From: Amycolatopsis sp. GM8
Lineage (GTDB): Bacteria; Actinomycetota; Actinomycetes; Mycobacteriales; Pseudonocardiaceae
Assembly (NCBI RefSeq): GCF_021653975.1
Contig: NZ_JAJKFK010000003.1
Coordinates: forward strand, 620,001 to 684,000
DNA length: 64,000 nt
Direction: 5' to 3'
Both the position numbers and the translations under genes were made by a program. Shown here in pieces: positions 1-64,000 of the stretch (positions are counted from its first letter, which is position 1; the number at the start of each line of letters is the position of its first letter). The notes under the pieces were generated by a model. The model had not been told where the DNA came from. It ran no database searches and saw only the letters and a list, made by a program, of their open reading frames with translations.

Positions 1-330
1 CGACTCGGCGAGCACCTCGCGATAGCGCTCCTTCGGCCAGCTCGGCCGTTCTCCTTGTCCCGCATGGACGAACAGCGTCATCGCGGTGACGAGGGCGACC
101 GACGGATCGCCACGGCCGAGTTCGGCGAGCAGCCGCGCGGTGTCGCCGACTCCGGCGCCCCGGCCCCCGTAGCGCCGGTGCACCGTGCTCGTCAGGATCC
201 CGGCCGAATGCACGAGATCGATGCCCTCGAAGGGAAAGCTCCCGTCGCGGTCGTGTTCGCCGGCGCGCGCCGCGAGCTCGCGGACGATATCCGGCAAGGC
301 AGGTGCGGCAACCGTCGTCACGGGGCTCAC
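1..330 (-). CDS. Acyl-CoA dehydrogenase-family flavoprotein, N-terminal part (cut by window edge)
   Basis: Reading the reverse strand from a GTG at 330 gives 110 open codons that run off the left edge, so only the N-terminal alpha-helical domain is visible. The segment with 'RRYGGRGAG' followed by a helix ending 'ELGRGDPSVALV' is the usual N-domain signature of acyl-CoA dehydrogenase folds. The gene is divergent from an SsuD-like monooxygenase and near an SsuCAB importer. Relatives in such settings (SfnB/DszC type) are FMNH2-dependent enzymes of organosulfur use rather than fatty acid oxidation, and that role is inferred from context. A normal acyl-CoA dehydrogenase cannot be ruled out because the active-site half is missing. 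Confidence 0.75.
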   Translation of the reverse strand, partial: MSPVTTVAAPALPDIVRELAARAGEHDRDGSFPFEGIDLVHSAGILTSTVHRRYGGRGAGVGDTARLLAELGRGDPSVALVTAMTLFVHAGQGERPSWPKERYREVLAES

Positions 331-464
331 CGTAGGGCGGGCGCGGCTCGTTGCCCAGCCCGTCCACGGAATGGACACCTCGGGGTGCCTGTATTGACAA
401 GCCCTGCCACAGCACCGTTTTCTGGCTTCGTTCGTGCTCCGTCCGCAGCAGAGGGGAAGACGCC
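331..464. promoter_or_regulatory. Divergent intergenic region with candidate promoter
   Basis: This 134-bp gap separates two divergent genes and must hold both promoters. A TTGACA hexamer sits at 394-399 on the plus strand, but no good -10 hexamer follows at 16-18 bp. The plus-strand gene has a clear ribosome binding site (GAGGGGAA) at 451-458. Nothing else stands out. Confidence 0.35.
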
Positions 465-1562
465 ATGGCGGTCGAGTTCATCGGCATGATCGGCACGCGC
501 GACACCAGTGAGACCCGGCCGGCTCGCGGTCCGGTCATCGATCCCGGGTACGTCCGGCGGTTCGCCCGGGCCCACGAGGACGCCGGGTTCGACCGGGTCC
601 TCATCGGCTACGGCGCCGGCTGGCCGGAGGGGCAGCAGGTGGCCGCGTTCACCGCGGCGAACACCGAACGGCTCGGCCTGCTGATCGCGCACCGCCCCGG
701 CTTCGTCGCTCCCACGCTCGCCGCGCGCGCTTTCGCCACACTCGACCACTTCAGCGGCGGCCGGGTCGCGGTGCACATCATCACCGGGGGCAGCGACACC
801 GAGCAGGCGCGCGACGGGGACTACCTCGGTAAGGACGAACGCTACGAGCGCACCGACGAGTACCTCGACGTGGTCAAGTCGGCATGGTCGGCCGAAGAGC
901 CGTTCTCGCACCGGGGCCGGCACTACAAAGTGGACGGTTACGTCGGTCAGGTGCGGCCGCTGCAGCCCCGGATCCCGGTCTACTTCGGAGGGTCGTCGGC
1001 GGCGGCGTACCGGGTGGGCGGGAAGCACGCCGACGTGTTCGCGCTGTGGGGAGAGCCACTGGCCGGGACAGCCGAGCAGATCGCGTCGGTGACCGCGTCG
1101 GCTGCCGCGGCCGGGCGCGAGAATCCGCCGCGGATCAGCGTCTCGTTCCGGCCGATTCTCGGTGCCACCGAAGAGCTCGCCTGGGAACGCGCACACCGGA
1201 TCCTCGACAAGATCACCTCGACGGGCTCGGCGAAGATCGCCCGCGAATGGCGGGACGGCGGGCCGCCGCAGAATGCAGGCAGCCGGCGCCTGCTGGCCGC
1301 GGCCGCGAACGGCGAGCTGCACGACCGTGCACTGTGGACACCGCTGGCCGCGGCGACTGGTGCCGCCGGAAACTCCACGGCGCTCGTCGGTACGCCGGAA
1401 ACCGTCGCGAAGGCGCTCCTGGACTACGTCGACATCGGCGTGACCACCCTGCTCATCCGCGGCTACGACCCGCTGGACGACGCGATCGACTACGGCCGCC
1501 AGCTGCTGCCACTGGTGCGCGCCGGGCTGGCGAGCCGGCAGCGCGAACCGGCCGGCGTCTGA
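465..1562 (+). CDS. LLM-class flavin-dependent monooxygenase, SsuD-like
   Basis: A 365-residue TIM-barrel luciferase-like monooxygenase. The N-terminal 'EFIGMIGTRD' strand, the 'FDRVLIGYG' segment, and 'GGRVAVHIITGGSDTEQARDGD' split around residues 100-120 are typical of the alkanesulfonate monooxygenase (SsuD) group, which uses FMNH2 and oxygen to release sulfite from organosulfonates. ATG 465 is chosen over an upstream in-frame ATG because GAGGGGAA lies 7 bp before it and the protein then starts where SsuD proteins do. An Rrf2 regulator, cupin and SsuCAB transporter follow on the same strand, so a sulfonate or sulfone substrate is likely. The exact substrate cannot be read from sequence. 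Confidence 0.85.
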   Translation: MAVEFIGMIGTRDTSETRPARGPVIDPGYVRRFARAHEDAGFDRVLIGYGAGWPEGQQVAAFTAANTERLGLLIAHRPGFVAPTLAARAFATLDHFSGGRVAVHIITGGSDTEQARDGDYLGKDERYERTDEYLDVVKSAWSAEEPFSHRGRHYKVDGYVGQVRPLQPRIPVYFGGSSAAAYRVGGKHADVFALWGEPLAGTAEQIASVTASAAAAGRENPPRISVSFRPILGATEELAWERAHRILDKITSTGSAKIAREWRDGGPPQNAGSRRLLAAAANGELHDRALWTPLAAATGAAGNSTALVGTPETVAKALLDYVDIGVTTLLIRGYDPLDDAIDYGRQLLPLVRAGLASRQREPAGV

Positions 1563-1584
1563 GCCGTGGCGCACAATGGGGACC

Positions 1585-2040
1585 ATGCGCATCTCGGCGA
1601 AGGCGGACTACGCGATCAGGGTGCTGCTCGAACTCGCCGCGGACACGACGAGACCGACGACCTGCGAGGCGATGGCTGTGCGCCAGGACATCCCGCCCCG
1701 GTTCCTCAAGGCCGTGGTCGGCGACCTGCGCCGGGCCGGTCTCGTGCGCAGCCAGCGCGGGTGCGACGGCGGCTACTGGCTGGCCCGGGACGCGAACACC
1801 ATCACGGTGCGGGACGCGGTGGTCGCGGTCGACGGCGACCTGCTCTCGATCCGCGGCGAGCCGCGGGCCGGGCTGAGCTACCACGGCACCGCGCGGTCCC
1901 TCACCCCGTTCTGGGCGGACCTCGAAGCCCAGCTCGACCGGATGCTCGACGCCACCACGATCGCCCACCTGCTCACCCGAGAAGGAGTCACTCATGACCG
2001 ACCAATGGCATCAGCCGCTGCGCCACATCAAAGGCGGTGA
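1585..2040 (+). CDS. Rrf2-family transcriptional regulator
   Basis: A 151-residue winged-helix protein starting 'MRISAKADYAIRVL', the canonical Rrf2 start, so ATG 1585 is preferred to ATG 1576. The recognition helix region 'DIPPRFLKAVVGDLRRAGLV' and wing 'SQRGCDGGYWLA' are clear. It lacks the three spaced cysteines that hold an Fe-S cluster in IscR/NsrR, so it is more like the CymR-type members that sense sulfur metabolism. That assignment is inferred from the sulfur context. Its last 47 bases overlap the next gene in another frame, an unusually long overlap. The tail after about residue 130 has no family match that I recognise. Confidence 0.85.
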   Translation: MRISAKADYAIRVLLELAADTTRPTTCEAMAVRQDIPPRFLKAVVGDLRRAGLVRSQRGCDGGYWLARDANTITVRDAVVAVDGDLLSIRGEPRAGLSYHGTARSLTPFWADLEAQLDRMLDATTIAHLLTREGVTHDRPMASAAAPHQRR

Positions 2041-2419
2041 GCTGACCGGAGACACCATGCAGACCAGCGGAATGCGGCGGCTGGAGGCAATCTCCGGTAA
2101 GACCGTCGGTTCGGAGAAGGTGTGGATGGGCGAGACCCACGTCGGCCCCGCTACCAACTCCGGCGACCACCACCATGGCGAGGCGGAAACCGCGATCTAC
2201 ATCAAATCCGGGCATCCGGCGTTCGTCTTCGCCGACGGGGACAAGGAAATCCGGCTGGAGACCGGGCCGGGCGACTACATCTTCGTCCCGCCGTACGTGC
2301 CACACCGCGAAGAGAACCCCGGCGAGGAGGACGCGGTGATCATCATCGCCCGCAGCAGCCAGGAGGGCATCGTGGTGAACCTGCCGAGCCTCTGGGCACC
2401 GGTGTCCGAAGAGGACTGA
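1994..2419 (+). CDS. Small cupin-domain protein
   Basis: A 141-residue single-domain cupin. Motif 1 is seen as 'GDHHHGEAETAIYI' (about residues 56-69) with clustered His and Glu metal ligands. Motif 2 is 'GDYIFVPPYVPHREEN' (about residues 95-110) with the fourth His. It is translationally coupled to the preceding Rrf2 gene and ends 3 bp before a DsbA-like gene. It may bind a metal and act on, or sense, a small substrate of the sulfur pathway, but no reaction can be assigned. Confidence 0.8.
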   Translation: MTDQWHQPLRHIKGGELTGDTMQTSGMRRLEAISGKTVGSEKVWMGETHVGPATNSGDHHHGEAETAIYIKSGHPAFVFADGDKEIRLETGPGDYIFVPPYVPHREENPGEEDAVIIIARSSQEGIVVNLPSLWAPVSEED

Positions 2420-2422
2420 GGA

Positions 2423-3283
2423 GTGCTCGAGGTCGTCGAGTACACCGATCCGGCCTGCCCGTGGGCCTGGGGTTCGGAGCCGAAGTTCCGCCGGCTCCGG
2501 CTGGCGACCGCGCCGCTCGGCGTCCGCTGGCGGCGGGTGTTCGGCATCCTGTTCGACACCGGCGACGACCCGCCGCCCGATCCGGACGCCGAAGCCGCGT
2601 GGTACGCCGACTTCGTCGCGGGGATCAGCGCCCACACGGGTGCGCCGCACGCGGCGAAGCTGGCCTGGCTGACCCGCACGAGCTGGCCCGCGTCGATGGC
2701 CGCGAAAGCCGCTGAGGCACAAGGAGAACAGGTCGCCGACCGGGTACTGCGACGGCTCCGGGAGACGACGTTCGTCGCCGGCCGGCCGGCGGACAGTGTC
2801 CACAGTGTACTGACCGCCGTACGTACCGTTCCCGGGCTCGACGTGGACCGGCTCGCCCGGGACCTACCCGAGCGGGAGGAAGCGGTCCGCCGGGACTGGG
2901 CGGAAACCCGTGAGCCCTGTGCGGAAGTACGGCGGCTCGACCGGCCGGGACCGCACAGTGGCCGGGCCAAGGAGGTCAGCGGCCACCTCCGTTATGCCTT
3001 GCCCACCCTCATTTTCCGGGGCGACCGCGGCCGCCGGGTCGTCCCCGGCTGGCGGCCGCTCACGGAGTACCTCACCGCGATCGAAGAGGTCACCGGCGAG
3101 ACGCCACGGGAAGTGCGGCTCACCGCCGAAGAGGCATTGCACCGCTTCGGCAGTCTGACCGGGCCGGAACTCGAACTGCTCACCGGCGACCGGAAACCGC
3201 CCAGCCAGGCCGTTTCCGTGCCGGCCAATAACGGTCCACTGTGGATCGATCCCGACTCCTGGGATGTCTCGTACGACGATTGA
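2423..3283 (+). CDS. DsbA/FrnE-like thioredoxin-fold protein
   Basis: A 286-residue protein with the N-terminal 'EYTDPACPWAW' motif of DsbA-family 2-hydroxychromene isomerase/FrnE-like proteins and a helical insertion. The classic CxxC is reduced to a single cysteine (CPWA, Cys12), so simple disulfide exchange is unlikely. Glutathione- or mycothiol-type conjugate chemistry is possible. The 'LPTLIF' cis-proline loop is at about residues 193-198. It starts with GTG 3 bp after the cupin stop, so the two are co-transcribed. There is no signal peptide, so the protein is cytoplasmic. Confidence 0.75.
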   Translation: MLEVVEYTDPACPWAWGSEPKFRRLRLATAPLGVRWRRVFGILFDTGDDPPPDPDAEAAWYADFVAGISAHTGAPHAAKLAWLTRTSWPASMAAKAAEAQGEQVADRVLRRLRETTFVAGRPADSVHSVLTAVRTVPGLDVDRLARDLPEREEAVRRDWAETREPCAEVRRLDRPGPHSGRAKEVSGHLRYALPTLIFRGDRGRRVVPGWRPLTEYLTAIEEVTGETPREVRLTAEEALHRFGSLTGPELELLTGDRKPPSQAVSVPANNGPLWIDPDSWDVSYDD

Positions 3284-3315
3284 CACCCGCGCGCGCCACC
3301 CAAAACAATGGGCAC

Positions 3316-4107
3316 ATGACGGTGACCAACAGGGTCCGGCGCTTTCCGCACCGGACCGTCTCGTGGCTCACGCCGGTCGCCGTGCTGGTGATCTGGGAGC
3401 TGGCCGCCCGGCTGGGCCTGCTGTCGCAACAAGTCCTGCCCGCGCCGACCATCGTCCTCGCGAAGGCCGGTGAGCTGATCGCCGACGGGCAACTGCCGGA
3501 GAACCTCTTGGCGAGCCTGCAACGCGCGGCGACCGGTTTCCTGATCGGCGCGGCGACCGGGCTCGGGCTCGGCCTGCTCGTGGGGCTTTCCCGGATCGCC
3601 GAATCGTTCCTGGACCGCGGTATCCAGATGGTCCGGGCGGTCCCGTTCCTCGCGATCCTGCCGCTGGTGATCGTCTGGTTCGGCATCGGCGAGGCCGGCA
3701 AGATCTTCCTCATCGCGCTCGGCACGGCGGTCCCGCTGTATCTCAACACCGTGCTCGGCATCCGCCAGATCGACGCGAAACTCCTGGAAATGACCGAAGT
3801 GGTGGGTTTGAACCGGGCCGGGCAGGTCCGCTGGGTGGTGCTGCCCGGTGCGCTGCCGTCGATCCTCGGCGGGCTCCGGCTCTCCCTCACCGCGGCCTGG
3901 CTCGCGCTCGTGATCGCCGAGACGATCGGCGCCGACGCCGGGCTGGGTTTCATGGCCACCAACGCACGCGAATTCCTGCAGGCCGATGTGATCGTGCTGG
4001 TGGTGATCATCTACGCCGCGATCGGCATCGTGTGCGACCTGATCACCCGGCTGCTCGAACGCCGGCTGCTGCGCTGGCACCCCACCTACGCGAAACTGCA
4101 TGCCTGA
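3316..4107 (+). CDS. ssuC: ABC transporter permease, SsuC type
   Basis: A 263-residue inner-membrane permease with about six hydrophobic helices and the BPD_transp_1 'EAA' loop near 'LLEMTEVVGLNRAGQVRWVV' (about residues 158-177). This loop contacts the ATPase. ATG 3316 is chosen over an upstream in-frame ATG because the extra 25 residues would overlap the previous gene and lack hydrophobic character. It is followed 9 bp later by a binding protein and then an ATPase, the standard SsuC-A-B set for sulfonate/nitrate/taurine-type uptake. A TTGACA at 3280-3285 could be a -35 box for this operon. Confidence 0.88.
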   Translation: MTVTNRVRRFPHRTVSWLTPVAVLVIWELAARLGLLSQQVLPAPTIVLAKAGELIADGQLPENLLASLQRAATGFLIGAATGLGLGLLVGLSRIAESFLDRGIQMVRAVPFLAILPLVIVWFGIGEAGKIFLIALGTAVPLYLNTVLGIRQIDAKLLEMTEVVGLNRAGQVRWVVLPGALPSILGGLRLSLTAAWLALVIAETIGADAGLGFMATNAREFLQADVIVLVVIIYAAIGIVCDLITRLLERRLLRWHPTYAKLHA

Positions 4108-4116
4108 GGAGCCCCG

Positions 4117-5085
4117 ATGTCCTTGTCCCGCAGAGCTTTCCTGTCCGCGGCCGGTGTCGCCGGACTGTCCACTTTGGCCGCCTGCGCCAGCACCAACGCC
4201 GCCGGCGGCGGCACCCCCGGCAAGGTGCGGCTGACCTACGGCAACATCTCGGTGCCGAAAAGCCGTGGTGTGCTGGAGAAAACGCTCAAGGACCAGGGCA
4301 TCGCCGTCGAATGGGTCGGGCCGTTCCCGAACCACGCGCCGAGCATGCAGGCCGTCGTCGGGGGCAGCGCCGACTTCAGTTTCGGCGGCAGCACGACTCC
4401 GGCGGACCAGGCGATCCTGTCCGGCGCGGACCTCGTCTACGTCGCCTGGGCCACCACCTCCCCGCGGACCACGGCGATCGTCGCGCGACCGGGCAGCGGG
4501 ATCGCCCACGTGAGCGACCTGGCCGGCAAGACCGTCGCGGTCAACAAGGCCGGACTGGGCGAGTTCCTGCTCGTGGCCGCGTTGGAGAAGTACCAGGTGC
4601 CCAAGGACAAGGTGAAGATCGTCTACCTGAACCCGCCCGAGGCGTCCGCGGCGTTCGGCGGCGGGCAGATCGACGCCTGGGCGATCTGGCAGGGCTTCCG
4701 TGAAATCGCCGAGGTTCAGTACGGTGCCACGCCGATCTTCGTCGAAGGCGACGAGCTGGACTTCCAGATCGACTTCACCAGCTACCTCGTCCGGCGGGAC
4801 TACGCGGAACGCAACGCCGACACGATCCGCGCGGTGATCAAGGCGTTCACCGCGGACTACGACTGGCAGAACCAGCACTACGCCGAGTCATTGCAGATCG
4901 GCAACGCGGTGTCGAACTACCCGAAGGCGGTGATCGACAAGATGGCCGCGAAGAATGTCCAGACCACGCTGGCGCCGATGAACGACGACGGGATCGCGCA
5001 GCTGCAACGCGGCGCGGACTGGCTGAGCGAGCGGAAGATCCTCAGCGGCAAGATCGACATCGCCGAGCACTCGGTGAAGCTGTGA
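4117..5085 (+). CDS. ssuA: Sulfonate-type ABC transporter binding lipoprotein
   Basis: A 322-residue periplasm-side (extracytoplasmic) binding protein. The N-terminus has a Tat-like 'SRRAFLSAAG' followed by a lipobox 'LAAC' with Cys23 as the lipidated residue. The fold is of the NMT1/SsuA type, with 'PNHAPSMQAVVGGSADF' and 'LAGKTVAVNKAG' typical of SsuA/TauA. It lies between permease and ATPase genes and overlaps the ATPase gene by 4 bp. The substrate is probably an alkanesulfonate or related organosulfur compound, inferred from the monooxygenase upstream. Confidence 0.87.
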   Translation: MSLSRRAFLSAAGVAGLSTLAACASTNAAGGGTPGKVRLTYGNISVPKSRGVLEKTLKDQGIAVEWVGPFPNHAPSMQAVVGGSADFSFGGSTTPADQAILSGADLVYVAWATTSPRTTAIVARPGSGIAHVSDLAGKTVAVNKAGLGEFLLVAALEKYQVPKDKVKIVYLNPPEASAAFGGGQIDAWAIWQGFREIAEVQYGATPIFVEGDELDFQIDFTSYLVRRDYAERNADTIRAVIKAFTADYDWQNQHYAESLQIGNAVSNYPKAVIDKMAAKNVQTTLAPMNDDGIAQLQRGADWLSERKILSGKIDIAEHSVKL

Positions 5086-5786
5086 GTACCGTCGAGGTCC
5101 GCGGGCTCGTGCGGCGGTTCGGTGAGCGGACCGTCCTCAATGGACTAGACCTGAACATCGCCGAAGGCGAGTTCGTCGCGCTGATCGGGCAGAGCGGGTG
5201 CGGCAAGACGACGCTGCTCCGCCTGCTCGCCGGGCTCGACCGGCCCGACGACGGACGTCTCGCTGCGCCGGACGCGAAGATGGTGGTGTTCCAGGAACAC
5301 CGGCTGCTGCCTTGGCGGCGCGTCTGGCGCAACGTCGCGGTCGGCCTGGGCGGCGACTCCCGCGCGGCCGCCCTGCGCGCGCTCGCGGAGGTCGGCCTCG
5401 ACGGGCACGCCGAAGCCTGGCCCGCGACGCTGTCCGGCGGTGAGGCACAACGGGTCGCGCTCGCGCGCGCACTCGTCCGTGAGCCGCGGCTGCTGCTGCT
5501 CGACGAACCGTTCGCCGCGCTCGACGCGCTCACCCGGATCAAGATGCACGCCCTGGTGCGGGATCTGGTCACCCGGCACCGGCCCGCGGTCCTGCTGGTC
5601 ACGCACGATGTCGACGAGGCCATCCTCCTCGCCGACCGCGTGGTGGCCATGCGCGACGGGCAACTCGCGGCGGAACACCGGATCGCCTTCGACGGCCCCC
5701 GGGACCGCAAGGCACCGGAGTTCCCGCTCCTGCGCGAAACCCTGCTGGCCGAACTGGGAGTCATCGACGAACTGGCGCGAACGTAG
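5082..5786 (+). CDS. ssuB: ABC transporter ATPase, SsuB type
   Basis: A 234-residue ATPase with Walker A 'GQSGCGKTT' (residues 36-44), signature 'LSGGEAQRVALARAL', Walker B 'LLLLDEPFAALDAL' and H-loop 'VLLVTHDVDEA'. The Q-loop is 'VFQEHRLLPWRRV', characteristic of the SsuB/TauB group. GTG 5082 overlaps the ssuA stop. It powers the SsuC permease. It ends 14 bp before a convergent molybdoenzyme gene, with no strong hairpin between them. Confidence 0.9.
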   Translation: MSTVEVRGLVRRFGERTVLNGLDLNIAEGEFVALIGQSGCGKTTLLRLLAGLDRPDDGRLAAPDAKMVVFQEHRLLPWRRVWRNVAVGLGGDSRAAALRALAEVGLDGHAEAWPATLSGGEAQRVALARALVREPRLLLLDEPFAALDALTRIKMHALVRDLVTRHRPAVLLVTHDVDEAILLADRVVAMRDGQLAAEHRIAFDGPRDRKAPEFPLLRETLLAELGVIDELART

Positions 5787-5800
5787 AACTCGCACGGGGA

Positions 5801-8107
5801 TCAGGTGTGGATCAGGGACCGGACAATGGTGCTGTCGTGCTCGGCGGCGGCGCGTTCGGCTTCGGTGACCGGTTCCAGGCGGACGGGGACGTCCTTGTGG
5901 TGCGGAGTACCGGCGATCGGGTCACGATCGTGGGCGTCGGTGATCAGGTTGATCCGCGGGCCGTGCACCACGCGACCGCCGTGACCGTCTGGAATGGACA
6001 TACCGAAACCGTGTGGCAGGGCCAGTTGCCCGGCACGAAGGCTGTCGTCGGCCTCGGCCCGGACCACGATCCGGCCCGTCCTGGACACGACCGCGACCCA
6101 GTCCCCCGCCTCGGCGCCGGCAGCGGCCAGGTCTTCCGGCCTCGCCCGCAACGCGCCCTCGGGATCGGTCTTGCGCCACGCGGGCGCGCGCAGGATCTGG
6201 TTCGCGTTGTGGCTCCGGCGCTGGCCGTTGACGAGCGACAGCGGGAAGTCCACGGCGGGACGGTCCGCGGCTGGATCGAGCCGCCGCAGCCAGTCCAGCA
6301 GCTCCGGCACGGCGAGCCGTACTCGCCCGACCCGCATCAGGTCCCACACCTCGTCGTACTCGTGTTCGGAGAACAGGATCCCGCCGGGGGCGGCGAGAAC
6401 CCGGTCGAAGAGCTCCTCGCCCAGCGCCGGGCCGGACACCGAAGTGCCGAGCGCCCGCTGGACCGGCCCGGGCATCCGCTTCGCCGTCCGGTGGCACCCC
6501 GCCCACAGCACCGCGGCCGACGCGGCTCCGCCGGGCAGCGTCGGCCCCAGCGTCCGGTACAGCAGCACAGGTGCGATCGCGGCGAAACCCGGTACCGCGG
6601 CGGCGTGTGCGAGCAGGCTGGGCCGGTCGGTCCGGGCGACCTCGGTGAGCGTGTCGAGCGCCGCCTGGTCCGGCAGCGCGCCGAGCTTTTCGAACAACCG
6701 GGCGTAGATCTCGGCCTCGACCAGCGTGCCCGGCAACGGGTCGAACAGCGGCGGCCGCAGGTGGAAGTAGTTCTTCGGCCAGTCCAGCGTGAAGAAGGTC
6801 CATTCCCACTTCTCGTGCTGCGAAGCCGCGGGCAGCACGTAGTCCGCGAGGGCCGCCGTCTCGGTGTAGGCGACGTCGACGACAACCGACAGTTCGCATG
6901 CCATCAGCGCTCGCTCCACCGCCGCCGTGTCCGCCGCGGTGTTGGCCGGGTTCGAGGAATCCACCCACAGTGCGCGGATACGGTTCGGATGGCCGGCCAG
7001 CACCTCCTCGGCGAGCGTGTTCAGCGGAAGGTAGCCGGCGATGTACTCGTACCCGCTGATCTCCGACCGCTCCCCCGACGACTCGCCCCACAGCGGCATG
7101 AACCACGAGTGCAGCGCGTTGGTGCCCGGCCGTCCGAAGTGGCCGGTGACGAGGTAGAGAAGCTTTTCCAGGTAGCTGTTCAGGGTCGAGTTGCGGCCCT
7201 GCTGGATGCCCAGCTCGACGCGGACCGACATCGCGCGTGCGGCGAGGATCAGGTCCACCGCGCGTTCCACGTCGGCACGCTCGACCTCGGCGTGCGCGAT
7301 CCAGTCGTCCACCGGGATCGCTCGCAGCGCCGCCAAAACCTCGGTGGACCCCGCGGTGTGCTCGGCGAGGAACCGTTCGTCCTGCCCGTTCCGTGCGACG
7401 ATCAGCGCCAGGATCGCGCCGAGCAGATAGGCGTCCGTGCCGGGGCGCAGCGGTAGGTGCACGTCGGCCGCGGCGGCGGTCTCCGTGTGCCGCGGGTCGA
7501 TCACGATCATCGTACGGTCCGGGTCGTTCTTGATCGTGTTCACGACGTTGCGGGCGCGGGTGAAGCCGTGCGCGAGCCACGGGTTGCAGCCGATCACCAC
7601 GAGCAGGTCGCATTCTTCGATATCCTCGGCGGTGTGGCAGGTCTGGCCGCCGAAAAGCTTGCCGTTGACCCAGAAATCACCGGTCTTCTCCTGCGACAGC
7701 GCGCCGAAGTAACGCGTGCCGCCCATCCACCGCAGCAGCGCCTGCCCGTAACCGCCGCCGGAATGGTTGCCCTGACCGCCGCCACCGACGTAGGCGAACG
7801 AGCTGGGTCGCTCCCGCACCCGGTCGGCGTCCCGGATCTCGAGCAGCTTCGCGGCGATCTCGCCGAGTGCGGTGTCCCAGTCCACCGGTTCGTGCGTGCC
7901 GTCCGGCCGGCGCCGTAGCGGGGTGGTGAGCCGATCGCCGTCCTTGCCGTACCAGGTGAGCTGCTGTGCCTTCTGGCACAGGTAACCGCCGCTGCGCGGA
8001 TGTTCCTTGTCACCACGGATCTTGACGATGGCGCGGCCCTCGGTCCGCACCTGCAGTCCACAGTTGACATAGCAGAGGCTGCACGCCGTCTTGTGCCAGT
8101 CCGTCAC
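5801..8107 (-). CDS. Molybdopterin-dependent oxidoreductase, FdhF/BisC-like
   Basis: A 768-residue molybdoenzyme. The N-terminal 4Fe-4S site has Cys9, Cys12, Cys16 and Cys44, followed by the conserved Lys46 after the fourth Cys. The likely Mo ligand is Cys157 in 'GGQTCHTAED', a Cys-His pair like that of cysteine-type formate dehydrogenases. A C-terminal molydop_binding barrel ends the protein ('RSHNANQILRAP'). There is no Tat signal, so it is cytoplasmic. GTG 8107 overlaps the upstream oxidoreductase stop by 4 bp, so the two are coupled. The substrate is unknown, since formate dehydrogenase, nitrate reductase and oxo-transfer enzymes share this layout. The long apparent ORF extending to 9121 is an artefact of an open shadow frame. 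Confidence 0.85.
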   Translation of the reverse strand: MTDWHKTACSLCYVNCGLQVRTEGRAIVKIRGDKEHPRSGGYLCQKAQQLTWYGKDGDRLTTPLRRRPDGTHEPVDWDTALGEIAAKLLEIRDADRVRERPSSFAYVGGGGQGNHSGGGYGQALLRWMGGTRYFGALSQEKTGDFWVNGKLFGGQTCHTAEDIEECDLLVVIGCNPWLAHGFTRARNVVNTIKNDPDRTMIVIDPRHTETAAAADVHLPLRPGTDAYLLGAILALIVARNGQDERFLAEHTAGSTEVLAALRAIPVDDWIAHAEVERADVERAVDLILAARAMSVRVELGIQQGRNSTLNSYLEKLLYLVTGHFGRPGTNALHSWFMPLWGESSGERSEISGYEYIAGYLPLNTLAEEVLAGHPNRIRALWVDSSNPANTAADTAAVERALMACELSVVVDVAYTETAALADYVLPAASQHEKWEWTFFTLDWPKNYFHLRPPLFDPLPGTLVEAEIYARLFEKLGALPDQAALDTLTEVARTDRPSLLAHAAAVPGFAAIAPVLLYRTLGPTLPGGAASAAVLWAGCHRTAKRMPGPVQRALGTSVSGPALGEELFDRVLAAPGGILFSEHEYDEVWDLMRVGRVRLAVPELLDWLRRLDPAADRPAVDFPLSLVNGQRRSHNANQILRAPAWRKTDPEGALRARPEDLAAAGAEAGDWVAVVSRTGRIVVRAEADDSLRAGQLALPHGFGMSIPDGHGGRVVHGPRINLITDAHDRDPIAGTPHHKDVPVRLEPVTEAERAAAEHDSTIVRSLIHT

Positions 8108-9162
8108 GAGAAGCTCCCGATCTCCCGCACGAGGTCGATCGCGTGGGCCAAGGTGAACAGCCGGGCGTCGAGGGTTTCGCCCGCCGGGTAGAGGCGGACG
8201 GTGTCGACCCCGGCGTCGCGCCACACGCGAAGCCGTTCGCGCACCATCTGTTCGGTGCCGATCAGTGTGGTGCCGAGGACCATTTCGTCGGTGACGAGCG
8301 CAACCGCGCCGTCGCGGTCCCCGGCCTGCCACCGCGCACGGACCTCCGCGGCGACCTCGGCCCAGCCCTGCCGGCTGTAGGCCTGGTTGTAGTAGTTCGT
8401 CGAAGACGAGCCCATTCCGCCGAGGCTGAACGCCAGCTCCTTCCTCCGCCCGGCGACCATGGCGCGCACCGCGTCCTCGTCCGGCGCGAACGCGACCTCC
8501 GCGCCCTGACAGACGTCCACATCGGACCGTGATCGTCCACTGTGGGCAATCCCTTCGTCCAGATGCGCGAAGTACGCCTCGGCGGCGCCTTCCGGCACGA
8601 AGCTCGTGCCCAGCCAGCCGTCCGCGATCTCCCCGGTGAGCCGCAGCATGCCCGGCGAGAGCGTGGCCAGGTAGATCGGGATCTCGTGGTGCGCCCGCGT
8701 CGACAGCCGCATCGGCACCGCGTCCCCGCCCGGGCGCGGGATCTGGAACTCCTTGCCGGAGTAGGAGATCTTGCCGCCGTCGAGTACCCGGCGGATGATC
8801 TCGACCGTCTCGCGCATACGCGCCAGCGGCCGCGCGAACGGAACCCCGTGCAGGCCTTCGATCACCTGCGGTCCGGACGCGCCGAGCCCGAGCAGGAACC
8901 GGCCTTCGGACAGGTTGGACAGAGTGATGGCGGTCTGCGCGACGGCCACCGGCGTGCGCGTGCCGACCTGCAGGATGCCCGAGCCGAGCAGCATCCGCTC
9001 CGTCCGCGCCGCGTAGAAGCCCAGCGCCGACGGGCCGTCCGACCCCCAAGCCTCGGCGACCCAGCAGACGTCGAGCCCGAGCTTTTCGGCCTCCACCACG
9101 AAATCGGCCGTCTCCCGCCACCGGTCCCCGCCCGACGCCTCGACCGTGGTGGCCGTGCGCAT
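8104..9162 (-). CDS. LLM-class F420/flavin-dependent oxidoreductase
   Basis: A 352-residue luciferase-like TIM-barrel protein with 'AEKLGLDVCWVAEAWGSD' and 'GRFLLGLGASGPQVIEG' motifs. The latter is typical of actinobacterial F420-dependent LLM enzymes with a GxSGPQ loop. It sits between an SRPBCC gene (1-bp overlap) and a molybdoenzyme gene (4-bp overlap), so the three form one transcription unit. It probably oxidises or reduces an alcohol, aldehyde or acyl substrate using F420 or FMN, but which one is not visible from sequence. Confidence 0.83.
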   Translation of the reverse strand: MRTATTVEASGGDRWRETADFVVEAEKLGLDVCWVAEAWGSDGPSALGFYAARTERMLLGSGILQVGTRTPVAVAQTAITLSNLSEGRFLLGLGASGPQVIEGLHGVPFARPLARMRETVEIIRRVLDGGKISYSGKEFQIPRPGGDAVPMRLSTRAHHEIPIYLATLSPGMLRLTGEIADGWLGTSFVPEGAAEAYFAHLDEGIAHSGRSRSDVDVCQGAEVAFAPDEDAVRAMVAGRRKELAFSLGGMGSSSTNYYNQAYSRQGWAEVAAEVRARWQAGDRDGAVALVTDEMVLGTTLIGTEQMVRERLRVWRDAGVDTVRLYPAGETLDARLFTLAHAIDLVREIGSFS

Positions 9163-9668
9163 CAGGATTCCGCCAGCGACTTCAACTGCTCGAGCGTCGC
9201 GGTCATGTTGCGCTCGAACTCACGCAACCGCACGAACACGATCTTCTGTTCCTTGTCGGGCATCCGGTCGATCGCGAACGAGAGGCCCGAGCGCCCGGGG
9301 CCGAGCTGCATCCATTCCGACAACCGGGTGCCGCCGGCCTCGGGCTGGACCCGGAAGCGCCAGCGCGCGCTGGGATGCTCCGGATCCTCCACCGCCCAGC
9401 CGAACACGTGGCCCGGCTCGTACTCGGTGACCTGCGACGTGGTCGCCCATTCGCCCATCGCGTCGTGCTTGCTGCGGCCGAGGAACTTGGCGCCGAGCGC
9501 GGGCGCGGTGGCACCGTCGAGCCATTCGATCGACTGCAGCTCGTCGCTCAGCTCCGGCATCAGCCGGATGTCGGTCACCAGGCCCCAGACCCGCTCCGGC
9601 GCGGCGCCCACCCAGGTCGACACCTCGACTGTGGGCGTGTCCGCGTAACGCGCACCCGTCCATTCCAT
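9162..9668 (-). CDS. SRPBCC-family (START-like) protein
   Basis: A 168-residue helix-grip protein starting with 'VEVSTWVGAAPERVWGLVTDI', the standard polyketide-cyclase/SRPBCC opening. A hydrophobic cavity fold is expected, used for ligand binding or cyclisation. It is the first gene of the reverse-strand unit SRPBCC-LLM-molybdoenzyme, and an HxlR regulator is just upstream. A perfect inverted repeat lies 9-27 bp before its start. The specific ligand is unknown. Confidence 0.8.
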   Translation of the reverse strand: MEWTGARYADTPTVEVSTWVGAAPERVWGLVTDIRLMPELSDELQSIEWLDGATAPALGAKFLGRSKHDAMGEWATTSQVTEYEPGHVFGWAVEDPEHPSARWRFRVQPEAGGTRLSEWMQLGPGRSGLSFAIDRMPDKEQKIVFVRLREFERNMTATLEQLKSLAES

Positions 9669-9676
9669 GTCCGAGA

Positions 9677-9695
9677 GAGTCTCGCAATGAGACTC
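9677..9695. promoter_or_regulatory. Inverted repeat, candidate operator before SRPBCC operon
   Basis: GAGTCTC at 9677-9683 and GAGACTC at 9689-9695 form perfect 7-bp arms around GCAAT. On the reverse strand a TTGACA (9706-9701) lies just upstream, so a repressor bound here would cover the promoter of the SRPBCC-LLM-molybdoenzyme unit. The adjacent HxlR gene ends at 9702 and its product is the obvious candidate binder, by position only. Confidence 0.45.
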
Positions 9696-9701
9696 AGCAT
9701 G

Positions 9702-10202
9702 TCAAGCCAGAGAGAACCGGCGACGCACGTCCGGGCGCTGCTTGAGCCGCTCGGGAAAGCCGGGCCCCGTCCGCATCGTGGTGTCCGCCGCGGCGAGCGG
9801 CTCACCGCACTGGGCGCACACGACCTCGGCATGCGTGTCGTGCCCGCAGGCGTGGTGGTGGAGGAGAACGGGCTCGCCCTCCTCCCCCGCGAGCCACCGG
9901 TCGCCCCAGCGGCTCATCGCGGCGAGCACGCCGAAGAAGTCCTCGCCCTTTTCGGTCAGCACGTAGTCGTAACGGACCGGTTCACTCTGGTACGGCCGCT
10001 TCTCCAGCAACCCCTCGTCGACGAGCCGGCACAGGCGGTCGGCGAGCGTGTTGCGGGCGATACCCAGTGCCTGCCGGAACTCGTCGAACCGGCGGATGCC
10101 GTAGAACGCCTCGCGCAGCACGAGCGGTGTCCACCAGTCGCCGAACAGATCCATGGTGCGGGCGATCGAGCACGGCCAGTTCGCGAACGAGGTCCGTTTC
10201 AT
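9702..10202 (-). CDS. HxlR-family transcriptional regulator with C-terminal Cys/His cluster
   Basis: A 166-residue winged-helix regulator. 'NWPCSIARTMDLFGDWWTPLVL' spread over residues 8-29 and 'LVDEGLLEKRPYQSEPVRYDYVLTEKG' around residues 60-87 are classic HxlR features. The C-terminal extension carries 'CGHDTHAEVVCAQCG', a likely zinc-binding CxxC/His cluster at about residues 118-132 that is not part of the minimal HxlR fold. It is upstream of, and in the same direction as, the SRPBCC operon and probably controls it. It probably responds to oxidants or electrophiles through the Cys residues, which is inference. Confidence 0.85.
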   Translation of the reverse strand: MKRTSFANWPCSIARTMDLFGDWWTPLVLREAFYGIRRFDEFRQALGIARNTLADRLCRLVDEGLLEKRPYQSEPVRYDYVLTEKGEDFFGVLAAMSRWGDRWLAGEEGEPVLLHHHACGHDTHAEVVCAQCGEPLAAADTTMRTGPGFPERLKQRPDVRRRFSLA

Positions 10203-10300
10203 ACTGAAAGATTAAGCAGCCACGCGAAGCGTGTCAGTGAGGGGCGGTGGTCGGGCGAGGGGCCGGCGCTAAGGGGCCGCACCGGTGGCAGACTGGTGTC

Positions 10301-10516
10301 ATGACCGACGACCCGCAGATCCAGGGCGACTACACCGAGGACGGTGTGCCGACCTTCGACTTCGTCCGGGACAAGATCGAGCACCGCTCCGCGGTCGCCG
10401 AGGGGATGACGGAGCTGTCCGGCGACACCACCTCGGTCGACGAGAAGATCGCCGAACGCGACAAGGCCGCCAAGGACAAGCTGGCGGAGATCCGCCGCTC
10501 ACTGCACGGCGAATGA
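10301..10516 (+). CDS. Small acidic hypothetical protein
   Basis: A 71-residue hydrophilic protein, rich in Asp, Glu and Lys, with a predicted amphipathic helix in the second half ('VDEKIAERDKAAKDKLAEI'). ATG 10301 is preferred because the upstream in-frame extension is low-complexity and lies in the divergent promoter region of hxlR. No domain is recognised. Its 3' end overlaps the convergent mini zinc-finger gene by 18 bp. It reads like a conserved small actinomycete protein, but no function can be given. Confidence 0.6.
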   Translation: MTDDPQIQGDYTEDGVPTFDFVRDKIEHRSAVAEGMTELSGDTTSVDEKIAERDKAAKDKLAEIRRSLHGE

Positions 10517-10690
10517 CCCGTCGTCCTTGACCGAGGCGAGTGCGCGAGTAGCCGGCGCCAGCTCGGCGAGTTCGCGACGGCAGTAGACGCACGTGTCGGC
10601 GTGCCGGCCGTATTCGTCACGCTCCGCCGGGCGAAGCACGCCGAGCAGGTAGCTCGCGGCCGTAATCGTCTGCGCGCAGTTGTTCACCAT
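10499..10690 (-). CDS. Mini zinc-finger (zf-HC2-like) protein
   Basis: A 63-residue protein with 'GRHADTCVYCRREL': the H-x3-C-x2-C spacing of the ZAS/zf-HC2 zinc finger found at the N-terminus of anti-sigma factors. Here there is no membrane segment and no long C-terminus. ATG 10690 has a good ribosome binding site (GGGAGAA). It lies downstream of the sigma/anti-sigma pair but behind a strong terminator, so it is likely transcribed on its own. It could be a stand-alone soluble anti-sigma module, by inference. A short read-through fragment of a larger decayed gene is the alternative. Confidence 0.6.
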   Translation of the reverse strand: MVNNCAQTITAASYLLGVLRPAERDEYGRHADTCVYCRRELAELAPATRALASVKDDGSFAVQ

Positions 10691-10712
10691 CGCTTCTCCC
10701 ACGGAGCCGGTG

Positions 10713-10764
10713 AAAAAAAGGGGGGCGAGCGGCGGACCTGGGGGGCGGTGCCCGCCGCTCGCCC
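10713..10764 (-). terminator. Rho-independent terminator of sigma/anti-sigma operon
   Basis: Perfect 13-bp arms GGGCGAGCGGCGG (10723-10735) and CCGCCGCTCGCCC (10752-10764) are followed, on the reverse strand, by a run of seven T (complement of 10713-10719). This is a textbook intrinsic terminator for transcripts leaving the anti-sigma-like gene. Confidence 0.88.
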
Positions 10765-10840
10765 GTTCAGCGGCGGAACCCTGTGGAAGAAGAGGGCACA
10801 GGAGGCCGCCGCCGCTTGGGGACGGGGATCAGTCGTCGTA

Positions 10841-11410
10841 CTACGGATGCACCGGGTGTGCCGGATGCGTCGGATGCACCGGGTGCGTCGGATGCGTGGG
10901 GTGCGGCGGTTTCTCCGGTTTGCCGCGCCCGTTGCCCTGGCCCGGCACGCCGGCACTCGCACCGCTCGGCAACGGTGGCGGCGTGCTGGTGCCCTGCCCC
11001 GGCAAGGAACGCGCGCTCGATGGCGGCACGGACGGCACCGGCATCGTGTGGCTGGCCGGCGCCGGTGAAGGCCGGGAAACATCGTCGCCCGGGTTCGCGG
11101 GCAGCACACCGGTCGTGGCGGCAAACGCGACACCACCCACGGCCACTGCACCAGCGGCCGCCGCCGCGACCTTCACCGTGAGCATTCCGATCACCGACCG
11201 TCTCCTTGTCCGCGGGGCAGGGCCTGGACGAGCGGCCCGGAACGCCATGACGGCGGTTTCCTCGCCGGCCAGTTCGCCCCCGGTCGCCGGGGCTTTGGCC
11301 GCCGAGAGCAGTCCGCTCAGGGCGTCCGGTCCCGTGCGCACGCCCGGTTCACCGCGAAGCAGCTGCTCAGCGGTATGCCGGTCGATACGACGAGATCGGT
11401 GCGCGCTCAT
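10841..11410 (-). CDS. Membrane-anchored anti-sigma-factor-like protein with His-Pro repeat tail
   Basis: A 189-residue protein coupled (4-bp overlap) to the sigma factor gene, as anti-sigma factors usually are. Residues 1-70 are cytoplasmic. A single hydrophobic segment (about residues 75-100, Ala/Val/Gly-rich) precedes a Pro/Ser-rich outer part. The last 20 residues are repeats of HP followed by Thr, Val or Ala. There is no obvious zinc finger, unlike the small protein downstream. The partner role is inferred from operon structure. The HP tail could bind metal ions or be a surface spacer. Confidence 0.7.
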   Translation of the reverse strand: MSAHRSRRIDRHTAEQLLRGEPGVRTGPDALSGLLSAAKAPATGGELAGEETAVMAFRAARPGPAPRTRRRSVIGMLTVKVAAAAAGAVAVGGVAFAATTGVLPANPGDDVSRPSPAPASHTMPVPSVPPSSARSLPGQGTSTPPPLPSGASAGVPGQGNGRGKPEKPPHPTHPTHPVHPTHPAHPVHP

Positions 11411-12042
11411 CTCATCTCCTTCAGCGCCGCGGCCTCCGAAAGTGTCACACCGGCCCGGTCGAGATGGTCGGCGAGCGTGCGCAGGCCCCGGTACGCCGCG
11501 GTCCGCACGGCGCCGGGCCGCTTGCCGAGCACCTTCGCCGCGCCCGGCGCGTCCAGCCCGACGACCACCCGCAGCAGCACGGCTTCCGCCTGGTCCGGTG
11601 GGAGTTTCGCGATCAGCGCGAGCGCCGCGTCGGTGCCCATCGAGTCCACCGCGGCGCCCGCGGTGTCGTCGCGCGCCGGCCGTTCGAGGAGCTGTTCGGC
11701 CGTGTCGGCGAGCGGGCGGCGGCGCACGCGGCGGAGGTGGTCGAGCGCGCGGTTGCGGGCGATCGTCGCGGTCCAGCCGCGGAACCCGTCGAGGTCACCC
11801 CGGAACGCGGCGAGCCCCTGGGTGATCTGCAGCCACGCTTCGGAAGCGACGTCTTCGGCGTCTTCGCCGGCCAGCGCCCGCAGATAGCGCACCATGCCAG
11901 GCTGGATCGCGCGATAGAGCACGCGGAACGCTTCCTCGTCCCCCGCCTGCGCGAGCTTCAGGGCCGCGGGCAGATCGGGATCGAGGGAAGCACGCCATAG
12001 TGACGTGTCACCCAGACTGTGCACCGAGACATCCTCAGCCAT
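11407..12042 (-). CDS. ECF-type RNA polymerase sigma factor
   Basis: A 211-residue sigma-70-family protein. Region 2 is seen as 'DEEAFRVLYRAIQPGMVRYL' to 'ASEAWLQITQG' (about residues 35-76) with the region 2.4-like 'FRGWTATIARNRALDHLRR' (about 85-103). Region 4 follows with 'LPPDQAEAVLLRVVVGLDAP' and an HTH near residues 170-190. The start ATG 12042 has only a weak ribosome binding site, and a start a few codons later is possible. The neighbouring membrane protein is its presumed anti-sigma partner. Target promoters are unknown. Confidence 0.88.
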   Translation of the reverse strand: MAEDVSVHSLGDTSLWRASLDPDLPAALKLAQAGDEEAFRVLYRAIQPGMVRYLRALAGEDAEDVASEAWLQITQGLAAFRGDLDGFRGWTATIARNRALDHLRRVRRRPLADTAEQLLERPARDDTAGAAVDSMGTDAALALIAKLPPDQAEAVLLRVVVGLDAPGAAKVLGKRPGAVRTAAYRGLRTLADHLDRAGVTLSEAAALKEMR

Positions 12043-12066
12043 CCGCCCCGGCGAGCGGAACCCCTG

Positions 12067-12384
12067 TCAGGCTACGGGCGATTTCTTCAAGGCGTCGTCG
12101 GGGAGCGCGAGCAGCTCGTCGAGCACCTCGTCGGCGGCACCCCGGCACTGCCAGAGCGTGCGGCTGGGGGTGAGCAGATCCTGCTCGTCGGCCGGCACCC
12201 GGAGGGCGGTCGCGTCGTTCTCGGCGTCGAGGCGCAGGATATCGATGACCGTGCCGTGCGGGCGGACCCCGACCACGGCGATGACCGTGCCATCCGGATC
12301 GCGCGGATGGATGAAGCGGTACCCGCGGCCGATGAGGTCCATCAGCCGGGTCTCGACCGTATCGGTGTCGTCCGAGGCGCCCAT
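12067..12384 (-). CDS. Hypothetical protein, 105 residues
   Basis: A mixed alpha/beta hydrophilic protein with 'GRGYRFIHPRDPDGTVIAVV' and 'VRPHGTVIDILRLDAE'. ATG 12384 is preferred to a start at 12429, since the extra 15 residues would be encoded by the palindrome region. No domain is recognised and there is no signal peptide or membrane helix. It is transcribed away from the reverse transcriptase and toward the sigma factor gene, 24 bp upstream of it. A cluster of GCACGTGC palindromes lies in its upstream region. It could be an accessory gene of the RT locus or unrelated. Confidence 0.6.
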   Translation of the reverse strand: MGASDDTDTVETRLMDLIGRGYRFIHPRDPDGTVIAVVGVRPHGTVIDILRLDAENDATALRVPADEQDLLTPSRTLWQCRGAADEVLDELLALPDDALKKSPVA

Positions 12385-12822
12385 GGTCCGAATTCGCCGT
12401 CCTTCGTGCCCGCTGGCATGCACGTGCATCTTGCAGCCAGCAAGCTACCATCGCTCACTGCACGCGTAAATGCACGTGCCGCGTGCACGTGCATTACGGG
12501 TAGAAAACGACACGACCGCTTTCCTCAATGGAGCTATCCCCTCGCCGCCGGCTGGCGGCTATTGTGCACAGAAAGTGAGAAAAGCGCCGGATTCAGGCGG
12601 AAATTGCAGCTGTCGGTGAGGATTCTGCTCCGAATGGGTGGTTAACAGGACCCCATCACCCTCGCGTCGGCGCTGGTCGCGGCACTGCTTAGAGTAAAGC
12701 CTTGGCGACGCGGAGGTGAGCAGGTGGGTCCCCCACCCCTCTGGGGTAACCCCAGCGCCCCAGCGAGCGTGGCACGCTCCGCGTACGGGTCCGCGCGGAT
12801 GAACGGAGAAAAGGTCACCTCC
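12385..12822. other. 438-bp non-coding region between hypothetical gene and RT
   Basis: It holds the palindrome array (12418-12495) and the structured RT leader (from 12704). Between them is a minor 6-bp hairpin (GCCGCC/GGCGGC at 12544-12559). A -10-like TAGAGT at 12690-12695 would place a transcript start at about 12702-12704, exactly at the first arm of the leader stem. The -35 region is weak. No small ORF with a ribosome binding site was seen. Confidence 0.6.
12418..12495. promoter_or_regulatory. Cluster of three GCACGTGC palindromes, candidate operator array
   Basis: ATGCACGTGCAT at 12418-12429 is a perfect 12-bp palindrome. AATGCACGTGC (12469-12479) and GCACGTGCATT (12485-12495) are perfect 11-bp inverted arms around 5 bp, each arm itself containing GCACGTGC. 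Centres are at 12423.5, 12475.5 and 12488.5, so the first and second are 52 bp (five helical turns) apart. The array lies between the 105-residue gene and the RT locus and probably controls one or both. The binder is unknown. Confidence 0.6.
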
Positions 12823-12830
12823 GTGTCGCC
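12704..12830 (+). ncRNA. Candidate retron-like msr RNA: three 6-bp hairpins inside a 16-bp closing stem
   Basis: GGCGACGCGGAGGTGA (12704-12719) pairs over 16 bp, with one G-U, to the segment 12815-12830. Inside lie three consecutive hairpins of identical geometry, each a 6-bp perfect stem with a 3-nt loop: 12723-12737, 12741-12755 and 12765-12779. A weaker hairpin CCGCG/CGCGG (12779-12798) follows. Closing arms around short-loop hairpins just upstream of an RT are the layout of retron a1-msr-a2. A long msd hairpin is not visible, so the DNA-templating part would be very short or absent. A translation-control leader is the alternative, because the second arm covers a possible GTG start. Confidence 0.5.
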
Positions 12831-13872
12831 GCTCGGCCCGATGCCGGTGTGGCGGTGGCAGGTCGCCCGCTGGACGACGTTCGACGAATGCGCCGCGGCG
12901 CTCGACCTGATGCCCGGCGAACTGTCCTGGTTCGCCGACGCCCGGTCCTGGAACCGCCGGGCCGGCCCGGCGCTGCGGCACTACCGGTACCACTGGCGCA
13001 CCACCGCCCGCGGCGGGATCCGCCTGCTGGAGCAACCGAAACCGCGACTGGCCGAACTGCAGCGCCGCGTCCAGCGGCATGTGCTCGCCGCGTTGCCGGT
13101 GCACGAGGCCGCACACGGGTTCCGCCGCGGCCGCTCGGTGCTGACCTGCGCCGCCCCGCACGCGGGCCAGGATCTGGTGGTGCGGATGGATCTCGAAGGG
13201 TTCTTTCCCGCGGTGTCCGCGCGGCGCGTCCGCTCGCTGCTGGAACTCGCCGGCTATCCGGTCGCCGTCGCGGCCGCGCTCGCCGGGATCCTCACCACCG
13301 CCGCCCCCGTCGACGTGCTGGCCGGCGCGCCGGACGGGCGGCGTGGGCCCGCGCGGACCCGGCTGCTGAACAACCTCGCGGCGACGCATCTGCCGCAGGG
13401 CTCGCCGTCCGCGCCGGCGGTCGCGAACGCGGTCACGCATCACCTCGATCACAGACTTTCCGGCCTGGCAAGGAAACTCGGGGTTCGGTACACGCGGTAC
13501 GCCGACGATCTCGCGTTCTCCGGCGACGCGAATTTCCCGCTGCACCGGCTGCTGCCGGGCGTACGGATGATCGTGCGGGACGAGGGATTCCGGCTGCGCG
13601 ACGACAAGACCTCGGTCACCGCGGTGCATCAACGGCAGCGCATCGCCGGCCTCGTCGTCAACTCCTCCCCCGCCGCCGCCCGGCCCGAGTACGACGCGCT
13701 GAAAGCCTTGCTGCACAACTGCACGCGCACCGGCCCGGCGGCACAGAACCGGCACGGCCATCCGGATTTCCGCGCCCACCTGCTGGGCCGCATCGGCTGG
13801 CTGGCGGCCTCGCATCCGGGCCGGGGCGCGAAACTGCGGGCGCTGTTCGACCGGATCGAGTGGCCCGGCTGA
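12823..13872 (+). CDS. Retron-type reverse transcriptase
   Basis: A 349-residue RT from GTG 12823, which has AAAGG 8 bp upstream. ATG 12799 and ATG 12841 are alternatives. Visible motifs: 'HEAAHGFRRGRSV' (94-106); 'RMDLEGFF' with catalytic Asp123; 'LPQGSPSAP' (190-198); 'YADDLAFSG' (226-234) with the catalytic Asp pair; Lys262 in 'DDKT'. The retron hallmark NAxxH appears as 'CAAPH' (109-113), and VTG appears as 'IAG' before 'LVVN' (274-280), so both are present in variant form. There is no maturase or endonuclease domain, so it is not a group II intron RT. The length is that of a bare retron RT. No effector fusion is seen, and the next gene is an unrelated-looking exporter. Confidence 0.88.
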   Translation: MSPLGPMPVWRWQVARWTTFDECAAALDLMPGELSWFADARSWNRRAGPALRHYRYHWRTTARGGIRLLEQPKPRLAELQRRVQRHVLAALPVHEAAHGFRRGRSVLTCAAPHAGQDLVVRMDLEGFFPAVSARRVRSLLELAGYPVAVAAALAGILTTAAPVDVLAGAPDGRRGPARTRLLNNLAATHLPQGSPSAPAVANAVTHHLDHRLSGLARKLGVRYTRYADDLAFSGDANFPLHRLLPGVRMIVRDEGFRLRDDKTSVTAVHQRQRIAGLVVNSSPAAARPEYDALKALLHNCTRTGPAAQNRHGHPDFRAHLLGRIGWLAASHPGRGAKLRALFDRIEWPG

Positions 13873-13956
13873 GGCCAGGGAAAAACCCTGACGTTTTTGT
13901 CGGTGCCTCCTCCTATGTTGGTCCCACACAGGAGGACCAAAAGGGGGAACACCGCA

Positions 13957-14940
13957 ATGTCGCAACCGGATACCGCGGTCCGGGCGCGCGCGCTGGTCAA
14001 GACGTACGGGCAGACGCGCGCGCTGGACGGCGTCGACCTGGACATCCCGGCCGGGCACGTGCTCGGCCTGCTCGGCCCGAACGGCGCCGGGAAGACCACC
14101 ACCGTGCGCATCCTGACCACGTTGCTGCGCCCCGACTCGGGCGAGGCGTGGGTCGCGGGGCACAACGTGCTCACCGAGAAGGACGCCGTCCGCCGCGAGA
14201 TCGGCCTGTCCGGTCAGTACGCGGCGGTGGACGAAAACCTGACAGGGTACGAAAACCTGTACATGGTCGGCCGTCTCTACGGCCGGCGCAGGGCTTCCGC
14301 CCGCGCGCGGGCGCGCGAGCTCTTGGCCCGGTTCCAGCTGGCGGAGGCCGCCGACCGGCCCGCGAAGGGGTACTCGGGCGGGATGCGGCGGCGGCTCGAC
14401 CTCGCCGGGGCGCTGGTCGGCGAACCCACCGTCGTGATCCTCGACGAGCCGACCACCGGGCTCGACCCGGCCGGCCGGCTCGACACCTGGCAGGTCATCA
14501 AGGAACTGGTCGCGGACGGCACGTCGGTGCTGCTCACGACCCAGTACCTGGAGGAGGCCGACCAGCTCGCCGACACCATCGTGGTGATCGACAAGGGCCG
14601 GGTGATCGCGCGCGGCACGGCCGACGAGCTGAAGGCCCAGACCGGCGGCGAGCGGCTCGAGCTGGTCGTCGCCGCGGCCGAGGACCTGCCGGTCACGCTG
14701 AAGGTGCTGCGCGAGGTCGGCTCCGGTGAACCGACCAGTGACGAGCACACGCGACGGGCCGAGATCCTGGTCGACACCGGCCCCAAGGCGCTCATCGAGG
14801 CGTTGCGCAGGCTCGACGCGGAGCAGGTCACCGTGCACGACGTCGGCCTGCACCGGCCGACGCTGGACGACGTGTTCCTGTCCCTGACCGGCCACGGCGC
14901 GACGGAAACCACGGAAACCAAGGCGAGGGCGGCGAAATGA
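13957..14940 (+). CDS. drrA: ABC exporter ATPase, DrrA type
   Basis: A 327-residue ATPase with Walker A 'GPNGAGKTT' (40-48), signature 'YSGGMRRRLDLAGAL', Walker B 'VVILDEPTTGLDP' and the DrrA-specific C-terminal domain ending 'HRPTLDDVFLSLTGH'. Daunorubicin-resistance-type exporters pair such an ATPase with one membrane partner. ATG 13957 has GGGGG about 9 bp upstream. It overlaps the next gene by 4 bp. It probably exports a lipophilic compound, and the nearby MFS pumps and P450s would fit a natural-product or detoxification role. Confidence 0.9.
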   Translation: MSQPDTAVRARALVKTYGQTRALDGVDLDIPAGHVLGLLGPNGAGKTTTVRILTTLLRPDSGEAWVAGHNVLTEKDAVRREIGLSGQYAAVDENLTGYENLYMVGRLYGRRRASARARARELLARFQLAEAADRPAKGYSGGMRRRLDLAGALVGEPTVVILDEPTTGLDPAGRLDTWQVIKELVADGTSVLLTTQYLEEADQLADTIVVIDKGRVIARGTADELKAQTGGERLELVVAAAEDLPVTLKVLREVGSGEPTSDEHTRRAEILVDTGPKALIEALRRLDAEQVTVHDVGLHRPTLDDVFLSLTGHGATETTETKARAAK

Positions 14941-15740
14941 ACGCGATCGCGAAGGGCTTCTCCGACGGCGGCGTCATCACGTGGCGCAACCTGATGAACG
15001 TCCGGCGCAACCCGGACTGGCTGATGGCCGCGACCCTGCAGCCGATCATGTTCGTGCTGCTGTTCGCGTACGTGTTCGGCAACGCGATCGGCGGGGACGC
15101 GGGCGGCGGGGCGTACCGCGAGTTCCTGATCGCCGGGATCTTCGCGCAGACGGTCGCGTTCAACTCGGCGTTCACCGTGATCGGGTTCGCGAACGACCTG
15201 CAAAAGGGCATCATCGACCGGTTCCGCTCGCTGCCGATGTCGCGGCTGGCGGTGGTCTTCGGCCGGACCACGTCGGATCTCGTGGTGAGTGTCGTCGCGC
15301 TGATCGTGATGTCGCTGTGCGGGCTCATCGTCGGCTGGCGGATCCGCGGCAGCTTCCTCGACGCGGTGCTGGGCTACCTGGTGATGCTGATGTTCGCGTG
15401 GGCGCTGTCCTGGGTCGGCGCGCTGATCGGGCTCACCGCGCGCAGTGTCGAGGTGGCCCAAAGCGCGGGGCTGATCTGGATGTTTCCGCTGAGCTTCATC
15501 TCCGCGGCGTTCGTCCCGCTCGACAAGCTGCCGGGTGTGCTGCGGGTGATCGCCGAGTGGAACCCGTTCACTGCGGTGATCAACGCGACCCGTGACCTGT
15601 TCGGCAACCGGTGGGGCGCGCCGCAGACGGGCTGGCCGGCCGAGCACGCCGCGCTCTACGCGGTGCTGTGCTGCGTGGCGATCATCGCGATCTTCGCCCC
15701 GCTCGCGACGCTGAAATACCGGCGGGTGGCGAGCAAATAA
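14937..15740 (+). CDS. drrB: ABC exporter permease, DrrB type
   Basis: A 267-residue ABC-2 type membrane protein with six hydrophobic segments, starting near residue 35 ('LQPIMFVLLFAYVFGNAIGG'). The conserved 'RFRSLPMSRLAVVFGR' lies between helices 2 and 3 (about residues 97-112). The C-terminal 'EWNPFTAVINATRDLF' is typical of ABC-2 exporters. It is co-translated with drrA and forms the membrane part of the exporter. A strong hairpin terminator follows. Confidence 0.9.
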   Translation: MNAIAKGFSDGGVITWRNLMNVRRNPDWLMAATLQPIMFVLLFAYVFGNAIGGDAGGGAYREFLIAGIFAQTVAFNSAFTVIGFANDLQKGIIDRFRSLPMSRLAVVFGRTTSDLVVSVVALIVMSLCGLIVGWRIRGSFLDAVLGYLVMLMFAWALSWVGALIGLTARSVEVAQSAGLIWMFPLSFISAAFVPLDKLPGVLRVIAEWNPFTAVINATRDLFGNRWGAPQTGWPAEHAALYAVLCCVAIIAIFAPLATLKYRRVASK

Positions 15741-15747
15741 CCGTTGT

Positions 15748-15779
15748 GCGGCAACAGGCCCGCGCCGGCCTGTTGCCGC
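15748..15779. terminator. Bidirectional hairpin terminator between drrB and MFS gene
   Basis: GCGGCAACAGGCC (15748-15760) and GGCCTGTTGCCGC (15767-15779) form a perfect 13-bp stem with a 6-nt loop between convergent genes. There is no U-tract, so termination would rely on the strong stem, as is common in actinomycetes. Confidence 0.8.
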
Positions 15780-15786
15780 TGCCCGG

Positions 15787-17223
15787 TCAGCCGGCGGCCG
15801 GTGCGGTCGCCGGCTCGGCCGCGGCCGGGCTGGGCGCGGGGCGCCGCCCGGGCAGGAACGCCGCGAACGCCAGCGCGACGAGTGCGGCCACGGCGCCGAG
15901 ACCTAGTACCACACGGAAACCGTTCTGCGACGGCAGTTCCACGCCGCCGAGGGTGATCGTCAGCTGGGACAGCAGCACGCCCGCGACCGCGCTCGCGAAC
16001 GAGGTGCCGATCGAGCGCATCAGCGTGTTGAGGCTGTTCGCGGCGGCGGTCTCGGACACCGGCACGGCACCCATGATCAGCGCCGGCATGGCGCCGTACG
16101 CCAGGCCGATACCCGCGCCGATCACCGCCGAGACGAGCACGAGTTCCCAGATCTCCGACATCAGCACCGTGCCCAGGCCGTAGCCGATCGCGACGATGAG
16201 GGCCCCGGCCATGAGCGTCACCTTCGGGCCCCGGCTCCGCGAAAGCCGTGCGGACAACGGCGCCATCGCCATCATCACCAGACCGGACGGCGCCAGCACG
16301 AGGCCGACGGTCAGCATCTCCTGGCCCAGCCCGTACCCGGTCGCCGTCGGAAGCTGCAGCAGCTGCGGCAGCACCAGGGACATCGCGAACAGGGCGAACC
16401 CGAACACGACCGACGCGATGTTGGTCAGCAGCACCTGACGGCGTGCCGTGGTGCGCAGGTCCACCAGCGGCTGCCGGGTCCTGAGCTCCCACCAGCCCCA
16501 GACCAGCAGCACGATCACGGCCGCGGCGAACAGCCCCAGCGTCCGCCCGCTCCCCCAGCCCCAGTCGGCGCCCTTCGAAATCCCGAGCAGCAGGGCCAGT
16601 AATCCGACCGACAGGCCCGCGGCGCCCGCGACGTCGAACCGGCCCGGCGAGCGCACTTCGGACTCCCGCACGAGCGCCAGCACCAGCGCCGTGGCGATCA
16701 CCCCGAGGCCGGCGGCGGTCCAGAACAGCACGTGCCAGTCGGCACTTTGGGCCAGCAGCGCGGCCGCAGGCAGGCCGAGTGCGCCACCGACGCCGAGCGA
16801 CGCGCTCATCAGCGCGGTCGCCGAGCCGAGCCGTTCGGCGGGCAGTTCGTCGCGCATGATGCTGATCCCCAGCGGGATCACGGCGGACGAGAAACCCTGC
16901 AGCGCGCGGCCGACCACCATCGGCACCAGCGAGTCCGACAGCGCGGCGACCACGGACCCGGCGACCAGCAGCACCAGGCTCACCAGCAGCATGCGGCGTT
17001 TGCCGAACATGTCGCCCAGCCGCCCGATCGTCGGGGTCGCGACCGCGGCCGCCAGCAGCGTCGCGGTGATCGCCCAGGTGGCGTCCGAGGCCGACGAGTG
17101 CAGCAGCTCCGGCAGTTCCGGGATGAGCGGGATCACCAGGGTCTGCATGAGCGAGACCACGATCCCGGAGAACGCGAGCACCGCCACTACGGGCGTCGCT
17201 CTGGACGATGTGGCAAGCGCCAT
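15787..17223 (-). CDS. MFS drug exporter, 14-helix (DHA2) type
   Basis: A 478-residue transporter with about 14 hydrophobic segments. The loop 2-3 motif A is 'GRLGDMFGKRRML' (about residues 67-79), and motif C-like 'ASLGVGGALGLPAAA' lies near residues 140-155. These mark proton-driven multidrug exporters of the EmrB/QacA group. It is divergent from a P450 gene, so it may export the P450 product or substrate. The intergenic region holds AT-rich repeats that look like a repressor site. Confidence 0.88.
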   Translation of the reverse strand: MALATSSRATPVVAVLAFSGIVVSLMQTLVIPLIPELPELLHSSASDATWAITATLLAAAVATPTIGRLGDMFGKRRMLLVSLVLLVAGSVVAALSDSLVPMVVGRALQGFSSAVIPLGISIMRDELPAERLGSATALMSASLGVGGALGLPAAALLAQSADWHVLFWTAAGLGVIATALVLALVRESEVRSPGRFDVAGAAGLSVGLLALLLGISKGADWGWGSGRTLGLFAAAVIVLLVWGWWELRTRQPLVDLRTTARRQVLLTNIASVVFGFALFAMSLVLPQLLQLPTATGYGLGQEMLTVGLVLAPSGLVMMAMAPLSARLSRSRGPKVTLMAGALIVAIGYGLGTVLMSEIWELVLVSAVIGAGIGLAYGAMPALIMGAVPVSETAAANSLNTLMRSIGTSFASAVAGVLLSQLTITLGGVELPSQNGFRVVLGLGAVAALVALAFAAFLPGRRPAPSPAAAEPATAPAAG

Positions 17224-17353
17224 CAGGGAAAACCTCCGATTCGCACGGCTTGTCCGGCCGTCGCGCAGTCTATTACTTCAGTCGCTTGACTTAAGTTATC
17301 ACCTTCGGTTGACTGGCCACGAACTACAGCGGAGATCCGGGCGGAGGTTCACG
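17224..17353. promoter_or_regulatory. Divergent promoter region MFS / P450
   Basis: A locally AT-rich patch at 17268-17300 holds ACTTCAGT and an ACTTAAGT palindrome (17290-17297) in related half-sites, resembling MarR- or TetR-type operators. TTGACT hexamers occur at 17286-17291 and 17309-17314. The P450 has a good ribosome binding site, CGGAGG at 17342-17347. The regulator could be the TetR protein encoded after the P450. Confidence 0.4.
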
Positions 17354-18565
17354 GTGGAGCAGGTCGAGCGGCTGAGCTATCCCATCCCGAGCAGGGCGGC
17401 GCTGGAGCCGCCCGCCGAATGGGCCGAGCTGCGGAGCACGCGCCCGGTGGCCAAGGTCACACTGCCCAGCGGCGACACGGCCTCCCTCGTGACGCGGTAC
17501 GACGACGTCCGGCAGGTGCTGTCCGACCCGCGCTTCACCCGGCAACTCGACGCGGACGACGCCGCCAGGGTGTCCGAAGCGGGCGGGGTGTTCAAGAGCT
17601 CGATGGCCGAAGCGCTCCCCCAGACCGGCGAGGGGCACCAGCGGTGGCGGCGGATGGTGTCCAAGTGGTTCACCGCGAAGCGGATGAGCGCACTCAAGCC
17701 CGGCATGGCGGCGATGGCCGAGCAGCTCATCGACGACATGGTGAAGCAGGGCGAGCCCGCGGATCTCAAGGCGTGCCTCGGTTTCCCACTGCCGGTCTGG
17801 GTGATCTGCGCGCTGCTCGGCGTGCCGGACAGCGACCGCGACCGGTTCGCCTACTGGTCCGACACGTTGCTCAACCTGACCCGCTACGAGCAGGCCGAGA
17901 TCGACGCCGCGGACGTGGCGTTCAACGCCTATATGGCCGGGCACATCGCCGCGAAGCGCGACCAGCCGGGTGACGATCTGCTGAGCGAGCTGATCGTGGG
18001 CACCGACTCGGCCGGCGAGCGGATGTCCGACGCGCGGCTGGTGGCGACCGGGCGGGGGCTACTTGTCGCCGGGCACGAGACGACGGCGAACATGATCGGG
18101 AAGATGGTCGGCCTGCTGCTGGCCGACCGGCGGCGGTGGGAGCAGCTGCTCGCGGACTCGTCGCTCGTGCGGTCCGCGGTCGAGGAGGCGCTGCGGTTCG
18201 ACGCCAACCCGGGCTTCGGGATGCCGCGCTATATCGGCGAAGAAGCCGAGGTGGCCGGTGTGCGGATGCCCGCGGGCACGACCGTCGTGTGCAGCATGGC
18301 GGCGGCGAACCGGGACGAGACCGCGTTCGCGCGCGCGGCCGAGATGGACCTGACCCGCAGCCCGAACCCGCATCTCGCGTTCGGCGCCGGTGCGCACTCG
18401 TGCCTGGGTCAGTCGCTCGCCCGCACCGAGCTGCAGACCGTGCTGGAAGTGTTGCTGCGCAAGCTTCCCGCGTTGCGGCTGGCCGTTCCGGTGGGCGAAC
18501 TGCGCCGGGTGGAGGGGCTCGTCGTGGGCGGGCTGCGCGAACTGCCGGTGCGGTGGTCGGCGTGA
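17354..18565 (+). CDS. Cytochrome P450 (bacterial class I)
   Basis: A 403-residue soluble P450. The I-helix is 'VAGHETTAN', the ExxR motif is 'EEALRF', and the heme-binding loop is 'FGAGAHSCLGQSLARTE' with the Cys ligand. GTG 17354 is chosen for its CGGAGG ribosome binding site; the open frame far upstream is a shadow of the MFS gene. The order P450, TetR, ferredoxin, decayed reductase, P450 suggests one oxidation module. The substrate is unknown. The general type resembles CYP105/107-like actinomycete enzymes. Confidence 0.9.
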   Translation: MEQVERLSYPIPSRAALEPPAEWAELRSTRPVAKVTLPSGDTASLVTRYDDVRQVLSDPRFTRQLDADDAARVSEAGGVFKSSMAEALPQTGEGHQRWRRMVSKWFTAKRMSALKPGMAAMAEQLIDDMVKQGEPADLKACLGFPLPVWVICALLGVPDSDRDRFAYWSDTLLNLTRYEQAEIDAADVAFNAYMAGHIAAKRDQPGDDLLSELIVGTDSAGERMSDARLVATGRGLLVAGHETTANMIGKMVGLLLADRRRWEQLLADSSLVRSAVEEALRFDANPGFGMPRYIGEEAEVAGVRMPAGTTVVCSMAAANRDETAFARAAEMDLTRSPNPHLAFGAGAHSCLGQSLARTELQTVLEVLLRKLPALRLAVPVGELRRVEGLVVGGLRELPVRWSA

Positions 18566-19227
18566 GCGGCCGGACGGCCCGGGCCGAGCGGTCGGAAGGG
18601 ACCCGGGACCTGATCCTGGTGACGGCCGAAAGGCTGTTCGCCGAGCACGGCGTCGTCGCCGTGTCGAACCGGCAGATCAGCGAGGCCGCGGGGCAGGGCA
18701 ACAACGCCGCCGTCGGCTACCACTTCGGCACGAAGGCCGATCTGGTGCGGGCGATCGCGCGCAGGCACGCGGAGCGGCTCGAGGAGCTGCGGCTGGACAT
18801 GGTCGCCGAGGTCCAGGATTCGCCGGACGTGCGGGACTGGGTGGCCTGCCTGGTGCGTCCGTCCACTGTGCACCTCGCGGAGCTGGGCAGCCCGACCTGG
18901 AACGCCCGGTTTTCCGCCCAGGTGATGACCGATCCCGCGCTGCGGCCGATCATCATCGAGGAAGCGCTTACCGCGCCTTCGCTGCACCAGTGCCTCGCCG
19001 GACTCAACCGGTGCCTGCCCAAGCTCCCGGCGGCGGTGCGGGCCGAGCGCGACGCCATGGCGCGCCAGCTGATGGTGCACATGCTGGCCGAGCGCGAACG
19101 CGCGCTCGCCGACGGCACCCCCACCCCGCGCGCCAGCTGGCACGACGCCGGCACGGGAATGATCGACGCCATCGCCGGGATCTTTCTCGCCCCGGTGACC
19201 AAGACCGGAAAGGGATCGCGTTCGTGA
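18562..19227 (+). CDS. TetR-family regulator
   Basis: A 221-residue protein starting with a typical TetR helix-turn-helix: 'TRDLILVTAERLFAEHGVVA' then 'SNRQISEAAGQGNNAAVGYH' and 'FGTKADLVRAI' (residues 14-65). GTG 18562 overlaps the P450 stop by 4 bp, and its own stop overlaps the ferredoxin start. It is therefore part of the P450 operon and probably autoregulates it. The C-terminal ligand domain is family-typical and the ligand is unknown. Confidence 0.88.
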   Translation: MSGRTARAERSEGTRDLILVTAERLFAEHGVVAVSNRQISEAAGQGNNAAVGYHFGTKADLVRAIARRHAERLEELRLDMVAEVQDSPDVRDWVACLVRPSTVHLAELGSPTWNARFSAQVMTDPALRPIIIEEALTAPSLHQCLAGLNRCLPKLPAAVRAERDAMARQLMVHMLAERERALADGTPTPRASWHDAGTGMIDAIAGIFLAPVTKTGKGSRS

Positions 19228-19418
19228 AGATCACCATCGACGAGGAGAAATGCTGCGGCGCCGGGCAGTGCGTGCTGGTCGCGCCGGAGCTGTTCGACCA
19301 GCGGGAGGAAGACGGCATCGTGATCCTGCTCGACGCCGAGCCCGCGCCGGATCAGCAGGACGCGGCGCGCGAGGCGGCGAGCATGTGCCCGGCGGTGGCG
19401 ATCGAACTCGTCGAATGA
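19224..19418 (+). CDS. 3Fe-4S type ferredoxin
   Basis: A 64-residue acidic ferredoxin with 'EEKCCGAGQCVLVAPELF' near the N-terminus and 'SMCPAVAIEL' at the C-terminus. This is the Cys pattern of the small 3Fe-4S/4Fe-4S ferredoxins that hand electrons to class I P450s. GTG 19224 overlaps the TetR stop. It would serve either flanking P450. The reductase that should follow is degraded, so electrons must come from another reductase in the cell. Confidence 0.9.
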   Translation: MKITIDEEKCCGAGQCVLVAPELFDQREEDGIVILLDAEPAPDQQDAAREAASMCPAVAIELVE

Positions 19419-19798
19419 GCCTGCCCGGCAGCGTGCTGATCGTCGGAGCTTCCGCGGCCGGCCTGACCACCGCGGAAGCCTTGCGCCGTAAGGGTTACCA
19501 GGGCATTCTCACCGTGCTCGGCGGTGAGCCGCACCTGCCGTACGACCGGACGTTACTCCGCAAGGAAACGGCACTGTCCGCTTTGGACACCGAGTTCATC
19601 CTGGGCGACCGGTCGACGGGCACACGGTGCGCACTGCAGCCGGGCGAACACTCGGCGCCGACGCGATTGTCGTGGCCACCGGGGTGTCTCCGCGGCGGCC
19701 GGTTCGTCACGACCTACCGGCACGACGGTCACGTCACCGGCGTGCTCGGCTGGAACATGCCCAAACAGACCCGCCTGCGGCGGCGGGAAAATAGTGGA
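19415..19798 (+). pseudogene. Remnant of FAD-dependent ferredoxin reductase
   Basis: The frame from ATG 19415 encodes an intact FAD-binding start ('VLIVGASAAGLTTAEALRRK', then 'YDRTLLRKE'). After about 65 codons the frame is lost. A shifted frame then gives 'GADAIVVATGVSPRRPV', a mid-protein motif, and the first frame returns with the C-terminal-type 'GHVTGVLGWNMPKQTRLRR'. About 380-400 residues are expected, and fewer than 130 codons remain. At least one large and one small deletion are needed. It overlaps the ferredoxin stop by 4 bp, as the working gene would have. Confidence 0.85.
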
Positions 19799-19807
19799 AG
19801 GAACAGC

Positions 19808-21010
19808 GTGACCACCACCGAGATCCCCGAATTCCCGATGCAGCGAGCCGCCGGCTGCCCGTTCGACCCGCCCCCGGAGGTCCGCGCCCGGCAGCAGGAG
19901 GGCCCGCTGAGCCGGGTCCGGCTCTGGGACGGCAGCACCCCGTGGCTCGTCACCGGCTACACCGAACAGCGCAAGCTGCTGGCCGACCCGCGGGTCAGCG
20001 CCGACATCAGCCGCCCCGGCTACCCGAGCCCGGCGCCGATCACCGGCCAGGGCTCGACCATCAGCTTCATCCTGATGGACGACCCGGACCACGCGCGGCT
20101 GCGGCGGATGGTGACCGGTTCCTTCACCGTCAAACGCACCGAGACGCTGCGCCCGGCGGTGCAGAAGATCGTCGACGACCTGATCGACGAGTTGCTGGCC
20201 GGACCGAGGCCGGTGGACCTCGTCGAGGCGTTCGCGCTGCCGGTGCCGTCGCTGGTGATCTGCGCGCTGCTCGGCGTGCCGTACACCGACCACGAGTTCT
20301 TCCAGGACAACAGCAAGGTCATCATCCGGCGGGACGCGAAGCCGGAAGAGCGGGCCGCCGGGCAGCGTGCCCTGGGTGGCTATCTCGACGAGCTGATGGG
20401 CGAGAAGCTCGAGAACCCCGCCGACGACCTGCTGTCCGGGCTGGCCGCCCGCGTCAAGGCCGGTGAGCTGACCCGGAGCGAGGCCGCGCAGATGGGCGTG
20501 CTGCTGCTCATCGCGGGGCACGAGACGACGGCGAACATGATCGCGCTCGGTACGCTAGCGTTGCTAGAAAATCCGGGCCAGCTCGCGCTGCTGCGCGAGA
20601 GTGACGACCGGGCACTGGTCGCTTCGGCCGTCGAGGAACTGTTGCGGTACCTGAACATCACGCACAACGGGCGGCGCCGGGTCGCGCGCGAGGACATCGA
20701 GATCGCCGGGCGGACCATCCGCGCCGGGGAAGGGCTCATCCTCGCCAACGACGTCGGCAACCGGGATGGCGAGATGTTCCCCGAGCCCGACCGCCTCGAC
20801 CTCACGCGGAACGCGCGGGGCCACGTGGCCTTCGGGTTCGGCGTGCACCAGTGCCTCGGCCAGCCGCTGGCAAGGCTGGAGCTGCAGGTGGTCTACAGCA
20901 CGCTGTACCGTCGCATCCCCACCCTGGCGCTCGCGACCGATCTCGAACGGATCCCGTTCAAGCACGACGGTTCCGTCTACGGGGTCTACGAGCTGCCGGT
21001 CACCTGGTAA
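19808..21010 (+). CDS. Cytochrome P450, CYP105-like
   Basis: A 400-residue P450 with I-helix 'LIAGHETTANMIALG', K-helix 'EELLRY', and heme loop 'FGFGVHQCLGQPLARLE' with the Cys ligand. GTG 19808 follows GGAAGG by 6 bp. The N-terminal 'FPMQRAAGCPFDPPPE' is the usual opening of CYP105-like enzymes, which hydroxylate diverse xenobiotics and natural products. It follows the reductase remnant by a few bases and was probably the last gene of the P450-ferredoxin operon. Confidence 0.9.
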   Translation: MTTTEIPEFPMQRAAGCPFDPPPEVRARQQEGPLSRVRLWDGSTPWLVTGYTEQRKLLADPRVSADISRPGYPSPAPITGQGSTISFILMDDPDHARLRRMVTGSFTVKRTETLRPAVQKIVDDLIDELLAGPRPVDLVEAFALPVPSLVICALLGVPYTDHEFFQDNSKVIIRRDAKPEERAAGQRALGGYLDELMGEKLENPADDLLSGLAARVKAGELTRSEAAQMGVLLLIAGHETTANMIALGTLALLENPGQLALLRESDDRALVASAVEELLRYLNITHNGRRRVAREDIEIAGRTIRAGEGLILANDVGNRDGEMFPEPDRLDLTRNARGHVAFGFGVHQCLGQPLARLELQVVYSTLYRRIPTLALATDLERIPFKHDGSVYGVYELPVTW

Positions 21011-21023
21011 CGCGCGCGAACAG

Positions 21024-22172
21024 TCAGGGTGCGGGCCGGGTGGTGCGCGCGAGGACGGCGATTCCGGCGACGACGAGCACCGCGGCGAGGCCGGCGAACC
21101 CGGCGCCGAGCGTCGCCGCGGTGGCGATCGCGCCGACGAGCAGCGGGCCGCCGGAGTCGCCCAGCTCCCGGCCGACCTCCGCGGCACCCATGGTCTGTCC
21201 CAGCCGGTCCGGCGGTGTGACGGCGGCGAGGTGCGCGAACGCGAGCGGGGTGGCCAGGCCGATCCCGGCACCCAGGGCGACCGCGGCCGCGAGGACCCCC
21301 GCGATCCCGGGCACGAGCGCCGCCAGCAGCATCCCGCCGGCGGTCAGCCCGAGCCCCGCCGCCATGCCGGGACGGTCCTTCAACCGCCCGGTGTCGCGCA
21401 GGTGCCCGGCCCACGGCTGCGCGAGTGCCGAGCACAGGGCGAGCACCGAGACCGTGGCGCCGGTGGCCACCGGGCCGAGCCCGTCCGCGGCGCCCGACAC
21501 GGGCAGGAACCCGACGCCGACCGCCAACGCCGCGGTGGTGCCCGCGAGCGTGAAGGTCGGCCGCAGGAATCCGGGATTGCGCAGGCGCCGCACCAGATCG
21601 AGCACGGTCTGCCGCGTCCGCGGCAGCGGCGGGACCACGGGCACGGCCAGCGCCGCCCACCCCGCGACCGCCAGCGCCAGCCCGGCGAGAACCCCGAACA
21701 GCAACGAAAATCCGCCGAGGGTCGTCAACACCCCGCCCAGCAGGGGACCGAGCGTGTAGCCGAGGCTCTTCCAGGCGCCGTACCCGCCGAACACCCTGCC
21801 GTGGCTCGTCTTCGGCGAAAGGCGCGCCACCAGAGCACCCGCGGCCGGGGAGAACGCGGACGCGGCGGCGCCCTGTCCGAGCCGGGCCAGCCCCACCATC
21901 GCCGGGTCTCCGGCGAGCACGAAAGCACCGGATGCCAAGGAAAACGCGACCAGCCCGGCCAGCAGCACGGGCCGGGGGCCGACGCGGTCGGCCAGCGAGC
22001 CGAACACCGGTTTCAGCACCACTTCGGCACCGTCGTAGAGCGCCAGCAGGAATCCTAGCGTCAGCAGCGACGCGTGGCCGCCGACGTAACCGCCCAGGCC
22101 GGCGGCGATGCTGTGCGCCCCGAACGCGGTGACGAATCCCGCCGCGTACAAGGGTCTCGTCGCGTTGCGCAT
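21024..22172 (-). CDS. MFS transporter, 12-helix
   Basis: A 382-residue MFS protein with about 12 hydrophobic segments, motif A 'GSLADRVGPRPVLLAG' (about residues 58-73) and a second-half repeat near 'HLRDTGRLKDRPGMAAG'. ATG 22172 overlaps the stop of the upstream ChrB-like gene by 1 bp, so the two are coupled. Pairing with a ChrB-type protein suggests resistance to a toxic anion or drug, which is inference from context. Confidence 0.85.
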   Translation of the reverse strand: MRNATRPLYAAGFVTAFGAHSIAAGLGGYVGGHASLLTLGFLLALYDGAEVVLKPVFGSLADRVGPRPVLLAGLVAFSLASGAFVLAGDPAMVGLARLGQGAAASAFSPAAGALVARLSPKTSHGRVFGGYGAWKSLGYTLGPLLGGVLTTLGGFSLLFGVLAGLALAVAGWAALAVPVVPPLPRTRQTVLDLVRRLRNPGFLRPTFTLAGTTAALAVGVGFLPVSGAADGLGPVATGATVSVLALCSALAQPWAGHLRDTGRLKDRPGMAAGLGLTAGGMLLAALVPGIAGVLAAAVALGAGIGLATPLAFAHLAAVTPPDRLGQTMGAAEVGRELGDSGGPLLVGAIATAATLGAGFAGLAAVLVVAGIAVLARTTRPAP

Positions 22173-22708
22173 CACATCTGGTGCAGCGCTTGGAAAACGC
22201 GGTCGGTGTACTCGGCCAGCCGGGCCGTGCAGTGTTCGAGCTGCCGCGCGGCCTCGGCCGCCTCGGGGGCGCCGAACACGTCGCGCGCCTTGAGGTCACG
22301 GTGCCAGCGGCGCAGCCGTTCGAGGCTCTGCTCTTCCTCCTCCAGCTCCGCCATGGTCAGCTTGCGGTTGCGGATCTCCTTGTCGATCTCGGCGTCGAAC
22401 TTGCCGCAGTCGGCCAGGAACTCCGACCATTCCTCGGTGCGCTCGGCGGTGAACAGCTCCCGCAGGCGCGTCGCGTCGTGCTCGTCCCGCCCGGCCGCGT
22501 CCAGCACGACGACCTCGCCCCCGCCGCCCTGTGCGAGTTCGAGCACGCGCGCCACGCCGCCGGCGAAGCCCGGCACGTCCGGCACCGCCCAGGTTCCTTG
22601 TCCCAGCGGCAAAGCACCGACGCGGCGCAGCTCCCGCCACACCGCCACCCGGTGCCGGGACGGCTGCGCCGGTACCCGCACCACCAGCACGAGCCACCGG
22701 ATCGTCAC
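22172..22708 (-). CDS. ChrB N-terminal-domain (PaaX-like) protein
   Basis: A 178-residue protein with 'RWLVLVVRVPAQPSRHRVAVW' split over residues 4-24 and 'GALPLGQGTWAVPD', which are signatures of the ChrB N-terminal domain linked to chromate resistance regulation and related to PaaX. A charged helical stretch follows. GTG 22708 is chosen because a palindrome lies directly upstream and the residues before it are low-complexity Arg. It is coupled to the MFS gene. It may sense the stress and repress its own operon. Confidence 0.8.
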   Translation of the reverse strand: MTIRWLVLVVRVPAQPSRHRVAVWRELRRVGALPLGQGTWAVPDVPGFAGGVARVLELAQGGGGEVVVLDAAGRDEHDATRLRELFTAERTEEWSEFLADCGKFDAEIDKEIRNRKLTMAELEEEEQSLERLRRWHRDLKARDVFGAPEAAEAARQLEHCTARLAEYTDRVFQALHQM

Positions 22709-22716
22709 ATCGGACA

Positions 22717-22734
22717 ATGTAGCACGTGTTACAT
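22717..22734. promoter_or_regulatory. 18-bp near-palindrome before chrB-like gene
   Basis: ATGTAGCACGTGTTACAT is symmetric except for one base pair and lies 9 bp before the GTG start of the ChrB-like gene. ATGT/ACAT ends resemble PadR-type sites. It is a likely operator for the chrB-MFS unit, possibly autoregulatory. Confidence 0.55.
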
Positions 22735-22749
22735 CAGCGGAGGTGCGCG

Positions 22750-22914
22750 TCAGCCTTCGCCGGCGACGAAGAGGAAGACGAAGGCGATGACACCGAGGAG
22801 GAACCACCACGCGTCGGCGTTGACCGCGGCGGCGAGGATGCCCGACGCGACCGCGGCGAGGCCGAGCACGCGGGCGGGGTTCAGTTCCGCTCGCCGTTTG
22901 GCAGGTGTGTCCAT
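22750..22914 (-). CDS. Small membrane protein, two helices
   Basis: A 54-residue protein with a short basic N-terminus followed by two hydrophobic helices ('VLGLAAVASGILAAAV' and 'WWFLLGVIAFVFLFVAG'). ATG 22914 has CTGGAG 2 bp upstream. No family function is known to me. It lies between the structured repeat copy B and the chrB-like gene. Confidence 0.6.
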   Translation of the reverse strand: MDTPAKRRAELNPARVLGLAAVASGILAAAVNADAWWFLLGVIAFVFLFVAGEG

Positions 22915-22952
22915 GGCTCCAGTGTGGCCCTCCACAACGACCACCGCCGTTA

Positions 22953-23057
22953 CTGTGCCGTTCTTTATCAATCCGACAGCAGCCACGGCGGAAAAGGGTG
23001 TCTACGAGCAGGTCCGCGGCGGACCGTCTCCGCCTACTTTCGGTCGGATTGCTAAAG
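22953..23057 (+). repeat. Short structured repeat element, copy B
   Basis: A 105-bp segment that aligns with copy A (29611-29713) from CTGTGC at the left to TAAAG at the right, sharing CCGAC, CACGGCG and GCCTACTTT blocks in the same order. Its terminal inverted repeats TTTATCAATCCGAC (22964-22977) and GTCGGATTGCTAAA (23043-23056) match at 13 of 14 positions. The right end supplies the TAG stop codon of the esterase gene on the other strand. No transposase is encoded. Confidence 0.7.
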
Positions 23058-24269
23058 GGTCGTGTCGATACCGCGAAGACTGCCCGGGGTGCCGACGTCC
23101 GGCAGCGGCCACGCGCCGACGGTCGTGATCTGCTGTGGCGGCACGGTGCCGAGTGGGACGGGGTTGCCCAGTTGCGAGTCGAGCCAGTCGAGCACCGCGG
23201 GCAGTTCTTCGCGTACCGCGGCGAGATTGTGCCCGGCGGGGGTCAGCAACCACGTGGTCAGCTCGGTCGGCGGCGCGGCGGCCGCGTGCAGCCGGTCCAG
23301 CGCGGCGCGCTCGTCCCCGGCGGCACCGTCGGCGGTCACCAGGAGCCGCACCGGGGACGGGTGTTCGCGCAGGCTCGCGCTGACATCGTTGGCGTGCTGG
23401 ACATCCGCCCGGCCGTGGAACAGGTTGCCGGTCTCGACGTCGTCCGGCGTGATGTCGTACCCGCTCATGCTCGCCGCAGCGGAGAACCACTGCGGATGCC
23501 GGGCGGCCAGGTTCAGCGCGCAGTAGCCGCCGGAGGACCAGCCCGCGACCGCCCAGCCCTGCCGGTCCGCCCGCACGTGCAGCGAGTCGAGCGCCCACCG
23601 GCGCAGGTCCGCCGATAGGAACGTGTCGTTCGCGGGGCCGCCCACGGCGTCGACACATTCGGAGTCGTGGGTCAGCCGCGGTTCCCCGTTCGGGTCGGGG
23701 ATGATCACCACGACCGGCGGCAGCCGGTGGCTCGCGATCTGCTTGTCGAGCAGGTCCGGCAGCCCGTACAGCGTCGCGACCTGCCGCGGTTCGCCCGGGA
23801 AATGCGGGATCCATTCCAGCACCGGGAACCGGAAGCCCGCCCATTCCGGCGCCGTGTAGCCCGCCGGGAGGTACACGTCGACGTCGCGCGTGATGGCGGT
23901 CCGGTGCCCGGTGACGGTCAGGTGCAGCAGCGAGCCCTTCCCGTTCGCGGACCGCTCGCTCGCCGTGGCCAGGGTCCGGCCCAGGTCGCGCCCGTCCGGG
24001 CCGGCGTCGGCGACCGTGCCCTCGGCCGGGTTCGGCGACGTGCCGAGCAGCGAGCCCAGCGTCGGGTAGAAGCTGCCGGCCGCGTTGACGCCGAGGCCGG
24101 ACGCGCCGACGACCGCGATGACGGCCAGCACCGTGGTGCTCGTCCGGCCGAGCACCCGCCGGCGCCAGCGGTCCCACGCCCACGGCACGGCGACCACGCA
24201 GAGCAGCGCGAGCACCGCGGCGATGATGACGGCGGACGGGGTGTCGATGCGGATGGCGGAGGCGTGCAC
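23052..24269 (-). CDS. Alpha/beta-hydrolase esterase with N-terminal membrane helices
   Basis: A 405-residue protein. Two or three hydrophobic helices fill residues 10-70, then an esterase-D/antigen-85-like alpha/beta-hydrolase domain follows. The nucleophile elbow is 'GWSSGG', the His is in 'PAGHNLAAVREELP', and the strand 'DVDVYLPAGY' opens the domain. The active site is outside the membrane. Such proteins act on mycolates or other surface esters, but the true substrate is unknown. The stop codon is contributed by a repeat element, so the last few residues may differ from the ancestral protein. Confidence 0.82.
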   Translation of the reverse strand: MHASAIRIDTPSAVIIAAVLALLCVVAVPWAWDRWRRRVLGRTSTTVLAVIAVVGASGLGVNAAGSFYPTLGSLLGTSPNPAEGTVADAGPDGRDLGRTLATASERSANGKGSLLHLTVTGHRTAITRDVDVYLPAGYTAPEWAGFRFPVLEWIPHFPGEPRQVATLYGLPDLLDKQIASHRLPPVVVIIPDPNGEPRLTHDSECVDAVGGPANDTFLSADLRRWALDSLHVRADRQGWAVAGWSSGGYCALNLAARHPQWFSAAASMSGYDITPDDVETGNLFHGRADVQHANDVSASLREHPSPVRLLVTADGAAGDERAALDRLHAAAAPPTELTTWLLTPAGHNLAAVREELPAVLDWLDSQLGNPVPLGTVPPQQITTVGAWPLPDVGTPGSLRGIDTTL

Positions 24270-24379
24270 GCGATCAATCTAGCCAGCCCCCGAAGAGTGT
24301 TTTCGCTGGCCACATGGGGTGATCGCACTCAGCGTGCACTCAGCGAGTGTGGGCTATCCTCCGGTTAGGGCATCTTCCG

Positions 24380-24394
24380 TCCGGTTTCACCGGA
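24380..24394. promoter_or_regulatory. Palindrome at the murT promoter
   Basis: TCCGGT and ACCGGA flank TTC as a perfect 6-3-6 palindrome, 1 bp before a -10-like TATGCT (24396-24401). Slightly upstream CACTCAGCG occurs twice with an 11-bp period (24326-24334, 24337-24345). Either may be a regulator site for murT-gatD. Confidence 0.4.
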
Positions 24395-24455
24395 GTATGC
24401 TTTTTGTTCCAGCTTTCTCAGGGTCCTCACAGCGTCGGTAGCGAAGGGTGACGGC

Positions 24456-25676
24456 GTGCTGACCCCCACACGGACCAGGCTGGCGATCGCCGGAGCCCGG
24501 CTCGCCGCCGCGACCTCTCGCCGTTTCGGACTCGGCAACGGCGGGATGATCGGCGGGCGGGTGGCGCTGAAACTGGACCCGCGCGCGCTGTCCCGGCTCG
24601 GTCGCGACCGCACCGTGGTGCTGATAACGGGCACGAACGGCAAGACCACGACCGCCCTGATGCTGAGCCGGATCCTGCAGACCCTCGGCCCGGTCGCGCT
24701 CAACGCCGACGGCGCGAACATGCCCGACGGGGTACTCGCGGCCCTGGCCACGAACCCGCTCGCGCCGCTAGCAGTGCTAGAAGTCGACGAGAACTACGTT
24801 TCCGCGGTCGCCGACGAGCTGCGGCCCGCCTGTCTCGTGCTGCTGAACCTCAGCCGCGACCAGCTGGACCGGATGGGTGAAGTCCGGGCCACCGAACGTG
24901 AGCTGCGCGCCGTGGTGTCCCGGCTGCCCTCGACGACGGTGGTCGCCAACTGCGACGACCCGCTGGTCACCTCGGCCGCGCTCGCCGCGGCGCGGCAGGT
25001 GTGGGTCGGCGCCGGGCAGAGCTGGCACGCCGACGCGCTGGCCTGCGCCCGGTGCGGCCAGGCCATCCTGCGCGACGGCACGGACTGGCAGTGCGTGTGC
25101 GGGTTCACCCGGCCCGCTCCACTGTGGACACTCGACGGCGATGACCTGACCACGCCGGGAAGCTCACTGCCGCTGGACCTCCAGCTGCCGGGGCGGGCGA
25201 ACGCCGCCAACGCCGCGATGGCCGTGGCCACCGCGGTGCACCTCGGCGTCCCGGCGGAAACCGCGATCGAGCGGGTGCGCTCGATCAGCGCGGTCGCCGG
25301 CCGGTACCGCCGCGCCCCCGTCGCCGGGCACTCGGTGCGGCTGCTGCTGGCCAAGAACCCGGCGGGCTGGCGGGAAACGTTGCCACTGCTGGATTCCCAC
25401 ACGCCGGTCGTGATCGCGGTGAACAGCCGCGAGGCCGACGGGCGGGACATGTCGTGGCTGTGGGACGTGCCGTTCGAACGGCTCGCCGGGCGCCCGGTGG
25501 TGGCCGCCGGCGAGCGGGCGATGGACCTGGCGGTCCGGCTGACCTACGCCGAGGTGCCGCACACCGTCGCCCGCGACCCGATCGCCGCGGTCGCCGCGCT
25601 GGACGGCGAGTCGGTGGAGCTGGTCGCGAACTACACGGCGTTCCGCGGGGTGGCGCAGCGGATGGCCGATGAGTGA
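24456..25676 (+). CDS. murT: Lipid II isoglutaminyl synthase, MurT subunit
   Basis: A 406-residue Mur-ligase-like protein. The P-loop is 'ITGTNGKTTTA' (about residues 57-67). The Cys4 zinc ribbon typical of MurT is 'CARCG' plus 'CVCG' at about residues 196-213. The C-terminal DUF1727 domain carries 'LLLAKNPAGW'. MurT activates the D-glutamate of lipid II with ATP, while GatD supplies ammonia, together amidating peptidoglycan. GTG 24456 overlaps no gene. gatD overlaps its end by 8 bp. Confidence 0.95.
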   Translation: MLTPTRTRLAIAGARLAAATSRRFGLGNGGMIGGRVALKLDPRALSRLGRDRTVVLITGTNGKTTTALMLSRILQTLGPVALNADGANMPDGVLAALATNPLAPLAVLEVDENYVSAVADELRPACLVLLNLSRDQLDRMGEVRATERELRAVVSRLPSTTVVANCDDPLVTSAALAAARQVWVGAGQSWHADALACARCGQAILRDGTDWQCVCGFTRPAPLWTLDGDDLTTPGSSLPLDLQLPGRANAANAAMAVATAVHLGVPAETAIERVRSISAVAGRYRRAPVAGHSVRLLLAKNPAGWRETLPLLDSHTPVVIAVNSREADGRDMSWLWDVPFERLAGRPVVAAGERAMDLAVRLTYAEVPHTVARDPIAAVAALDGESVELVANYTAFRGVAQRMADE

Positions 25677-26385
25677 GTCCGCGGTCCGGATCGGGCTCGT
25701 CCTGCCGGACGTGCTGGGTACCTACAGCGATTCGGGCAACGCGACGGTGCTGTGCCGTCGCCTGCACTGGCGCGAAATCCCGGCCACCATCACCGAATTC
25801 CACTACGGCGAACCGGTTCCGGCCGGGCTCGACCTGTACCTGCTCGGCGGCGGCGAGGACGAGTCGCAGACACTCGCCGCGGCGCATCTGCGGGAGCACC
25901 GCGGCCTGCAAAGCGCCGCCGCCCGCGGCGCCGTCGTCTTCGGCGTGTGCGCCGGCCTGCAGCTGCTGGGCACCGGGTTCGGCACCACCGACGGTGTGCG
26001 CCACGAAGGCCTGGGCCTGCTCGACGCGGAAACCAGCCCGGGCGACCGGCGGGCGGTCGGCGAGGTCGTCGTCCAGGCCGATCAGGGGCTGGGCGCGGAA
26101 CCGTTGACCGGATTCGAAAACCACCTCGGTGTCACGACGCTCGGCCGGGGCAGCCGCCCGCTCGGCCGCGTGCTCGCCGGCACCGGCAACGGCGACGGCA
26201 CCGACGGCGCGGTCACCGGCCGCGTCCTCGCCACCTACCTGCACGGCCCCGTCCTCGCCCGCAATCCCGCGCTCGCCGACCTCCTGCTGGGCTGGGTGCT
26301 CGGCGCGCCGCTCCCCGCACTGCCGCTCGCCGAAGTGAGCGCGCTGCGCGAGGAACGGCTGCGCGCGGGCGGGCATCGGGGATGA
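25669..26385 (+). CDS. gatD: Lipid II isoglutaminyl synthase, GatD glutaminase subunit
   Basis: A 238-residue class I glutaminase-like (CobB/CobQ-type) protein. The nucleophile is the Cys in 'GVCAGLQLLG' (about residue 94) and the His is in 'YLHGPVLARNP'. It releases ammonia from glutamine for MurT. The 8-bp overlap with murT indicates a stable complex made in step. The pair acts in the cytoplasm on lipid II. Confidence 0.95.
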   Translation: MSESAVRIGLVLPDVLGTYSDSGNATVLCRRLHWREIPATITEFHYGEPVPAGLDLYLLGGGEDESQTLAAAHLREHRGLQSAAARGAVVFGVCAGLQLLGTGFGTTDGVRHEGLGLLDAETSPGDRRAVGEVVVQADQGLGAEPLTGFENHLGVTTLGRGSRPLGRVLAGTGNGDGTDGAVTGRVLATYLHGPVLARNPALADLLLGWVLGAPLPALPLAEVSALREERLRAGGHRG

Positions 26386-26405
26386 GACCTGCTTACGCTG
26401 CACCC

Positions 26406-27797
26406 ATGTCACGCGTTTTTCCCCGGCCGGGCCTGCGCACCCGCACGACGGTCGTCGCCGTCGTCGCGGTGGCGGCTTCGCTCGTGCTGGCCGGGGTCGT
26501 GGTGATCCTGCTGCTCGGCTGGTCGCTCGACAAGGCCACCACGGAGAACGCGCGCAGCGCCGGCAAGCAGGTCATCGCCGACATCACGAAGGAGGGCGCG
26601 CGCGACCTGACCGGCAGCGACGTGGCCAGCACCGGCGACAGCGCGTCGGTGCTCCAGGTCCTCGACCGCGCCGGCCGCCCGGTCGCGAGCGATCCCGCGA
26701 TCGCCGGGCGCCCGCCGCTCACGTCGGCGCGCCCGACGCCGGGGCGGGAGATCGTGGAGACGGTCACGATGCCGGTCAACGGCACCGACGGCGACTACCG
26801 GCTCGTCTCCACCGGCGTGGCCGGGCCCGGCGGTCCGTACACGGTCATCTCGGCCCGCTCGCTCGAGCCGGTCAGTGAGGCGTCGGCCCGGCTCTCGCTG
26901 CTGCTCGGCGCCGCGGCGGTGCCGTTGCTGGGAATCGCCGCGCTCGCCGTGTACCGCGCGGTCGGCGCGGCGTTACGGCCGGTCGAGCAGATGCGGCGCA
27001 CGGTCGCGGAGATCTCCACCCGGGATCTCGGCCGCCGGGTCGGCCTGCCGCCGGGGCACGACGAGCTGCACAACCTGGCCACGACGCTGAACTCGATGCT
27101 CGCCCGGCTGGCCTCGGCCCAGGGCGCGCAACGCCGGTTCGTCGCCGACGCGAGCCACGAGCTGCGCTCGCCGCTGAACACCGTCACCACCGCGCTGGAG
27201 GTGCACGAACACCATCCGGACGCGATGAACACCGCCGAACTGCTCGACGTCGTGTCGACGGAGACCGCGCGCCTGCGCGAGCTGGTGGACGATCTGCTGC
27301 TGCTCGCCCGCACCGACGACGCGAGCGACAATCCCCCGCACACCGAGGTCGACCTCGACGATCTGGCCCGCACGGAGGCCGATCGCGCCCGCGCCGCGCG
27401 GCTGCCGGAGGTCGCGATCGACACGGAACCGGCCAAGGTCAGCGGCAACCCGGCCCAGCTGCGCCGGGCGATCCGCAACCTCGTCGACAACGCGCGCGAG
27501 CACGCGAAGCAGCGGATCATGGTGCGGACGGGCACCGAGGGCGCCAGCGCGTACGTCGAGGTCGCCGACGACGGGCCGGGCGTGCCCGCGGTCGACCGGA
27601 CGCGGATCTTCGAACGGTTCGTGCGCCGCGACGACGCCCGCCACCACGGCGCGGGCGGGTCGGCCGGGCTGGGGCTCGCCATCGTGGCGGGGATCGCCGC
27701 CCGGCACGGCGGCAGCGCCGAGTGCACCGCCGGGGAGGACAACGACTACCCGGGCGCGCACTTCCTCATCCGGCTTCCGTTGAAGGACGGTGGGTGA
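26406..27797 (+). CDS. Sensor histidine kinase
   Basis: A 463-residue membrane kinase. TM1 is at residues 12-38, then an extracytoplasmic domain of about 125 residues, TM2 at about 165-185, and a HAMP segment. The phospho-acceptor is in 'DASHELRSPLNTV', the N-box is 'RNLVDNAREHA', and the G-boxes are 'DDGPGVP' and 'GLGLAIV'. ATG 26406 is 20 bp after the gatD stop. It is coupled (1-bp overlap) to an OmpR-type regulator, its partner. The signal is unknown, and the cell-wall neighbours may hint at an envelope cue. Confidence 0.92.
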   Translation: MSRVFPRPGLRTRTTVVAVVAVAASLVLAGVVVILLLGWSLDKATTENARSAGKQVIADITKEGARDLTGSDVASTGDSASVLQVLDRAGRPVASDPAIAGRPPLTSARPTPGREIVETVTMPVNGTDGDYRLVSTGVAGPGGPYTVISARSLEPVSEASARLSLLLGAAAVPLLGIAALAVYRAVGAALRPVEQMRRTVAEISTRDLGRRVGLPPGHDELHNLATTLNSMLARLASAQGAQRRFVADASHELRSPLNTVTTALEVHEHHPDAMNTAELLDVVSTETARLRELVDDLLLLARTDDASDNPPHTEVDLDDLARTEADRARAARLPEVAIDTEPAKVSGNPAQLRRAIRNLVDNAREHAKQRIMVRTGTEGASAYVEVADDGPGVPAVDRTRIFERFVRRDDARHHGAGGSAGLGLAIVAGIAARHGGSAECTAGEDNDYPGAHFLIRLPLKDGG

Positions 27798-28456
27798 TGC
27801 GGATCCTGGTGATCGAGGACGAGCTGGCCTTCGCCGAAACCCTGCGCAAGGGCCTGACCGCCGACGGCTTCACCGTCGAGACCGCGCACACCGGGCCCGA
27901 CGGGTTGTGGCTCGCCCAGGAGCACTCGTTCGACGTCATCGTGCTCGACATCATGCTGCCCGGCATGTCCGGCTACGCCGTGCTGAAAAGCCTGCGGCAG
28001 CGGGAGAACTGGACGCCGGTGCTGATGCTGACCGCGAAGGACGGCGAGTACGACGAGGCGGACGCGTTCGACCTCGGCGCCGACGACTATCTCACCAAGC
28101 CGTTCTCCTACGTCGTGCTGGTCGCCCGGCTGCGGGCGCTGATGCGCCGCGGCGCGCCCGAGCGGCCCGCCGTGCTCACCCTCGGCGACCTGCGGCTCGA
28201 CCCCGCCGCCCGGACTGTCCACAAAGGACAGAAGGAGATCGAGCTGACCGCCCGCGAGTTCGGGCTGCTCGAGTTCCTGTTGCGGCGGCGTGGCGAGGCG
28301 CTGAGCAAGCACGAGATCCTGACGCACGTGTGGGACGCGCATTACGACGGCGACGAGAACATCGTCGAGGTCTACATCGGGTACCTGCGGCGCAAGATCG
28401 GGCCCGGGTTCATCCAGACGCTGCGCGGCGTCGGCTACCGGCTCTCGCACGACTGA
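27797..28456 (+). CDS. OmpR/PhoB-type response regulator
   Basis: A 219-residue regulator with a receiver domain ('VIEDE', phospho-Asp in 'VIVLDIMLP', Lys in 'YLTKPFS') and a C-terminal winged helix ('ELTAREFGLLEFLLRRRGE', ending 'TLRGVGYRLS'). It is coupled to the preceding kinase and followed 12 bp later by a lipoprotein gene, which may be part of the same operon. Confidence 0.94.
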   Translation: MRILVIEDELAFAETLRKGLTADGFTVETAHTGPDGLWLAQEHSFDVIVLDIMLPGMSGYAVLKSLRQRENWTPVLMLTAKDGEYDEADAFDLGADDYLTKPFSYVVLVARLRALMRRGAPERPAVLTLGDLRLDPAARTVHKGQKEIELTAREFGLLEFLLRRRGEALSKHEILTHVWDAHYDGDENIVEVYIGYLRRKIGPGFIQTLRGVGYRLSHD

Positions 28457-28468
28457 GCGGGCAGGGTC

Positions 28469-29005
28469 ATGCACCGCACCATCCCGGTGTTCGCCGCGGC
28501 GATCATGCTGGCCGCCTGTGCCGCCCCCGCCGGTGAACGGCCCGCCGCTCCCCCGCCGGCCACGATGATCGGCGAAATCCCCGCCACCCAGCCCTTCGTC
28601 ACGGTGACCACCGCCGACGGGTCCGCCTCGGTCGACGTGCCGGACGGGTGGATCCGGACGGCGGGCGGGAGCTCGCTGCTGTTCACCTCGGGCTTCGACA
28701 GCGTCGCCGTGGACACCTCGGCCACGCCGCGTGCACCGACGGCCGAGTCCGTGACCGCCGAGGCCGTGCCGTTGCTGCGAACCACCAACGACCACTTCAT
28801 CCTCGGCTCGGTGACCGCGGCTGGGCCGGCGATCCGGGTGACCTACCAGGCCCAGCCGGCTTCGGCGCCGCCGGTGATCGTGTCCGTCGAGCGGTACGAG
28901 TTCTGGCGGGCGCGGCACGATCTCGTGCTGACCCTGTCCGGCCCGTCGGGCGCGCGCAACGACGCCGCCTGGCGGCGGATCGTCGAATCCGTGCGCTGGC
29001 GCTGA
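28469..29005 (+). CDS. Predicted lipoprotein, hypothetical
   Basis: A 178-residue protein with a signal peptide and lipobox 'LAAC' at residues 14-17, so it is anchored outside the membrane. A Pro-rich linker precedes a beta-rich domain with 'VTTADGSASVDVPDGW' and a C-terminal 'WRRIVESVRWR', which resembles lipid-carrier-like Mog1/LpqN folds. Function is unknown. It is probably co-transcribed with the two-component pair. Confidence 0.75.
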   Translation: MHRTIPVFAAAIMLAACAAPAGERPAAPPPATMIGEIPATQPFVTVTTADGSASVDVPDGWIRTAGGSSLLFTSGFDSVAVDTSATPRAPTAESVTAEAVPLLRTTNDHFILGSVTAAGPAIRVTYQAQPASAPPVIVSVERYEFWRARHDLVLTLSGPSGARNDAAWRRIVESVRWR

Positions 29006-29029
29006 CGGGAAACCGGTACAGTCGGCCGC

Positions 29030-29332
29030 ATGGTGGACACCGACCTCGGAGCGCGGCTGAAGTTCGCGCTCGCCGTCGTGCTGCCCGCCCTGTTCCTCGC
29101 CCTCCCGGCAGTCGGCGCGAGCCCGGCCGAACTGGCCACCGCGCTCGCCGCGGGAGTGGCCGCGCTGGCCGTCATCGGGATCTGCCTGCGCGTCGAGATC
29201 ACCGCCGCGCCCACCCACGTGCGCGCGGTCAGCCTGCGCGACCGTGTCCTGGGCCGCGTCCGGCTCTGCGACCCGGACGCCCCGGGCCGCGCCCGTCCCC
29301 GGGCACCGGCAGCAGCCGTCCCGGCTGCCTGA
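29030..29332 (+). CDS. DUF6412-like small membrane protein
   Basis: A 100-residue protein with two hydrophobic helices (residues 10-27 and 33-52) and a C-terminal 'RVRLCDPDAPGRARPRAP'. This arrangement is found next to a second yidC in many actinomycetes and matches DUF6412. It probably assists or accompanies the insertase. The family has no assigned function. Confidence 0.75.
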   Translation: MVDTDLGARLKFALAVVLPALFLALPAVGASPAELATALAAGVAALAVIGICLRVEITAAPTHVRAVSLRDRVLGRVRLCDPDAPGRARPRAPAAAVPAA

Positions 29333-29406
29333 CCTCCGCGTTTCGAGCCCGGCAGCCGCCTTCCGGCCTGCCCATTCACCTGCTCGATCCGACGGAGCGT
29401 TCCTTC

Positions 29407-30286
29407 ATGTTCGATGTCTTTCTCTACCCTGTTTCGGCTGTCCTCTGGCTCTGGCACGCGGCGTTCGGCGCCCTCTTCGGCCCCGCCGCGGGGCTGACCT
29501 GGGTGCTCGCCGTGGTCTTCCTCGTGTTCACCGTCCGCCTGCTGCTGGTCAAACCCGCGCTCGGCCAACTGCGCACCGCCCGCCGGATGCGCGAGCTGGC
29601 CCCGGAAATGCTGTGCTGATGGTTACCAAGCCGACCGGCAGTCACGGCGATCGGCTGAACGTAGGTCGGCCGCCGGTTGATCGGGCTGGCCTACTTTGGT
29701 CGGCTTGGTAAAGATCCAGGACACCCACCGCGGCGACCGCGAGCGGATGACCCGGGAAATCCAGCAGCTGCACGCCGAACACGGCACCAGCCCGCTCGCC
29801 GGCTGCCTGCCCGCGCTGATCCAGATCCCCGCGTTCCTGAGCCTGTACTGGGTGCTGCGCGACTTCACGCCGGGCGCGTCCTCGAACCACGTGTTCGACC
29901 AGGCCGGGGTCGAGTCCTTCCTCGGCGCCAACGTGTTCGGTGCCCGGCTCGGCGCGTGGCTGAGCGAGTCACCCGCGCAGCTGTCCGCGCTGGGCACCGA
30001 TCGGCCGCACCTGCTGGCGGTCGCGATCCCGCTGATGCTGCTCGCGGGCCTGGCGACCTTCCTGTCCATGCGGCTGGGCCTGCGCCACCAGGACGCCACC
30101 AACCCGCAGGCCACCCTGGTCAGCCGGGTGATGATGTACCTCGCGCCCGCGGGCGTGTTCGTGTCCGGGTTCTTCTTCCCGGTGCCGATCGGGCTGCTGC
30201 TGTACTTCGTCGCGAACAACGTGTGGACATTCGCACAGCAACATGTGCTCGCCGGGATCGTGGACCGGGAGGGCACCCGAACCTAG
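29407..30286 (+). pseudogene. yidC: YidC/Oxa1-type membrane insertase, split by a repeat element
   Basis: The first 70 codons (29407-29619) encode the N-terminal helices up to 'MRELAPEM', where the frame runs into CTG TGC TGA. The rest of the protein resumes after the repeat element as 'KIQDTHRGDRERMTREIQQL' and continues to 30286 with the expected membrane helices ('CLPALIQIPAFLSLYWVLRD'). The two parts are in different frames. The 3' part has only TTG codons without a ribosome binding site near 29696. This looks like the accessory YidC beside DUF6412, so loss is tolerable if the main yidC near the origin is intact. Confidence 0.85.
29611..29713 (+). repeat. Short structured repeat element, copy A, inside yidC
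   Basis: A 103-bp insertion with perfect 14-bp terminal inverted repeats TTACCAAGCCGACC (29623-29636) and GGTCGGCTTGGTAA (29698-29711). It aligns along its length with copy B at 22953-23057. Between the copies, one stem position changes on both arms (G-C in A, T-A in B), which keeps pairing. It encodes no protein. Exact borders are uncertain by a few bases. It looks like a MITE or mobile structured RNA/DNA element. Confidence 0.75.
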
Positions 30287-30299
30287 TACATTTCCTCGC

Positions 30300-30884
30300 A
30301 TGGAACAGGTCGTGCTGCTGAACGAGTCCGGGGAAGCGACTGGCGTGCTGGACAAGGCGGAGGTCCACCACACTGACACACCCCTGCATCTGGCTTTCTC
30401 CTGCTACCTGTTCGGCCCGGACGGCCGGCTGCTGCTGACCACCCGCGCGCGGACCAAGAAGACCTTCCCCGGCCTGCTCACCAACAGCTGCTGCGGCCAT
30501 CCGGCGCCGGACGAGGACATCATGACCACCGTGCCGCGCCGGATCCGCCAGGAGCTGGGCGCCGAGATCAGCGGGCTCACCCTGGTGCTGCCCCGCTTCC
30601 GCTACCGCGCCGTCATGGACGGCATCGTGGAAAACGAGATGTGCCCGGTGTTCCGCGCCCGCACCGACCGTGACCCGGTACCCGATCCGTCCGAAGTAGA
30701 CAGTTACGAATGGGTGGACTGGACCACCTTCGCCGAGGACGTCCGCGGCGGGCGGCGCGCGGTGTCGCCGTGGTGCGCCGAGCAGATCGCGGAGCTGACC
30801 GCGCTCGGGCCGGACCCGCTGGCGTGGCCCGCGGCCGATGAGTCACTGCTGCCGCCGGCGGCGCTGCGGAAGTCAGTCGCGTAG
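30300..30884 (+). CDS. idi: Isopentenyl-diphosphate isomerase, type 1
   Basis: A 194-residue Nudix-fold enzyme that interconverts IPP and DMAPP. The active-site Cys lies in 'LLTNSCCGHP', the catalytic Glu in 'IVENEMCPV', and the C-terminal Trp region is 'YEWVDW'. ATG 30300 comes only 13 bp after the YidC stop with no clear ribosome binding site, so it may be leaderless or coupled. It overlaps the convergent AraC gene by 12 bp. Confidence 0.93.
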   Translation: MEQVVLLNESGEATGVLDKAEVHHTDTPLHLAFSCYLFGPDGRLLLTTRARTKKTFPGLLTNSCCGHPAPDEDIMTTVPRRIRQELGAEISGLTLVLPRFRYRAVMDGIVENEMCPVFRARTDRDPVPDPSEVDSYEWVDWTTFAEDVRGGRRAVSPWCAEQIAELTALGPDPLAWPAADESLLPPAALRKSVA

Positions 30885-31742
30885 GGAATTCCGTTCCGCC
30901 CCAGGGGAAACACCGAAAGCCTTCAGGTACTCGCGGCTGAACTGGGACGCGCTGGTGTACCCGACGCGGTAGCCGACCTCGGCCACGGTGGCGGTCCGGG
31001 TCTTGAGCAGCACCCGGGCCTCCTGCATCCGGATCTGCTTCTGGAACTGGATCGGCGTCATCGAGGTCGCGGCTCGGAAGTGCCGGTGGAAGGCGGACGG
31101 GCTCATCCCGGCGAGCTCCGCGAGATCGGCGACGAGCAGTGGTTCGCTGTGGTGCCGCCGAATCCAGCCGATCGCGCGGGAGACGTGCGCGAGCATGCCG
31201 TCGGCAAGGCCGATCTGCCGGACGAACGCGCCCTGCTCGCCGGTGAGCAGCCGCCACAGGATCTCCCGCCGGATGCCCGGCCCGAGCACCCGCAGGTCGT
31301 CGGCGCGGTCGGCGATCCGCAGCAGGCGGACGACGGGGTCCAGGATTTCCGGTGTCGCGTCGCTGATCGCGAGGCCGCCGAACTCGGGCGGCCGGGCCGG
31401 CGTTTCGAGCAGCAGCGGGGCGATCTCGGCCGGGTCGAGCCGCATGCTGAACACGGTGAACGGCTCGTCGTGGCTCGCCTTCAGCGCTTCGCCGAACACC
31501 GGCAGATCCAGCGAGAACACGAGATACTGCCCGGCGCGGTACTCGTACGGCACGCCGTTGAGCACCGTCCGCTTCACCCCCGATCCGACCACCGCGACCG
31601 AGGGCTCGGTCATCCCGGCCGACGGCTCCGTCGGCTCCTCGCGCCTGGTGACCTTCACCCCGTCGGCGAGCCGCACCGCTTCGTCTCGCTGTCCCCGGGC
31701 GTGGCGGGTGATGAGCGTCCGGAGTTCGTCGAGCAGGTCCAT
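30873..31742 (-). CDS. AraC-family regulator (cupin_6 N-domain)
   Basis: A 289-residue regulator. The N-terminal ligand domain has 'YEYRAGQYLVFSLDLPV', typical of the AraC_N/cupin_6 group. The C-terminal double HTH is 'MSPSAFHRHFRAATSMTPIQ' and 'VGYTSASQFSREYLKAFGVS'. ATG 31742 has GGAGG 1-2 bp upstream. It is divergent from an aldo/keto reductase gene, the usual target of this subgroup, and direct repeats between them suit AraC binding. Confidence 0.92.
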   Translation of the reverse strand: MDLLDELRTLITRHARGQRDEAVRLADGVKVTRREEPTEPSAGMTEPSVAVVGSGVKRTVLNGVPYEYRAGQYLVFSLDLPVFGEALKASHDEPFTVFSMRLDPAEIAPLLLETPARPPEFGGLAISDATPEILDPVVRLLRIADRADDLRVLGPGIRREILWRLLTGEQGAFVRQIGLADGMLAHVSRAIGWIRRHHSEPLLVADLAELAGMSPSAFHRHFRAATSMTPIQFQKQIRMQEARVLLKTRTATVAEVGYRVGYTSASQFSREYLKAFGVSPGAERNSLRD

Positions 31743-31764
31743 TCCTCCAACCAAGCGAACTCGC

Positions 31765-31796
31765 CAGGATCGCGCAAGGCGGCGGCAGGATCGCGC
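31765..31796. promoter_or_regulatory. Two direct repeats, candidate AraC operator
   Basis: CAGGATCGCGC occurs at 31765-31775 and 31786-31796, 21 bp apart start to start, which is two helical turns. Direct repeats at this spacing between a divergent araC-type gene and its target are typical AraC half-sites. Confidence 0.5.
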
Positions 31797-31856
31797 TCAC
31801 ACTCCCCCGCACCGCGGTGGTGTCCTGTGATCAGCGACAAGAGAAAGGCACCACCA

Positions 31857-32885
31857 GTGAAACGCAGGATCCTCGGCGCGACCGGAATCTCGGTCAGCGA
31901 GTTCGCACTCGGCGCGATGATGTTCGGCTCTTTGGGCAATCCGGACCACGACGACGCGATCCGGATCGTCCACAGTGCACTCGACGCCGGTATCAACCTC
32001 ATCGACACCGCGGACCGCTACTCACAAGGCGAGTCCGAGGAGATCGTCGGCAAGGCGATCAAGACCCGGCGGGACGACGTCGTGCTCGCGACCAAGTTCG
32101 GCCTGCCCATGGGCGAGGACCCGAACCAGCGCGGCGCCTCGCGGCGCTGGATCATCCGCGCGGTCGAGAACAGCCTGCGGCGGCTCGGCACCGACCACAT
32201 CGACCTGTACCAGCTGCACCGCCCCGACCACGACACTCCGCCGGAGGAGACGCTGTCCGCGCTGTCGGATCTGGTGCAAGCCGGGAAGATCCTCGCGTTC
32301 GGCTCGTCGATGTTCCCGGCGGAGACGATCGTCGAGGCGCAGTGGGCGGCGGAACGTCGTGGCACGCACCGGTTCGTGACCGAGCAGTGCCTGTACTCGA
32401 TCTTCACGCGCAAGCCCGAGGCCGCGGTCTTCCCGGTCGCCCAGAAGTACGACCTGGGCGTGCTCACGTTCAGCCCGCTCAACGGCGGGTGGCTGTCCGG
32501 GCGGGCGGACGTCGCCTCGAGCCACCGCGCCGCGCTCTACCGCGCGACGCCCGAGTCGTCGGCCTACGACCCCGGCGCCCCGGCCGGCCAGGCGAAGGCC
32601 GCCGCGGCGGCGAAGCTAGCGGCGCTCGCCGGCGAAGCGGGCCTGACCCTGCCGCAGCTGGCGACGGCTTTCGTACGCGCGCATCCGGCGGTGACCGCCG
32701 TCCTGATCGGACCGCGCACGCGGGAACACCTGGACAGCCTGCTGCCCGCCGCCGAGACCGAGCTGTCCGGCGACGTGCTGGACCGGATCGATGAGATCGT
32801 CCCGCCCGGCGTCGATCTCGACCCCCGGGACAACTACGCCGCCACCCCGCCCGCGATCGAACACGCGCGGTTGCGGCGCCGCTGA
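31857..32885 (+). CDS. Aldo/keto reductase
   Basis: A 342-residue NADPH-dependent reductase of the YajO/YghZ-like group. The catalytic tetrad is visible: Asp and Tyr in 'DTADRYSQGESEE', Lys in 'LATKFG' and His in 'LYQLHRPDHD'. GTG 31857 has GAGAAAGG 8 bp upstream. It probably reduces aldehydes or ketones, with expression under the divergent AraC regulator. Confidence 0.92.
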   Translation: MKRRILGATGISVSEFALGAMMFGSLGNPDHDDAIRIVHSALDAGINLIDTADRYSQGESEEIVGKAIKTRRDDVVLATKFGLPMGEDPNQRGASRRWIIRAVENSLRRLGTDHIDLYQLHRPDHDTPPEETLSALSDLVQAGKILAFGSSMFPAETIVEAQWAAERRGTHRFVTEQCLYSIFTRKPEAAVFPVAQKYDLGVLTFSPLNGGWLSGRADVASSHRAALYRATPESSAYDPGAPAGQAKAAAAAKLAALAGEAGLTLPQLATAFVRAHPAVTAVLIGPRTREHLDSLLPAAETELSGDVLDRIDEIVPPGVDLDPRDNYAATPPAIEHARLRRR

Positions 32886-32887
32886 GG

Positions 32888-33427
32888 TCACTCCCCCGTC
32901 AGGCCGTCGATCGACTCGCGGATCAGGTCGGCGTGGCCGTTGTGGCGGGCGTACTCCTCGACCAGGTGGCACAGCATCCAGCGCAGGCTCACCGGCCGCC
33001 CGTCCGGCCAGGTGTGCCGGGACAGCCGCGCGGGCCCGCCGTCGGCCAGCGCGCCGGCGACGAGGGCGCGGGACCTGGCGACGGTGTCCTTCCACAGCAC
33101 CAGCAACTGCTCCGGAGTGTCGTGCGCGGCGGAGTGCCAGTCCCAGTCGGGGTCGGCCTGCCAGTCCACGCCGTTCCACAGCGGTTGCCGCTCGTTTCCG
33201 TGCAGCCAGCGGGAAAACCAGTGATCCTCGACCCAGGCCAGATGCTTGACCATCCCGCCGAGCGTCATCGACGACGCGCCCACCGTCGCCCGGAAACCCT
33301 CCGGCCCCAGGCCCGAGCACTTCCATTCGAAGGTCCCGCGCTGGAAGTCCAGGAACCCCAGCAGGGTCTCGACCTCGTCCCCGGCGTACGGCGGTTCGGG
33401 GCGCCCGTGTTCGTCCACGTCCGTCAT
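32888..33427 (-). CDS. DinB/DUF664-family protein
   Basis: A 179-residue four-helix-bundle protein with the DinB metal-ligand His residues in 'MVKHLAWVEDHWF', and the C-terminal 'HLVEEYARHNGHADLIRE'. Many actinomycete DinB proteins are mycothiol-dependent transferases or hydrolases. That role is a family-level possibility, not visible directly. It is convergent with the aldo/keto reductase, 2 bp apart. Confidence 0.85.
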   Translation of the reverse strand: MTDVDEHGRPEPPYAGDEVETLLGFLDFQRGTFEWKCSGLGPEGFRATVGASSMTLGGMVKHLAWVEDHWFSRWLHGNERQPLWNGVDWQADPDWDWHSAAHDTPEQLLVLWKDTVARSRALVAGALADGGPARLSRHTWPDGRPVSLRWMLCHLVEEYARHNGHADLIRESIDGLTGE

Positions 33428-33466
33428 GGCCGGGAAGTCTACGGGCGCGCCCCACTGCTCAGCGGG

Positions 33467-35071
33467 TCACTGCGCCTTCCACACCTCGTCCCACAGCACG
33501 CCGCTGTTGACCACCAGCGGCGGGATCTTCGTGGTCAGGCCCGGGCCGTACACGCCCTTCACCGCGAGGTTCGCCGGGGCGAAGGCGAGCCCGAACGGCG
33601 CGTAGGCCTTGTCGCTGAGGTACTTCCCGGCCTCCTGGTACAGCGTGTCGCGCTGGCCCAGGTCGATCGTCGCCGACGCCTGGTTCAGCAGGTCGTCGAC
33701 GTGCGGGTCGGCCACCCCGCTGAACGGGTAGGTCGAGGCGAACCGGAACGAGACGCCCACCCCGGCGGCCGGGTCCCACGCGCCCGCGGTCTGCAGCATC
33801 GCCTGCCAGGTGCCCGAGTTGAACTGCTGCACGAGCGAGTTCAGCTGGTAGGTCTCGATGGTGACGTTGATGCCCGCGGCCTTCCACTGCGTCTGCAGCG
33901 CGGTCACGACCTGCTGCGCCACGTACGCGCCCAGCGTGCCGAGCTTGATGTTCAGCCCGCCCAGCTGCTGCACGATCTGCTTGGCCTTCTCCAGGTCGAA
34001 CGTCCGGTAGCCGGGCACGGTCTGGTGGTAGAACAGCCCGCCCGGTCCGGTGAAGGACTGGCTGACCGGGTAGAGGTTCTTGAACAGCCCGCGCGAGATC
34101 GCGTCGAAGTCCGTGGCGTAGTAGATCGCCTCGCGCGCCAGTTCGTTGTTGAACGGGGCGGTCTTGGTGTTGAGCTGGATGACGTACGGCGAGGTCGGCG
34201 GCTGCGAGGTGACGGTCAGCTGGGTGTTCGTTTTCGCCTGGTCCAGCAAGGGAACCGTGCTCAGCCCTTCGTACGCCTGGGCCTGACCCGCTTGCAGCGC
34301 CTGGTATGCGGGCTGGTCGCCGCCGATCGACTTGAAGGTCAGCTTGTCCAGGTACGGCAGGCCGGGCTTGAAGTAGCCCGGGTTGCGCTGCAGCACCAGC
34401 TCCGAGCTGAGCCGGTTGGACACCACCGTGTACGGGCCGGCGCCGACCGGGTTGATCTTGAACTGGTCGGGGCCCGCCTTCTGCAGCGCGGCCGGCGACA
34501 CGATCCAGTTGACGTTGGAGATCGGGAACGCGTTGATCGCGGTCGCGTTGGGGCGGGTGAACTTCAGCACGACCGTGCGCGGCCCCTCGGTCGAGATACC
34601 GTCCGGGGCGAGCGGCCATTGCGGGGCGCAGGTGCAGGTCGCGGTGACGTCGCGGCGGAAGTTGAACGCGACGGCGTCGGCGTTCAACGGGGTGCCGTCG
34701 GAGAAGGTGATGCCGTCGCGGAGGGTGATCTTGACGGTGCGGCCGCCGTCGAGCATCTGGTAGCTCTCGGCCTGGTTGGGCTCGACCTTCGCGTTGCTGC
34801 CGTCGTCGTTGGCGGTGAGCCTGAACAGGCCGCCGTAGATGGCGTACATCTGCGAGATGTTCGCGCCGCCGGTGGTGTTGGTGGCCGGGTCGAGGCCCGA
34901 GGGCCAGCCGCCCGCGAACGCGCTGTCCTCCAGCACCGTGAGTTCGCCGCCGCGCTGGGGTGGCCCGGCTGGCGCGGCGCCGCTGCCGCTGGGGGTGCTC
35001 GTGCCGCCGCACGCGACGAGTCCGAGCATTGTGCCGAACAGGAGCGCGAACCATCGGATCTTCGCATTCAC
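33467..35071 (-). CDS. Peptide/nickel-type ABC transporter binding lipoprotein (SBP_bac_5)
   Basis: A 534-residue extracytoplasmic binding protein with lipobox 'GLVACGG' (Cys at about residue 21) and the family features 'TVKITLRDGITFSDGTPLNA' and 'GAGPYTV'. No permease or ATPase gene is nearby, so it must share a transporter encoded elsewhere, or be an orphan. The divergent IclR regulator probably controls it. Ligands of this family include peptides, sugars and aromatic compounds. Confidence 0.88.
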   Translation of the reverse strand: MNAKIRWFALLFGTMLGLVACGGTSTPSGSGAAPAGPPQRGGELTVLEDSAFAGGWPSGLDPATNTTGGANISQMYAIYGGLFRLTANDDGSNAKVEPNQAESYQMLDGGRTVKITLRDGITFSDGTPLNADAVAFNFRRDVTATCTCAPQWPLAPDGISTEGPRTVVLKFTRPNATAINAFPISNVNWIVSPAALQKAGPDQFKINPVGAGPYTVVSNRLSSELVLQRNPGYFKPGLPYLDKLTFKSIGGDQPAYQALQAGQAQAYEGLSTVPLLDQAKTNTQLTVTSQPPTSPYVIQLNTKTAPFNNELAREAIYYATDFDAISRGLFKNLYPVSQSFTGPGGLFYHQTVPGYRTFDLEKAKQIVQQLGGLNIKLGTLGAYVAQQVVTALQTQWKAAGINVTIETYQLNSLVQQFNSGTWQAMLQTAGAWDPAAGVGVSFRFASTYPFSGVADPHVDDLLNQASATIDLGQRDTLYQEAGKYLSDKAYAPFGLAFAPANLAVKGVYGPGLTTKIPPLVVNSGVLWDEVWKAQ

Positions 35072-35352
35072 CGGCGTCCTCCACAGTCCGGTCCGGCCAG
35101 GTGACGTGGCTCACTTGGGTGCCGACAGCGTGGCCAACGGGATCTGCCCCGGCAACGATGGATTTCGCGTGGCGGAAGACGATCCGGTTCCCGCCGGTGG
35201 CGGATACAACATCCGTCGCGGGTGCGGCGAGCGGTTCCGGCCGCTGTCTTGTGCGTGCGCCCGGGCGTGGGAAGAATCGGACGAGCACCTGTTCCGGCCG
35301 GAGATCAGTCCACTTCGGACGGTGCAGACACCGGAGTCTCGCGGAGGTGTGC
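35072..35352. promoter_or_regulatory. Divergent promoter region binding protein / IclR
   Basis: These 281 bp carry promoters for both genes. TTCCGGCC occurs twice on the plus strand (35235-35242, 35293-35300), a possible regulator half-site. A GGAGG ribosome binding site at 35343-35347 precedes the iclR start. No convincing -35/-10 pair was found. Confidence 0.35.
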
Positions 35353-36177
35353 ATGTCCGCTCCCACTGCGCCTGTGGACCAGGCACGCCCGACCGCCGCG
35401 ATGCGCGTGCTGGCGGTGCTGAGCGCTTTCGGGCCACGGCACCGCACCCTGTCGTTGAGCGAAATCGCCCGCCGGGCCGGCTTGACGCTGCCGACGGCGC
35501 ACCGGCTGATCCGGGAACTGGTCGACTGGGGCGGCCTGGAACGTGATGCGGACGGGCGTTACTCGGTCGGTTTGCGGCTGCTGGAATTGGCCGCGCTTGC
35601 CCCGCGTGGGCTTCAATTGCGGGAGGCGGCGTTCCCGTACCTGGACAACCTGCACGAGGCGACGCGCGGCAATGTGCATCTGGGGGTGCGGGACGGTCTC
35701 GAGGTCGTCTACGTCGAGGCGTTGCGGGCACGGAAGGCGGTCAGCAGCCGGGTGGGCGATCGGTGGCCGATGCACGCCACCGGGACCGGGCTCGTGTTGC
35801 TCGCGCACGCCGACCGTGACCTGCAGGCGAAGGTGCTTTCGTCGCCGCTGGAACGCTTTACGCCGTTGACCGTCACGGATCCGGCTGAGCTGCGGCGGCA
35901 CCTGGCCCGCATCCGGCAGACGGGCGTCGCGGTGGCGCGCGGCCAGATCACCGTCGACGACATGGTCGTGGCGGTGCCGGTGCTGGGCGTCGACGGTCAA
36001 GTGGCGGCCGCGATCAGCGTGGTGGTGGAAACGGTCCGGGCCCGCCCGCGCGCACTGGCCCGGATCCTGCTGGAAACGTCCCGCTCCCTGTCGAAAACGC
36101 TGGCAGGCCGAGGACTACCCCCGGGCGAGTCCTGGTTCAGCACATCCGGGCACCCAAGACCCCACCCAGCGCGGTAA
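35353..36177 (+). CDS. IclR-family regulator
   Basis: A 274-residue regulator with an N-terminal winged helix ('LSLSEIARRAGLTLPTAHRL', about residues 36-55) and an IclR effector domain ('VHLGVRDGLEVVYVEAL', 'MHATGTGLVLLA'). ATG 35353 follows GGAGG by 5 bp. It is divergent from the peptide-type binding protein, the probable target. The effector is unknown; many IclR proteins sense aromatic acids or sugars. Confidence 0.9.
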   Translation: MSAPTAPVDQARPTAAMRVLAVLSAFGPRHRTLSLSEIARRAGLTLPTAHRLIRELVDWGGLERDADGRYSVGLRLLELAALAPRGLQLREAAFPYLDNLHEATRGNVHLGVRDGLEVVYVEALRARKAVSSRVGDRWPMHATGTGLVLLAHADRDLQAKVLSSPLERFTPLTVTDPAELRRHLARIRQTGVAVARGQITVDDMVVAVPVLGVDGQVAAAISVVVETVRARPRALARILLETSRSLSKTLAGRGLPPGESWFSTSGHPRPHPAR

Positions 36178-36194
36178 CGACGGCGCGCAACGGG

Positions 36195-36278
36195 CAAACT
36201 CACCCGCGCAGCCGGCCAACTCACCCGCGCCACCAGCAAACACGCCCGCACCACGCGCAAACACGCCGGCCCGGCACC
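36195..36278. repeat. Four degenerate 21-bp tandem repeats
   Basis: Units begin at 36195, 36216, 36237 and 36258. The first two share CAACTCACCCGCGC and the last two CAAACACGCC. On the reverse strand they could encode a short Ala/Gly/Phe/Val-rich heptad, but no start signal is present. They fill the gap between iclR and the merR remnant. Confidence 0.6.
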
Positions 36279-36380
36279 CGGCAACAAAACGCAACCACCA
36301 GACCAGCCCACCCACACCTCCCCCAACCCCGATAGAAAGCGGCCCGCTAGACGATCAGCGATCGGCGTCGGCTCTCCCCC

Positions 36381-36690
36381 TCACGTCCACCCCTGTTCGA
36401 GAAACCGCGTCAATGTCTCGCGCGTGGTGGTGAGCTCGGAGATACGGCTGGCGAGCTCGTCGCGCATCTGGGTAACGCTCTCGCGGATGGCGTCGGCGTC
36501 AACCTCGTCGTGGTTGCCGGTCGCGCAGAGCAGGAAGGTGCGAACCGTCTGAGTGGAGAACCCGGCGTCGTACATCGACCGGATGGTTCGCACCACCGGG
36601 ATCGCGTCGTCGTGGTAGTGACGGTAGCCGTTCGTCGCGCAGTGAGCGTGGGCTCACGCCCGTCTTCGCGCTGAGTTCGCTGATGATCAC
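36381..36690 (-). pseudogene. MerR-family regulator remnant
   Basis: From ATG 36690 the frame reads 'MIISELSAKTGVSPRSLR', a MerR recognition helix. It then loses the segment that should follow (about 13 codons, 'HYEEQGLL' type) and the frame shifts. The correct sequence resumes as 'TNGYRHYHDDAIPVVRTIRS' in another frame and runs to the stop at 36381. Without the wing region, DNA binding is probably lost. The divergent esterase promoter still has a MerR-style dyad. Confidence 0.82.
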
Positions 36691-36721
36691 GCCGCACCTC
36701 GAAGCACACAGGACCGACGAC

Positions 36722-36750
36722 TTGACCTTGACACGATGTCAGCGTTTAGC
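36722..36750 (+). promoter_or_regulatory. MerR-type promoter with dyad in the spacer
   Basis: TTGACC (36722-36727) and TTTAGC (36745-36750) are spaced by 17 bp and the palindrome TGACACGATGTCA (36729-36741) sits in the spacer, as at MerR-controlled promoters. It would drive the esterase gene at 36798. Confidence 0.5.
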
Positions 36751-36797
36751 GTCGTTTTCGTGCCGCATGGGCGGCAACGAGATGCGAGGACGTGACG

Positions 36798-37685
36798 ATG
36801 CGCAATACCGTAGAGGTCGGCGGCAGGAAACGGACGTACACGGTCGTAGGCGAGCAGGACTCGTCTCCACGGCGAGATCTGGTTCTGATCTTCCATGGCT
36901 CCAAGCAGGACGGCGAGACACACCGCAAGTTCACCGGTCGCTCGTTCGACGCGATGGCCGCCGGCGGTGCCGCCGTGGTCGCCTATCTGGACGGTTACCG
37001 GGGCAACTGGAACGACGCTCGCAAAGAGAGCTTCTTCCCCGCACGCCTGGAGAATGTCGACGACGTGGCCTTCACTCGTGCCGTCATCCGTGAGCTCGAA
37101 GCCTCACATCGCATCGATCCGGACCGCGTATTCGCTGCCGGGTACTCGAACGGGGGCCAGCTGGTGATGCGGTTGATGCACGAGGTCCCCGGCCTGCTCG
37201 CCGGCGCGGCCGTGTTCAGCGCGACAATGCCCGCACCCGAAAGCTTCCACCTGCCGGCCGGTATGCCCCCGGTCACGCCACTGCCGGTGCTCCTGATCCA
37301 CGGGACGAAGGACCCGATCGTCCCCTACCGGGGCGGCACCATGAGCGGGTGGGCGCGACGGATGTTCAAGGTCGGTGGAACGGCGCTCTCGATGCCGGCG
37401 ACGGCCGAGTACTTCGCTCGCCGCAACGGCATCTCGGCCACGCCGGTGATCACGCGGCCGCCGAACGGCACCGGTGCGCGTGGCAAGACCTGGGTCGAGC
37501 AGACGGACTACCGCGAAGCGGGACAACCCGCGGTGCGGCTCCTGACGATCCACAACGGCGGGCACACCGTTCCGGGCCCCCGCAAAGCACCGTTCATCCT
37601 CGGCAGGACCAACCAGGAAATCTCGGCTGCCAGTGCCACGGCGGAGTTCCTCGGCATCGCCACGCCGGCCGCCTCGCCCCGTTGA
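36798..37685 (+). CDS. PHB depolymerase-family esterase (LpqC-like)
   Basis: A 295-residue alpha/beta-hydrolase of the poly(3-hydroxybutyrate) depolymerase/feruloyl esterase family. Nucleophile Ser is in 'GYSNGGQLVMRL', Asp in 'LIHGTKDPIVPY', His in 'HNGGHTVPGP', and the oxyanion 'LIFHGSKQDGE' is near residue 30. No signal peptide is present, so it is probably cytoplasmic, unlike secreted depolymerases. ATG 36798 or GTG 36792 could be the start. It was probably regulated by the now broken MerR gene. Confidence 0.86.
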   Translation: MRNTVEVGGRKRTYTVVGEQDSSPRRDLVLIFHGSKQDGETHRKFTGRSFDAMAAGGAAVVAYLDGYRGNWNDARKESFFPARLENVDDVAFTRAVIRELEASHRIDPDRVFAAGYSNGGQLVMRLMHEVPGLLAGAAVFSATMPAPESFHLPAGMPPVTPLPVLLIHGTKDPIVPYRGGTMSGWARRMFKVGGTALSMPATAEYFARRNGISATPVITRPPNGTGARGKTWVEQTDYREAGQPAVRLLTIHNGGHTVPGPRKAPFILGRTNQEISAASATAEFLGIATPAASPR

Positions 37686-37690
37686 CCTTT

Positions 37691-38362
37691 TCAGCTGGGC
37701 GCGTCGATCAGTCCTTCCCGGATCGCGAACAGTGCCGCCTGGGTTCTGGACGGCAGCTGCAGTTTGGTCAGCACGTGGCTCACGTGGGTCCGGGCGGTTC
37801 GTTCGCTGATCGACAGTTCGGTCGCGATCTGCCGGTTGGACATCCCACGTCCTACGAGTGTGAGGATGGTGCGTTCGCGCGCGGTCAGGGCGGCCAGGCC
37901 CATCGGCGGGGAGACGAGCTGGCGGGTCAGGCGTCCGGCCACCGCCGGGTCGAGGTGGACCTCGCCACGGGCGGCGGCCCGGATCGCGGCGGCGACCTCG
38001 TCCGGGTCGGCGTCCTTGAGCAGGTAGCCGGCGGCACCGGCCTGCAGGGCGGCGTGCACCCGCTCGGTCTCGCCGAAGCTGGTCAGCACCACGACACGCA
38101 CGTCCGGATATTTTCCCGCTAGCAACGCTAGCGCGGAGATCCCGTCCAGCCGTGGCATGAGTACGTCCATCAGCACGACCTGTGGTAGCCATCCTTGCGC
38201 TGCCATCCGGGCTAGCCGTGCTAGCGCGTCCTGGCCGTCGACGGCCTCGGCGACGACCTCGATACCTTCGGCGCTTTCCAGATACGCGGCCAATCCGCGC
38301 CGGACGACGGCATGGTCGTCGACCACCATCACGCCGATCTGCCCGGTGGCCGCGGCGGTCAC
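37691..38362 (-). CDS. NarL/LuxR-type response regulator
   Basis: A 223-residue regulator with a receiver domain ('VMVVDDHAVVRRGL', phospho-Asp in 'VVLMDVLMP', Lys in 'YLLKDADPDE') and a C-terminal LuxR HTH ('LTARERTILTLVGRGMSNRQ', about residues 155-174). GTG 38362 overlaps the kinase stop by 4 bp. It is the partner of the GAF-containing kinase upstream. Confidence 0.94.
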   Translation of the reverse strand: MTAAATGQIGVMVVDDHAVVRRGLAAYLESAEGIEVVAEAVDGQDALARLARMAAQGWLPQVVLMDVLMPRLDGISALALLAGKYPDVRVVVLTSFGETERVHAALQAGAAGYLLKDADPDEVAAAIRAAARGEVHLDPAVAGRLTRQLVSPPMGLAALTARERTILTLVGRGMSNRQIATELSISERTARTHVSHVLTKLQLPSRTQAALFAIREGLIDAPS

Positions 38363-39582
38363 GGCCGGCCGTCCGCGGGGATCGTCATCCGGACCGTGAC
38401 CCGGCAACCGCCGGTGATGTTGCCGATCCGCATATTTCCACTCCATCGTTGTGCTCGCTCCCGGATCGACACCAGCCCCAGCGCCTGCGGCCGCGGATCG
38501 CCCGCGAGGCCCACCCCGTCGTCGGTCACCTGGACCGTGAGCTTCCCGCCCTCGACCGTGACCGTGACACCCGCCGAAGTCGCCTGCGCGTGCTTGACGA
38601 CATTGTTGAGCGCCTCCTGCACGATCCGGAAAACATCGTCCTGCAGTTCGGTCGGCATGGCCGGCAGTTCGGTGGTGGCGATGTCGATCCGCACGCCCGA
38701 AGCGGCCTGGACCGACTCGGCGAGTGTGCGGAGCGCGCCCGCGAGATCACGCCCGGCGAGTTCGAGCGGGTGCAGCTGCAGCACGAGACCGCGCAGGTCG
38801 GCGAGCGCGTTCTGGGCCAGGTCCAGCAGTTCGTCGGCGACACCCTGCACCTGTTCGGACGCGCCCACCTTCGCGCGCAGTGCCTTCGCGTGCATCCGCA
38901 TCGAGAAAACCTGTTGTACGACGGAATCGTGCAGCTCCCGGGCGAGCCGGGCCCGCTCGTGCAGCTGCGCCTCGCGCCGGGACTGGGCCAGCAGCTCCGC
39001 CGAGTCGACCGCCATCGCGGCCTGGTCGGTCATCGCCTCGAGGAACTCCAGCGTCTCGTCGACCGGGTCCTCGCCCGGCGAGTAGAACGCGTTCAGCACC
39101 CCGACCGCGCGGCCTCGCACGACGAGCGGGACGGCCACGAAGCTGTCCCAGTTCGGCGCGCCCATGATCTGGTGCAGCGGCGCCCACTTCGGATCCGCCA
39201 TCACCGCCGCTTTCCGGTGCGGCACCACGATCCGCTTCTGGTTCTCGAAAGCCTCGACGAACATCAGCCGCGCGCCCAGCTGGCGGCATTGTTCGAGCCG
39301 CTCGGCGAAGTCGTCGGCGTCGGTGAACCCGGCCTTGCCGACCACGCGCATCGTGCCCTGTTCGACCTTCAGGATCTGGACGGCGGCGATGTGGGTGGCC
39401 TGCACGACCTCCCGCGCGACGACGTCGAGGGTCACGCTGAGCGACGCCGCGTCGGCCACGCTGGAGGCGGCCCGCGCGATGGCCGCGAGCCGGCGGCGCT
39501 CGGCGTCGGACCCGCCCACCTCGCCCGGTGGCCGGCCGCAGGCGGGGCAGGTCCCGGTGGCGTTCGTGATCACTTCCGTCAC
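38359..39582 (-). CDS. GAF-domain histidine kinase, NarX/DevS-like
   Basis: A 407-residue cytoplasmic kinase. It opens with a small 'CPACG' pair, followed by a GAF domain (about residues 30-190, 'QILKVEQGTMRVVGKAGF'), a HisKA_3 acceptor 'RARLARELHDSVVQQVFSM' with the phospho-His, and a HATPase ('VVKHAQATSAG', 'DDGVGL'). No membrane helix is present. The GAF domain may bind a small ligand or heme. It is coupled to the NarL-type regulator. Confidence 0.92.
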   Translation of the reverse strand: MTEVITNATGTCPACGRPPGEVGGSDAERRRLAAIARAASSVADAASLSVTLDVVAREVVQATHIAAVQILKVEQGTMRVVGKAGFTDADDFAERLEQCRQLGARLMFVEAFENQKRIVVPHRKAAVMADPKWAPLHQIMGAPNWDSFVAVPLVVRGRAVGVLNAFYSPGEDPVDETLEFLEAMTDQAAMAVDSAELLAQSRREAQLHERARLARELHDSVVQQVFSMRMHAKALRAKVGASEQVQGVADELLDLAQNALADLRGLVLQLHPLELAGRDLAGALRTLAESVQAASGVRIDIATTELPAMPTELQDDVFRIVQEALNNVVKHAQATSAGVTVTVEGGKLTVQVTDDGVGLAGDPRPQALGLVSIRERAQRWSGNMRIGNITGGCRVTVRMTIPADGRP

Positions 39583-39731
39583 GCTGGACCCCTTCGTGCA
39601 GCGTCGTATCCCGGCGGTCCAAGTCTGGGCAGGCCACGCGCGTGGCCGCAAGGGGGTGACCCGATGTTTCCCGGTCCGGTGAGCCGCTGTCCTACGGCGC
39701 CCGAGACAAATGTCGCAGGGGATGCGCGGTT

Positions 39732-40661
39732 TCACCCGCGAAGTGTGGGCGGGGGCGGGATCGTCCCGCGCAACTGCGTGATGCTGTTGTCCCCCAGGTC
39801 GGCATTGGTCAGGAGACTGTGCACCGTATCGGCCATGTCCTCGCAGACCTGGCGCGCGCCATCGAGATACGACCGCAGAATGTCGTAGAACTTCGCCCCT
39901 TCCAGACCCGCCGATTTGGTATCGGCCTGGGCCGCCTTCATCGCCTGGTCGTAGAAAGTGCCGAAGACGAGCGACGCCACTCCGGTCGGCTCCATTTTCC
40001 CGACGCCGAATCCCACGACCTTGCCGATGATGCTGAACACTCCCGCGTCGAACCCGGAATCCCGGGTGTGCGCTTCCAGCCCGTCGACGAGCTTGCCCAT
40101 GAGATCGTTGAGGTTCCGGCGCGCCACCCTGATCGCGACCCCGAATTCCACGAGACGTTTGGACATCACGAAGAGTTTCTCGGTGCGGTGCCCGTACCAC
40201 ACCCGCATATCGCCGAGGATCGTCACGACTCCCTTTCCGGAATCGCTCGTCCAGCTCTTGTCCAGGGCGTCGATCGCACCGTCGAGTCGTATCCACACGT
40301 CCGCGGTGTCCTGCAGCGGCCCCTGCGGCCCGTCCTTGCGATGCCGCATTTCCTCGATCACGCCGACCGGTCCGCCGAGTGCGTCGACATCCTGCCCGGA
40401 AAGGACATCGGCGGCCGCGAAGAACTCCGGGATCGTCAATTCGCGGAGCACGGACCCGACATAGGGCGGATTCTGGTTCGGCGGTTGCGGTTCCCCGATG
40501 CTCGACTCCGACCCGACCGAATCGAGCAGCCGGGGACCGTAGTTCTGTTCCGGATGTGCCAGATACTCGAGATAACCGGCAAGCTTGGGCGCGTTCGTGA
40601 AGGCCTTGTCGAGATGCTGAATGGCGGGATGCCCCGGCTGCGGATCCGTCGTCGCGGACAT
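39732..40661 (-). CDS. ESX-associated-type hypothetical protein, 309 residues
   Basis: A mostly helical protein with no signal peptide. A long helical middle ('RTEKLFVMSKRLVEFGVAIR') is followed by a short Gly-rich segment around 'GKVVGFGVGKMEP' and a Pro-rich C-terminus. It follows a WXG100-like gene by 4 bp, so the two are one operon. This pairing resembles secreted ESX/type VII substrates or polymorphic toxin-like partners. No catalytic motif is seen. Confidence 0.55.
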   Translation of the reverse strand: MSATTDPQPGHPAIQHLDKAFTNAPKLAGYLEYLAHPEQNYGPRLLDSVGSESSIGEPQPPNQNPPYVGSVLRELTIPEFFAAADVLSGQDVDALGGPVGVIEEMRHRKDGPQGPLQDTADVWIRLDGAIDALDKSWTSDSGKGVVTILGDMRVWYGHRTEKLFVMSKRLVEFGVAIRVARRNLNDLMGKLVDGLEAHTRDSGFDAGVFSIIGKVVGFGVGKMEPTGVASLVFGTFYDQAMKAAQADTKSAGLEGAKFYDILRSYLDGARQVCEDMADTVHSLLTNADLGDNSITQLRGTIPPPPTLRG

Positions 40662-40665
40662 CTTT

Positions 40666-41022
40666 TCACCTGCCCAGCTCGTCGAGTTGCCTGCTGAGCT
40701 CGTTGAGCGTGTCCGTGGCCTTGGCCTCGTGCTGCCGGTAAAGGCTGTGCGCGTGGCCCAGATTGGTCCGCATATCGTCGAGGAACGTCACGAACGTGTG
40801 CTCGTCCCGGAGGAACGAGGCCAGCGCGTTCCCCCATTGCGTGGCGAACTCCGACAGCTGCGCCTGGTAGGCACCGGTTTCGCCGCGCCCGCCCTTCAGT
40901 TGCAGCCCACCGGTGGCCTGCTCACAATTCGCGAGCACCGTGGCGTAGTGCTTTTCCGCGTCCTCGATGAGGCCGCGCACCTGGTCGATGACATCGAGAT
41001 CGACTTTGTATGGCTCTCCCAT
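40666..41022 (-). CDS. WXG100-like small helical protein
   Basis: A 118-residue protein predicted to form two long helices with a turn near 'FATQWGNALASF' (Trp63, W-G-N in place of the usual W-x-G). Size and shape match the ESAT-6/WXG100 family. Start ATG 41022 has a GGGGGTACGGAA-type purine run upstream. Together with the 309-residue partner it may be a type VII secretion pair. No ESX machinery genes are nearby. Confidence 0.6.
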   Translation of the reverse strand: MGEPYKVDLDVIDQVRGLIEDAEKHYATVLANCEQATGGLQLKGGRGETGAYQAQLSEFATQWGNALASFLRDEHTFVTFLDDMRTNLGHAHSLYRQHEAKATDTLNELSRQLDELGR

Positions 41023-41092
41023 TTCCGTACCCCCTCGTCCTGGTGCCGGGGGCCACGCTACGCGGCGAGCCGGACTCGCACGCCCAAATCGG

Positions 41093-41790
41093 TCAAATTC
41101 GCAGCCAGACAGCCAGGTTCGCCACCACTTCCGCGGTGCCGTACCGGCCCAGCGGGACACATGCGGCGGTGCGTTCGTACGCGCCTTCCGGGTCGTCGAA
41201 GTCCACCTGGGCGGTCAGGTCGCGCGCCATCCGGGTGTGGGCGGTCAACGGGCGCGAGGGCGTTGACCCGGATGCCGAACGGGGCACCCTCCAGCGCGGC
41301 ACAGCAAGTCAGCCCGGCGACCGCGTGTTTTGCCGCCACGTAGGGGGAAAACGTCGCCGCGCCACGGATCGCGGCCTGCGAGGCGGTGTTCACGATCGCG
41401 ACGCCCCTGTGCCTTCATCACCTTCAGCACCGCGCGCAGGCCCAGGAACACCCCGCGCCCGTTGACCGCCCACACCCGGTCGAAGTCGGCCACCGGCAGC
41501 TCGGTCATCGGCGCCATCCGGCCCTCGATCCCGGCATTGTTGAAGAACAGGTCGATCTCCCCGTGCGCCCGTACCGCCCGCACCACGTAACCGTCCACTT
41601 CGGACTCGACGCTGACATCGGCGACTACCGGCAGCGCGTCCGCCAATCCGGCCGCCGCCTTCTCCAGCGCCTCCGCCACCCGGTCCACCATCACGACCTT
41701 CGCGCCCTCGTTGGTCAGCCGCGTCGAGACCGCCAGGCCGAACCCCGCCGCCGCGCCCGTCACCACCGCCACGCGTCCTTGGAACCTCAC
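41093..41790 (-). pseudogene. Short-chain dehydrogenase with two frameshifts
   Basis: From GTG 41790 the frame encodes the Rossmann start ('FQGRVAVVTGAAAGFGLAV'), 'LFFNNAGIEGR' and 'FDRVWAVNGRGVFLGLRAVL'. It then shifts to a second frame with the catalytic Tyr-Lys ('FSPYVAAKHAVAGLTCCAAL', 'GIRVNALAP') and to a third with 'LGRYGTAEVVANLAVWL' before an early stop at 41093. The usual C-terminal 'VTGAVLAVDGG' type end is absent. At least two indels and a truncation are needed. Confidence 0.85.
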
Positions 41791-42087
41791 CGCGCCACCT
41801 CCGCCGCGCCGGCAAGGATCGCTTGGTGGCGCTGGATGATCCCGGTCGTCCCAGTCGTGATCGGTCAGCAGGTACGGGGAACCGGCCCGCACCGCGTCGG
41901 CGAGCTTCGCCGCCACCTCGTCCGGCGACATCCCGTCCGCGAGTGTCGCGCGCTTCGACGACGCGGCCGCCGAACTCGTGGCCCAGCACCTGCCCTTCGG
42001 TGGTGGCGCCGGCGGCCGGCGCGTGCACGTCCAAGCCGCACAGCCCGCAGGCGTCGACCTCGACGATGCACACACCACTGCTTTCAT
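41787..42087 (-). pseudogene. Fused remnants of a zinc alcohol dehydrogenase N-terminus and an SDR C-terminus
   Basis: ATG 42087 starts 'MKAVV', then, in a shifted frame, comes 'VEVDACGLCGLDVHAP' and 'GHEFGGRVVEAR', the zinc-ADH N-domain with about 25 codons missing. At about 41945 it joins directly to an SDR-type C-terminus ('MSPDEVAAKLADAVRAG', 'LLTDHDWDDR'). After another 1-base shift this ends 'IIQRHQAILAGAAEVAR' at a stop (41787) overlapping the next SDR start. Several genes have been collapsed into this 300-bp stretch. Confidence 0.78.
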
Positions 42088-44285
42088 CCCCGCCGAGCCC
42101 AATGAGCAAATTTCTTTGTAGCGAGTCCGGTCAGGGCTGGCGGCAACGGGCCCTGATGCAGCACGCCGAGGCGCTGGGTGGCGCGGGTGAGCGCGACATA
42201 CAACTCGGCCGCGCCACGCGGTCCGTCGGCCAGGATCTGTTCCGGGGCCACGACGAGAACCGCGTCGAACTCCAGGCCCTTCGTCTCAGCCGGCGCCACC
42301 GCACCCGGCACGCCCGGCGGTCCGATCACGACGCTGGTACCTTCGCGACCTTCTTCCTCCCCAACGAATTCCTCGATGGCGGCGGGAAGTTCGTCCTCGG
42401 TGACCTGCCTGGCCCACGGCCGGACACCGGACGCGCGGACCGACTCCGGCGGGGTGACACCGGGCGCGAACTCGGCGAGCAGGGCGGCGGCGACGGCCAT
42501 GATCTCCGCCGGGGTGCGGTAGTTGACCGTCAGCGACCGGTAGACCCAGCGGCCCGGCACGTACGGCTCGAGCATCGTGTCCCACGACGTCGCGCCGGCC
42601 GGTGACCGGCGCTGCGCGAGGTCGCCGACCACCGTGAACGACCGGTTGGGGCAGCGCCGCATCAGCACTCGCCAGTCCATTTCGGACAGTTCCTGCGCCT
42701 CGTCGACGACGACGTGCCGGTAGGTCCAGTCCCGGTCCGCGGCAGCGCGTTCGGCGAGGTCCCGGGTGTCCTGCTCGACGAAGCGGTCGGCCAGGTCCTC
42801 GGCGTAGAGCAGGTCCTGCGCGACCAGGTTGACGTCGTCGTTCAGGTCCTCCCGCTTGATGAGGCTGTCCAGCACGTCGGCGGCGTACGCGGCCTCGGCC
42901 GCGCGCTGGCGCTCGGCGGCCTGCTCGGCGGCGCGGTCGGCCTCCTTGTCCCGGCCCAGCAGGTCGATCAGCTCGTCGAGCAGCGGCACGTCGGACACGG
43001 TCCAAGCGTCGCCTTTGGCACGCAACAACTCCTCGCCGGCACCGGCCGCCCGCAGCCGTTCGGGCGAGGAATAAAGCGATGCCAGCAGGGTTTCCGGCGT
43101 CAGGATCGGCCACAGTTCGTCGAGTGCCGCGGCGAACTTCTCGTCCACCGCGAGGTCCTTGAGCAGGCCTGCCCGCATGTTCTCCCATTCTTCGCGGTCG
43201 TCGCGGGTGAGCCAGCCGCGGCCGATCCGGCCGACCGCGCGTTCGGTGAGCACATAGGTGACGATCTCGGTGAACACCGCGCGGGCCTCGTTGTGCGGCA
43301 GCCCGCTGTCCCGCGCCTCCTGCCTGGCCCACTCGGCGGTCTCCGCGTCGATCCGCACCGTGACGTCCTTCAACTGGATCGGCACCGGCTCCGCCGGCAG
43401 CCGCTGCCGGTCGGCGATCGCCGCCGCGAGCACGTCGAGGATCTTCCGCGAACCCTTGAGCCGCGCGGCTGCCGGGCTGTCTTCGACGGTGACGCGCAGA
43501 CCGGGCAGCAGGCCGCCGGGGGTGGTGAACACGACGTCGGACTCGCCGAGCGACGGCAGCACGCGGCTGATGTGGTTGAGAAACGCCGGGTTGGGCCCGA
43601 CGACCAGCACACCGTGGCGTTCCATCCGCTCGCGCTGCGTGTAGAGCAGGTACGCGACGCGATGCAGCGCCACCACCGTTTTCCCGGTGCCCGGGCCGCC
43701 CTCGATCACCAGCACGCCCGGGTGGTCCAGGCGGATGATCTCGTCCTGCTCCGCCTGGATCGTCGCGACGATGTCGCGCATCCCCTCCCCGCGCGGCGCG
43801 TTGACCGCCGCGAGCAGAGCCGCGTCCCCGCGCTCGCCGCTGTCGGGGTGGCCGAACACCTCGTCGCTGAACTCGACCACCTGACGCCCGCGGGTGAGGA
43901 ACTGCCGCCGCCTGCGCATGTTCTCCGGGGTCGCGCCGGTGGCGGTGTAAAACGGGCGTGCGGCCGGTGCCCGCCAATCCAGCAGCATCGGTTCGTACTC
44001 GTTCTCGCCGTCGAAAAGGCCGATCCGGCCGATGTAGGAATGGTCCCCCGAAATGGTGTCCAGCCGGCCGAAACACAACCCGTTGTCCGCGACGTTCAGC
44101 CGCCGCACCTCCCGGTCCAGTGCGCGCACCTCGACGTCCCGTTCCATCGGCGCCCGGCCGTTTCCGCCCAGTGACGCCTGGTACGCCTCCTTCACCCGCG
44201 CGCGCTCGGCGTCGAGCCGCGTGTAGAGCCCGGCCACGTAGTCCCGCTCGGACCGCAATTCCGCTTCGTACCCCTGACTTGACAC
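42084..44285 (-). CDS. helR: HelR/HelD-like RNA polymerase recycling ATPase
   Basis: A 733-residue UvrD/HelD-family ATPase. An N-terminal coiled coil ('RSERDYVAGLYTRLDAERAR') precedes the split helicase core: Walker A 'EGGPGTGKTVVALHR', Walker B 'VVVDEAQELSEMDW', motif 'VGDLAQRRSPAGATSW' and a C-terminal 'LYVALTRATQRLGVL'. HelD/HelR proteins dislodge stalled RNA polymerase from DNA and, in actinomycetes, help survive rifampicin. GTG 44285 has GTGAGGGG upstream and matches family starts. A rifamycin-associated element was not recognised upstream. Confidence 0.9.
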   Translation of the reverse strand: MSSQGYEAELRSERDYVAGLYTRLDAERARVKEAYQASLGGNGRAPMERDVEVRALDREVRRLNVADNGLCFGRLDTISGDHSYIGRIGLFDGENEYEPMLLDWRAPAARPFYTATGATPENMRRRRQFLTRGRQVVEFSDEVFGHPDSGERGDAALLAAVNAPRGEGMRDIVATIQAEQDEIIRLDHPGVLVIEGGPGTGKTVVALHRVAYLLYTQRERMERHGVLVVGPNPAFLNHISRVLPSLGESDVVFTTPGGLLPGLRVTVEDSPAAARLKGSRKILDVLAAAIADRQRLPAEPVPIQLKDVTVRIDAETAEWARQEARDSGLPHNEARAVFTEIVTYVLTERAVGRIGRGWLTRDDREEWENMRAGLLKDLAVDEKFAAALDELWPILTPETLLASLYSSPERLRAAGAGEELLRAKGDAWTVSDVPLLDELIDLLGRDKEADRAAEQAAERQRAAEAAYAADVLDSLIKREDLNDDVNLVAQDLLYAEDLADRFVEQDTRDLAERAAADRDWTYRHVVVDEAQELSEMDWRVLMRRCPNRSFTVVGDLAQRRSPAGATSWDTMLEPYVPGRWVYRSLTVNYRTPAEIMAVAAALLAEFAPGVTPPESVRASGVRPWARQVTEDELPAAIEEFVGEEEGREGTSVVIGPPGVPGAVAPAETKGLEFDAVLVVAPEQILADGPRGAAELYVALTRATQRLGVLHQGPLPPALTGLATKKFAHWARRG

Positions 44286-44310
44286 AGGCCCCTCACAGTG
44301 CTTATTCTGA

Positions 44311-44376
44311 CAATAGAAGCGGCGAGTTCTCCATTGGCTTATGGAGGGCACGCCGATTTTTTATTGTCCACCCGGT
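44311..44376. promoter_or_regulatory. Nested inverted repeats upstream of helR
   Basis: Three pairs of arms nest around one centre: GACAATA/TATTGTC (outer), CGGCG/CGCCG (middle) and CTCCAT/ATGGAG (inner, 44329-44334 and 44341-44346, loop 6). The region is AT-rich for this genome. It could be a leader RNA structure, an operator, or the end of the upstream VOC gene transcript. Confidence 0.5.
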
Positions 44377-44397
44377 GTCAAGTCCGTGGTCAGCGCG

Positions 44398-44751
44398 CTA
44401 AGCGGGCTGCCAGAGCTCGATGCGGTTGCCCTCGGGGTCGGTGACCCAGCCGAAACGGCCCACGCCTGCCATGTCCTGGGTCTCGTCGGCCACGTCGGCG
44501 CCCTTGCCGCGCAGCTGGGCGAGCATGGCGTTCAGGTCACGGACCCGGAAGTTGAGCATGGTCTGCTGTGCGGCGGACCCGAAGTAGCCGGTCCCGGCCT
44601 CGAACGGGGCGAAAACGGTGGGGCCCGCCTGCTGATGCCACACGCCGTTCTCATCGGCATCGAGGCCGAGGCAGTCCCGATACCAGCGACCCAGGGCCGC
44701 CGGGTCCGCAGCGCGAATAAAGTAACCACCGATGCCGAGTACGCGTTCCAT
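44398..44751 (-). CDS. VOC/glyoxalase-family protein
   Basis: A 117-residue protein of the vicinal oxygen chelate fold, with 'GIGGYFIRAADPAALGRWYR' in the first module and 'GWVTDPEGNRIELWQP' in the second, where the Glu is a metal ligand. It may be a lyase, dioxygenase or antibiotic-binding protein. ATG 44751 is chosen because the N-terminus then matches family starts. It is divergent from an alcohol dehydrogenase. Confidence 0.83.
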   Translation of the reverse strand: MERVLGIGGYFIRAADPAALGRWYRDCLGLDADENGVWHQQAGPTVFAPFEAGTGYFGSAAQQTMLNFRVRDLNAMLAQLRGKGADVADETQDMAGVGRFGWVTDPEGNRIELWQPA

Positions 44752-44847
44752 ACCGTGATCCTGCCAGCGCGGTCCGGCCGAACGCTCACCCGGCATGAGT
44801 CCTTTGACGTATTTCTCGTACAGGTGTGCCGTTTCATACTTGCACCC

Positions 44848-45960
44848 GTGAAGACTGCGGCTGCTGTCCTATGGGAGTACGGCAAAGACTGGCAGATCGA
44901 GGAACTCGAACTCGACGAACCACGCGAAGGCGAGGTGCTCATCCGGCTCGCCGCCTCGGGGCTGTGCCATTCCGACGAACACGTCCGCGTCGGCGATCTG
45001 CCGCTGGAAGCGCTTCCCGGTATCGGCGGCCACGAGGGCGCCGGGATCGTCGAGCGCGCCGGTCCGAACGTGACGAAGGTGCGCGAAGGCGACCATGTGG
45101 TGCTGAGTTTCATTCCCGCGTGCGGCGAATGCGCGTGGTGCGCCGAGGGACACCAGAACCTGTGCGACGAGGGCGCCGGGTTGTCCGTCGGGTTGCAGCG
45201 CGACGGCACGTCCCGGCACCACGTGCGCGGCGCTGACGCCCGGCTGATGTGCATGCTCGGCACGTTCTCGCCGTACACCGTGGTGAGCCAGAGTTCGGCG
45301 ATCCGCATCGACGACGACATCCCGCTGGACAAGGCCGCGCTGGTCGGCTGCGGGGTGACGACGGGCTGGGGCACGGCCGTGTACGGCGCTCAGGTGCGGG
45401 CCGGGGACACGGTCGTCGTGCTCGGGATCGGTGGCGTGGGCGCGAATGCCGTGCAGGGCGCGCGGATCGCGGGCGCGACGAAGATCATCGCGATCGACCC
45501 GGCGGAGTTCAACCGCGAGCAGGCCCGGCATTTCGGCGCGACACACACCTTCGCGTCCACAAAGGACGCTCTGGCAGTGCTGCCGGACCTGACCCGCGGA
45601 CGGCTCGCGGACAAGGCGCTGATCACCGTGGACACCGCGACCCCGACGATCATCGCGGACGCGCTCTCGCTGGTGGGCAAGCTCGGGGTGGTCGCGCTGA
45701 CCTCGCTCGCGCCGGTCACCGCGCGGCAGGTGGAGCTGCCGATGTTCGAGCTGACCGCGTGGGAGAAGCGGATCGTCGGGTGCCTGTTCGGGCACGCGAA
45801 CCCCCGCGCCGACGTGCCGCGGCTGCTGGAGCTGTACCGGCAGGGCGACCTGCTGCTGGACGACCTGGTGACCCGCACGTACACGCTCGACGAGGTCAAC
45901 GACGGCTACCAGGACATGCGCAACCACCGCACCATCCGCGGCGTGATCCGCTACGAGTGA
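44848..45960 (+). CDS. NDMA-dependent-type zinc alcohol dehydrogenase
   Basis: A 370-residue class III-like alcohol dehydrogenase. Catalytic zinc ligands: Cys in 'SGLCHSDEH' and His in 'GIGGHEGAGIVE'. The structural zinc Cys cluster 'CGECAWCAEGHQNLCDEG' and nucleotide loop 'VVLGIGGVGANAVQG' are clear. The family (Rxyl_3153 type) uses a tightly bound NAD and an artificial acceptor in vitro, with a mycofactocin-type acceptor in vivo. GTG 44848 has no ribosome binding site, so it may be leaderless. It overlaps the convergent transketolase gene by 10 bp. Confidence 0.9.
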   Translation: MKTAAAVLWEYGKDWQIEELELDEPREGEVLIRLAASGLCHSDEHVRVGDLPLEALPGIGGHEGAGIVERAGPNVTKVREGDHVVLSFIPACGECAWCAEGHQNLCDEGAGLSVGLQRDGTSRHHVRGADARLMCMLGTFSPYTVVSQSSAIRIDDDIPLDKAALVGCGVTTGWGTAVYGAQVRAGDTVVVLGIGGVGANAVQGARIAGATKIIAIDPAEFNREQARHFGATHTFASTKDALAVLPDLTRGRLADKALITVDTATPTIIADALSLVGKLGVVALTSLAPVTARQVELPMFELTAWEKRIVGCLFGHANPRADVPRLLELYRQGDLLLDDLVTRTYTLDEVNDGYQDMRNHRTIRGVIRYE

Positions 45961-46934
45961 CCCACGGGTTGTTCGCCGTCGATGAGGGCCAGGGCGCGGC
46001 GGACGACGTTGCCGGTCGTCAGGCCGTAGTACTCGTACAGCTCGGCGGGGACGCCCGCTTCGAGGTCGACGTCGGGCAGGGCGAGGCGCGAGAGGTCGGC
46101 GCCGAGCTTGCGGCGGCCGGACACCTCCGCGACGAGGGCACCGAGGCCGCCGACCTCGTTGTGGTCCTCGACGGTCAGCGCCCGCCCGGTCCGCCGCAAC
46201 GACGTGACGATCGCGTCCTCGTCGAACGGCTTGAGGTACGCGGCGTCGTACACGTCGGCCTCGATCCCTTGCGCCTCAAGGCGTGCGGCCGCGCGCACGA
46301 CGAGGCCGGTCGCCAGGCCGTGCCCGATCAGCGTGACATCGTTGCCCTCGCGCAGCCGCGGCCACCGGCCGAACTCGATCTCCGGCGGGGTCTCGTAAAC
46401 CGGCTCGGCGCCTTCCGCGATGCGCAGGTACACCGGGCCCGGCACGTCGAGCGTCGCGCGCATCAGGCTCAGCACCGCGTTGCTGTCCGCCGGGGTCACG
46501 ATGACCATGTTCGTGATCGCCCGCGCGACCGCGATGTCCTCGACCGCGTGGTGGCTGGTCCCGAAATACCCCATCGCCAGCCCCGTCAGCCGCCCGACCA
46601 GCCGCACCGGCAGGTGGTTGTACGCGACGTCGGTGCGCAACTGCTCGGCGCATTTCAGCACCCCGAACGGCGACATCGAGTAGATGTAGGGCAGATACCC
46701 GCAGGTCGCGAGCCCGGCCGCGACCGAGATCGAGTTCGTCTCGGCGATGCCCAGCTCGACATAGCGCTCCGGGTACTTCTCGCGGAAATCGGCCAGCGTC
46801 GCACCCAGGTCCGCGCTCAGCGTAAGAATCCGGGGATCGTCGGCGGCGAGCGTGGCGATCGCGTGGCCGGCGGGGTTGGTCGCCAGCGCGGTGTGGATCT
46901 CGGCGTCGGTGAAGACGTCGACCATCCTGCTCAT
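45951..46934 (-). CDS. Transketolase-like C-terminal subunit
   Basis: A 327-residue protein with the pyrimidine-binding and C-terminal domains of transketolase/DXS-like split enzymes. The catalytic Glu is in 'YVELGIAETNSISVAAGLA', and the C-terminal domain carries 'LTVEDHNEVGGLG'. It overlaps the N-terminal-subunit gene by 4 bp, and both halves are needed to bind thiamine diphosphate. Split transketolases act on sugars or aldehydes in catabolic clusters. The substrate here is unknown. Confidence 0.88.
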   Translation of the reverse strand: MSRMVDVFTDAEIHTALATNPAGHAIATLAADDPRILTLSADLGATLADFREKYPERYVELGIAETNSISVAAGLATCGYLPYIYSMSPFGVLKCAEQLRTDVAYNHLPVRLVGRLTGLAMGYFGTSHHAVEDIAVARAITNMVIVTPADSNAVLSLMRATLDVPGPVYLRIAEGAEPVYETPPEIEFGRWPRLREGNDVTLIGHGLATGLVVRAAARLEAQGIEADVYDAAYLKPFDEDAIVTSLRRTGRALTVEDHNEVGGLGALVAEVSGRRKLGADLSRLALPDVDLEAGVPAELYEYYGLTTGNVVRRALALIDGEQPVGHS

Positions 46935-47693
46935 GACAGCCTTTCCTTGATCTCCAGCAGCACCGCGTCCCGCTGATCGGGTTCGAGCAGCCCGAGATGC
47001 CAGGCCTGCGGGGATTCCTCCATCATCGTCACTCCCCTGCCCTTCCGGGTCCGCGCGATCAAACAGACTGGCTTGCCTGCCAAGGGATCCGGCAGCGCGT
47101 CGAAGGCCGCGGTCAGGGCTTCCACGTCGTTACCGTCGATTTCCTCGACGTGCCAACCGAAAGACGCGAACCGCTCGCCGAGGGGTTCGATGTTCATCGC
47201 GTCCGATGTCGGGCCCGCGCCGGTCACGACGAACGTCCGGTAGTCACGCCCCGACATCCGTGCGCCGAGCGCGATCCCGGTCGCGACGGACAGGTTGTGG
47301 CCCAGCGCGCCGGAGCTGAAGTCGATGCCGGGCGCCAGCCGCATATTGGGATGGTCGTTTGAGCGGGGAACCCACTTTCCCGAACCGGCCGAGCCATTCG
47401 GCCGGGAAATAGCCGAGATCCGCCAGCACCGGCCACAATCCGGTGGCGACGTGTCCCTTTCCGAGCAGGAACCGGTCCCGGTCCGGCCAATCCGGTTCGG
47501 CCGGGCGCAGCCGCAGCACGTGGTAGTACAGGGTGGCGAAGATTTCCGCGCAGGAGAACGTACTCGAGTAGTGCCCGAGCCCGGCCTGATCGATCAGTTC
47601 GACGGTGCGCAGCCGGATCCAGTCCGCGCGTCCGCGCAGCTCGGCGGGCGCGACCGGCCGGCCCCGGTCGAGGGTGTGCTGCCCGGTTCCCAT
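46931..47693 (-). pseudogene. Transketolase-like N-terminal subunit, single-base frameshift
   Basis: ATG 47693 opens a normal transketolase N-domain ('ADWIRLRTVELIDQAGLGHY', 'FLLGKGHVATGLWPVLADLG'). At 47358-47360 a run of three A on the coding strand (CTC AAA CGA) shifts the frame. Dropping one A gives the expected 'SPLNDHPNMRLAPG', and the remaining frame continues with 'SSGALGHNLSVATGIALG' to a proper stop at 46931. One base is the only defect, so this may be a recent mutation, a sequencing error or a frameshifting site. The ThDP pyrophosphate part is downstream of the break. Confidence 0.85.
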
Positions 47694-47826
47694 AGCTCAT
47701 GAATAGCACCGATCACGCGTGCCGGGGAGCGACGCATGACGTATTCCCGGGCAACATTCGTCCATCGCCCGGGGCTCGGGCCCTTCCGTAGTTTGACAGA
47801 TATGCGAGCGTGAAGGGACGTGATCA
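47694..47826. promoter_or_regulatory. Divergent promoter region transketolase / Rieske operon
   Basis: A TTGACA hexamer occurs on the plus strand at 47794-47799 (within AGTTTGACAG). The ribosome binding site GAAGGGA lies 9 bp before the Rieske start. No strong palindrome was seen. Confidence 0.35.
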
Positions 47827-48294
47827 ATGCGGATCGTGGTGGCCCCCGTTGCCGAGTTCGCGCCGGGCGAACGGCGGATCGTGCGGGTCGGGAGGCGCTC
47901 CATCGGGGTGTTCCGGATCGGTGAGAAGTTCTATGCCCTCAACAACTACTGCCCGCACCAGGGTGGGCCGCTGTGCCTGGGGCGCACGGCGCCGACCGCG
48001 ACGTCGGCCGGCCCCGGCGACTTCGGCGTCAACGAGGACGTGTTCCTGGCCTGCCCGTGGCACGGCTGGGAATACGACGTGACCACCGGGCAGTCCTATC
48101 TCGGGCCCGGCGAGGCGCCCGTGCGCAGCTACGGCGTGGCAGTGGCGCCCGGTGCGCAGATCGGCGCGGATGCGAAGTTCCCGGACCGCGTGCCGGGTCC
48201 GTATGTCGCGGAAACGTATGACGTGCGGGTGGAAGACGACTACGTGGTGGTCGACACGACCACCCGGGCAGACAGGCAGGTGAAGACGCAGTGA
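47827..48294 (+). CDS. Rieske 2Fe-2S protein
   Basis: A 155-residue ferredoxin-like Rieske protein. The cluster ligands are Cys-His in 'NYCPHQGGPLC' and Cys-His in 'CPWHGWEYD'. A 20-residue insertion between the two boxes contains the Gly/Thr-rich 'APTATSAGPGDFGVNEDV', longer than in simple NirD-type ferredoxins. It overlaps the next amidohydrolase gene by 4 bp. It may be the electron carrier for a Rieske oxygenase, but no oxygenase alpha subunit is nearby. Confidence 0.88.
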   Translation: MRIVVAPVAEFAPGERRIVRVGRRSIGVFRIGEKFYALNNYCPHQGGPLCLGRTAPTATSAGPGDFGVNEDVFLACPWHGWEYDVTTGQSYLGPGEAPVRSYGVAVAPGAQIGADAKFPDRVPGPYVAETYDVRVEDDYVVVDTTTRADRQVKTQ

Positions 48295-49364
48295 CCACGA
48301 CCGAGCCGAAACAGCGCACCGCGCTCGTCGACGCCGACATCCATCCGACCGTGCCGGCCGCGCGGCTCGCCGAGAAGCTGCCCGAGCCGTGGCGCACCCG
48401 GTTCCAGCAGTTCGGCTCCCGGATCGCACCGCCGCCGGCGATGTACCCGCGCGTGCGCAACGGCGGGATGCGGCTGGATTCCTTTCCCGCCAACGGGATT
48501 CCCGGCAGCGACCTCGGCCTGCTGCGCGAGCAGGTGCTCGACGAGTACGGCGTCGGCCATGGCGTGCTGATTCCGTTGCAGGCGCACAGTTATGGCGCGG
48601 AGGCGCCGGACTACGCGCACGCGTTGTGCCACGCTCTCAACGAATGCCTGCGCGAAGACTTCCTCGAACCCGAACCGCGGCTGGTGAGCAGCATCTGCGT
48701 GCCGCACGAGTCGCCGGAGCTGGCGATCGCCGAGATCGAACACTACGCCGCCGATCCCCGCTTCGTCCAGGTGCTGTTCCCCGGTGGTGCGGAAACCTTT
48801 CTGGGGCACCAGAAGTACCTGCCGATCTACCGGGCGGCCGCGCGGGCCGGGCTGCCGATCGCGATCCACCTCGGCGGGATCGAGCAGCACCGCGGCGACG
48901 GCTGGCCGTCGTTCTACCTGGAGCACCACGCGTGGTTCGGCAACGTGATGGCGATGGTGGCCGCGAACCTGATCTGTGAAGGCGTTTTCGAGGATGTGCC
49001 GGATCTGCAGGTGGTTCTCGTCGAGGGCGGGATCGCGTGGTCGGTGCCACTACTGTGGAGCCTCGACGCGGCCTGGCCCCGGTTGCGCGCCGATGTGCCG
49101 AAGCTGCGCCGCAAGCCGTCCGAGTACTTCCGTGAGCACTTCTGGTTCTCGACGCAGCCGATCGAGGAACCGCCCGACCCCGCACACCTGCCGATGGCGT
49201 TGCGGCACACCGGGATGACCGACCGGATCCTGTTCGCCTCGGACTATCCGCACTGGGATTTCGACTCGCCGGCGACGGCGCTGCGGGACCTGCCGAAGGA
49301 TCTGCGGGACACCATCATGACCGGCAACGCCTACCGGCTCTACCACCGCCTGGAGCGCCCGTGA
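48291..49364 (+). CDS. Amidohydrolase-2 family protein (first of two)
   Basis: A 357-residue TIM-barrel amidohydrolase. The first metal motif HxH appears as DxH ('VDADIHPTVP', residues about 13-22). A barrel His is in 'PIAIHLGG' and the Asp/His in 'LFASDYPHWDFD' near residue 315. The family includes ACMSD-like decarboxylases and gamma-resorcylate/5-carboxyvanillate decarboxylases. Which reaction occurs cannot be said. It is coupled to the Rieske gene and to a second homologue. Confidence 0.85.
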   Translation: MTTTEPKQRTALVDADIHPTVPAARLAEKLPEPWRTRFQQFGSRIAPPPAMYPRVRNGGMRLDSFPANGIPGSDLGLLREQVLDEYGVGHGVLIPLQAHSYGAEAPDYAHALCHALNECLREDFLEPEPRLVSSICVPHESPELAIAEIEHYAADPRFVQVLFPGGAETFLGHQKYLPIYRAAARAGLPIAIHLGGIEQHRGDGWPSFYLEHHAWFGNVMAMVAANLICEGVFEDVPDLQVVLVEGGIAWSVPLLWSLDAAWPRLRADVPKLRRKPSEYFREHFWFSTQPIEEPPDPAHLPMALRHTGMTDRILFASDYPHWDFDSPATALRDLPKDLRDTIMTGNAYRLYHRLERP

Positions 49365-50410
49365 CCGAGCACATCGACACGGATGTCCACTGTGGACCGT
49401 CGAGCATCCGGGCGCTTTTCCCTTATCTGGACGACTACTGGCGTTCCTACGTGACAGACGCGAACCTTCGCCTATCGCCGTCTGTCGGAAACGCTTACCC
49501 TCCCGGTGCCCCGACGTCGGCGACTCCGGAGGCGCGCGCGGCCGGTGCGTTCCCGCCGGACAATGTGGAGTTGCTGGGCAAGCAGGTCCTCGACCGCGAC
49601 GGGTTGCGGTGGGCTTTGCTCAACTGCACCACGTCATTCGACATCAGCCGCAATCCGTACTACGAGAACGCACTCACTCACGCGATCAACGACTGGATCC
49701 GCACGGAATGGCTGGACTCCGACGACCGGCTGCGGGCGAGCATGGTGGTGCCGACGCTGGACATCGACGCGGCGGTCGCGGAAATCGAGCGGCTGGGCCC
49801 GGACCGGCGGTTCGTGCAGGTGCTGCTGCCGGTGCGCGGCCAGGACGCGCGGTACGGCAACAAGCGTTTCCACCCGCTGCTGGCCGCGGCGGCGCGGCAC
49901 GATCTGGTGGTCGGCCTGCACGCGTGGGGCCGGATCTCCAGCTCCCCCACCGCGACCGGGTTCACGCACACGTACCTCGAGGACTACGTGAGCAACGCGC
50001 AGATAGTGCAGGCGCATGTGGTGAGCCTGATCGCGGAAGGTGTCTTCCGGGACATCCCTCAGCTGCGGGTCTGCTTGTCGGAATGCGGTTTCTCCTGGGT
50101 GCCGGCGCTGATGTGGCGGTTCGACAAGGAATGGCGCTCGGTCTGGCGCGAGGTGCCGTGGGTGAACGAGGCCCCGGCGGAATACCTGTACCGGCATTTC
50201 CGCGCCACCACGGAACCCGCGCAGCTACCCGCGGACAGTGAGCAGCTGACGCAGTTCCTGGAGATGATGCGTGTGCCGGATTTCGTCATGCACGCGAGCG
50301 ACTACCCGCACGACCACGGTGACGGGGCGACCCGGCTGCTCGCCGCACTGTCCGAAGTGGACCGGGCAAAGGTACTGTGCCACAACGCGGCGGCCTTCTA
50401 CCGGTCGTGA
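49361..50410 (+). CDS. Amidohydrolase-2 family protein (second of two)
   Basis: A 349-residue relative of the preceding gene, in the same operon with a 4-bp overlap. Residues 6-11 ('DTDVHC') hold the DxH motif, 'VVGLHAWGR' a barrel His, and 'FVMHASDYPHDHGDG' the late Asp/His. The two proteins share layout but are clearly diverged, so they may form a heteromer or do successive steps. A hairpin terminator follows. Confidence 0.85.
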   Translation: MTEHIDTDVHCGPSSIRALFPYLDDYWRSYVTDANLRLSPSVGNAYPPGAPTSATPEARAAGAFPPDNVELLGKQVLDRDGLRWALLNCTTSFDISRNPYYENALTHAINDWIRTEWLDSDDRLRASMVVPTLDIDAAVAEIERLGPDRRFVQVLLPVRGQDARYGNKRFHPLLAAAARHDLVVGLHAWGRISSSPTATGFTHTYLEDYVSNAQIVQAHVVSLIAEGVFRDIPQLRVCLSECGFSWVPALMWRFDKEWRSVWREVPWVNEAPAEYLYRHFRATTEPAQLPADSEQLTQFLEMMRVPDFVMHASDYPHDHGDGATRLLAALSEVDRAKVLCHNAAAFYRS

Positions 50411-50415
50411 AACTC

Positions 50416-50450
50416 GGCGGCCGCCCCGACCCCTGCGCGGGGCGGCCGCC
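50416..50450. terminator. Bidirectional hairpin terminator
   Basis: GGCGGCCGCCCC (50416-50427) and GGGGCGGCCGCC (50439-50450) form a perfect 12-bp stem with an 11-nt loop between the convergent amidohydrolase and lipase genes. No U-tract is present. Confidence 0.8.
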
Positions 50451-50455
50451 GCGGC

Positions 50456-51310
50456 TCAGCCCGGGGATCCGGCCGTGCACACGAACTTCGTGGCGTGCGC
50501 CGGGTCGAGGGCGTTGGTCACCAGGTGCCACACGTTGAGGTCGTAGGCCTCGCCGATGTGCCCGACCGGGTCGAACGGGCAGGTGTCCTGCACGTACTCG
50601 TTGACCACGCCGGGCTCGCGGACAAACGCCGTTTCGGTCGGGGTGACCAGTTCGTCGTAGCGCGAGGTGATGATCGTGTAGTGCACGCCGGGCTGCGCGA
50701 TCGGTCCGGCGTCGAGCGTGGCGACCGCACTGCCGCCGACGGTCAGGTCGTCGCACGCGGCACAGCCCACGGTGGACAGTGCCTGGCCGACCAGGTCGCG
50801 TTCCCCTTGCCCGAACAGGTATGCGAGGGTGGTGAGACCGGCGAACGTGGTGCCGTGCGCCGGGGGCGCGATCGCCACGACCGTGCCGATCCGGTCGGCG
50901 ATGCCCTGGGTTTTGGGCACGTACAACGACTGGAAGCCGCCTTCGGAGTGGCCGACGAGGTCCACTTGGGACGCTCCCGTCTCTGCCAGCACCGAGTCGA
51001 TGAACTGCTTGATCTCCGCGGCGGAATCGGCGATCGGCCGCAGGCCGCCGACCAGGTCGAATCCCGGGTAGGCGCCGTAGGTGGGGCTGTACGTGCAGTA
51101 CCCCTGGGCCGCGACCGACGCCTGCAGGAAGTTCAGGTCCTCGTAGGAGGTCGCGCCGAGGCCGTGCAGGAACACCACCGGCCGTGGATGCGCGGCGCCG
51201 GGCCGGCACGACGAGTCGTTCACGCCCCCGCCCGCGGCGTCGGCCGGGGCGGCGAACAGAGCGGTCACCAGTGCCGCCAGCGCCGGAATGACCAGCAGTC
51301 GTTTCCTCAT
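50456..51310 (-). CDS. Secreted lipase/esterase
   Basis: A 284-residue protein with a signal peptide ('KRLLVIPALAALVTALFAAP', cut near 'ADAAGGG'). The alpha/beta-hydrolase domain has oxyanion 'VVFLHGLGATSYED', nucleophile 'GHSEGG' and His in 'VWHLVTNAL'. Several Cys suggest disulfides, fitting export. It resembles Streptomyces-type secreted triacylglycerol lipases. ATG 51310 is chosen since it starts directly with the basic signal-peptide end. Confidence 0.88.
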   Translation of the reverse strand: MRKRLLVIPALAALVTALFAAPADAAGGGVNDSSCRPGAAHPRPVVFLHGLGATSYEDLNFLQASVAAQGYCTYSPTYGAYPGFDLVGGLRPIADSAAEIKQFIDSVLAETGASQVDLVGHSEGGFQSLYVPKTQGIADRIGTVVAIAPPAHGTTFAGLTTLAYLFGQGERDLVGQALSTVGCAACDDLTVGGSAVATLDAGPIAQPGVHYTIITSRYDELVTPTETAFVREPGVVNEYVQDTCPFDPVGHIGEAYDLNVWHLVTNALDPAHATKFVCTAGSPG

Positions 51311-51341
51311 CGAAACGCCCTTCCGCACAGCGAGAGCCCGC

Positions 51342-51382
51342 TTGACTTCGAATACCCTCAGGTATTGGATACCCGAAGGTAT
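51342..51382 (+). promoter_or_regulatory. Tandem TetR-type operators at the tetR promoter
   Basis: AATACC-CTCA-GGTATT (51351-51366) and ATACC-CGAA-GGTAT (51369-51382) are two near-identical palindromes, 17 bp apart centre to centre. A TTGACT -35 candidate lies at 51342-51347 and TGGATA at 51366-51371, so bound repressor would cover the promoter of the divergent lipase and tetR genes. Confidence 0.65.
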
Positions 51383-51429
51383 TGAACTCGCGATGTCGCG
51401 TCAAGACCCGAACGAGGGAGGTTCGGACC

Positions 51430-52080
51430 ATGGCCGCACAGCCGGGCCGGACGCGCCCGACCCGGGCCGAGACCCGCCGCCGGATCCTCGACGCCGCGTT
51501 CACCGTGTTCGGCGAGCGCGGGATCGCGGCGGCGGCCCTGACCGACGTCGCCGCGGCGGCCGGGCTGACCAAGGGCGCGGTCTACTCCAGCTTCGCCTCC
51601 AAGGACGAACTGGTCCTCGCGCTCATGGAGGAACACGCCGCGCACCGGCTGGAAGCGAGCCTCGCGCGGTTCGCCGAGGCCGGCGACGGCGAGCAGGCGC
51701 TGGCGAACGTGGCGGCGGTGCTGATGCACGAGATGCGGGCGGACGCCGTCTGGCACCGGCTGCTCGCCGAGTTCTTCGCGCTGGCACACCACGACCCGAA
51801 ACGCCGCGACGCGCTCAGGCGCCGCCGCCGCGCGGTCCGGGAGACCATCGCGCGTGCGCTCGACCGGCTCGCCGAGGGGCTCGACATCCAGTTTCCTTTG
51901 CCGTCAACGGAACTCGCCGTGATCCTGCTGGCGCTGAGCAACGGGCTCGCGGTCGAATCGGGCATCGACGAGGAGGCGGTGCCCGACGGCCTCCTCGGCA
52001 CCGTGCTCGCGCTCATCGCCGGTGACGCCGTCGCGAAAATCCGCTCGGCCGCCGAGAACACACCGCCGGACCGGGTCTAG
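51430..52080 (+). CDS. TetR-family regulator
   Basis: A 216-residue regulator with an N-terminal HTH ('AETRRRILDAAFTVFGERGI', 'LTDVAAAAGLTKGAVYSSFA', residues 13-60). ATG 51430 has GGGAGG upstream. The tandem palindromes in its promoter suit autoregulation and control of the divergent lipase. It overlaps the convergent acyl-CoA synthetase end by 4 bp. Confidence 0.9.
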   Translation: MAAQPGRTRPTRAETRRRILDAAFTVFGERGIAAAALTDVAAAAGLTKGAVYSSFASKDELVLALMEEHAAHRLEASLARFAEAGDGEQALANVAAVLMHEMRADAVWHRLLAEFFALAHHDPKRRDALRRRRRAVRETIARALDRLAEGLDIQFPLPSTELAVILLALSNGLAVESGIDEEAVPDGLLGTVLALIAGDAVAKIRSAAENTPPDRV

Positions 52081-53639
52081 CTGTTCTCGACAATCTGCTT
52101 TGCCCACGCCAGTTCCAGTTTCCCGGTCGGCGTCCGGCGCAACTCGGGCAACAGCACCAGCGACCGCGGCACCTTGTATCCGGCAAGGCTGCGCCGGGCG
52201 AAGTCCCGCAATTCCTGCTCCGTCACGCCGCCCGGCGTCGCCACCACCGCCGCGACCCGCTCGCCCCAGGTGTCGTCGCGCACCCCGAGCACGACGCAGT
52301 CGGTCACCGCCGGGTGCGCCAGCAGCACCTCCTCGACCTCCGGCGGGTGCACCTTCTCGCCACCGGTGTTGATCACGCCGGACCCGCGGCCGAGGAACCG
52401 CACGGAGCCGTCCGCCGCCACTTCCGCGAGGTCACCGGGAATCGCGTGCCGGACGCCGTCGATGACGCGGAAAGTCGCGGCGGTTTTGGCCGTGTCCTTG
52501 TAGTAGCCCAACGGCATCGGCCCCGAATAGGCCAGCACCCCGGTCTCCCCCGGCGCCACGTCGTTTCCCTCCGCGGTCACGATTTTCGTCGCGGGGACCG
52601 GGAAGAAGCGAGCTGGCAGATCGTCCACAGAGGACGTGATGGCGAACGCGAACGGACCGCCTTCGGTCGACGCGATCGCGTCGGTGATCGTGACGGACGC
52701 GCGTTCGTGCAGCACGCGTTTGAGGTCGTCGCTCAGCGCGGTGCCGGAGCTGAGCACCGACCGCAGCGAGCTCAGATCGTGCGGGCCGCCGGTGACCAGC
52801 TCGTCGACGAGTGGCCGGCACACCGCGTTGCCCGCCACGATGATCGTGCTGACCCGTTGCGTGGCAACGGTTTCCCACGCGTGGCGCGGATCGAGCCCGC
52901 GCGGGCGCATCGTGACGACCCGGCCGCCGGCCAGCAGCGCGCCCAGCGAGTTGAAGAACCCGGTGCCGTGCATGAGCGGAACGGCCGGCATCATCACCGG
53001 CGCCCGCCCCTCGGTCCGTGCGGAGACGGCGATCTTGACCGCCTCGTCGAGGTCCGACGGCGGCGAGGTCACGCCGAGCGGCCGGAACACCGCGACGAAA
53101 ATCGAGTGCAGCAGGTCGGCGAGCTGCCAGATCACGCCCTTCGGCCGCCCGGTGGTGCCCCCGGTGTACATGAAGAGCTGATCGGACCCCGGGCGTGGCT
53201 GCTGAGGCCTGGGATCGTGGGCGGACAGGAAGTTCTCGTACCCGGCGTCGATCCGGACCACCGGCTTCAGCGTCGGCACGTGCTCGGCGGCGTTCTCGAC
53301 GTTCGCGGCCAGCTCGTCGCTGAACACGAGCGCGGCCGCGTCGGCGTCGCGCAGCAGCGAGAACAACTCGTCCCGCGTGTAGCGGTAGTTCGCGTTGACC
53401 GGCACCGCGCCGAGCTTGAACGCGGCGAACACCGTTTCCAGGTACGCGGCGCTGTTGTACTGGTAACAGGCCACCTTGTCGCCCGGCCCGACCCCGGCCG
53501 CCTCGAACGCGGTCGCCAGCCGCGCGGACCGCTCGTCGAACTCGGCATATGTGTAGTCCCGCCCGGGCTCGGAGATCGCCACCTCTGCCGGCAGGCTGCG
53601 CGCGACAGCCTCCCAGATCGTGCCGAACGAGACATCCAT
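52077..53639 (-). CDS. AMP-forming acyl/aryl-CoA synthetase
   Basis: A 520-residue ANL-superfamily ligase. The P-loop 'MYTGGTTGRPKGV' (about residues 156-168), the 'SSGTALSDDLKR' region, and the C-terminal hinge 'GRGSGVINTGGEKVHPPEVE' are clear. The last conserved Lys is in 'RTPTGKLELAW'. The ATG at 53639 has GGAGGT 3 bp upstream. It is the final gene of the folate/O-demethylase operon, so a phenylpropanoid or methoxy-aromatic acid substrate is conceivable. A fatty acid substrate is equally possible on sequence alone. Confidence 0.88.
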   Translation of the reverse strand: MDVSFGTIWEAVARSLPAEVAISEPGRDYTYAEFDERSARLATAFEAAGVGPGDKVACYQYNSAAYLETVFAAFKLGAVPVNANYRYTRDELFSLLRDADAAALVFSDELAANVENAAEHVPTLKPVVRIDAGYENFLSAHDPRPQQPRPGSDQLFMYTGGTTGRPKGVIWQLADLLHSIFVAVFRPLGVTSPPSDLDEAVKIAVSARTEGRAPVMMPAVPLMHGTGFFNSLGALLAGGRVVTMRPRGLDPRHAWETVATQRVSTIIVAGNAVCRPLVDELVTGGPHDLSSLRSVLSSGTALSDDLKRVLHERASVTITDAIASTEGGPFAFAITSSVDDLPARFFPVPATKIVTAEGNDVAPGETGVLAYSGPMPLGYYKDTAKTAATFRVIDGVRHAIPGDLAEVAADGSVRFLGRGSGVINTGGEKVHPPEVEEVLLAHPAVTDCVVLGVRDDTWGERVAAVVATPGGVTEQELRDFARRSLAGYKVPRSLVLLPELRRTPTGKLELAWAKQIVENS

Positions 53640-53658
53640 CAGACCTCCAGTGCCAGCA

Positions 53659-54205
53659 TCACGTCCGCCCTCCGCGGTCGCGCGCCGCGCGCACGGTCTG
53701 GGCGAGCAGGACGGCGATGGTCATCGGGCCGACCCCGCCGGCCGGACAGCGGGATGTCGTAGGCGTCGAGCAGCGCCATGATCCCGCCCGGCGTGGCCGA
53801 GGCGAACCCGCCCTCGCCGAAGGCCATCATCGCGAACGACGTCCGGGTCACCCCGTCGACGTCCTTCGCCGGGTCGATCGCCTCGAACGCCGTGCGCTCG
53901 TCGACCTGGTCCGGTACCGGATGCTGCAAAAGAATCCCGTCGACTTCGGGATCTTCCGACAGGTCCCGGATCCGCGCGACCAGTTCGGCGGTCGTGATAT
54001 CGGCGCCCAGTTCGATCCGCCGGGACTCCATGCCGACCTTCACGCAGCGGTTCGCCTTCATCCGGACATAGGTGCGCGACGCCGGGTCGTCGCCGACCAG
54101 AACCGTGGCCAGCACGGGCTTCCGGCCCAGTTCGGCGACTTCCGTGCGCACTCGGTCGAGCAGTTCGGCGGCCACCGCGCGGCCGTCCAGTATCTGTGCG
54201 GTCAT
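53659..54205 (-). pseudogene. folD: FolD (methylene-THF dehydrogenase/cyclohydrolase) with internal deletion
   Basis: From ATG 54205 the catalytic half is intact ('KPVLATVLVGDDPASRTYVR', 'GILLQHPVPDQV', 'DVDGVTRTSF') up to 'YDIPLSG'. The NADP-binding domain, about 110 codons, is then missing. A shifted frame supplies only the C-terminal 'GGVGPMTIAVLLAQTVRAAR' and stops at 53659. The unshifted frame runs on to 53639 as unrelated sequence. The product would lack the cofactor site. It lies between purU and the CoA ligase in the folate operon. Confidence 0.87.
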
Positions 54206-54210
54206 GTCGT

Positions 54211-55074
54211 CTAGAAAACCACAGTGGTGTGGCCGTCGCGGATGACGCGATCGTCGCAGTGCCAGGCGACCGCGCGCGAGAGCACGAGCCGTTCCACGTC
54301 CGCGCCCTTGCGCTGCAGCTCACTGGCGGACTCCCGGTGCGAGACGCGGATCACGTCCTGCTCGATGATCGGGCCCTCGTCGAGGTCCTCGGTCACGTAG
54401 TGCGCGGTCGCCCCGACGAGCTTCACCCCGCGCTCCTTCGCCCGCTGGTACGGGGCGGCGCCCATGAACGCCGGCAGGAACGAGTGGTGGATGTTGATCA
54501 CCGGCACGCCGACCTCGTCGAGGAACTCCCCCGACACGATCTGCATGTACCGGGCGAGCACCACCAGGTCCACATTGCCCTTGAGCAGGTTCAGATGTTC
54601 CTTCTCCGCCACCGGTTTCTGGTCCTTCTCCACGGGCACGTGGAAGAACGGGATACCGAAACCCCGGACGTCGTCGCCGAGGCCGGGATGGTTGGAGATC
54701 ACCATCGGGACGTTCATGTGCAGCTCGCCGCGCCGTTGCCGCCACAACAGGTCGAGCAGGCAGTGGTCCGCTTTGGACACCATGATCGCGACCCGCTTGC
54801 GCCGCTTGACCTCCACGAGCCGGTAGGTCAGCCCGAGCTCCTCGGTGAGCCGCTGTTCCAGCGCGAGATCGAGCTCCGCGCGTCGCTCCGACAGGCCGGG
54901 CAGGTGGAAAACGGTGCGCTGGAAGAACCTTCCGCCCGAGGGGTCGCTGGAAGTCTGGTCCAGTGCCACGATGTTCGCACCCTGCTCGGCGAGTACCGTC
55001 GACACGCTCGACACGATCCCCGGCCGGTCCGCGCCCTGCACGATCAGCCGGCCATAGTCGTCGTCAATCATCAA
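54211..55074 (-). CDS. purU: Formyltetrahydrofolate deformylase
   Basis: A 287-residue enzyme with an N-terminal ACT domain ('LIVQGADRPGIVSSVSTVLA') and a formyltransferase-like hydrolase domain. Catalytic Asn-His appear in 'VINIHHSFLPAF' and Asp in 'VTEDLDEGPII'. It hydrolyses 10-formyl-THF to formate and THF. The 4-bp overlap with metF and the position behind demethylase genes suggest that it regenerates free THF for O-demethylation rather than serving purine synthesis. Confidence 0.93.
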   Translation of the reverse strand: MMIDDDYGRLIVQGADRPGIVSSVSTVLAEQGANIVALDQTSSDPSGGRFFQRTVFHLPGLSERRAELDLALEQRLTEELGLTYRLVEVKRRKRVAIMVSKADHCLLDLLWRQRRGELHMNVPMVISNHPGLGDDVRGFGIPFFHVPVEKDQKPVAEKEHLNLLKGNVDLVVLARYMQIVSGEFLDEVGVPVINIHHSFLPAFMGAAPYQRAKERGVKLVGATAHYVTEDLDEGPIIEQDVIRVSHRESASELQRKGADVERLVLSRAVAWHCDDRVIRDGHTTVVF

Positions 55075-55928
55075 TCATCCTTTTCGGACAGTGCGGCCAG
55101 CAGATCCTGGCGCCACTGCTCGGTTCCGCGTAGCTCGTTGAACGTGAAGATGTGCAGCCCGCGGATGTTGCCGTGGGTCTTGGGCACGGCCATGCCCAGC
55201 CGTTTCGCCAGCTTCGACGGGCTGTATCCGCCCGGCAGCAGGAAACGCCATAGCAGGCTCTGCTGCTTCTGCAGGAACCGGGCCGACTGGCCGAGCCCCA
55301 GCCCGGCCGAGATCCGCATCAGTTTCTGGCGGTTCACCGGCCCCGGCATCCCCGCGTAAACCGGCAGATCGACTCCCGCGGTCGCGATCTCCGCCGCCCA
55401 CGACGCGATTTTCGTGGCGTCGAAACAGATCTGCGTCAGGATGCGGGTCGCGAGCGGCGCCTTCTGCTTGAGCGCCAGGTCGATCGCCTCCTGCGGGATC
55501 GTGCCGTGCCCCTCCGGGTACCCGCCGATGCCGACCTCCTCGAAGGAGTGTCCGACCTCTTCCATCGCCTGAAGCAGCGCGTAGGCGTCGTTGAACTTGC
55601 CCGCCGGCTGCGGCGCGTCGCCACCGATCACGAACACCGACCGCACCCCGGCTTCGGCCAGGCGCGCCACCACGTCGGCGACGTGCTGCTGGTCGGTGAA
55701 CAGCCGCGCCGGCAGGTGCGGCGTGGTCTGATAACCGTGGCCCAGCAGGCGTTCGGTGAGGGCGAGTGTCGTCTCGATCCCCTTCGCCTCGGTGACCGTG
55801 ACGGTGAGCGGCACGGAGGTGGGTACCGCGTCGAGCACGTCCTGCTCGGTCTTCTTGAACGGCATCACCTCATAGCTCATGGTGCGCACCAGATCGGCCA
55901 GTGCGGAGCGCCGGGGCGGGTTGGTCAT
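55071..55928 (-). CDS. metF: Methylenetetrahydrofolate reductase family (MetF)
   Basis: A 285-residue TIM-barrel protein of the MTHFR family. 'YEVMPFKKTEQ' opens the barrel, 'SVFVIGGDAPQP' holds the FAD/THF-binding Asp, 'IGGYPEGHGTIP' is the conserved Gly-rich loop, and 'ILTQICFDA' follows. In a demethylase operon it would run toward oxidation of 5-methyl-THF to methylene-THF. It starts 31 bp after the demethylase gene ends and is coupled to purU. Confidence 0.9.
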   Translation of the reverse strand: MTNPPRRSALADLVRTMSYEVMPFKKTEQDVLDAVPTSVPLTVTVTEAKGIETTLALTERLLGHGYQTTPHLPARLFTDQQHVADVVARLAEAGVRSVFVIGGDAPQPAGKFNDAYALLQAMEEVGHSFEEVGIGGYPEGHGTIPQEAIDLALKQKAPLATRILTQICFDATKIASWAAEIATAGVDLPVYAGMPGPVNRQKLMRISAGLGLGQSARFLQKQQSLLWRFLLPGGYSPSKLAKRLGMAVPKTHGNIRGLHIFTFNELRGTEQWRQDLLAALSEKDD

Positions 55929-55959
55929 GTGCTGAAATCCCGTCTGCGTAAGGGAAAGG

Positions 55960-57300
55960 TCAGGACTTGCGGTAGGACTCGCGGATTTCGCGGACGTACG
56001 GGGCGGGCGCGACGGTCGCGCGGATCTCCACCTGCCGGTGCGGTTCGATCGCGGGCTTCGCGGAGTTCGGCTCCTCGCCCCAAATCACCGTCACCTCGGT
56101 GCCCGGCTCGCTCGCCGCGAGGCCGACGGTCGCCAGCGACACGAAGGCCTGTTCGTTCGCGATGTAGCCGACATCGGTGGAGATGCCCACGGCTTCACCG
56201 CCGCGCAGCACCTTGTCCGCCTGGTACAAGGCATAGCGTGCCTTCGGCAGGTCGACGAACTTGGCCGGGACACCGGGCTCGCACAGCGACCGGACGGCGG
56301 CGGCGACATCCGAAGGGTGCCAGACGAGCGTCACCTTCGCGCGCCGCTGCTCCATTGGCTCCAGCGCCGCCCGGCCGAGGAAGTCGTGGTCGAACCTGAC
56401 CGTCTTCCCGTAGCCGAGGTCATACGGTGTGCAGTAGTAGTCGGTGATGTCGGCGGAATCCATGCTGCCACCCAGCGAACCGAGCGCGCCGGCGGGTAAC
56501 CAGTCCCGATAGGACAGTTCATCCGGTCCGAAGATCGCCGGTACCACGGCGGGAATCCAGCCGGACTCCAGGTTCGCCGTCGAGTAGGCCTTCGCCCCGG
56601 CGCGCACCAGCCCGAACTCCGCGCCCGCGCCGAGGATCGCCCGCAGTATCTCTTCGCCCTCGGCCCACGGGCCGAACAGTTCGAATCCGGGCCGGCCCGC
56701 CATCCCGTGCCGCAGCGCGCGCACCCGGTGCCCGGCGATGGTGAACTCGGTGGTGTGGAAGAACTTCACGTCGGGCAGTTCACCGGTCAGCTTCTCGACG
56801 AGCGGTAGCGCGGCCGGGCCTTGCAGCTCGTAGCGGTAAACCTTCGGCGGTCCGGACGGGCGGTCGTAGGAATTGTCGTCGCGCTCCACGGTGACGTCGA
56901 ACCCGGTGGCGTGGAACTGCAGCCAGTTGATCACCGTCGGGTGCCCGACGAGGTCGAAGAGCCCGTCTCCCAAGGAGAACAGGATGGCGTCACCGATGAA
57001 GTACCCGTCCGAGTTCACCGCGACGTACTGTTTCGCCTTGCCCGGCACGAAGTTCTGGAAAGTGTTGACGCCGTAGGCGGTCAACAGCTTCAGCGCGTCC
57101 GGTCCGCCGAGGTAGAGGTCGGTCATGTGGTGCGACTGGTCGAGCAGCGCGCACGAGGTGCGCCACGCTCGCTGCTCGGACCGCCAGTTCGTGAACTCGG
57201 GTGCGACGGGGAAGGTGTGCGGCCGGACCGCCGAATCACGCAGCAGTCCGACCGCAGACCCCGCACGCCGGATGGCGGCTTCGAGACTCTCGACACCCAT
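55960..57300 (-). CDS. GcvT-like THF-dependent O-demethylase (LigM/DesA type), copy 2
   Basis: A 446-residue GcvT-fold protein. 'FTNWRSEQRAWRTSCALLDQ', 'SHHMTDLYLGGPDALKLL', 'VRALRHGMAGRPGFELFGPW' and 'NLESGWIPAVVPAIFGPDEL' match the LigM/DesA group that transfers the methyl of methoxy-aromatics (vanillate, syringate) to THF. ATG 57300 has GGAGG 12 bp upstream. It is clearly diverged from the divergent copy at 58780, so substrate preference probably differs. It is followed by metF, purU, folD remnant and a CoA ligase in one operon. Confidence 0.88.
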   Translation of the reverse strand: MGVESLEAAIRRAGSAVGLLRDSAVRPHTFPVAPEFTNWRSEQRAWRTSCALLDQSHHMTDLYLGGPDALKLLTAYGVNTFQNFVPGKAKQYVAVNSDGYFIGDAILFSLGDGLFDLVGHPTVINWLQFHATGFDVTVERDDNSYDRPSGPPKVYRYELQGPAALPLVEKLTGELPDVKFFHTTEFTIAGHRVRALRHGMAGRPGFELFGPWAEGEEILRAILGAGAEFGLVRAGAKAYSTANLESGWIPAVVPAIFGPDELSYRDWLPAGALGSLGGSMDSADITDYYCTPYDLGYGKTVRFDHDFLGRAALEPMEQRRAKVTLVWHPSDVAAAVRSLCEPGVPAKFVDLPKARYALYQADKVLRGGEAVGISTDVGYIANEQAFVSLATVGLAASEPGTEVTVIWGEEPNSAKPAIEPHRQVEIRATVAPAPYVREIRESYRKS

Positions 57301-57423
57301 GGCTCGGCGGTACCTCCTGTTCGCGGAAAACCCGCTCTGGGAGTCAGTACAGCCGAGGAGACGCCGACTTTCGTCCGGCATCGGAACGGAATCTTCCGCG
57401 ACAAATGACCAAGGTGCCGCGAG

Positions 57424-58554
57424 TCACGCCCGCGCCGCGAGCACCGCCGCCTTCGCTTGGAGCTCGGCATATTCGGCGTCGGCGCGGGAACTCCAGGTGA
57501 TCCCGCCGCCGGTGCCATAGGTGGCGATACCGGTGTCGCGGTCGGCCACCAGCGTGCGGATCGCCACATTGAACTGGGCACCGGACGGGCCGGCGAACCC
57601 GATGGCGCCGCAGTAGACACCGCGTGGCCCGTCCTCCAGGTCGCGGATCAGCCCCATGGTGCGGGGTTTCGGGGCGCCGGTGACGGATCCGCACGGGAAC
57701 AGCGCGCGGAAGAGGTCCGTGAGCCCGGTGCCGGGCCGCAGCCGCGCGGTGACGTCGGAGGTGAGCTGGTGCACGGTTTCGTACCGCTCGGCGCGGCACA
57801 ACGAGGTGACGGCCACGCTCCCCGTCGCGGCCACCCGCGCGAGGTCGTTACGCACCAGGTCCACGATCATGATGTTCTCCGCGCGTTCCTTCGCGCTCGC
57901 CCGCAGCCGCGCGACGTTCCGCTCGTCCTCGGCGACCGTGCGCCCGCGTGGCGCGGTGCCCTTCATCGGCCGCATCAGCACCCGGTCGCCGTCGGTCCGG
58001 AAGAACAGCTCGGGGCTGGCGCTGGCGATCACGAACCGCCCGAGGTCGAGATACGCGTTGTAGGAACCACCCTGGCCGAGCGCGAGATCCGCGTACAGCT
58101 CGGGCAGCTCGCCGCTGATCTCCGCGGTCATCCGGGTGGTCAGGTTGCACTGGTAGGTCTCGCCCGCGGCGATGTGACCCAGCACCTTGTCGACCCGGCG
58201 GGCGTGCTCGGCCGGGTCCCACCGGTACTCCCAGTCGCCGACCCGATACGCACGGCGCACCGGCGGGGTCACCACGGGCACGGGTTCGGGCCGGGTGCTC
58301 ACCCCGAACCACGCCAGTGGAAGGCCCGGCACGGGCTCGTGCACGGGCAGCGCCGGATCGAGCCCCGCCGCCGCCTCATAGGAGACGAACCCGAAGGCCC
58401 ACCAGCCTTTCCGGGTCGCGTACTCGACCTCGGCGAGCACCCCCGGCACGTGCTCGGGACGGGTGGCGACCAGGTCGTAGGCGAAATCGGGAAAGCACAG
58501 CGCGGTGCCCTCGCGCAGGTCGTCGAACCGCGCGGAAACAATCGGGCGCCTCAT
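57424..58554 (-). CDS. pabB: Aminodeoxychorismate synthase component I
   Basis: A 376-residue chorismate-binding enzyme. 'KVLGHIAAGETYQCNLTTRM', 'KGTAPRGRT', 'NIMIVDLVRNDLARVA' and 'LFPCGSVTGAPKPRTMGLIR' are the PabB/TrpE core motifs. It makes 4-amino-4-deoxychorismate, the pABA precursor for folate. No glutaminase (PabA) or lyase (PabC) gene is adjacent, so those must be elsewhere. Its presence as first gene of the operon fits a high folate demand for O-demethylation. Confidence 0.9.
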   Translation of the reverse strand: MRRPIVSARFDDLREGTALCFPDFAYDLVATRPEHVPGVLAEVEYATRKGWWAFGFVSYEAAAGLDPALPVHEPVPGLPLAWFGVSTRPEPVPVVTPPVRRAYRVGDWEYRWDPAEHARRVDKVLGHIAAGETYQCNLTTRMTAEISGELPELYADLALGQGGSYNAYLDLGRFVIASASPELFFRTDGDRVLMRPMKGTAPRGRTVAEDERNVARLRASAKERAENIMIVDLVRNDLARVAATGSVAVTSLCRAERYETVHQLTSDVTARLRPGTGLTDLFRALFPCGSVTGAPKPRTMGLIRDLEDGPRGVYCGAIGFAGPSGAQFNVAIRTLVADRDTGIATYGTGGGITWSSRADAEYAELQAKAAVLAARA

Positions 58555-60180
<1,626 letters not shown>

Positions 60181-60187
60181 TCCGGCT

Positions 60188-60221
60188 GGACGGTCAGCCC
60201 GGCGCGTCCGGCTGACCGTCC
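60188..60221 (+). terminator. Hairpin terminator after ligM
   Basis: GGACGGTCAGCC (60188-60199) and GGCTGACCGTCC (60210-60221) form a perfect 12-bp stem with a 10-nt loop, 8 bp after the stop. A short ATTT follows. It overlaps the end of a weak reverse-strand ORF. Confidence 0.8.
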
Positions 60222-60400
60222 ATTTCGGACTCCGTCTGGCGCAGCCGCCGCCAGGCGAGGCGGAACGGGTCACGGCCGGCCACCCGGCCGTTCCGGACGT
60301 CGAACCGCGCGGCGGCGAGCGCGCGCTCCGCGTCTCTCGCGTCCACCTGGTGTTCCTCGCAGCGGCTCAGATAAGTGCGGAGGCGTCGTCCCTCGTCCAC
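60194..60400 (-). CDS. Possible small Arg-rich hypothetical protein
   Basis: A 68-residue GTG-start reading frame with normal-looking helical content ('DARDAERALAAARFDVRNGR'). It has no strong ribosome binding site, and its 3' end lies inside the ligM terminator hairpin, which argues against it. No family is recognised. It fills the 324-bp gap between ligM and arsR, which otherwise shows nothing. Confidence 0.35.
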   Translation of the reverse strand: MDEGRRLRTYLSRCEEHQVDARDAERALAAARFDVRNGRVAGRDPFRLAWRRLRQTESEMDGQPDAPG

Positions 60401-60504
60401 ATCAGGCAGCCTGCCCAGCCGCCCCGCGCGCGGCCAGTTCAGCGGGCACGGTTCACCGGGTCAGGCGACCGCGCCGGGGATGTCCGGTGATGAGATCATG
60501 AGGC

Positions 60505-60861
60505 ATGCCTGACGAGCCGGAACGGCGGGTCATCGACCCGGAGGCGGTCGCGGTCGCGCTCAGTGGCCTGGGCGACCGCGCGGTCGTGCGGCAGTGGGCG
60601 GAGCGGTTCTCGGTACTGGCCGACCCGTCGCGGCTCACGCTGCTGGTGTGCATCCACTACGCGCGCGAGATCGCGGTGACCGATCTCGCCGTCGCGGCGG
60701 GCATGACCGACACGGCCGTTTCGCAGGCACTGCGGCTGCTGCGCGCACACGGGCTGGTGACCGGTCACCGCTCGGGCCGGGTGGTCCGTTACCGCCTCGC
60801 GGACGCCACCGTTCACGAGCTGATCCATCACGTGCGGCCCCATCCGGGGACGATGCCGTAG
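60505..60861 (+). CDS. ArsR/SmtB-family regulator
   Basis: A 118-residue winged-helix metal-type regulator. 'VLADPSRLTLLVCIHYAREI' and 'MTDTAVSQALRLLRAHGLVT' are family-typical. The C-terminal helix carries 'DATVHELIHHVRPHPG' with several His, which may form a nickel/cobalt/zinc site at the alpha-5 position. No cysteine-rich arsenic site is seen. It is 27 bp before the phosphatase gene, with which it may be co-transcribed. A metal transporter is not adjacent. Confidence 0.88.
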   Translation: MPDEPERRVIDPEAVAVALSGLGDRAVVRQWAERFSVLADPSRLTLLVCIHYAREIAVTDLAVAAGMTDTAVSQALRLLRAHGLVTGHRSGRVVRYRLADATVHELIHHVRPHPGTMP

Positions 60862-60888
60862 TCCCGCCGTGCAGGTACCGTTCGGGGC

Positions 60889-61623
60889 ATGATCGGGCTA
60901 CCCGAAGGAATCTCCGCCTGTCTGTTCGACCTCGACGGGGTGCTGACCGACACGGCATCCCTGCACCGGGAGGCGTGGAAGCAGACATTCGACGTGTTCC
61001 TGCGCGATCGGGACGGGGACGGTTTCCGCCCCTTTACCGCCGCCGACTACATCCAGCACGTCGACGGGCGGCCGCGGGCCGACGGCGTGCGTGAGTTCCT
61101 CGCCTCGCGCGACATCACCCTGCCCGAGGGCGCCCCCGACGACCCGCCCGGCGAGTCCACGGTCAACGGCGTCGGCAACCGCAAGAACGAGCTGGTGCTG
61201 CGCATCATCGCCGAACGCGGGGTCGAGCCGTACCCGGGTTCCGTGCGCTACCTGGAAGAAGCCCAGAAGGCGGGACTGACCATAGGCGTCGTCACCTCGT
61301 CCGCGAACGGTGCCTCCGTGCTCGACGCGGCCAACCTGACCCGGTTCGTGCAGGCCAGGGTCGACGGGATCGTGATCAGGCGGGACGGCCTGCGCGGCAA
61401 GCCCGCGCCGGACTCCTTCCTCGCCGGCGCCAAGGCGCTGGGCGTCGTCGCCGGGCAGGCCGCGGTGTTCGAAGACGCACTCGCGGGCGTCCAGGCGGGC
61501 CGGGCCGGCGAGTTCGGTTACGTTGTCGGGGTGAACCGCGCCGATCAGGCGGACGAACTGCGTGCCCACGGCGCCGATGTCGTGGTGGACGATCTGGCGG
61601 ACCTGCTGGGAGCCCAGGCATGA
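60889..61623 (+). CDS. HAD-family beta-phosphoglucomutase-like phosphatase
   Basis: A 244-residue HAD protein. Motif I 'FDLDGVLTDTASLHREAW' contains the nucleophile Asp and a cap-domain Lys/Arg region, motif II is 'VVTSSANG', motif III has Lys in 'GKPAPDSFL', and motif IV is 'AVFEDALAGVQAG'. Beside a GH65 phosphorylase this points to beta-phosphoglucomutase: it converts the beta-glucose 1-phosphate released by the phosphorylase to glucose 6-phosphate. It overlaps the next gene by 4 bp. Confidence 0.9.
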   Translation: MIGLPEGISACLFDLDGVLTDTASLHREAWKQTFDVFLRDRDGDGFRPFTAADYIQHVDGRPRADGVREFLASRDITLPEGAPDDPPGESTVNGVGNRKNELVLRIIAERGVEPYPGSVRYLEEAQKAGLTIGVVTSSANGASVLDAANLTRFVQARVDGIVIRRDGLRGKPAPDSFLAGAKALGVVAGQAAVFEDALAGVQAGRAGEFGYVVGVNRADQADELRAHGADVVVDDLADLLGAQA

Positions 61624-64000
61624 CCGACGAATTCAGGGGTTACGAAACCGCGCCGTGGCAGCTGTGCTGGCGGGGGCTCGCCGTCGACCAGCTGCAGCGC
61701 ACCGAGTCGACGTTCGCGCTCGGCAACGGGCACATCGGGGTGCGCGGCACGCTGGAGGAGGGTGAGCCGCGCGGGCTGCCGGGGACCTATCTCAACGGGT
61801 TCTACGAGGAGCACGAGCTGCCCTACGCCGAGGGGGGCTACGGGTATCCCGAGGCCGGGCAGACCGTGGTCAACGTGACCGACGGCAAGATCATCCGGCT
61901 GCTGGTCGAAGACGAGCCGTTCGACATGCGCTACGGCCAGGCCGTCGTGCACGACCGCACCCTCGACTTCCGCACCGGCACGCTCACCCGCAACACCGAA
62001 TGGATCTCCCCCACCGGCCGGCACGTGCGGGTGCGCACGCAGCGGCTGGTCTCGTTCACGCAGCGGGCCGTGGTCGCGATCCGGTACGAGGTCGAGCCGC
62101 TCGACGGCGACACGCAGGTGGTGTTGCAGTCGGACCTGCTGGCCAACGAACCCATCGAGTCCGACACGAGCGACCCGCGGGTGGCCGCCGCGCTGCAGAA
62201 CCCGCTGGAGAACGAGTTCTCGTTCGCCGAGGGCTACCGGGCGGCGCTCGTGCACCGGACGCGGCGGTCCGGGCTGCGGATGGCCGCGGCGATGGACCAT
62301 CTCATCGAGTCGCCCGACGGCCTGCGCACCACGATCGACGTCGAGGACGACCTCGCGCGGCTGACCATCGCCGTCGACGTGCCGCACGGAAAAGTGTTGC
62401 GGCTGACCAAGTTCCTCGCCTACGGATGGTCCGCGCAGCGGTCGATCCCCGCGCTGCGGGCGCAGGTCGACGCCGGTCTCGCGGGCGCGGTGCAGACCGG
62501 CTGGGACGGCCTGCTGGCCGAGCAGAAGGCGTACCTCGACGATTTCTGGGACACCGCGGACATCCAGGTCGACGGCGACCCGGAACTGCAGCAGGCGACC
62601 CGATTCGCGCTGTTCCACATCCTGCAGGCCGGGGCCCGTGGCGAGAGCCGCGCCATTCCCGGCAAGGGGCTGACGGGTCCCGGCTACGACGGGCATGCGT
62701 TCTGGGACACCGAATCCTTCGTGCTGCAGGTGCTCACGTACACGCTGCCCGAAGCCGCACGGGACGCGCTCAGCTGGCGTCACTCCACTTTGGACAAGGC
62801 ACGGGATCGGGCCGCACAGCTGGGCTTGCGGGGCGCGGCCTTCCCGTGGCGCTCGATCAACGGTGCCGAATGCTCGGCGTACTGGCCGGCGGGCACCGCC
62901 GCGTTCCACGTGAGCGCCGACATCTCCGACGCCGTGGCCCGCTACCTGGCCGCCTCGGCCGATGAGGAGTTCGAACGCGGCTGTGGCACGGAGATCCTGA
63001 CCGAGACGGCACGGTTGTGGATGTCGCTCGGACATTTCGACTCGCACAACCGGTTCCGGATCGACGGCGTGACGGGACCGGACGAGTATTCCGCGGTCGC
63101 GGACAACAACGTCTACACCAACCTGATGGCGCGGCGGAACCTGCGCGAGGCCGCGGCGTCGTGCACCCGGCTGCCGGAGATCGCCGACCGGCTAGGCGTG
63201 ACCGAGCAGGAGATCGCGAAGTGGCGTGACGCCGCCGCGCGGATGTTCGTTCCCTACGACGAAGAACTTCAGGTGCATCCGCAGTCCGAGGGCTTCACCG
63301 AGCACCTGGACTGGGAATTCGCGAACACGCCGATGGCGGACTATCCGCTGCTGCTGCACTACCCCTACTTCGATCTGTACCGGCGGCAGGTCGTGAAGCA
63401 GGCGGATCTCGTGCTGGCGCTGCATTTGTGCGGAGACTCCTTCACGCCGGAGGAAAAGGCGCGGAACTTCGCCTACTACGAGGCCCGCACCGTGCGCGAC
63501 TCGTCCCTTTCGGCCGCCACCCAGTCCGTGATCGCGGCGGAGGTCGGGCATCTGGACCTGGCGTACGACTACCTGGGCGAAGCCGCGCTCACCGACCTGC
63601 ACGACGTGCACAACAACGTCCGAAATGGACTGCACATGGCCTCGCTCGCCGGGGCGTGGCTCGGTTTCGTCGCCGGGTTCGGCGGGATGCGGGACCACGA
63701 CGGCGAGCTCACCTTCGCGCCCCGGTTACCGTCCAATTTGGATCGGCTCGAGTTCAGGATGTGCTTCCGGGGCAGCAAGTTCGCGGTCGAGATCCACGCG
63801 GACCGGGCGACCTACCGGCTGCTGGACGGCAAGCCCGCGGAGATCACGCACCACGGGACGCCGTGCACCATCGGCGAGAGCCCGGTGACCCTGCCGATCC
63901 CGGAGCTGCACCCTGGCACCGCGCCGCGCCAGCCCGTCGGCCGCATACCGTCACGCCGGCAACCCGAACGCCTCCGCCCGGCGCAGGGACTGCCGCAACC
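61620..64000 (+). CDS. GH65 glycoside phosphorylase (trehalose/maltose/kojibiose type), cut by window end
   Basis: At least 793 residues with no stop before the edge. The N-terminal beta-domain begins 'LCWRGLAVDQLQRTESTFAL'. The (alpha/alpha)6 barrel carries 'KGLTGPGYDGHAFWDTE' and the catalytic Glu in 'RIDGVTGPDEYSAVADNNVY'; 'RNGLHMASLAGAWLGFVAGF' is also typical. It cleaves an alpha-glucobiose with phosphate to glucose plus beta-glucose 1-phosphate. The beta-phosphoglucomutase partner supports this. Trehalose or maltose is the likely substrate, but residues that tell them apart were not resolved. The Pro/Arg-rich end may be a linker or tail. Confidence 0.9.
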   Translation, partial: MTDEFRGYETAPWQLCWRGLAVDQLQRTESTFALGNGHIGVRGTLEEGEPRGLPGTYLNGFYEEHELPYAEGGYGYPEAGQTVVNVTDGKIIRLLVEDEPFDMRYGQAVVHDRTLDFRTGTLTRNTEWISPTGRHVRVRTQRLVSFTQRAVVAIRYEVEPLDGDTQVVLQSDLLANEPIESDTSDPRVAAALQNPLENEFSFAEGYRAALVHRTRRSGLRMAAAMDHLIESPDGLRTTIDVEDDLARLTIAVDVPHGKVLRLTKFLAYGWSAQRSIPALRAQVDAGLAGAVQTGWDGLLAEQKAYLDDFWDTADIQVDGDPELQQATRFALFHILQAGARGESRAIPGKGLTGPGYDGHAFWDTESFVLQVLTYTLPEAARDALSWRHSTLDKARDRAAQLGLRGAAFPWRSINGAECSAYWPAGTAAFHVSADISDAVARYLAASADEEFERGCGTEILTETARLWMSLGHFDSHNRFRIDGVTGPDEYSAVADNNVYTNLMARRNLREAAASCTRLPEIADRLGVTEQEIAKWRDAAARMFVPYDEELQVHPQSEGFTEHLDWEFANTPMADYPLLLHYPYFDLYRRQVVKQADLVLALHLCGDSFTPEEKARNFAYYEARTVRDSSLSAATQSVIAAEVGHLDLAYDYLGEAALTDLHDVHNNVRNGLHMASLAGAWLGFVAGFGGMRDHDGELTFAPRLPSNLDRLEFRMCFRGSKFAVEIHADRATYRLLDGKPAEITHHGTPCTIGESPVTLPIPELHPGTAPRQPVGRIPSRRQPERLRPAQGLPQ

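Follow-up and report, generated by a model that had tools for sequence, protein, structure and literature searches.

A reverse transcriptase gene and its leader

The window analyzed here is a 64,000-nucleotide stretch of DNA whose plus strand carries, at positions 12841-13872, a gene for a retron-type reverse transcriptase (RT) of 343 amino acids, counted from ATG12841 and recognized through PADLOC, Pfam RVT_1, PDB and Foldseek. Its neighbors are an ECF sigma factor, a 119-aa protein without a name and a DrrA-type ABC transporter. The RT motifs picked out in an earlier reading of the letters by themselves (the sequence-only reading) are all present: YADD, CAAPH as a variant of NAXXH, and IAG before LVVN (IAGLVVN) as a variant of VTG, so that the protein has the YxDD and the NAXXH/VTG variants of a retron-type RT. 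According to a survey of 102 retron-lineage RTs, NAXXH was identifiable in 59% and VTG present in 47% (PMC4244168); since both are often missing there, the variant motifs are unremarkable in themselves. The best profiles for the window RT were those of the untyped retron RTs in PADLOC, RT_other (PDLC02949; 538.8 bits) and RT_outgroup (PDLC03740; 505.6 bits), followed by RT_XIII (290.8 bits). The NCBIfam profile for retron St85 scored 156 bits, under its cut-off of 235, and Drt2 (25.8 bits) and group II RT (44.9 bits) were likewise below their cut-offs. The best sequence relative in the PDB was the Ec86 RT (1.5e-27), and Foldseek searches with an AlphaFold model (mean pLDDT 87.3) returned retron RTs as hits 1-18 (TM by query length 0.53-0.66), with group II RTs next. 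Profile, sequence and fold searches, as distinct from a full retron tree, therefore all place the protein among retron RTs, where the sequence-only reading had put it.

Upstream of the RT, a -10-like TAGAGT (12690-12695) is followed on the same strand by arm a1 (GGCGACGCGGAGGTGA, 12704-12719) and arm a2 (TCACCTCCGTGTCGCC, 12815-12830). The arms, the hairpins and the -10-like box lie at the positions given in the sequence-only reading, and the arms form a closing stem of 16 bp, one of them G-U. Retrons have a priming guanosine beside a1, in a context such as TAGC or GAGC, and the window offers GAGC at 12718-12721 (plus strand), in which G12720 is, by analogy, the putative priming guanosine. PMC6868368, which lists variants of this context, names GAGC as that of Retron-Mxa2 (Mx65). 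Enclosed by the arms on the plus strand are msr hairpins 1 (12723-12737) and 2 (12741-12755), each of 6 bp with a 3-nt loop in the window, and a putative msd that would serve as the RT-DNA template (12758-12814, with deduced ends). Pairing read from the sequence gives this msd an outer stem of 12760-12765 with 12794-12798, containing one bulged A, and an inner stem of 12772-12777 with 12781-12786, containing one mismatch. The window thus has the retron arrangement of an RNA with a1/a2 arms, msr hairpins and an msd hairpin upstream of the RT, its msd stems being weakened. An a2-like sequence at 12656, upstream of the unit, has three mismatches and was dismissed as chance, since the window holds 14 such matches.

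RNAfold gave -97.2 kcal/mol for 12690-12880, whereas shuffled sequences averaged -86.55 kcal/mol (z -2.30; 4 of 200 shuffles did as well). This single-sequence signal is only modest, so that comparative evidence from relatives decides whether the leader RNA is real. Rfam yielded no match at gathering score in the window; a single Rfam match of the leader at one related locus (L003) to a snoRNA had an E value of 9.9 and was rejected as chance.

Conservation and covariation of the leader

We aligned 25 distinct leaders from the window, its congener and Amycolatopsis, which had a mean column identity of 86%. Exactly 156 nt long in 21 of the 25, the leader measured 157, 157 and 160 nt in three others and 130 nt in the window, where about 26 nt that its relatives have after hairpin 2 and before the third element, the msd, are missing. 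In relatives this third element is a two-tier hairpin before a2, with CCGCGC..GCGCGG around GCACGC-TCC-GCGTGC; as an msd candidate it is clearest in L071, L073 and L177. The sequence-only reading had described three hairpins of like geometry and no long msd hairpin, and had suggested that the DNA part could be very short or absent. Hairpins 1 and 2 stood, whereas the third (GAGCGT-GGC-ACGCTC, 12765-12779) is an alternative found in the window only, in place of the two-tier hairpin. The lack of a long msd hairpin likewise holds for the window's shortened copy and not for its relatives, and a very short or absent DNA part does not describe the RNA family, which conserves an msd-like hairpin, about 40 nt long, that is altered in the window.

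Covariation across homologous loci had been set beforehand as a test, and it was found. In an alignment of 30 leaders (A3) built without structure and including one whose 5′ half is lost (L077), 42 pairs in five helices were 90.5% paired, compared to a shuffled mean of 85.1. Both sides had changed in 21 pairs and 69 cells, as opposed to 5-9 pairs and 5-18 cells for slid partners; none of 500 shuffles reached the covariation score and five reached the number of pair types. The closing helix (helix 1) was paired in 96.1% of cells, with both-side changes in 10 of its 16 pairs. Hairpin 1 (helix 2) was the weakest at 70.1%, in part from misalignment, and hairpin 2 (helix 3), which has 8 bp in relatives versus 6 bp in the window, reached 98.8%; the two msd helices (4 and 5) were 87.2% and 87.8% paired. 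Covariation was smaller among the 25 closer leaders (6 pairs versus a shuffled mean of 0.7). Each of 24 folded leaders had a closing helix of 11-21 bp with one mismatch allowed, which at least 3 of 60 mononucleotide shuffles matched in five of them (L080, L087, L088, L097 and L179). The -10-like box is shared as well: 28 of the 30 loci, all except L092 and L077, have TANNNT at 11-22 nt before the closing stem, compared with a background of 0.4% of equal-sized upstream stretches. These alignments show, far beyond chance, that the leader RNA (12704-12830) is structured and conserved.

Co-occurrence of the RNA and the RT

A covariance model built from the 25-leader set (R1) and run over 51 sources matched 39 of them at E<=0.001, in every case upstream of the RT on the same strand; 11 of these 39 were in the model, which leaves 28 of 40 as independent matches. 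Weaker matches occurred at L077 (0.0022) and at L088, L087 and L084 (0.029-0.091), and antisense matches arising from the palindromic stem begin at E 0.0027. L086, L093, L094 and five planctomycete loci were missed by R1 among the 51 sources. The RT is intact in frame at L077 (genome G176), where the 5′ half of the RNA is lost, and at L086 (genome G082), where the model did not detect the RNA. The window itself scored 108.3 bits, against 162.8 bits for G226.

Among 297 sampled genomes of the window's family, the RT matched in 55 at E<=0.001, some of these matches being weak and probably other RTs, and the RNA matched in 41, of which 40 also had an RT match; in the sole exception, G183, the RNA is truncated. 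Fifteen of the 55 RT-positive genomes had no RNA match. Seven of these have weak, partial or other RTs (G022, G048, G063, G084, G132, G153 and G158), three match in the laxer search of the 51 sources (G040, G074 and G265), four match there only weakly (G050, G155, G176 and G212) and one not at all (G082). The RT matched in 2 of 19 genomes of the window's own genus. In the Amycolatopsis genus, the RT matched strongly (E<=1e-144) in 38 of 80 genomes, and all 38 carry a full-length RNA just upstream of it on the same contig and strand; other cases in this genus are G303 (RT fragments, no RNA), G323 (a weak match to another RT) and the truncated RNA of G183.

Further afield, 21 of 396 genomes sampled from the phylum had an RT match, four of them strong besides the window's own genome. 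When genome contigs were scanned, RT relatives turned up at 26 loci, in Amycolatopsis, Prauserella, Qaidamihabitans, a Saccharothrix MAG and the five planctomycete loci (RT identity 38-43%), and those in plasmid records include Burkholderia, Tsukamurella and Dietzia at 44-48% identity. The RNA model scored 71.2 bits at the Dietzia locus, 53.8 at that of Tsukamurella, and 32.0 and 28.7 at two Burkholderia loci, whose a1/a2 arms pair at 15/15 and 14/15 positions; it also scored 70.8 bits at L177, 63.3 at L179 and 38.7 at L178, was not clear at L180, and had no match at a Methylobacterium locus. The RNA is shared with distant actinobacteria of other families and with Burkholderia. No RT relative was found in viral contigs, and the 22 matches in phage records were all below 60% identity.

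Gain, loss and neighborhood of the unit

The unit of gain or loss, comprising promoter, RNA and RT, spans 12670-13871 on the plus strand. In congener G242 the site is empty: alignment of the flanks stops at 12669 and resumes at 13871, the two being 8 bp apart. In congener G234 the same site holds fragments of a1 and the RT, a decayed relic. The empty site and the relic together indicate that the RNA and RT come or go alone. Between the window and G226 the RT has a dN of 0.089 and a dS of 0.633 (dN/dS about 0.14), by which measure it is under purifying selection. A tree of 26 RTs, shown without support values, places the window and G226 within the Amycolatopsis copies and suggests that the RT was acquired from the Amycolatopsis genus.

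Two in-frame starts, ATG12799 and GTG12823, lie inside the RNA and are possible alternatives to ATG12841. The RT may begin within its own RNA (12799-12843), in which case a single molecule would have to be both translated and used as template, and the two uses would compete. In other genera the RT is longer by about 100 aa at its N-terminus, an extension absent from the window RT. The apparent first residues in L018, L019 and L022 (MLRVA..) look as if they were translated from the 3′ part of the RNA. The extension was considered as an effector and rejected, Pfam giving no match besides RVT_1 in six proteins (E<=1); its model is helical, of moderate confidence (mean pLDDT 75.9, pTM 0.50).

Clustering revealed no constant neighbor gene across 61 relative loci. 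Nor was a defense partner found among six proteins neighboring the window RT, where the ABC hits were generic, and the RT thus has no linked effector gene of the kind that a tripartite defense system has. Genes resembling imuB and dnaE2 lie upstream of the unit in several genera (L003-L008, L018, L019, L022 and others). In the loci scanned, the 1.9 kb preceding the RT match hold no LexA-like boxes; such boxes lie 4.6-6.7 kb upstream in several dnaE2-linked loci. In G183 (L096, 6046-6142) the truncated retron RNA is followed directly by a pentapeptide-repeat gene, the RT being gone.

Comparison with known retrons and possible roles

Full-length relatives match RT_other and RT_outgroup end to end, and the window unit is best read as a member of this untyped PADLOC clade. 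The PADLOC entries are RT profiles only; to them we add the RNA that goes with the RT, evidence of how it covaries and how widely it occurs, and the absence of a linked partner. We found no description of this RNA in the literature searched; the 2020 retron classification paper lay outside that search, so priority is not established. The next best match, retron type XIII, combines RT_XIII with SWIM_XIII, and the planctomycete relatives belong to it (RT 504.2 bits at L024; SWIM_XIII 577.2 bits at L023). The RNA model has no match at those loci, and neighbor clustering, as distinct from a profile scan of every neighbor, gave no SWIM zinc-finger cluster beside the RT at the window or the actinobacterial loci. 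Retron-Eco1 (Ec86), the closest PDB sequence, has the same RT fold and the order a1/msr/msd/a2, as in the window unit. It was solved with an effector (title of entry 7v9x), whereas the window unit has none linked. The myxobacterial retrons Mx65 and Mx162, as described in PMC6868368, share the GAGC priming context (Mx65) with the window and an extended RT N-terminus with most relatives, though not with the window RT; vertical inheritance counts as a further likeness.

The locus is very probably a stand-alone retron, in which an msr-msd RNA and its cognate RT form one unit without a dedicated effector gene. Comparison supports the divergent retron that the sequence-only reading had proposed, in which the RT follows an msr-like leader and has no effector: the RNA is structured, it covaries, a promoter-like box stands before it, and it moves together with the RT as one unit. 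By analogy with known retrons, the RT would bind the msr hairpins, prime from the 2′-OH of G12720 beside the a1/a2 stem, and use the msd hairpin as template for a short, branched RNA-DNA whose DNA part would be about 55-60 nt long in the window. Because the presence of the unit is patchy, its loss recurrent and its surviving copies still under selection, we consider its most likely role to be that of a sensor of phage or stress, which would act either through a host protein or through an effector whose gene lies elsewhere.

That such a toxic effector exists elsewhere and is held in check in trans by the RT-msDNA complex, making this a tripartite defense retron, is quite conceivable, if short of an even chance: a toxic effector is typical of retrons according to PMC12548924, and presence in 2 of 19 genomes of the window's genus and 38 of 80 of the Amycolatopsis genus fits defense, but no constant gene lies beside the unit, which inserts or is lost without a partner. 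Candidates for a functional partner nearby fared far worse. A dnaE2-like gene occurs in 28 of 61 loci and a pentapeptide-repeat (MfpA-like) gene stands directly behind many RTs, yet neither it nor imuB-dnaE2 adjoins the window copy; counting paralogues, the pentapeptide gene has a match at E<=0.001 in 281 of the 297 family genomes, among them the window's own genome, where it lies on another contig (71% identity), and it persists in G183, where the RT is lost. We therefore rejected the pentapeptide gene and retain imuB-dnaE2 as location only, which explains both neighbors; partnership with either is the least probable of the readings considered here.

Instead of being a retron template, the RNA might regulate translation of the RT in cis, or it might serve a non-retron, DRT-like enzyme as guide RNA. 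In favor of this, it is possible for the RT frame to begin within the RNA, and at L003 the ATG of the segment GGATGACAGGAG is the only in-frame ATG, GTG or TTG before the conserved PVWRW. Against this, St85 outscores Drt2 and group II RT, all below cut-offs; a1, GAGC, msr hairpins, msd hairpin, a2 and RT stand in retron order; and about 100 extra codons separate RNA and RT core in other genera, so that we regard this reading as highly unlikely. It is more of a question whether the window copy is a decaying relic with a shortened RNA that has ceased to produce msDNA. The missing 26 nt or so, the msd bulge and mismatch, and the lower R1 score indicate that it may be impaired, and decay has precedents in the relic of G234 and the empty site of G242 in the same genus, and in the RT-less G183 and the RT relic of G303 in Amycolatopsis. 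The RT frame is intact, however, as are both arms and both msr hairpins, and dN/dS against G226 is low, although this ratio covers the whole branch and not only the time since the deletion; outright decay seems rather doubtful.

Where the role of retrons is known, it is to guard toxins against phages. An old lineage of retrons that is under selection and has no linked effector would show either another use of RT-DNA or effectors recruited in trans. Tentatively, the stand-alone retron described here could represent an effector-free lineage, sharing a single RNA architecture between bacteria as far apart as Actinomycetota and Burkholderia, in which RT-DNA would not guard a toxin but would itself be the active product: a regulator, a decoy, or a cofactor in DNA repair or in mutagenesis. 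With the RNA model, the question can be tested in many named strains of Amycolatopsis and Prauserella, and high-GC bacteria contribute short, compact RT-RNA pairs to those usable for DNA production.

A solo msd copy

In genome G272, a 59-bp copy of linker and msd (contig 40, 160429-160487; L095, 6430-6488), identical at 58 of 59 positions, sits apart from the RT locus in a variable intergenic stretch beside a repeated element. It was the one such case that the RNA model found in 80 Amycolatopsis-genus genomes; a pattern scan for more was too noisy, control matches being similarly numerous among the matches listed. The copy is possibly captured RT-DNA, as it would be if the effector-free reading were true, and recombination is the other reading. 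The repeated intergenic element, of about 180 bp, starts at the edge of the copy (L095, ~6488-6673), and several further copies of it occur in G272 and related genomes.
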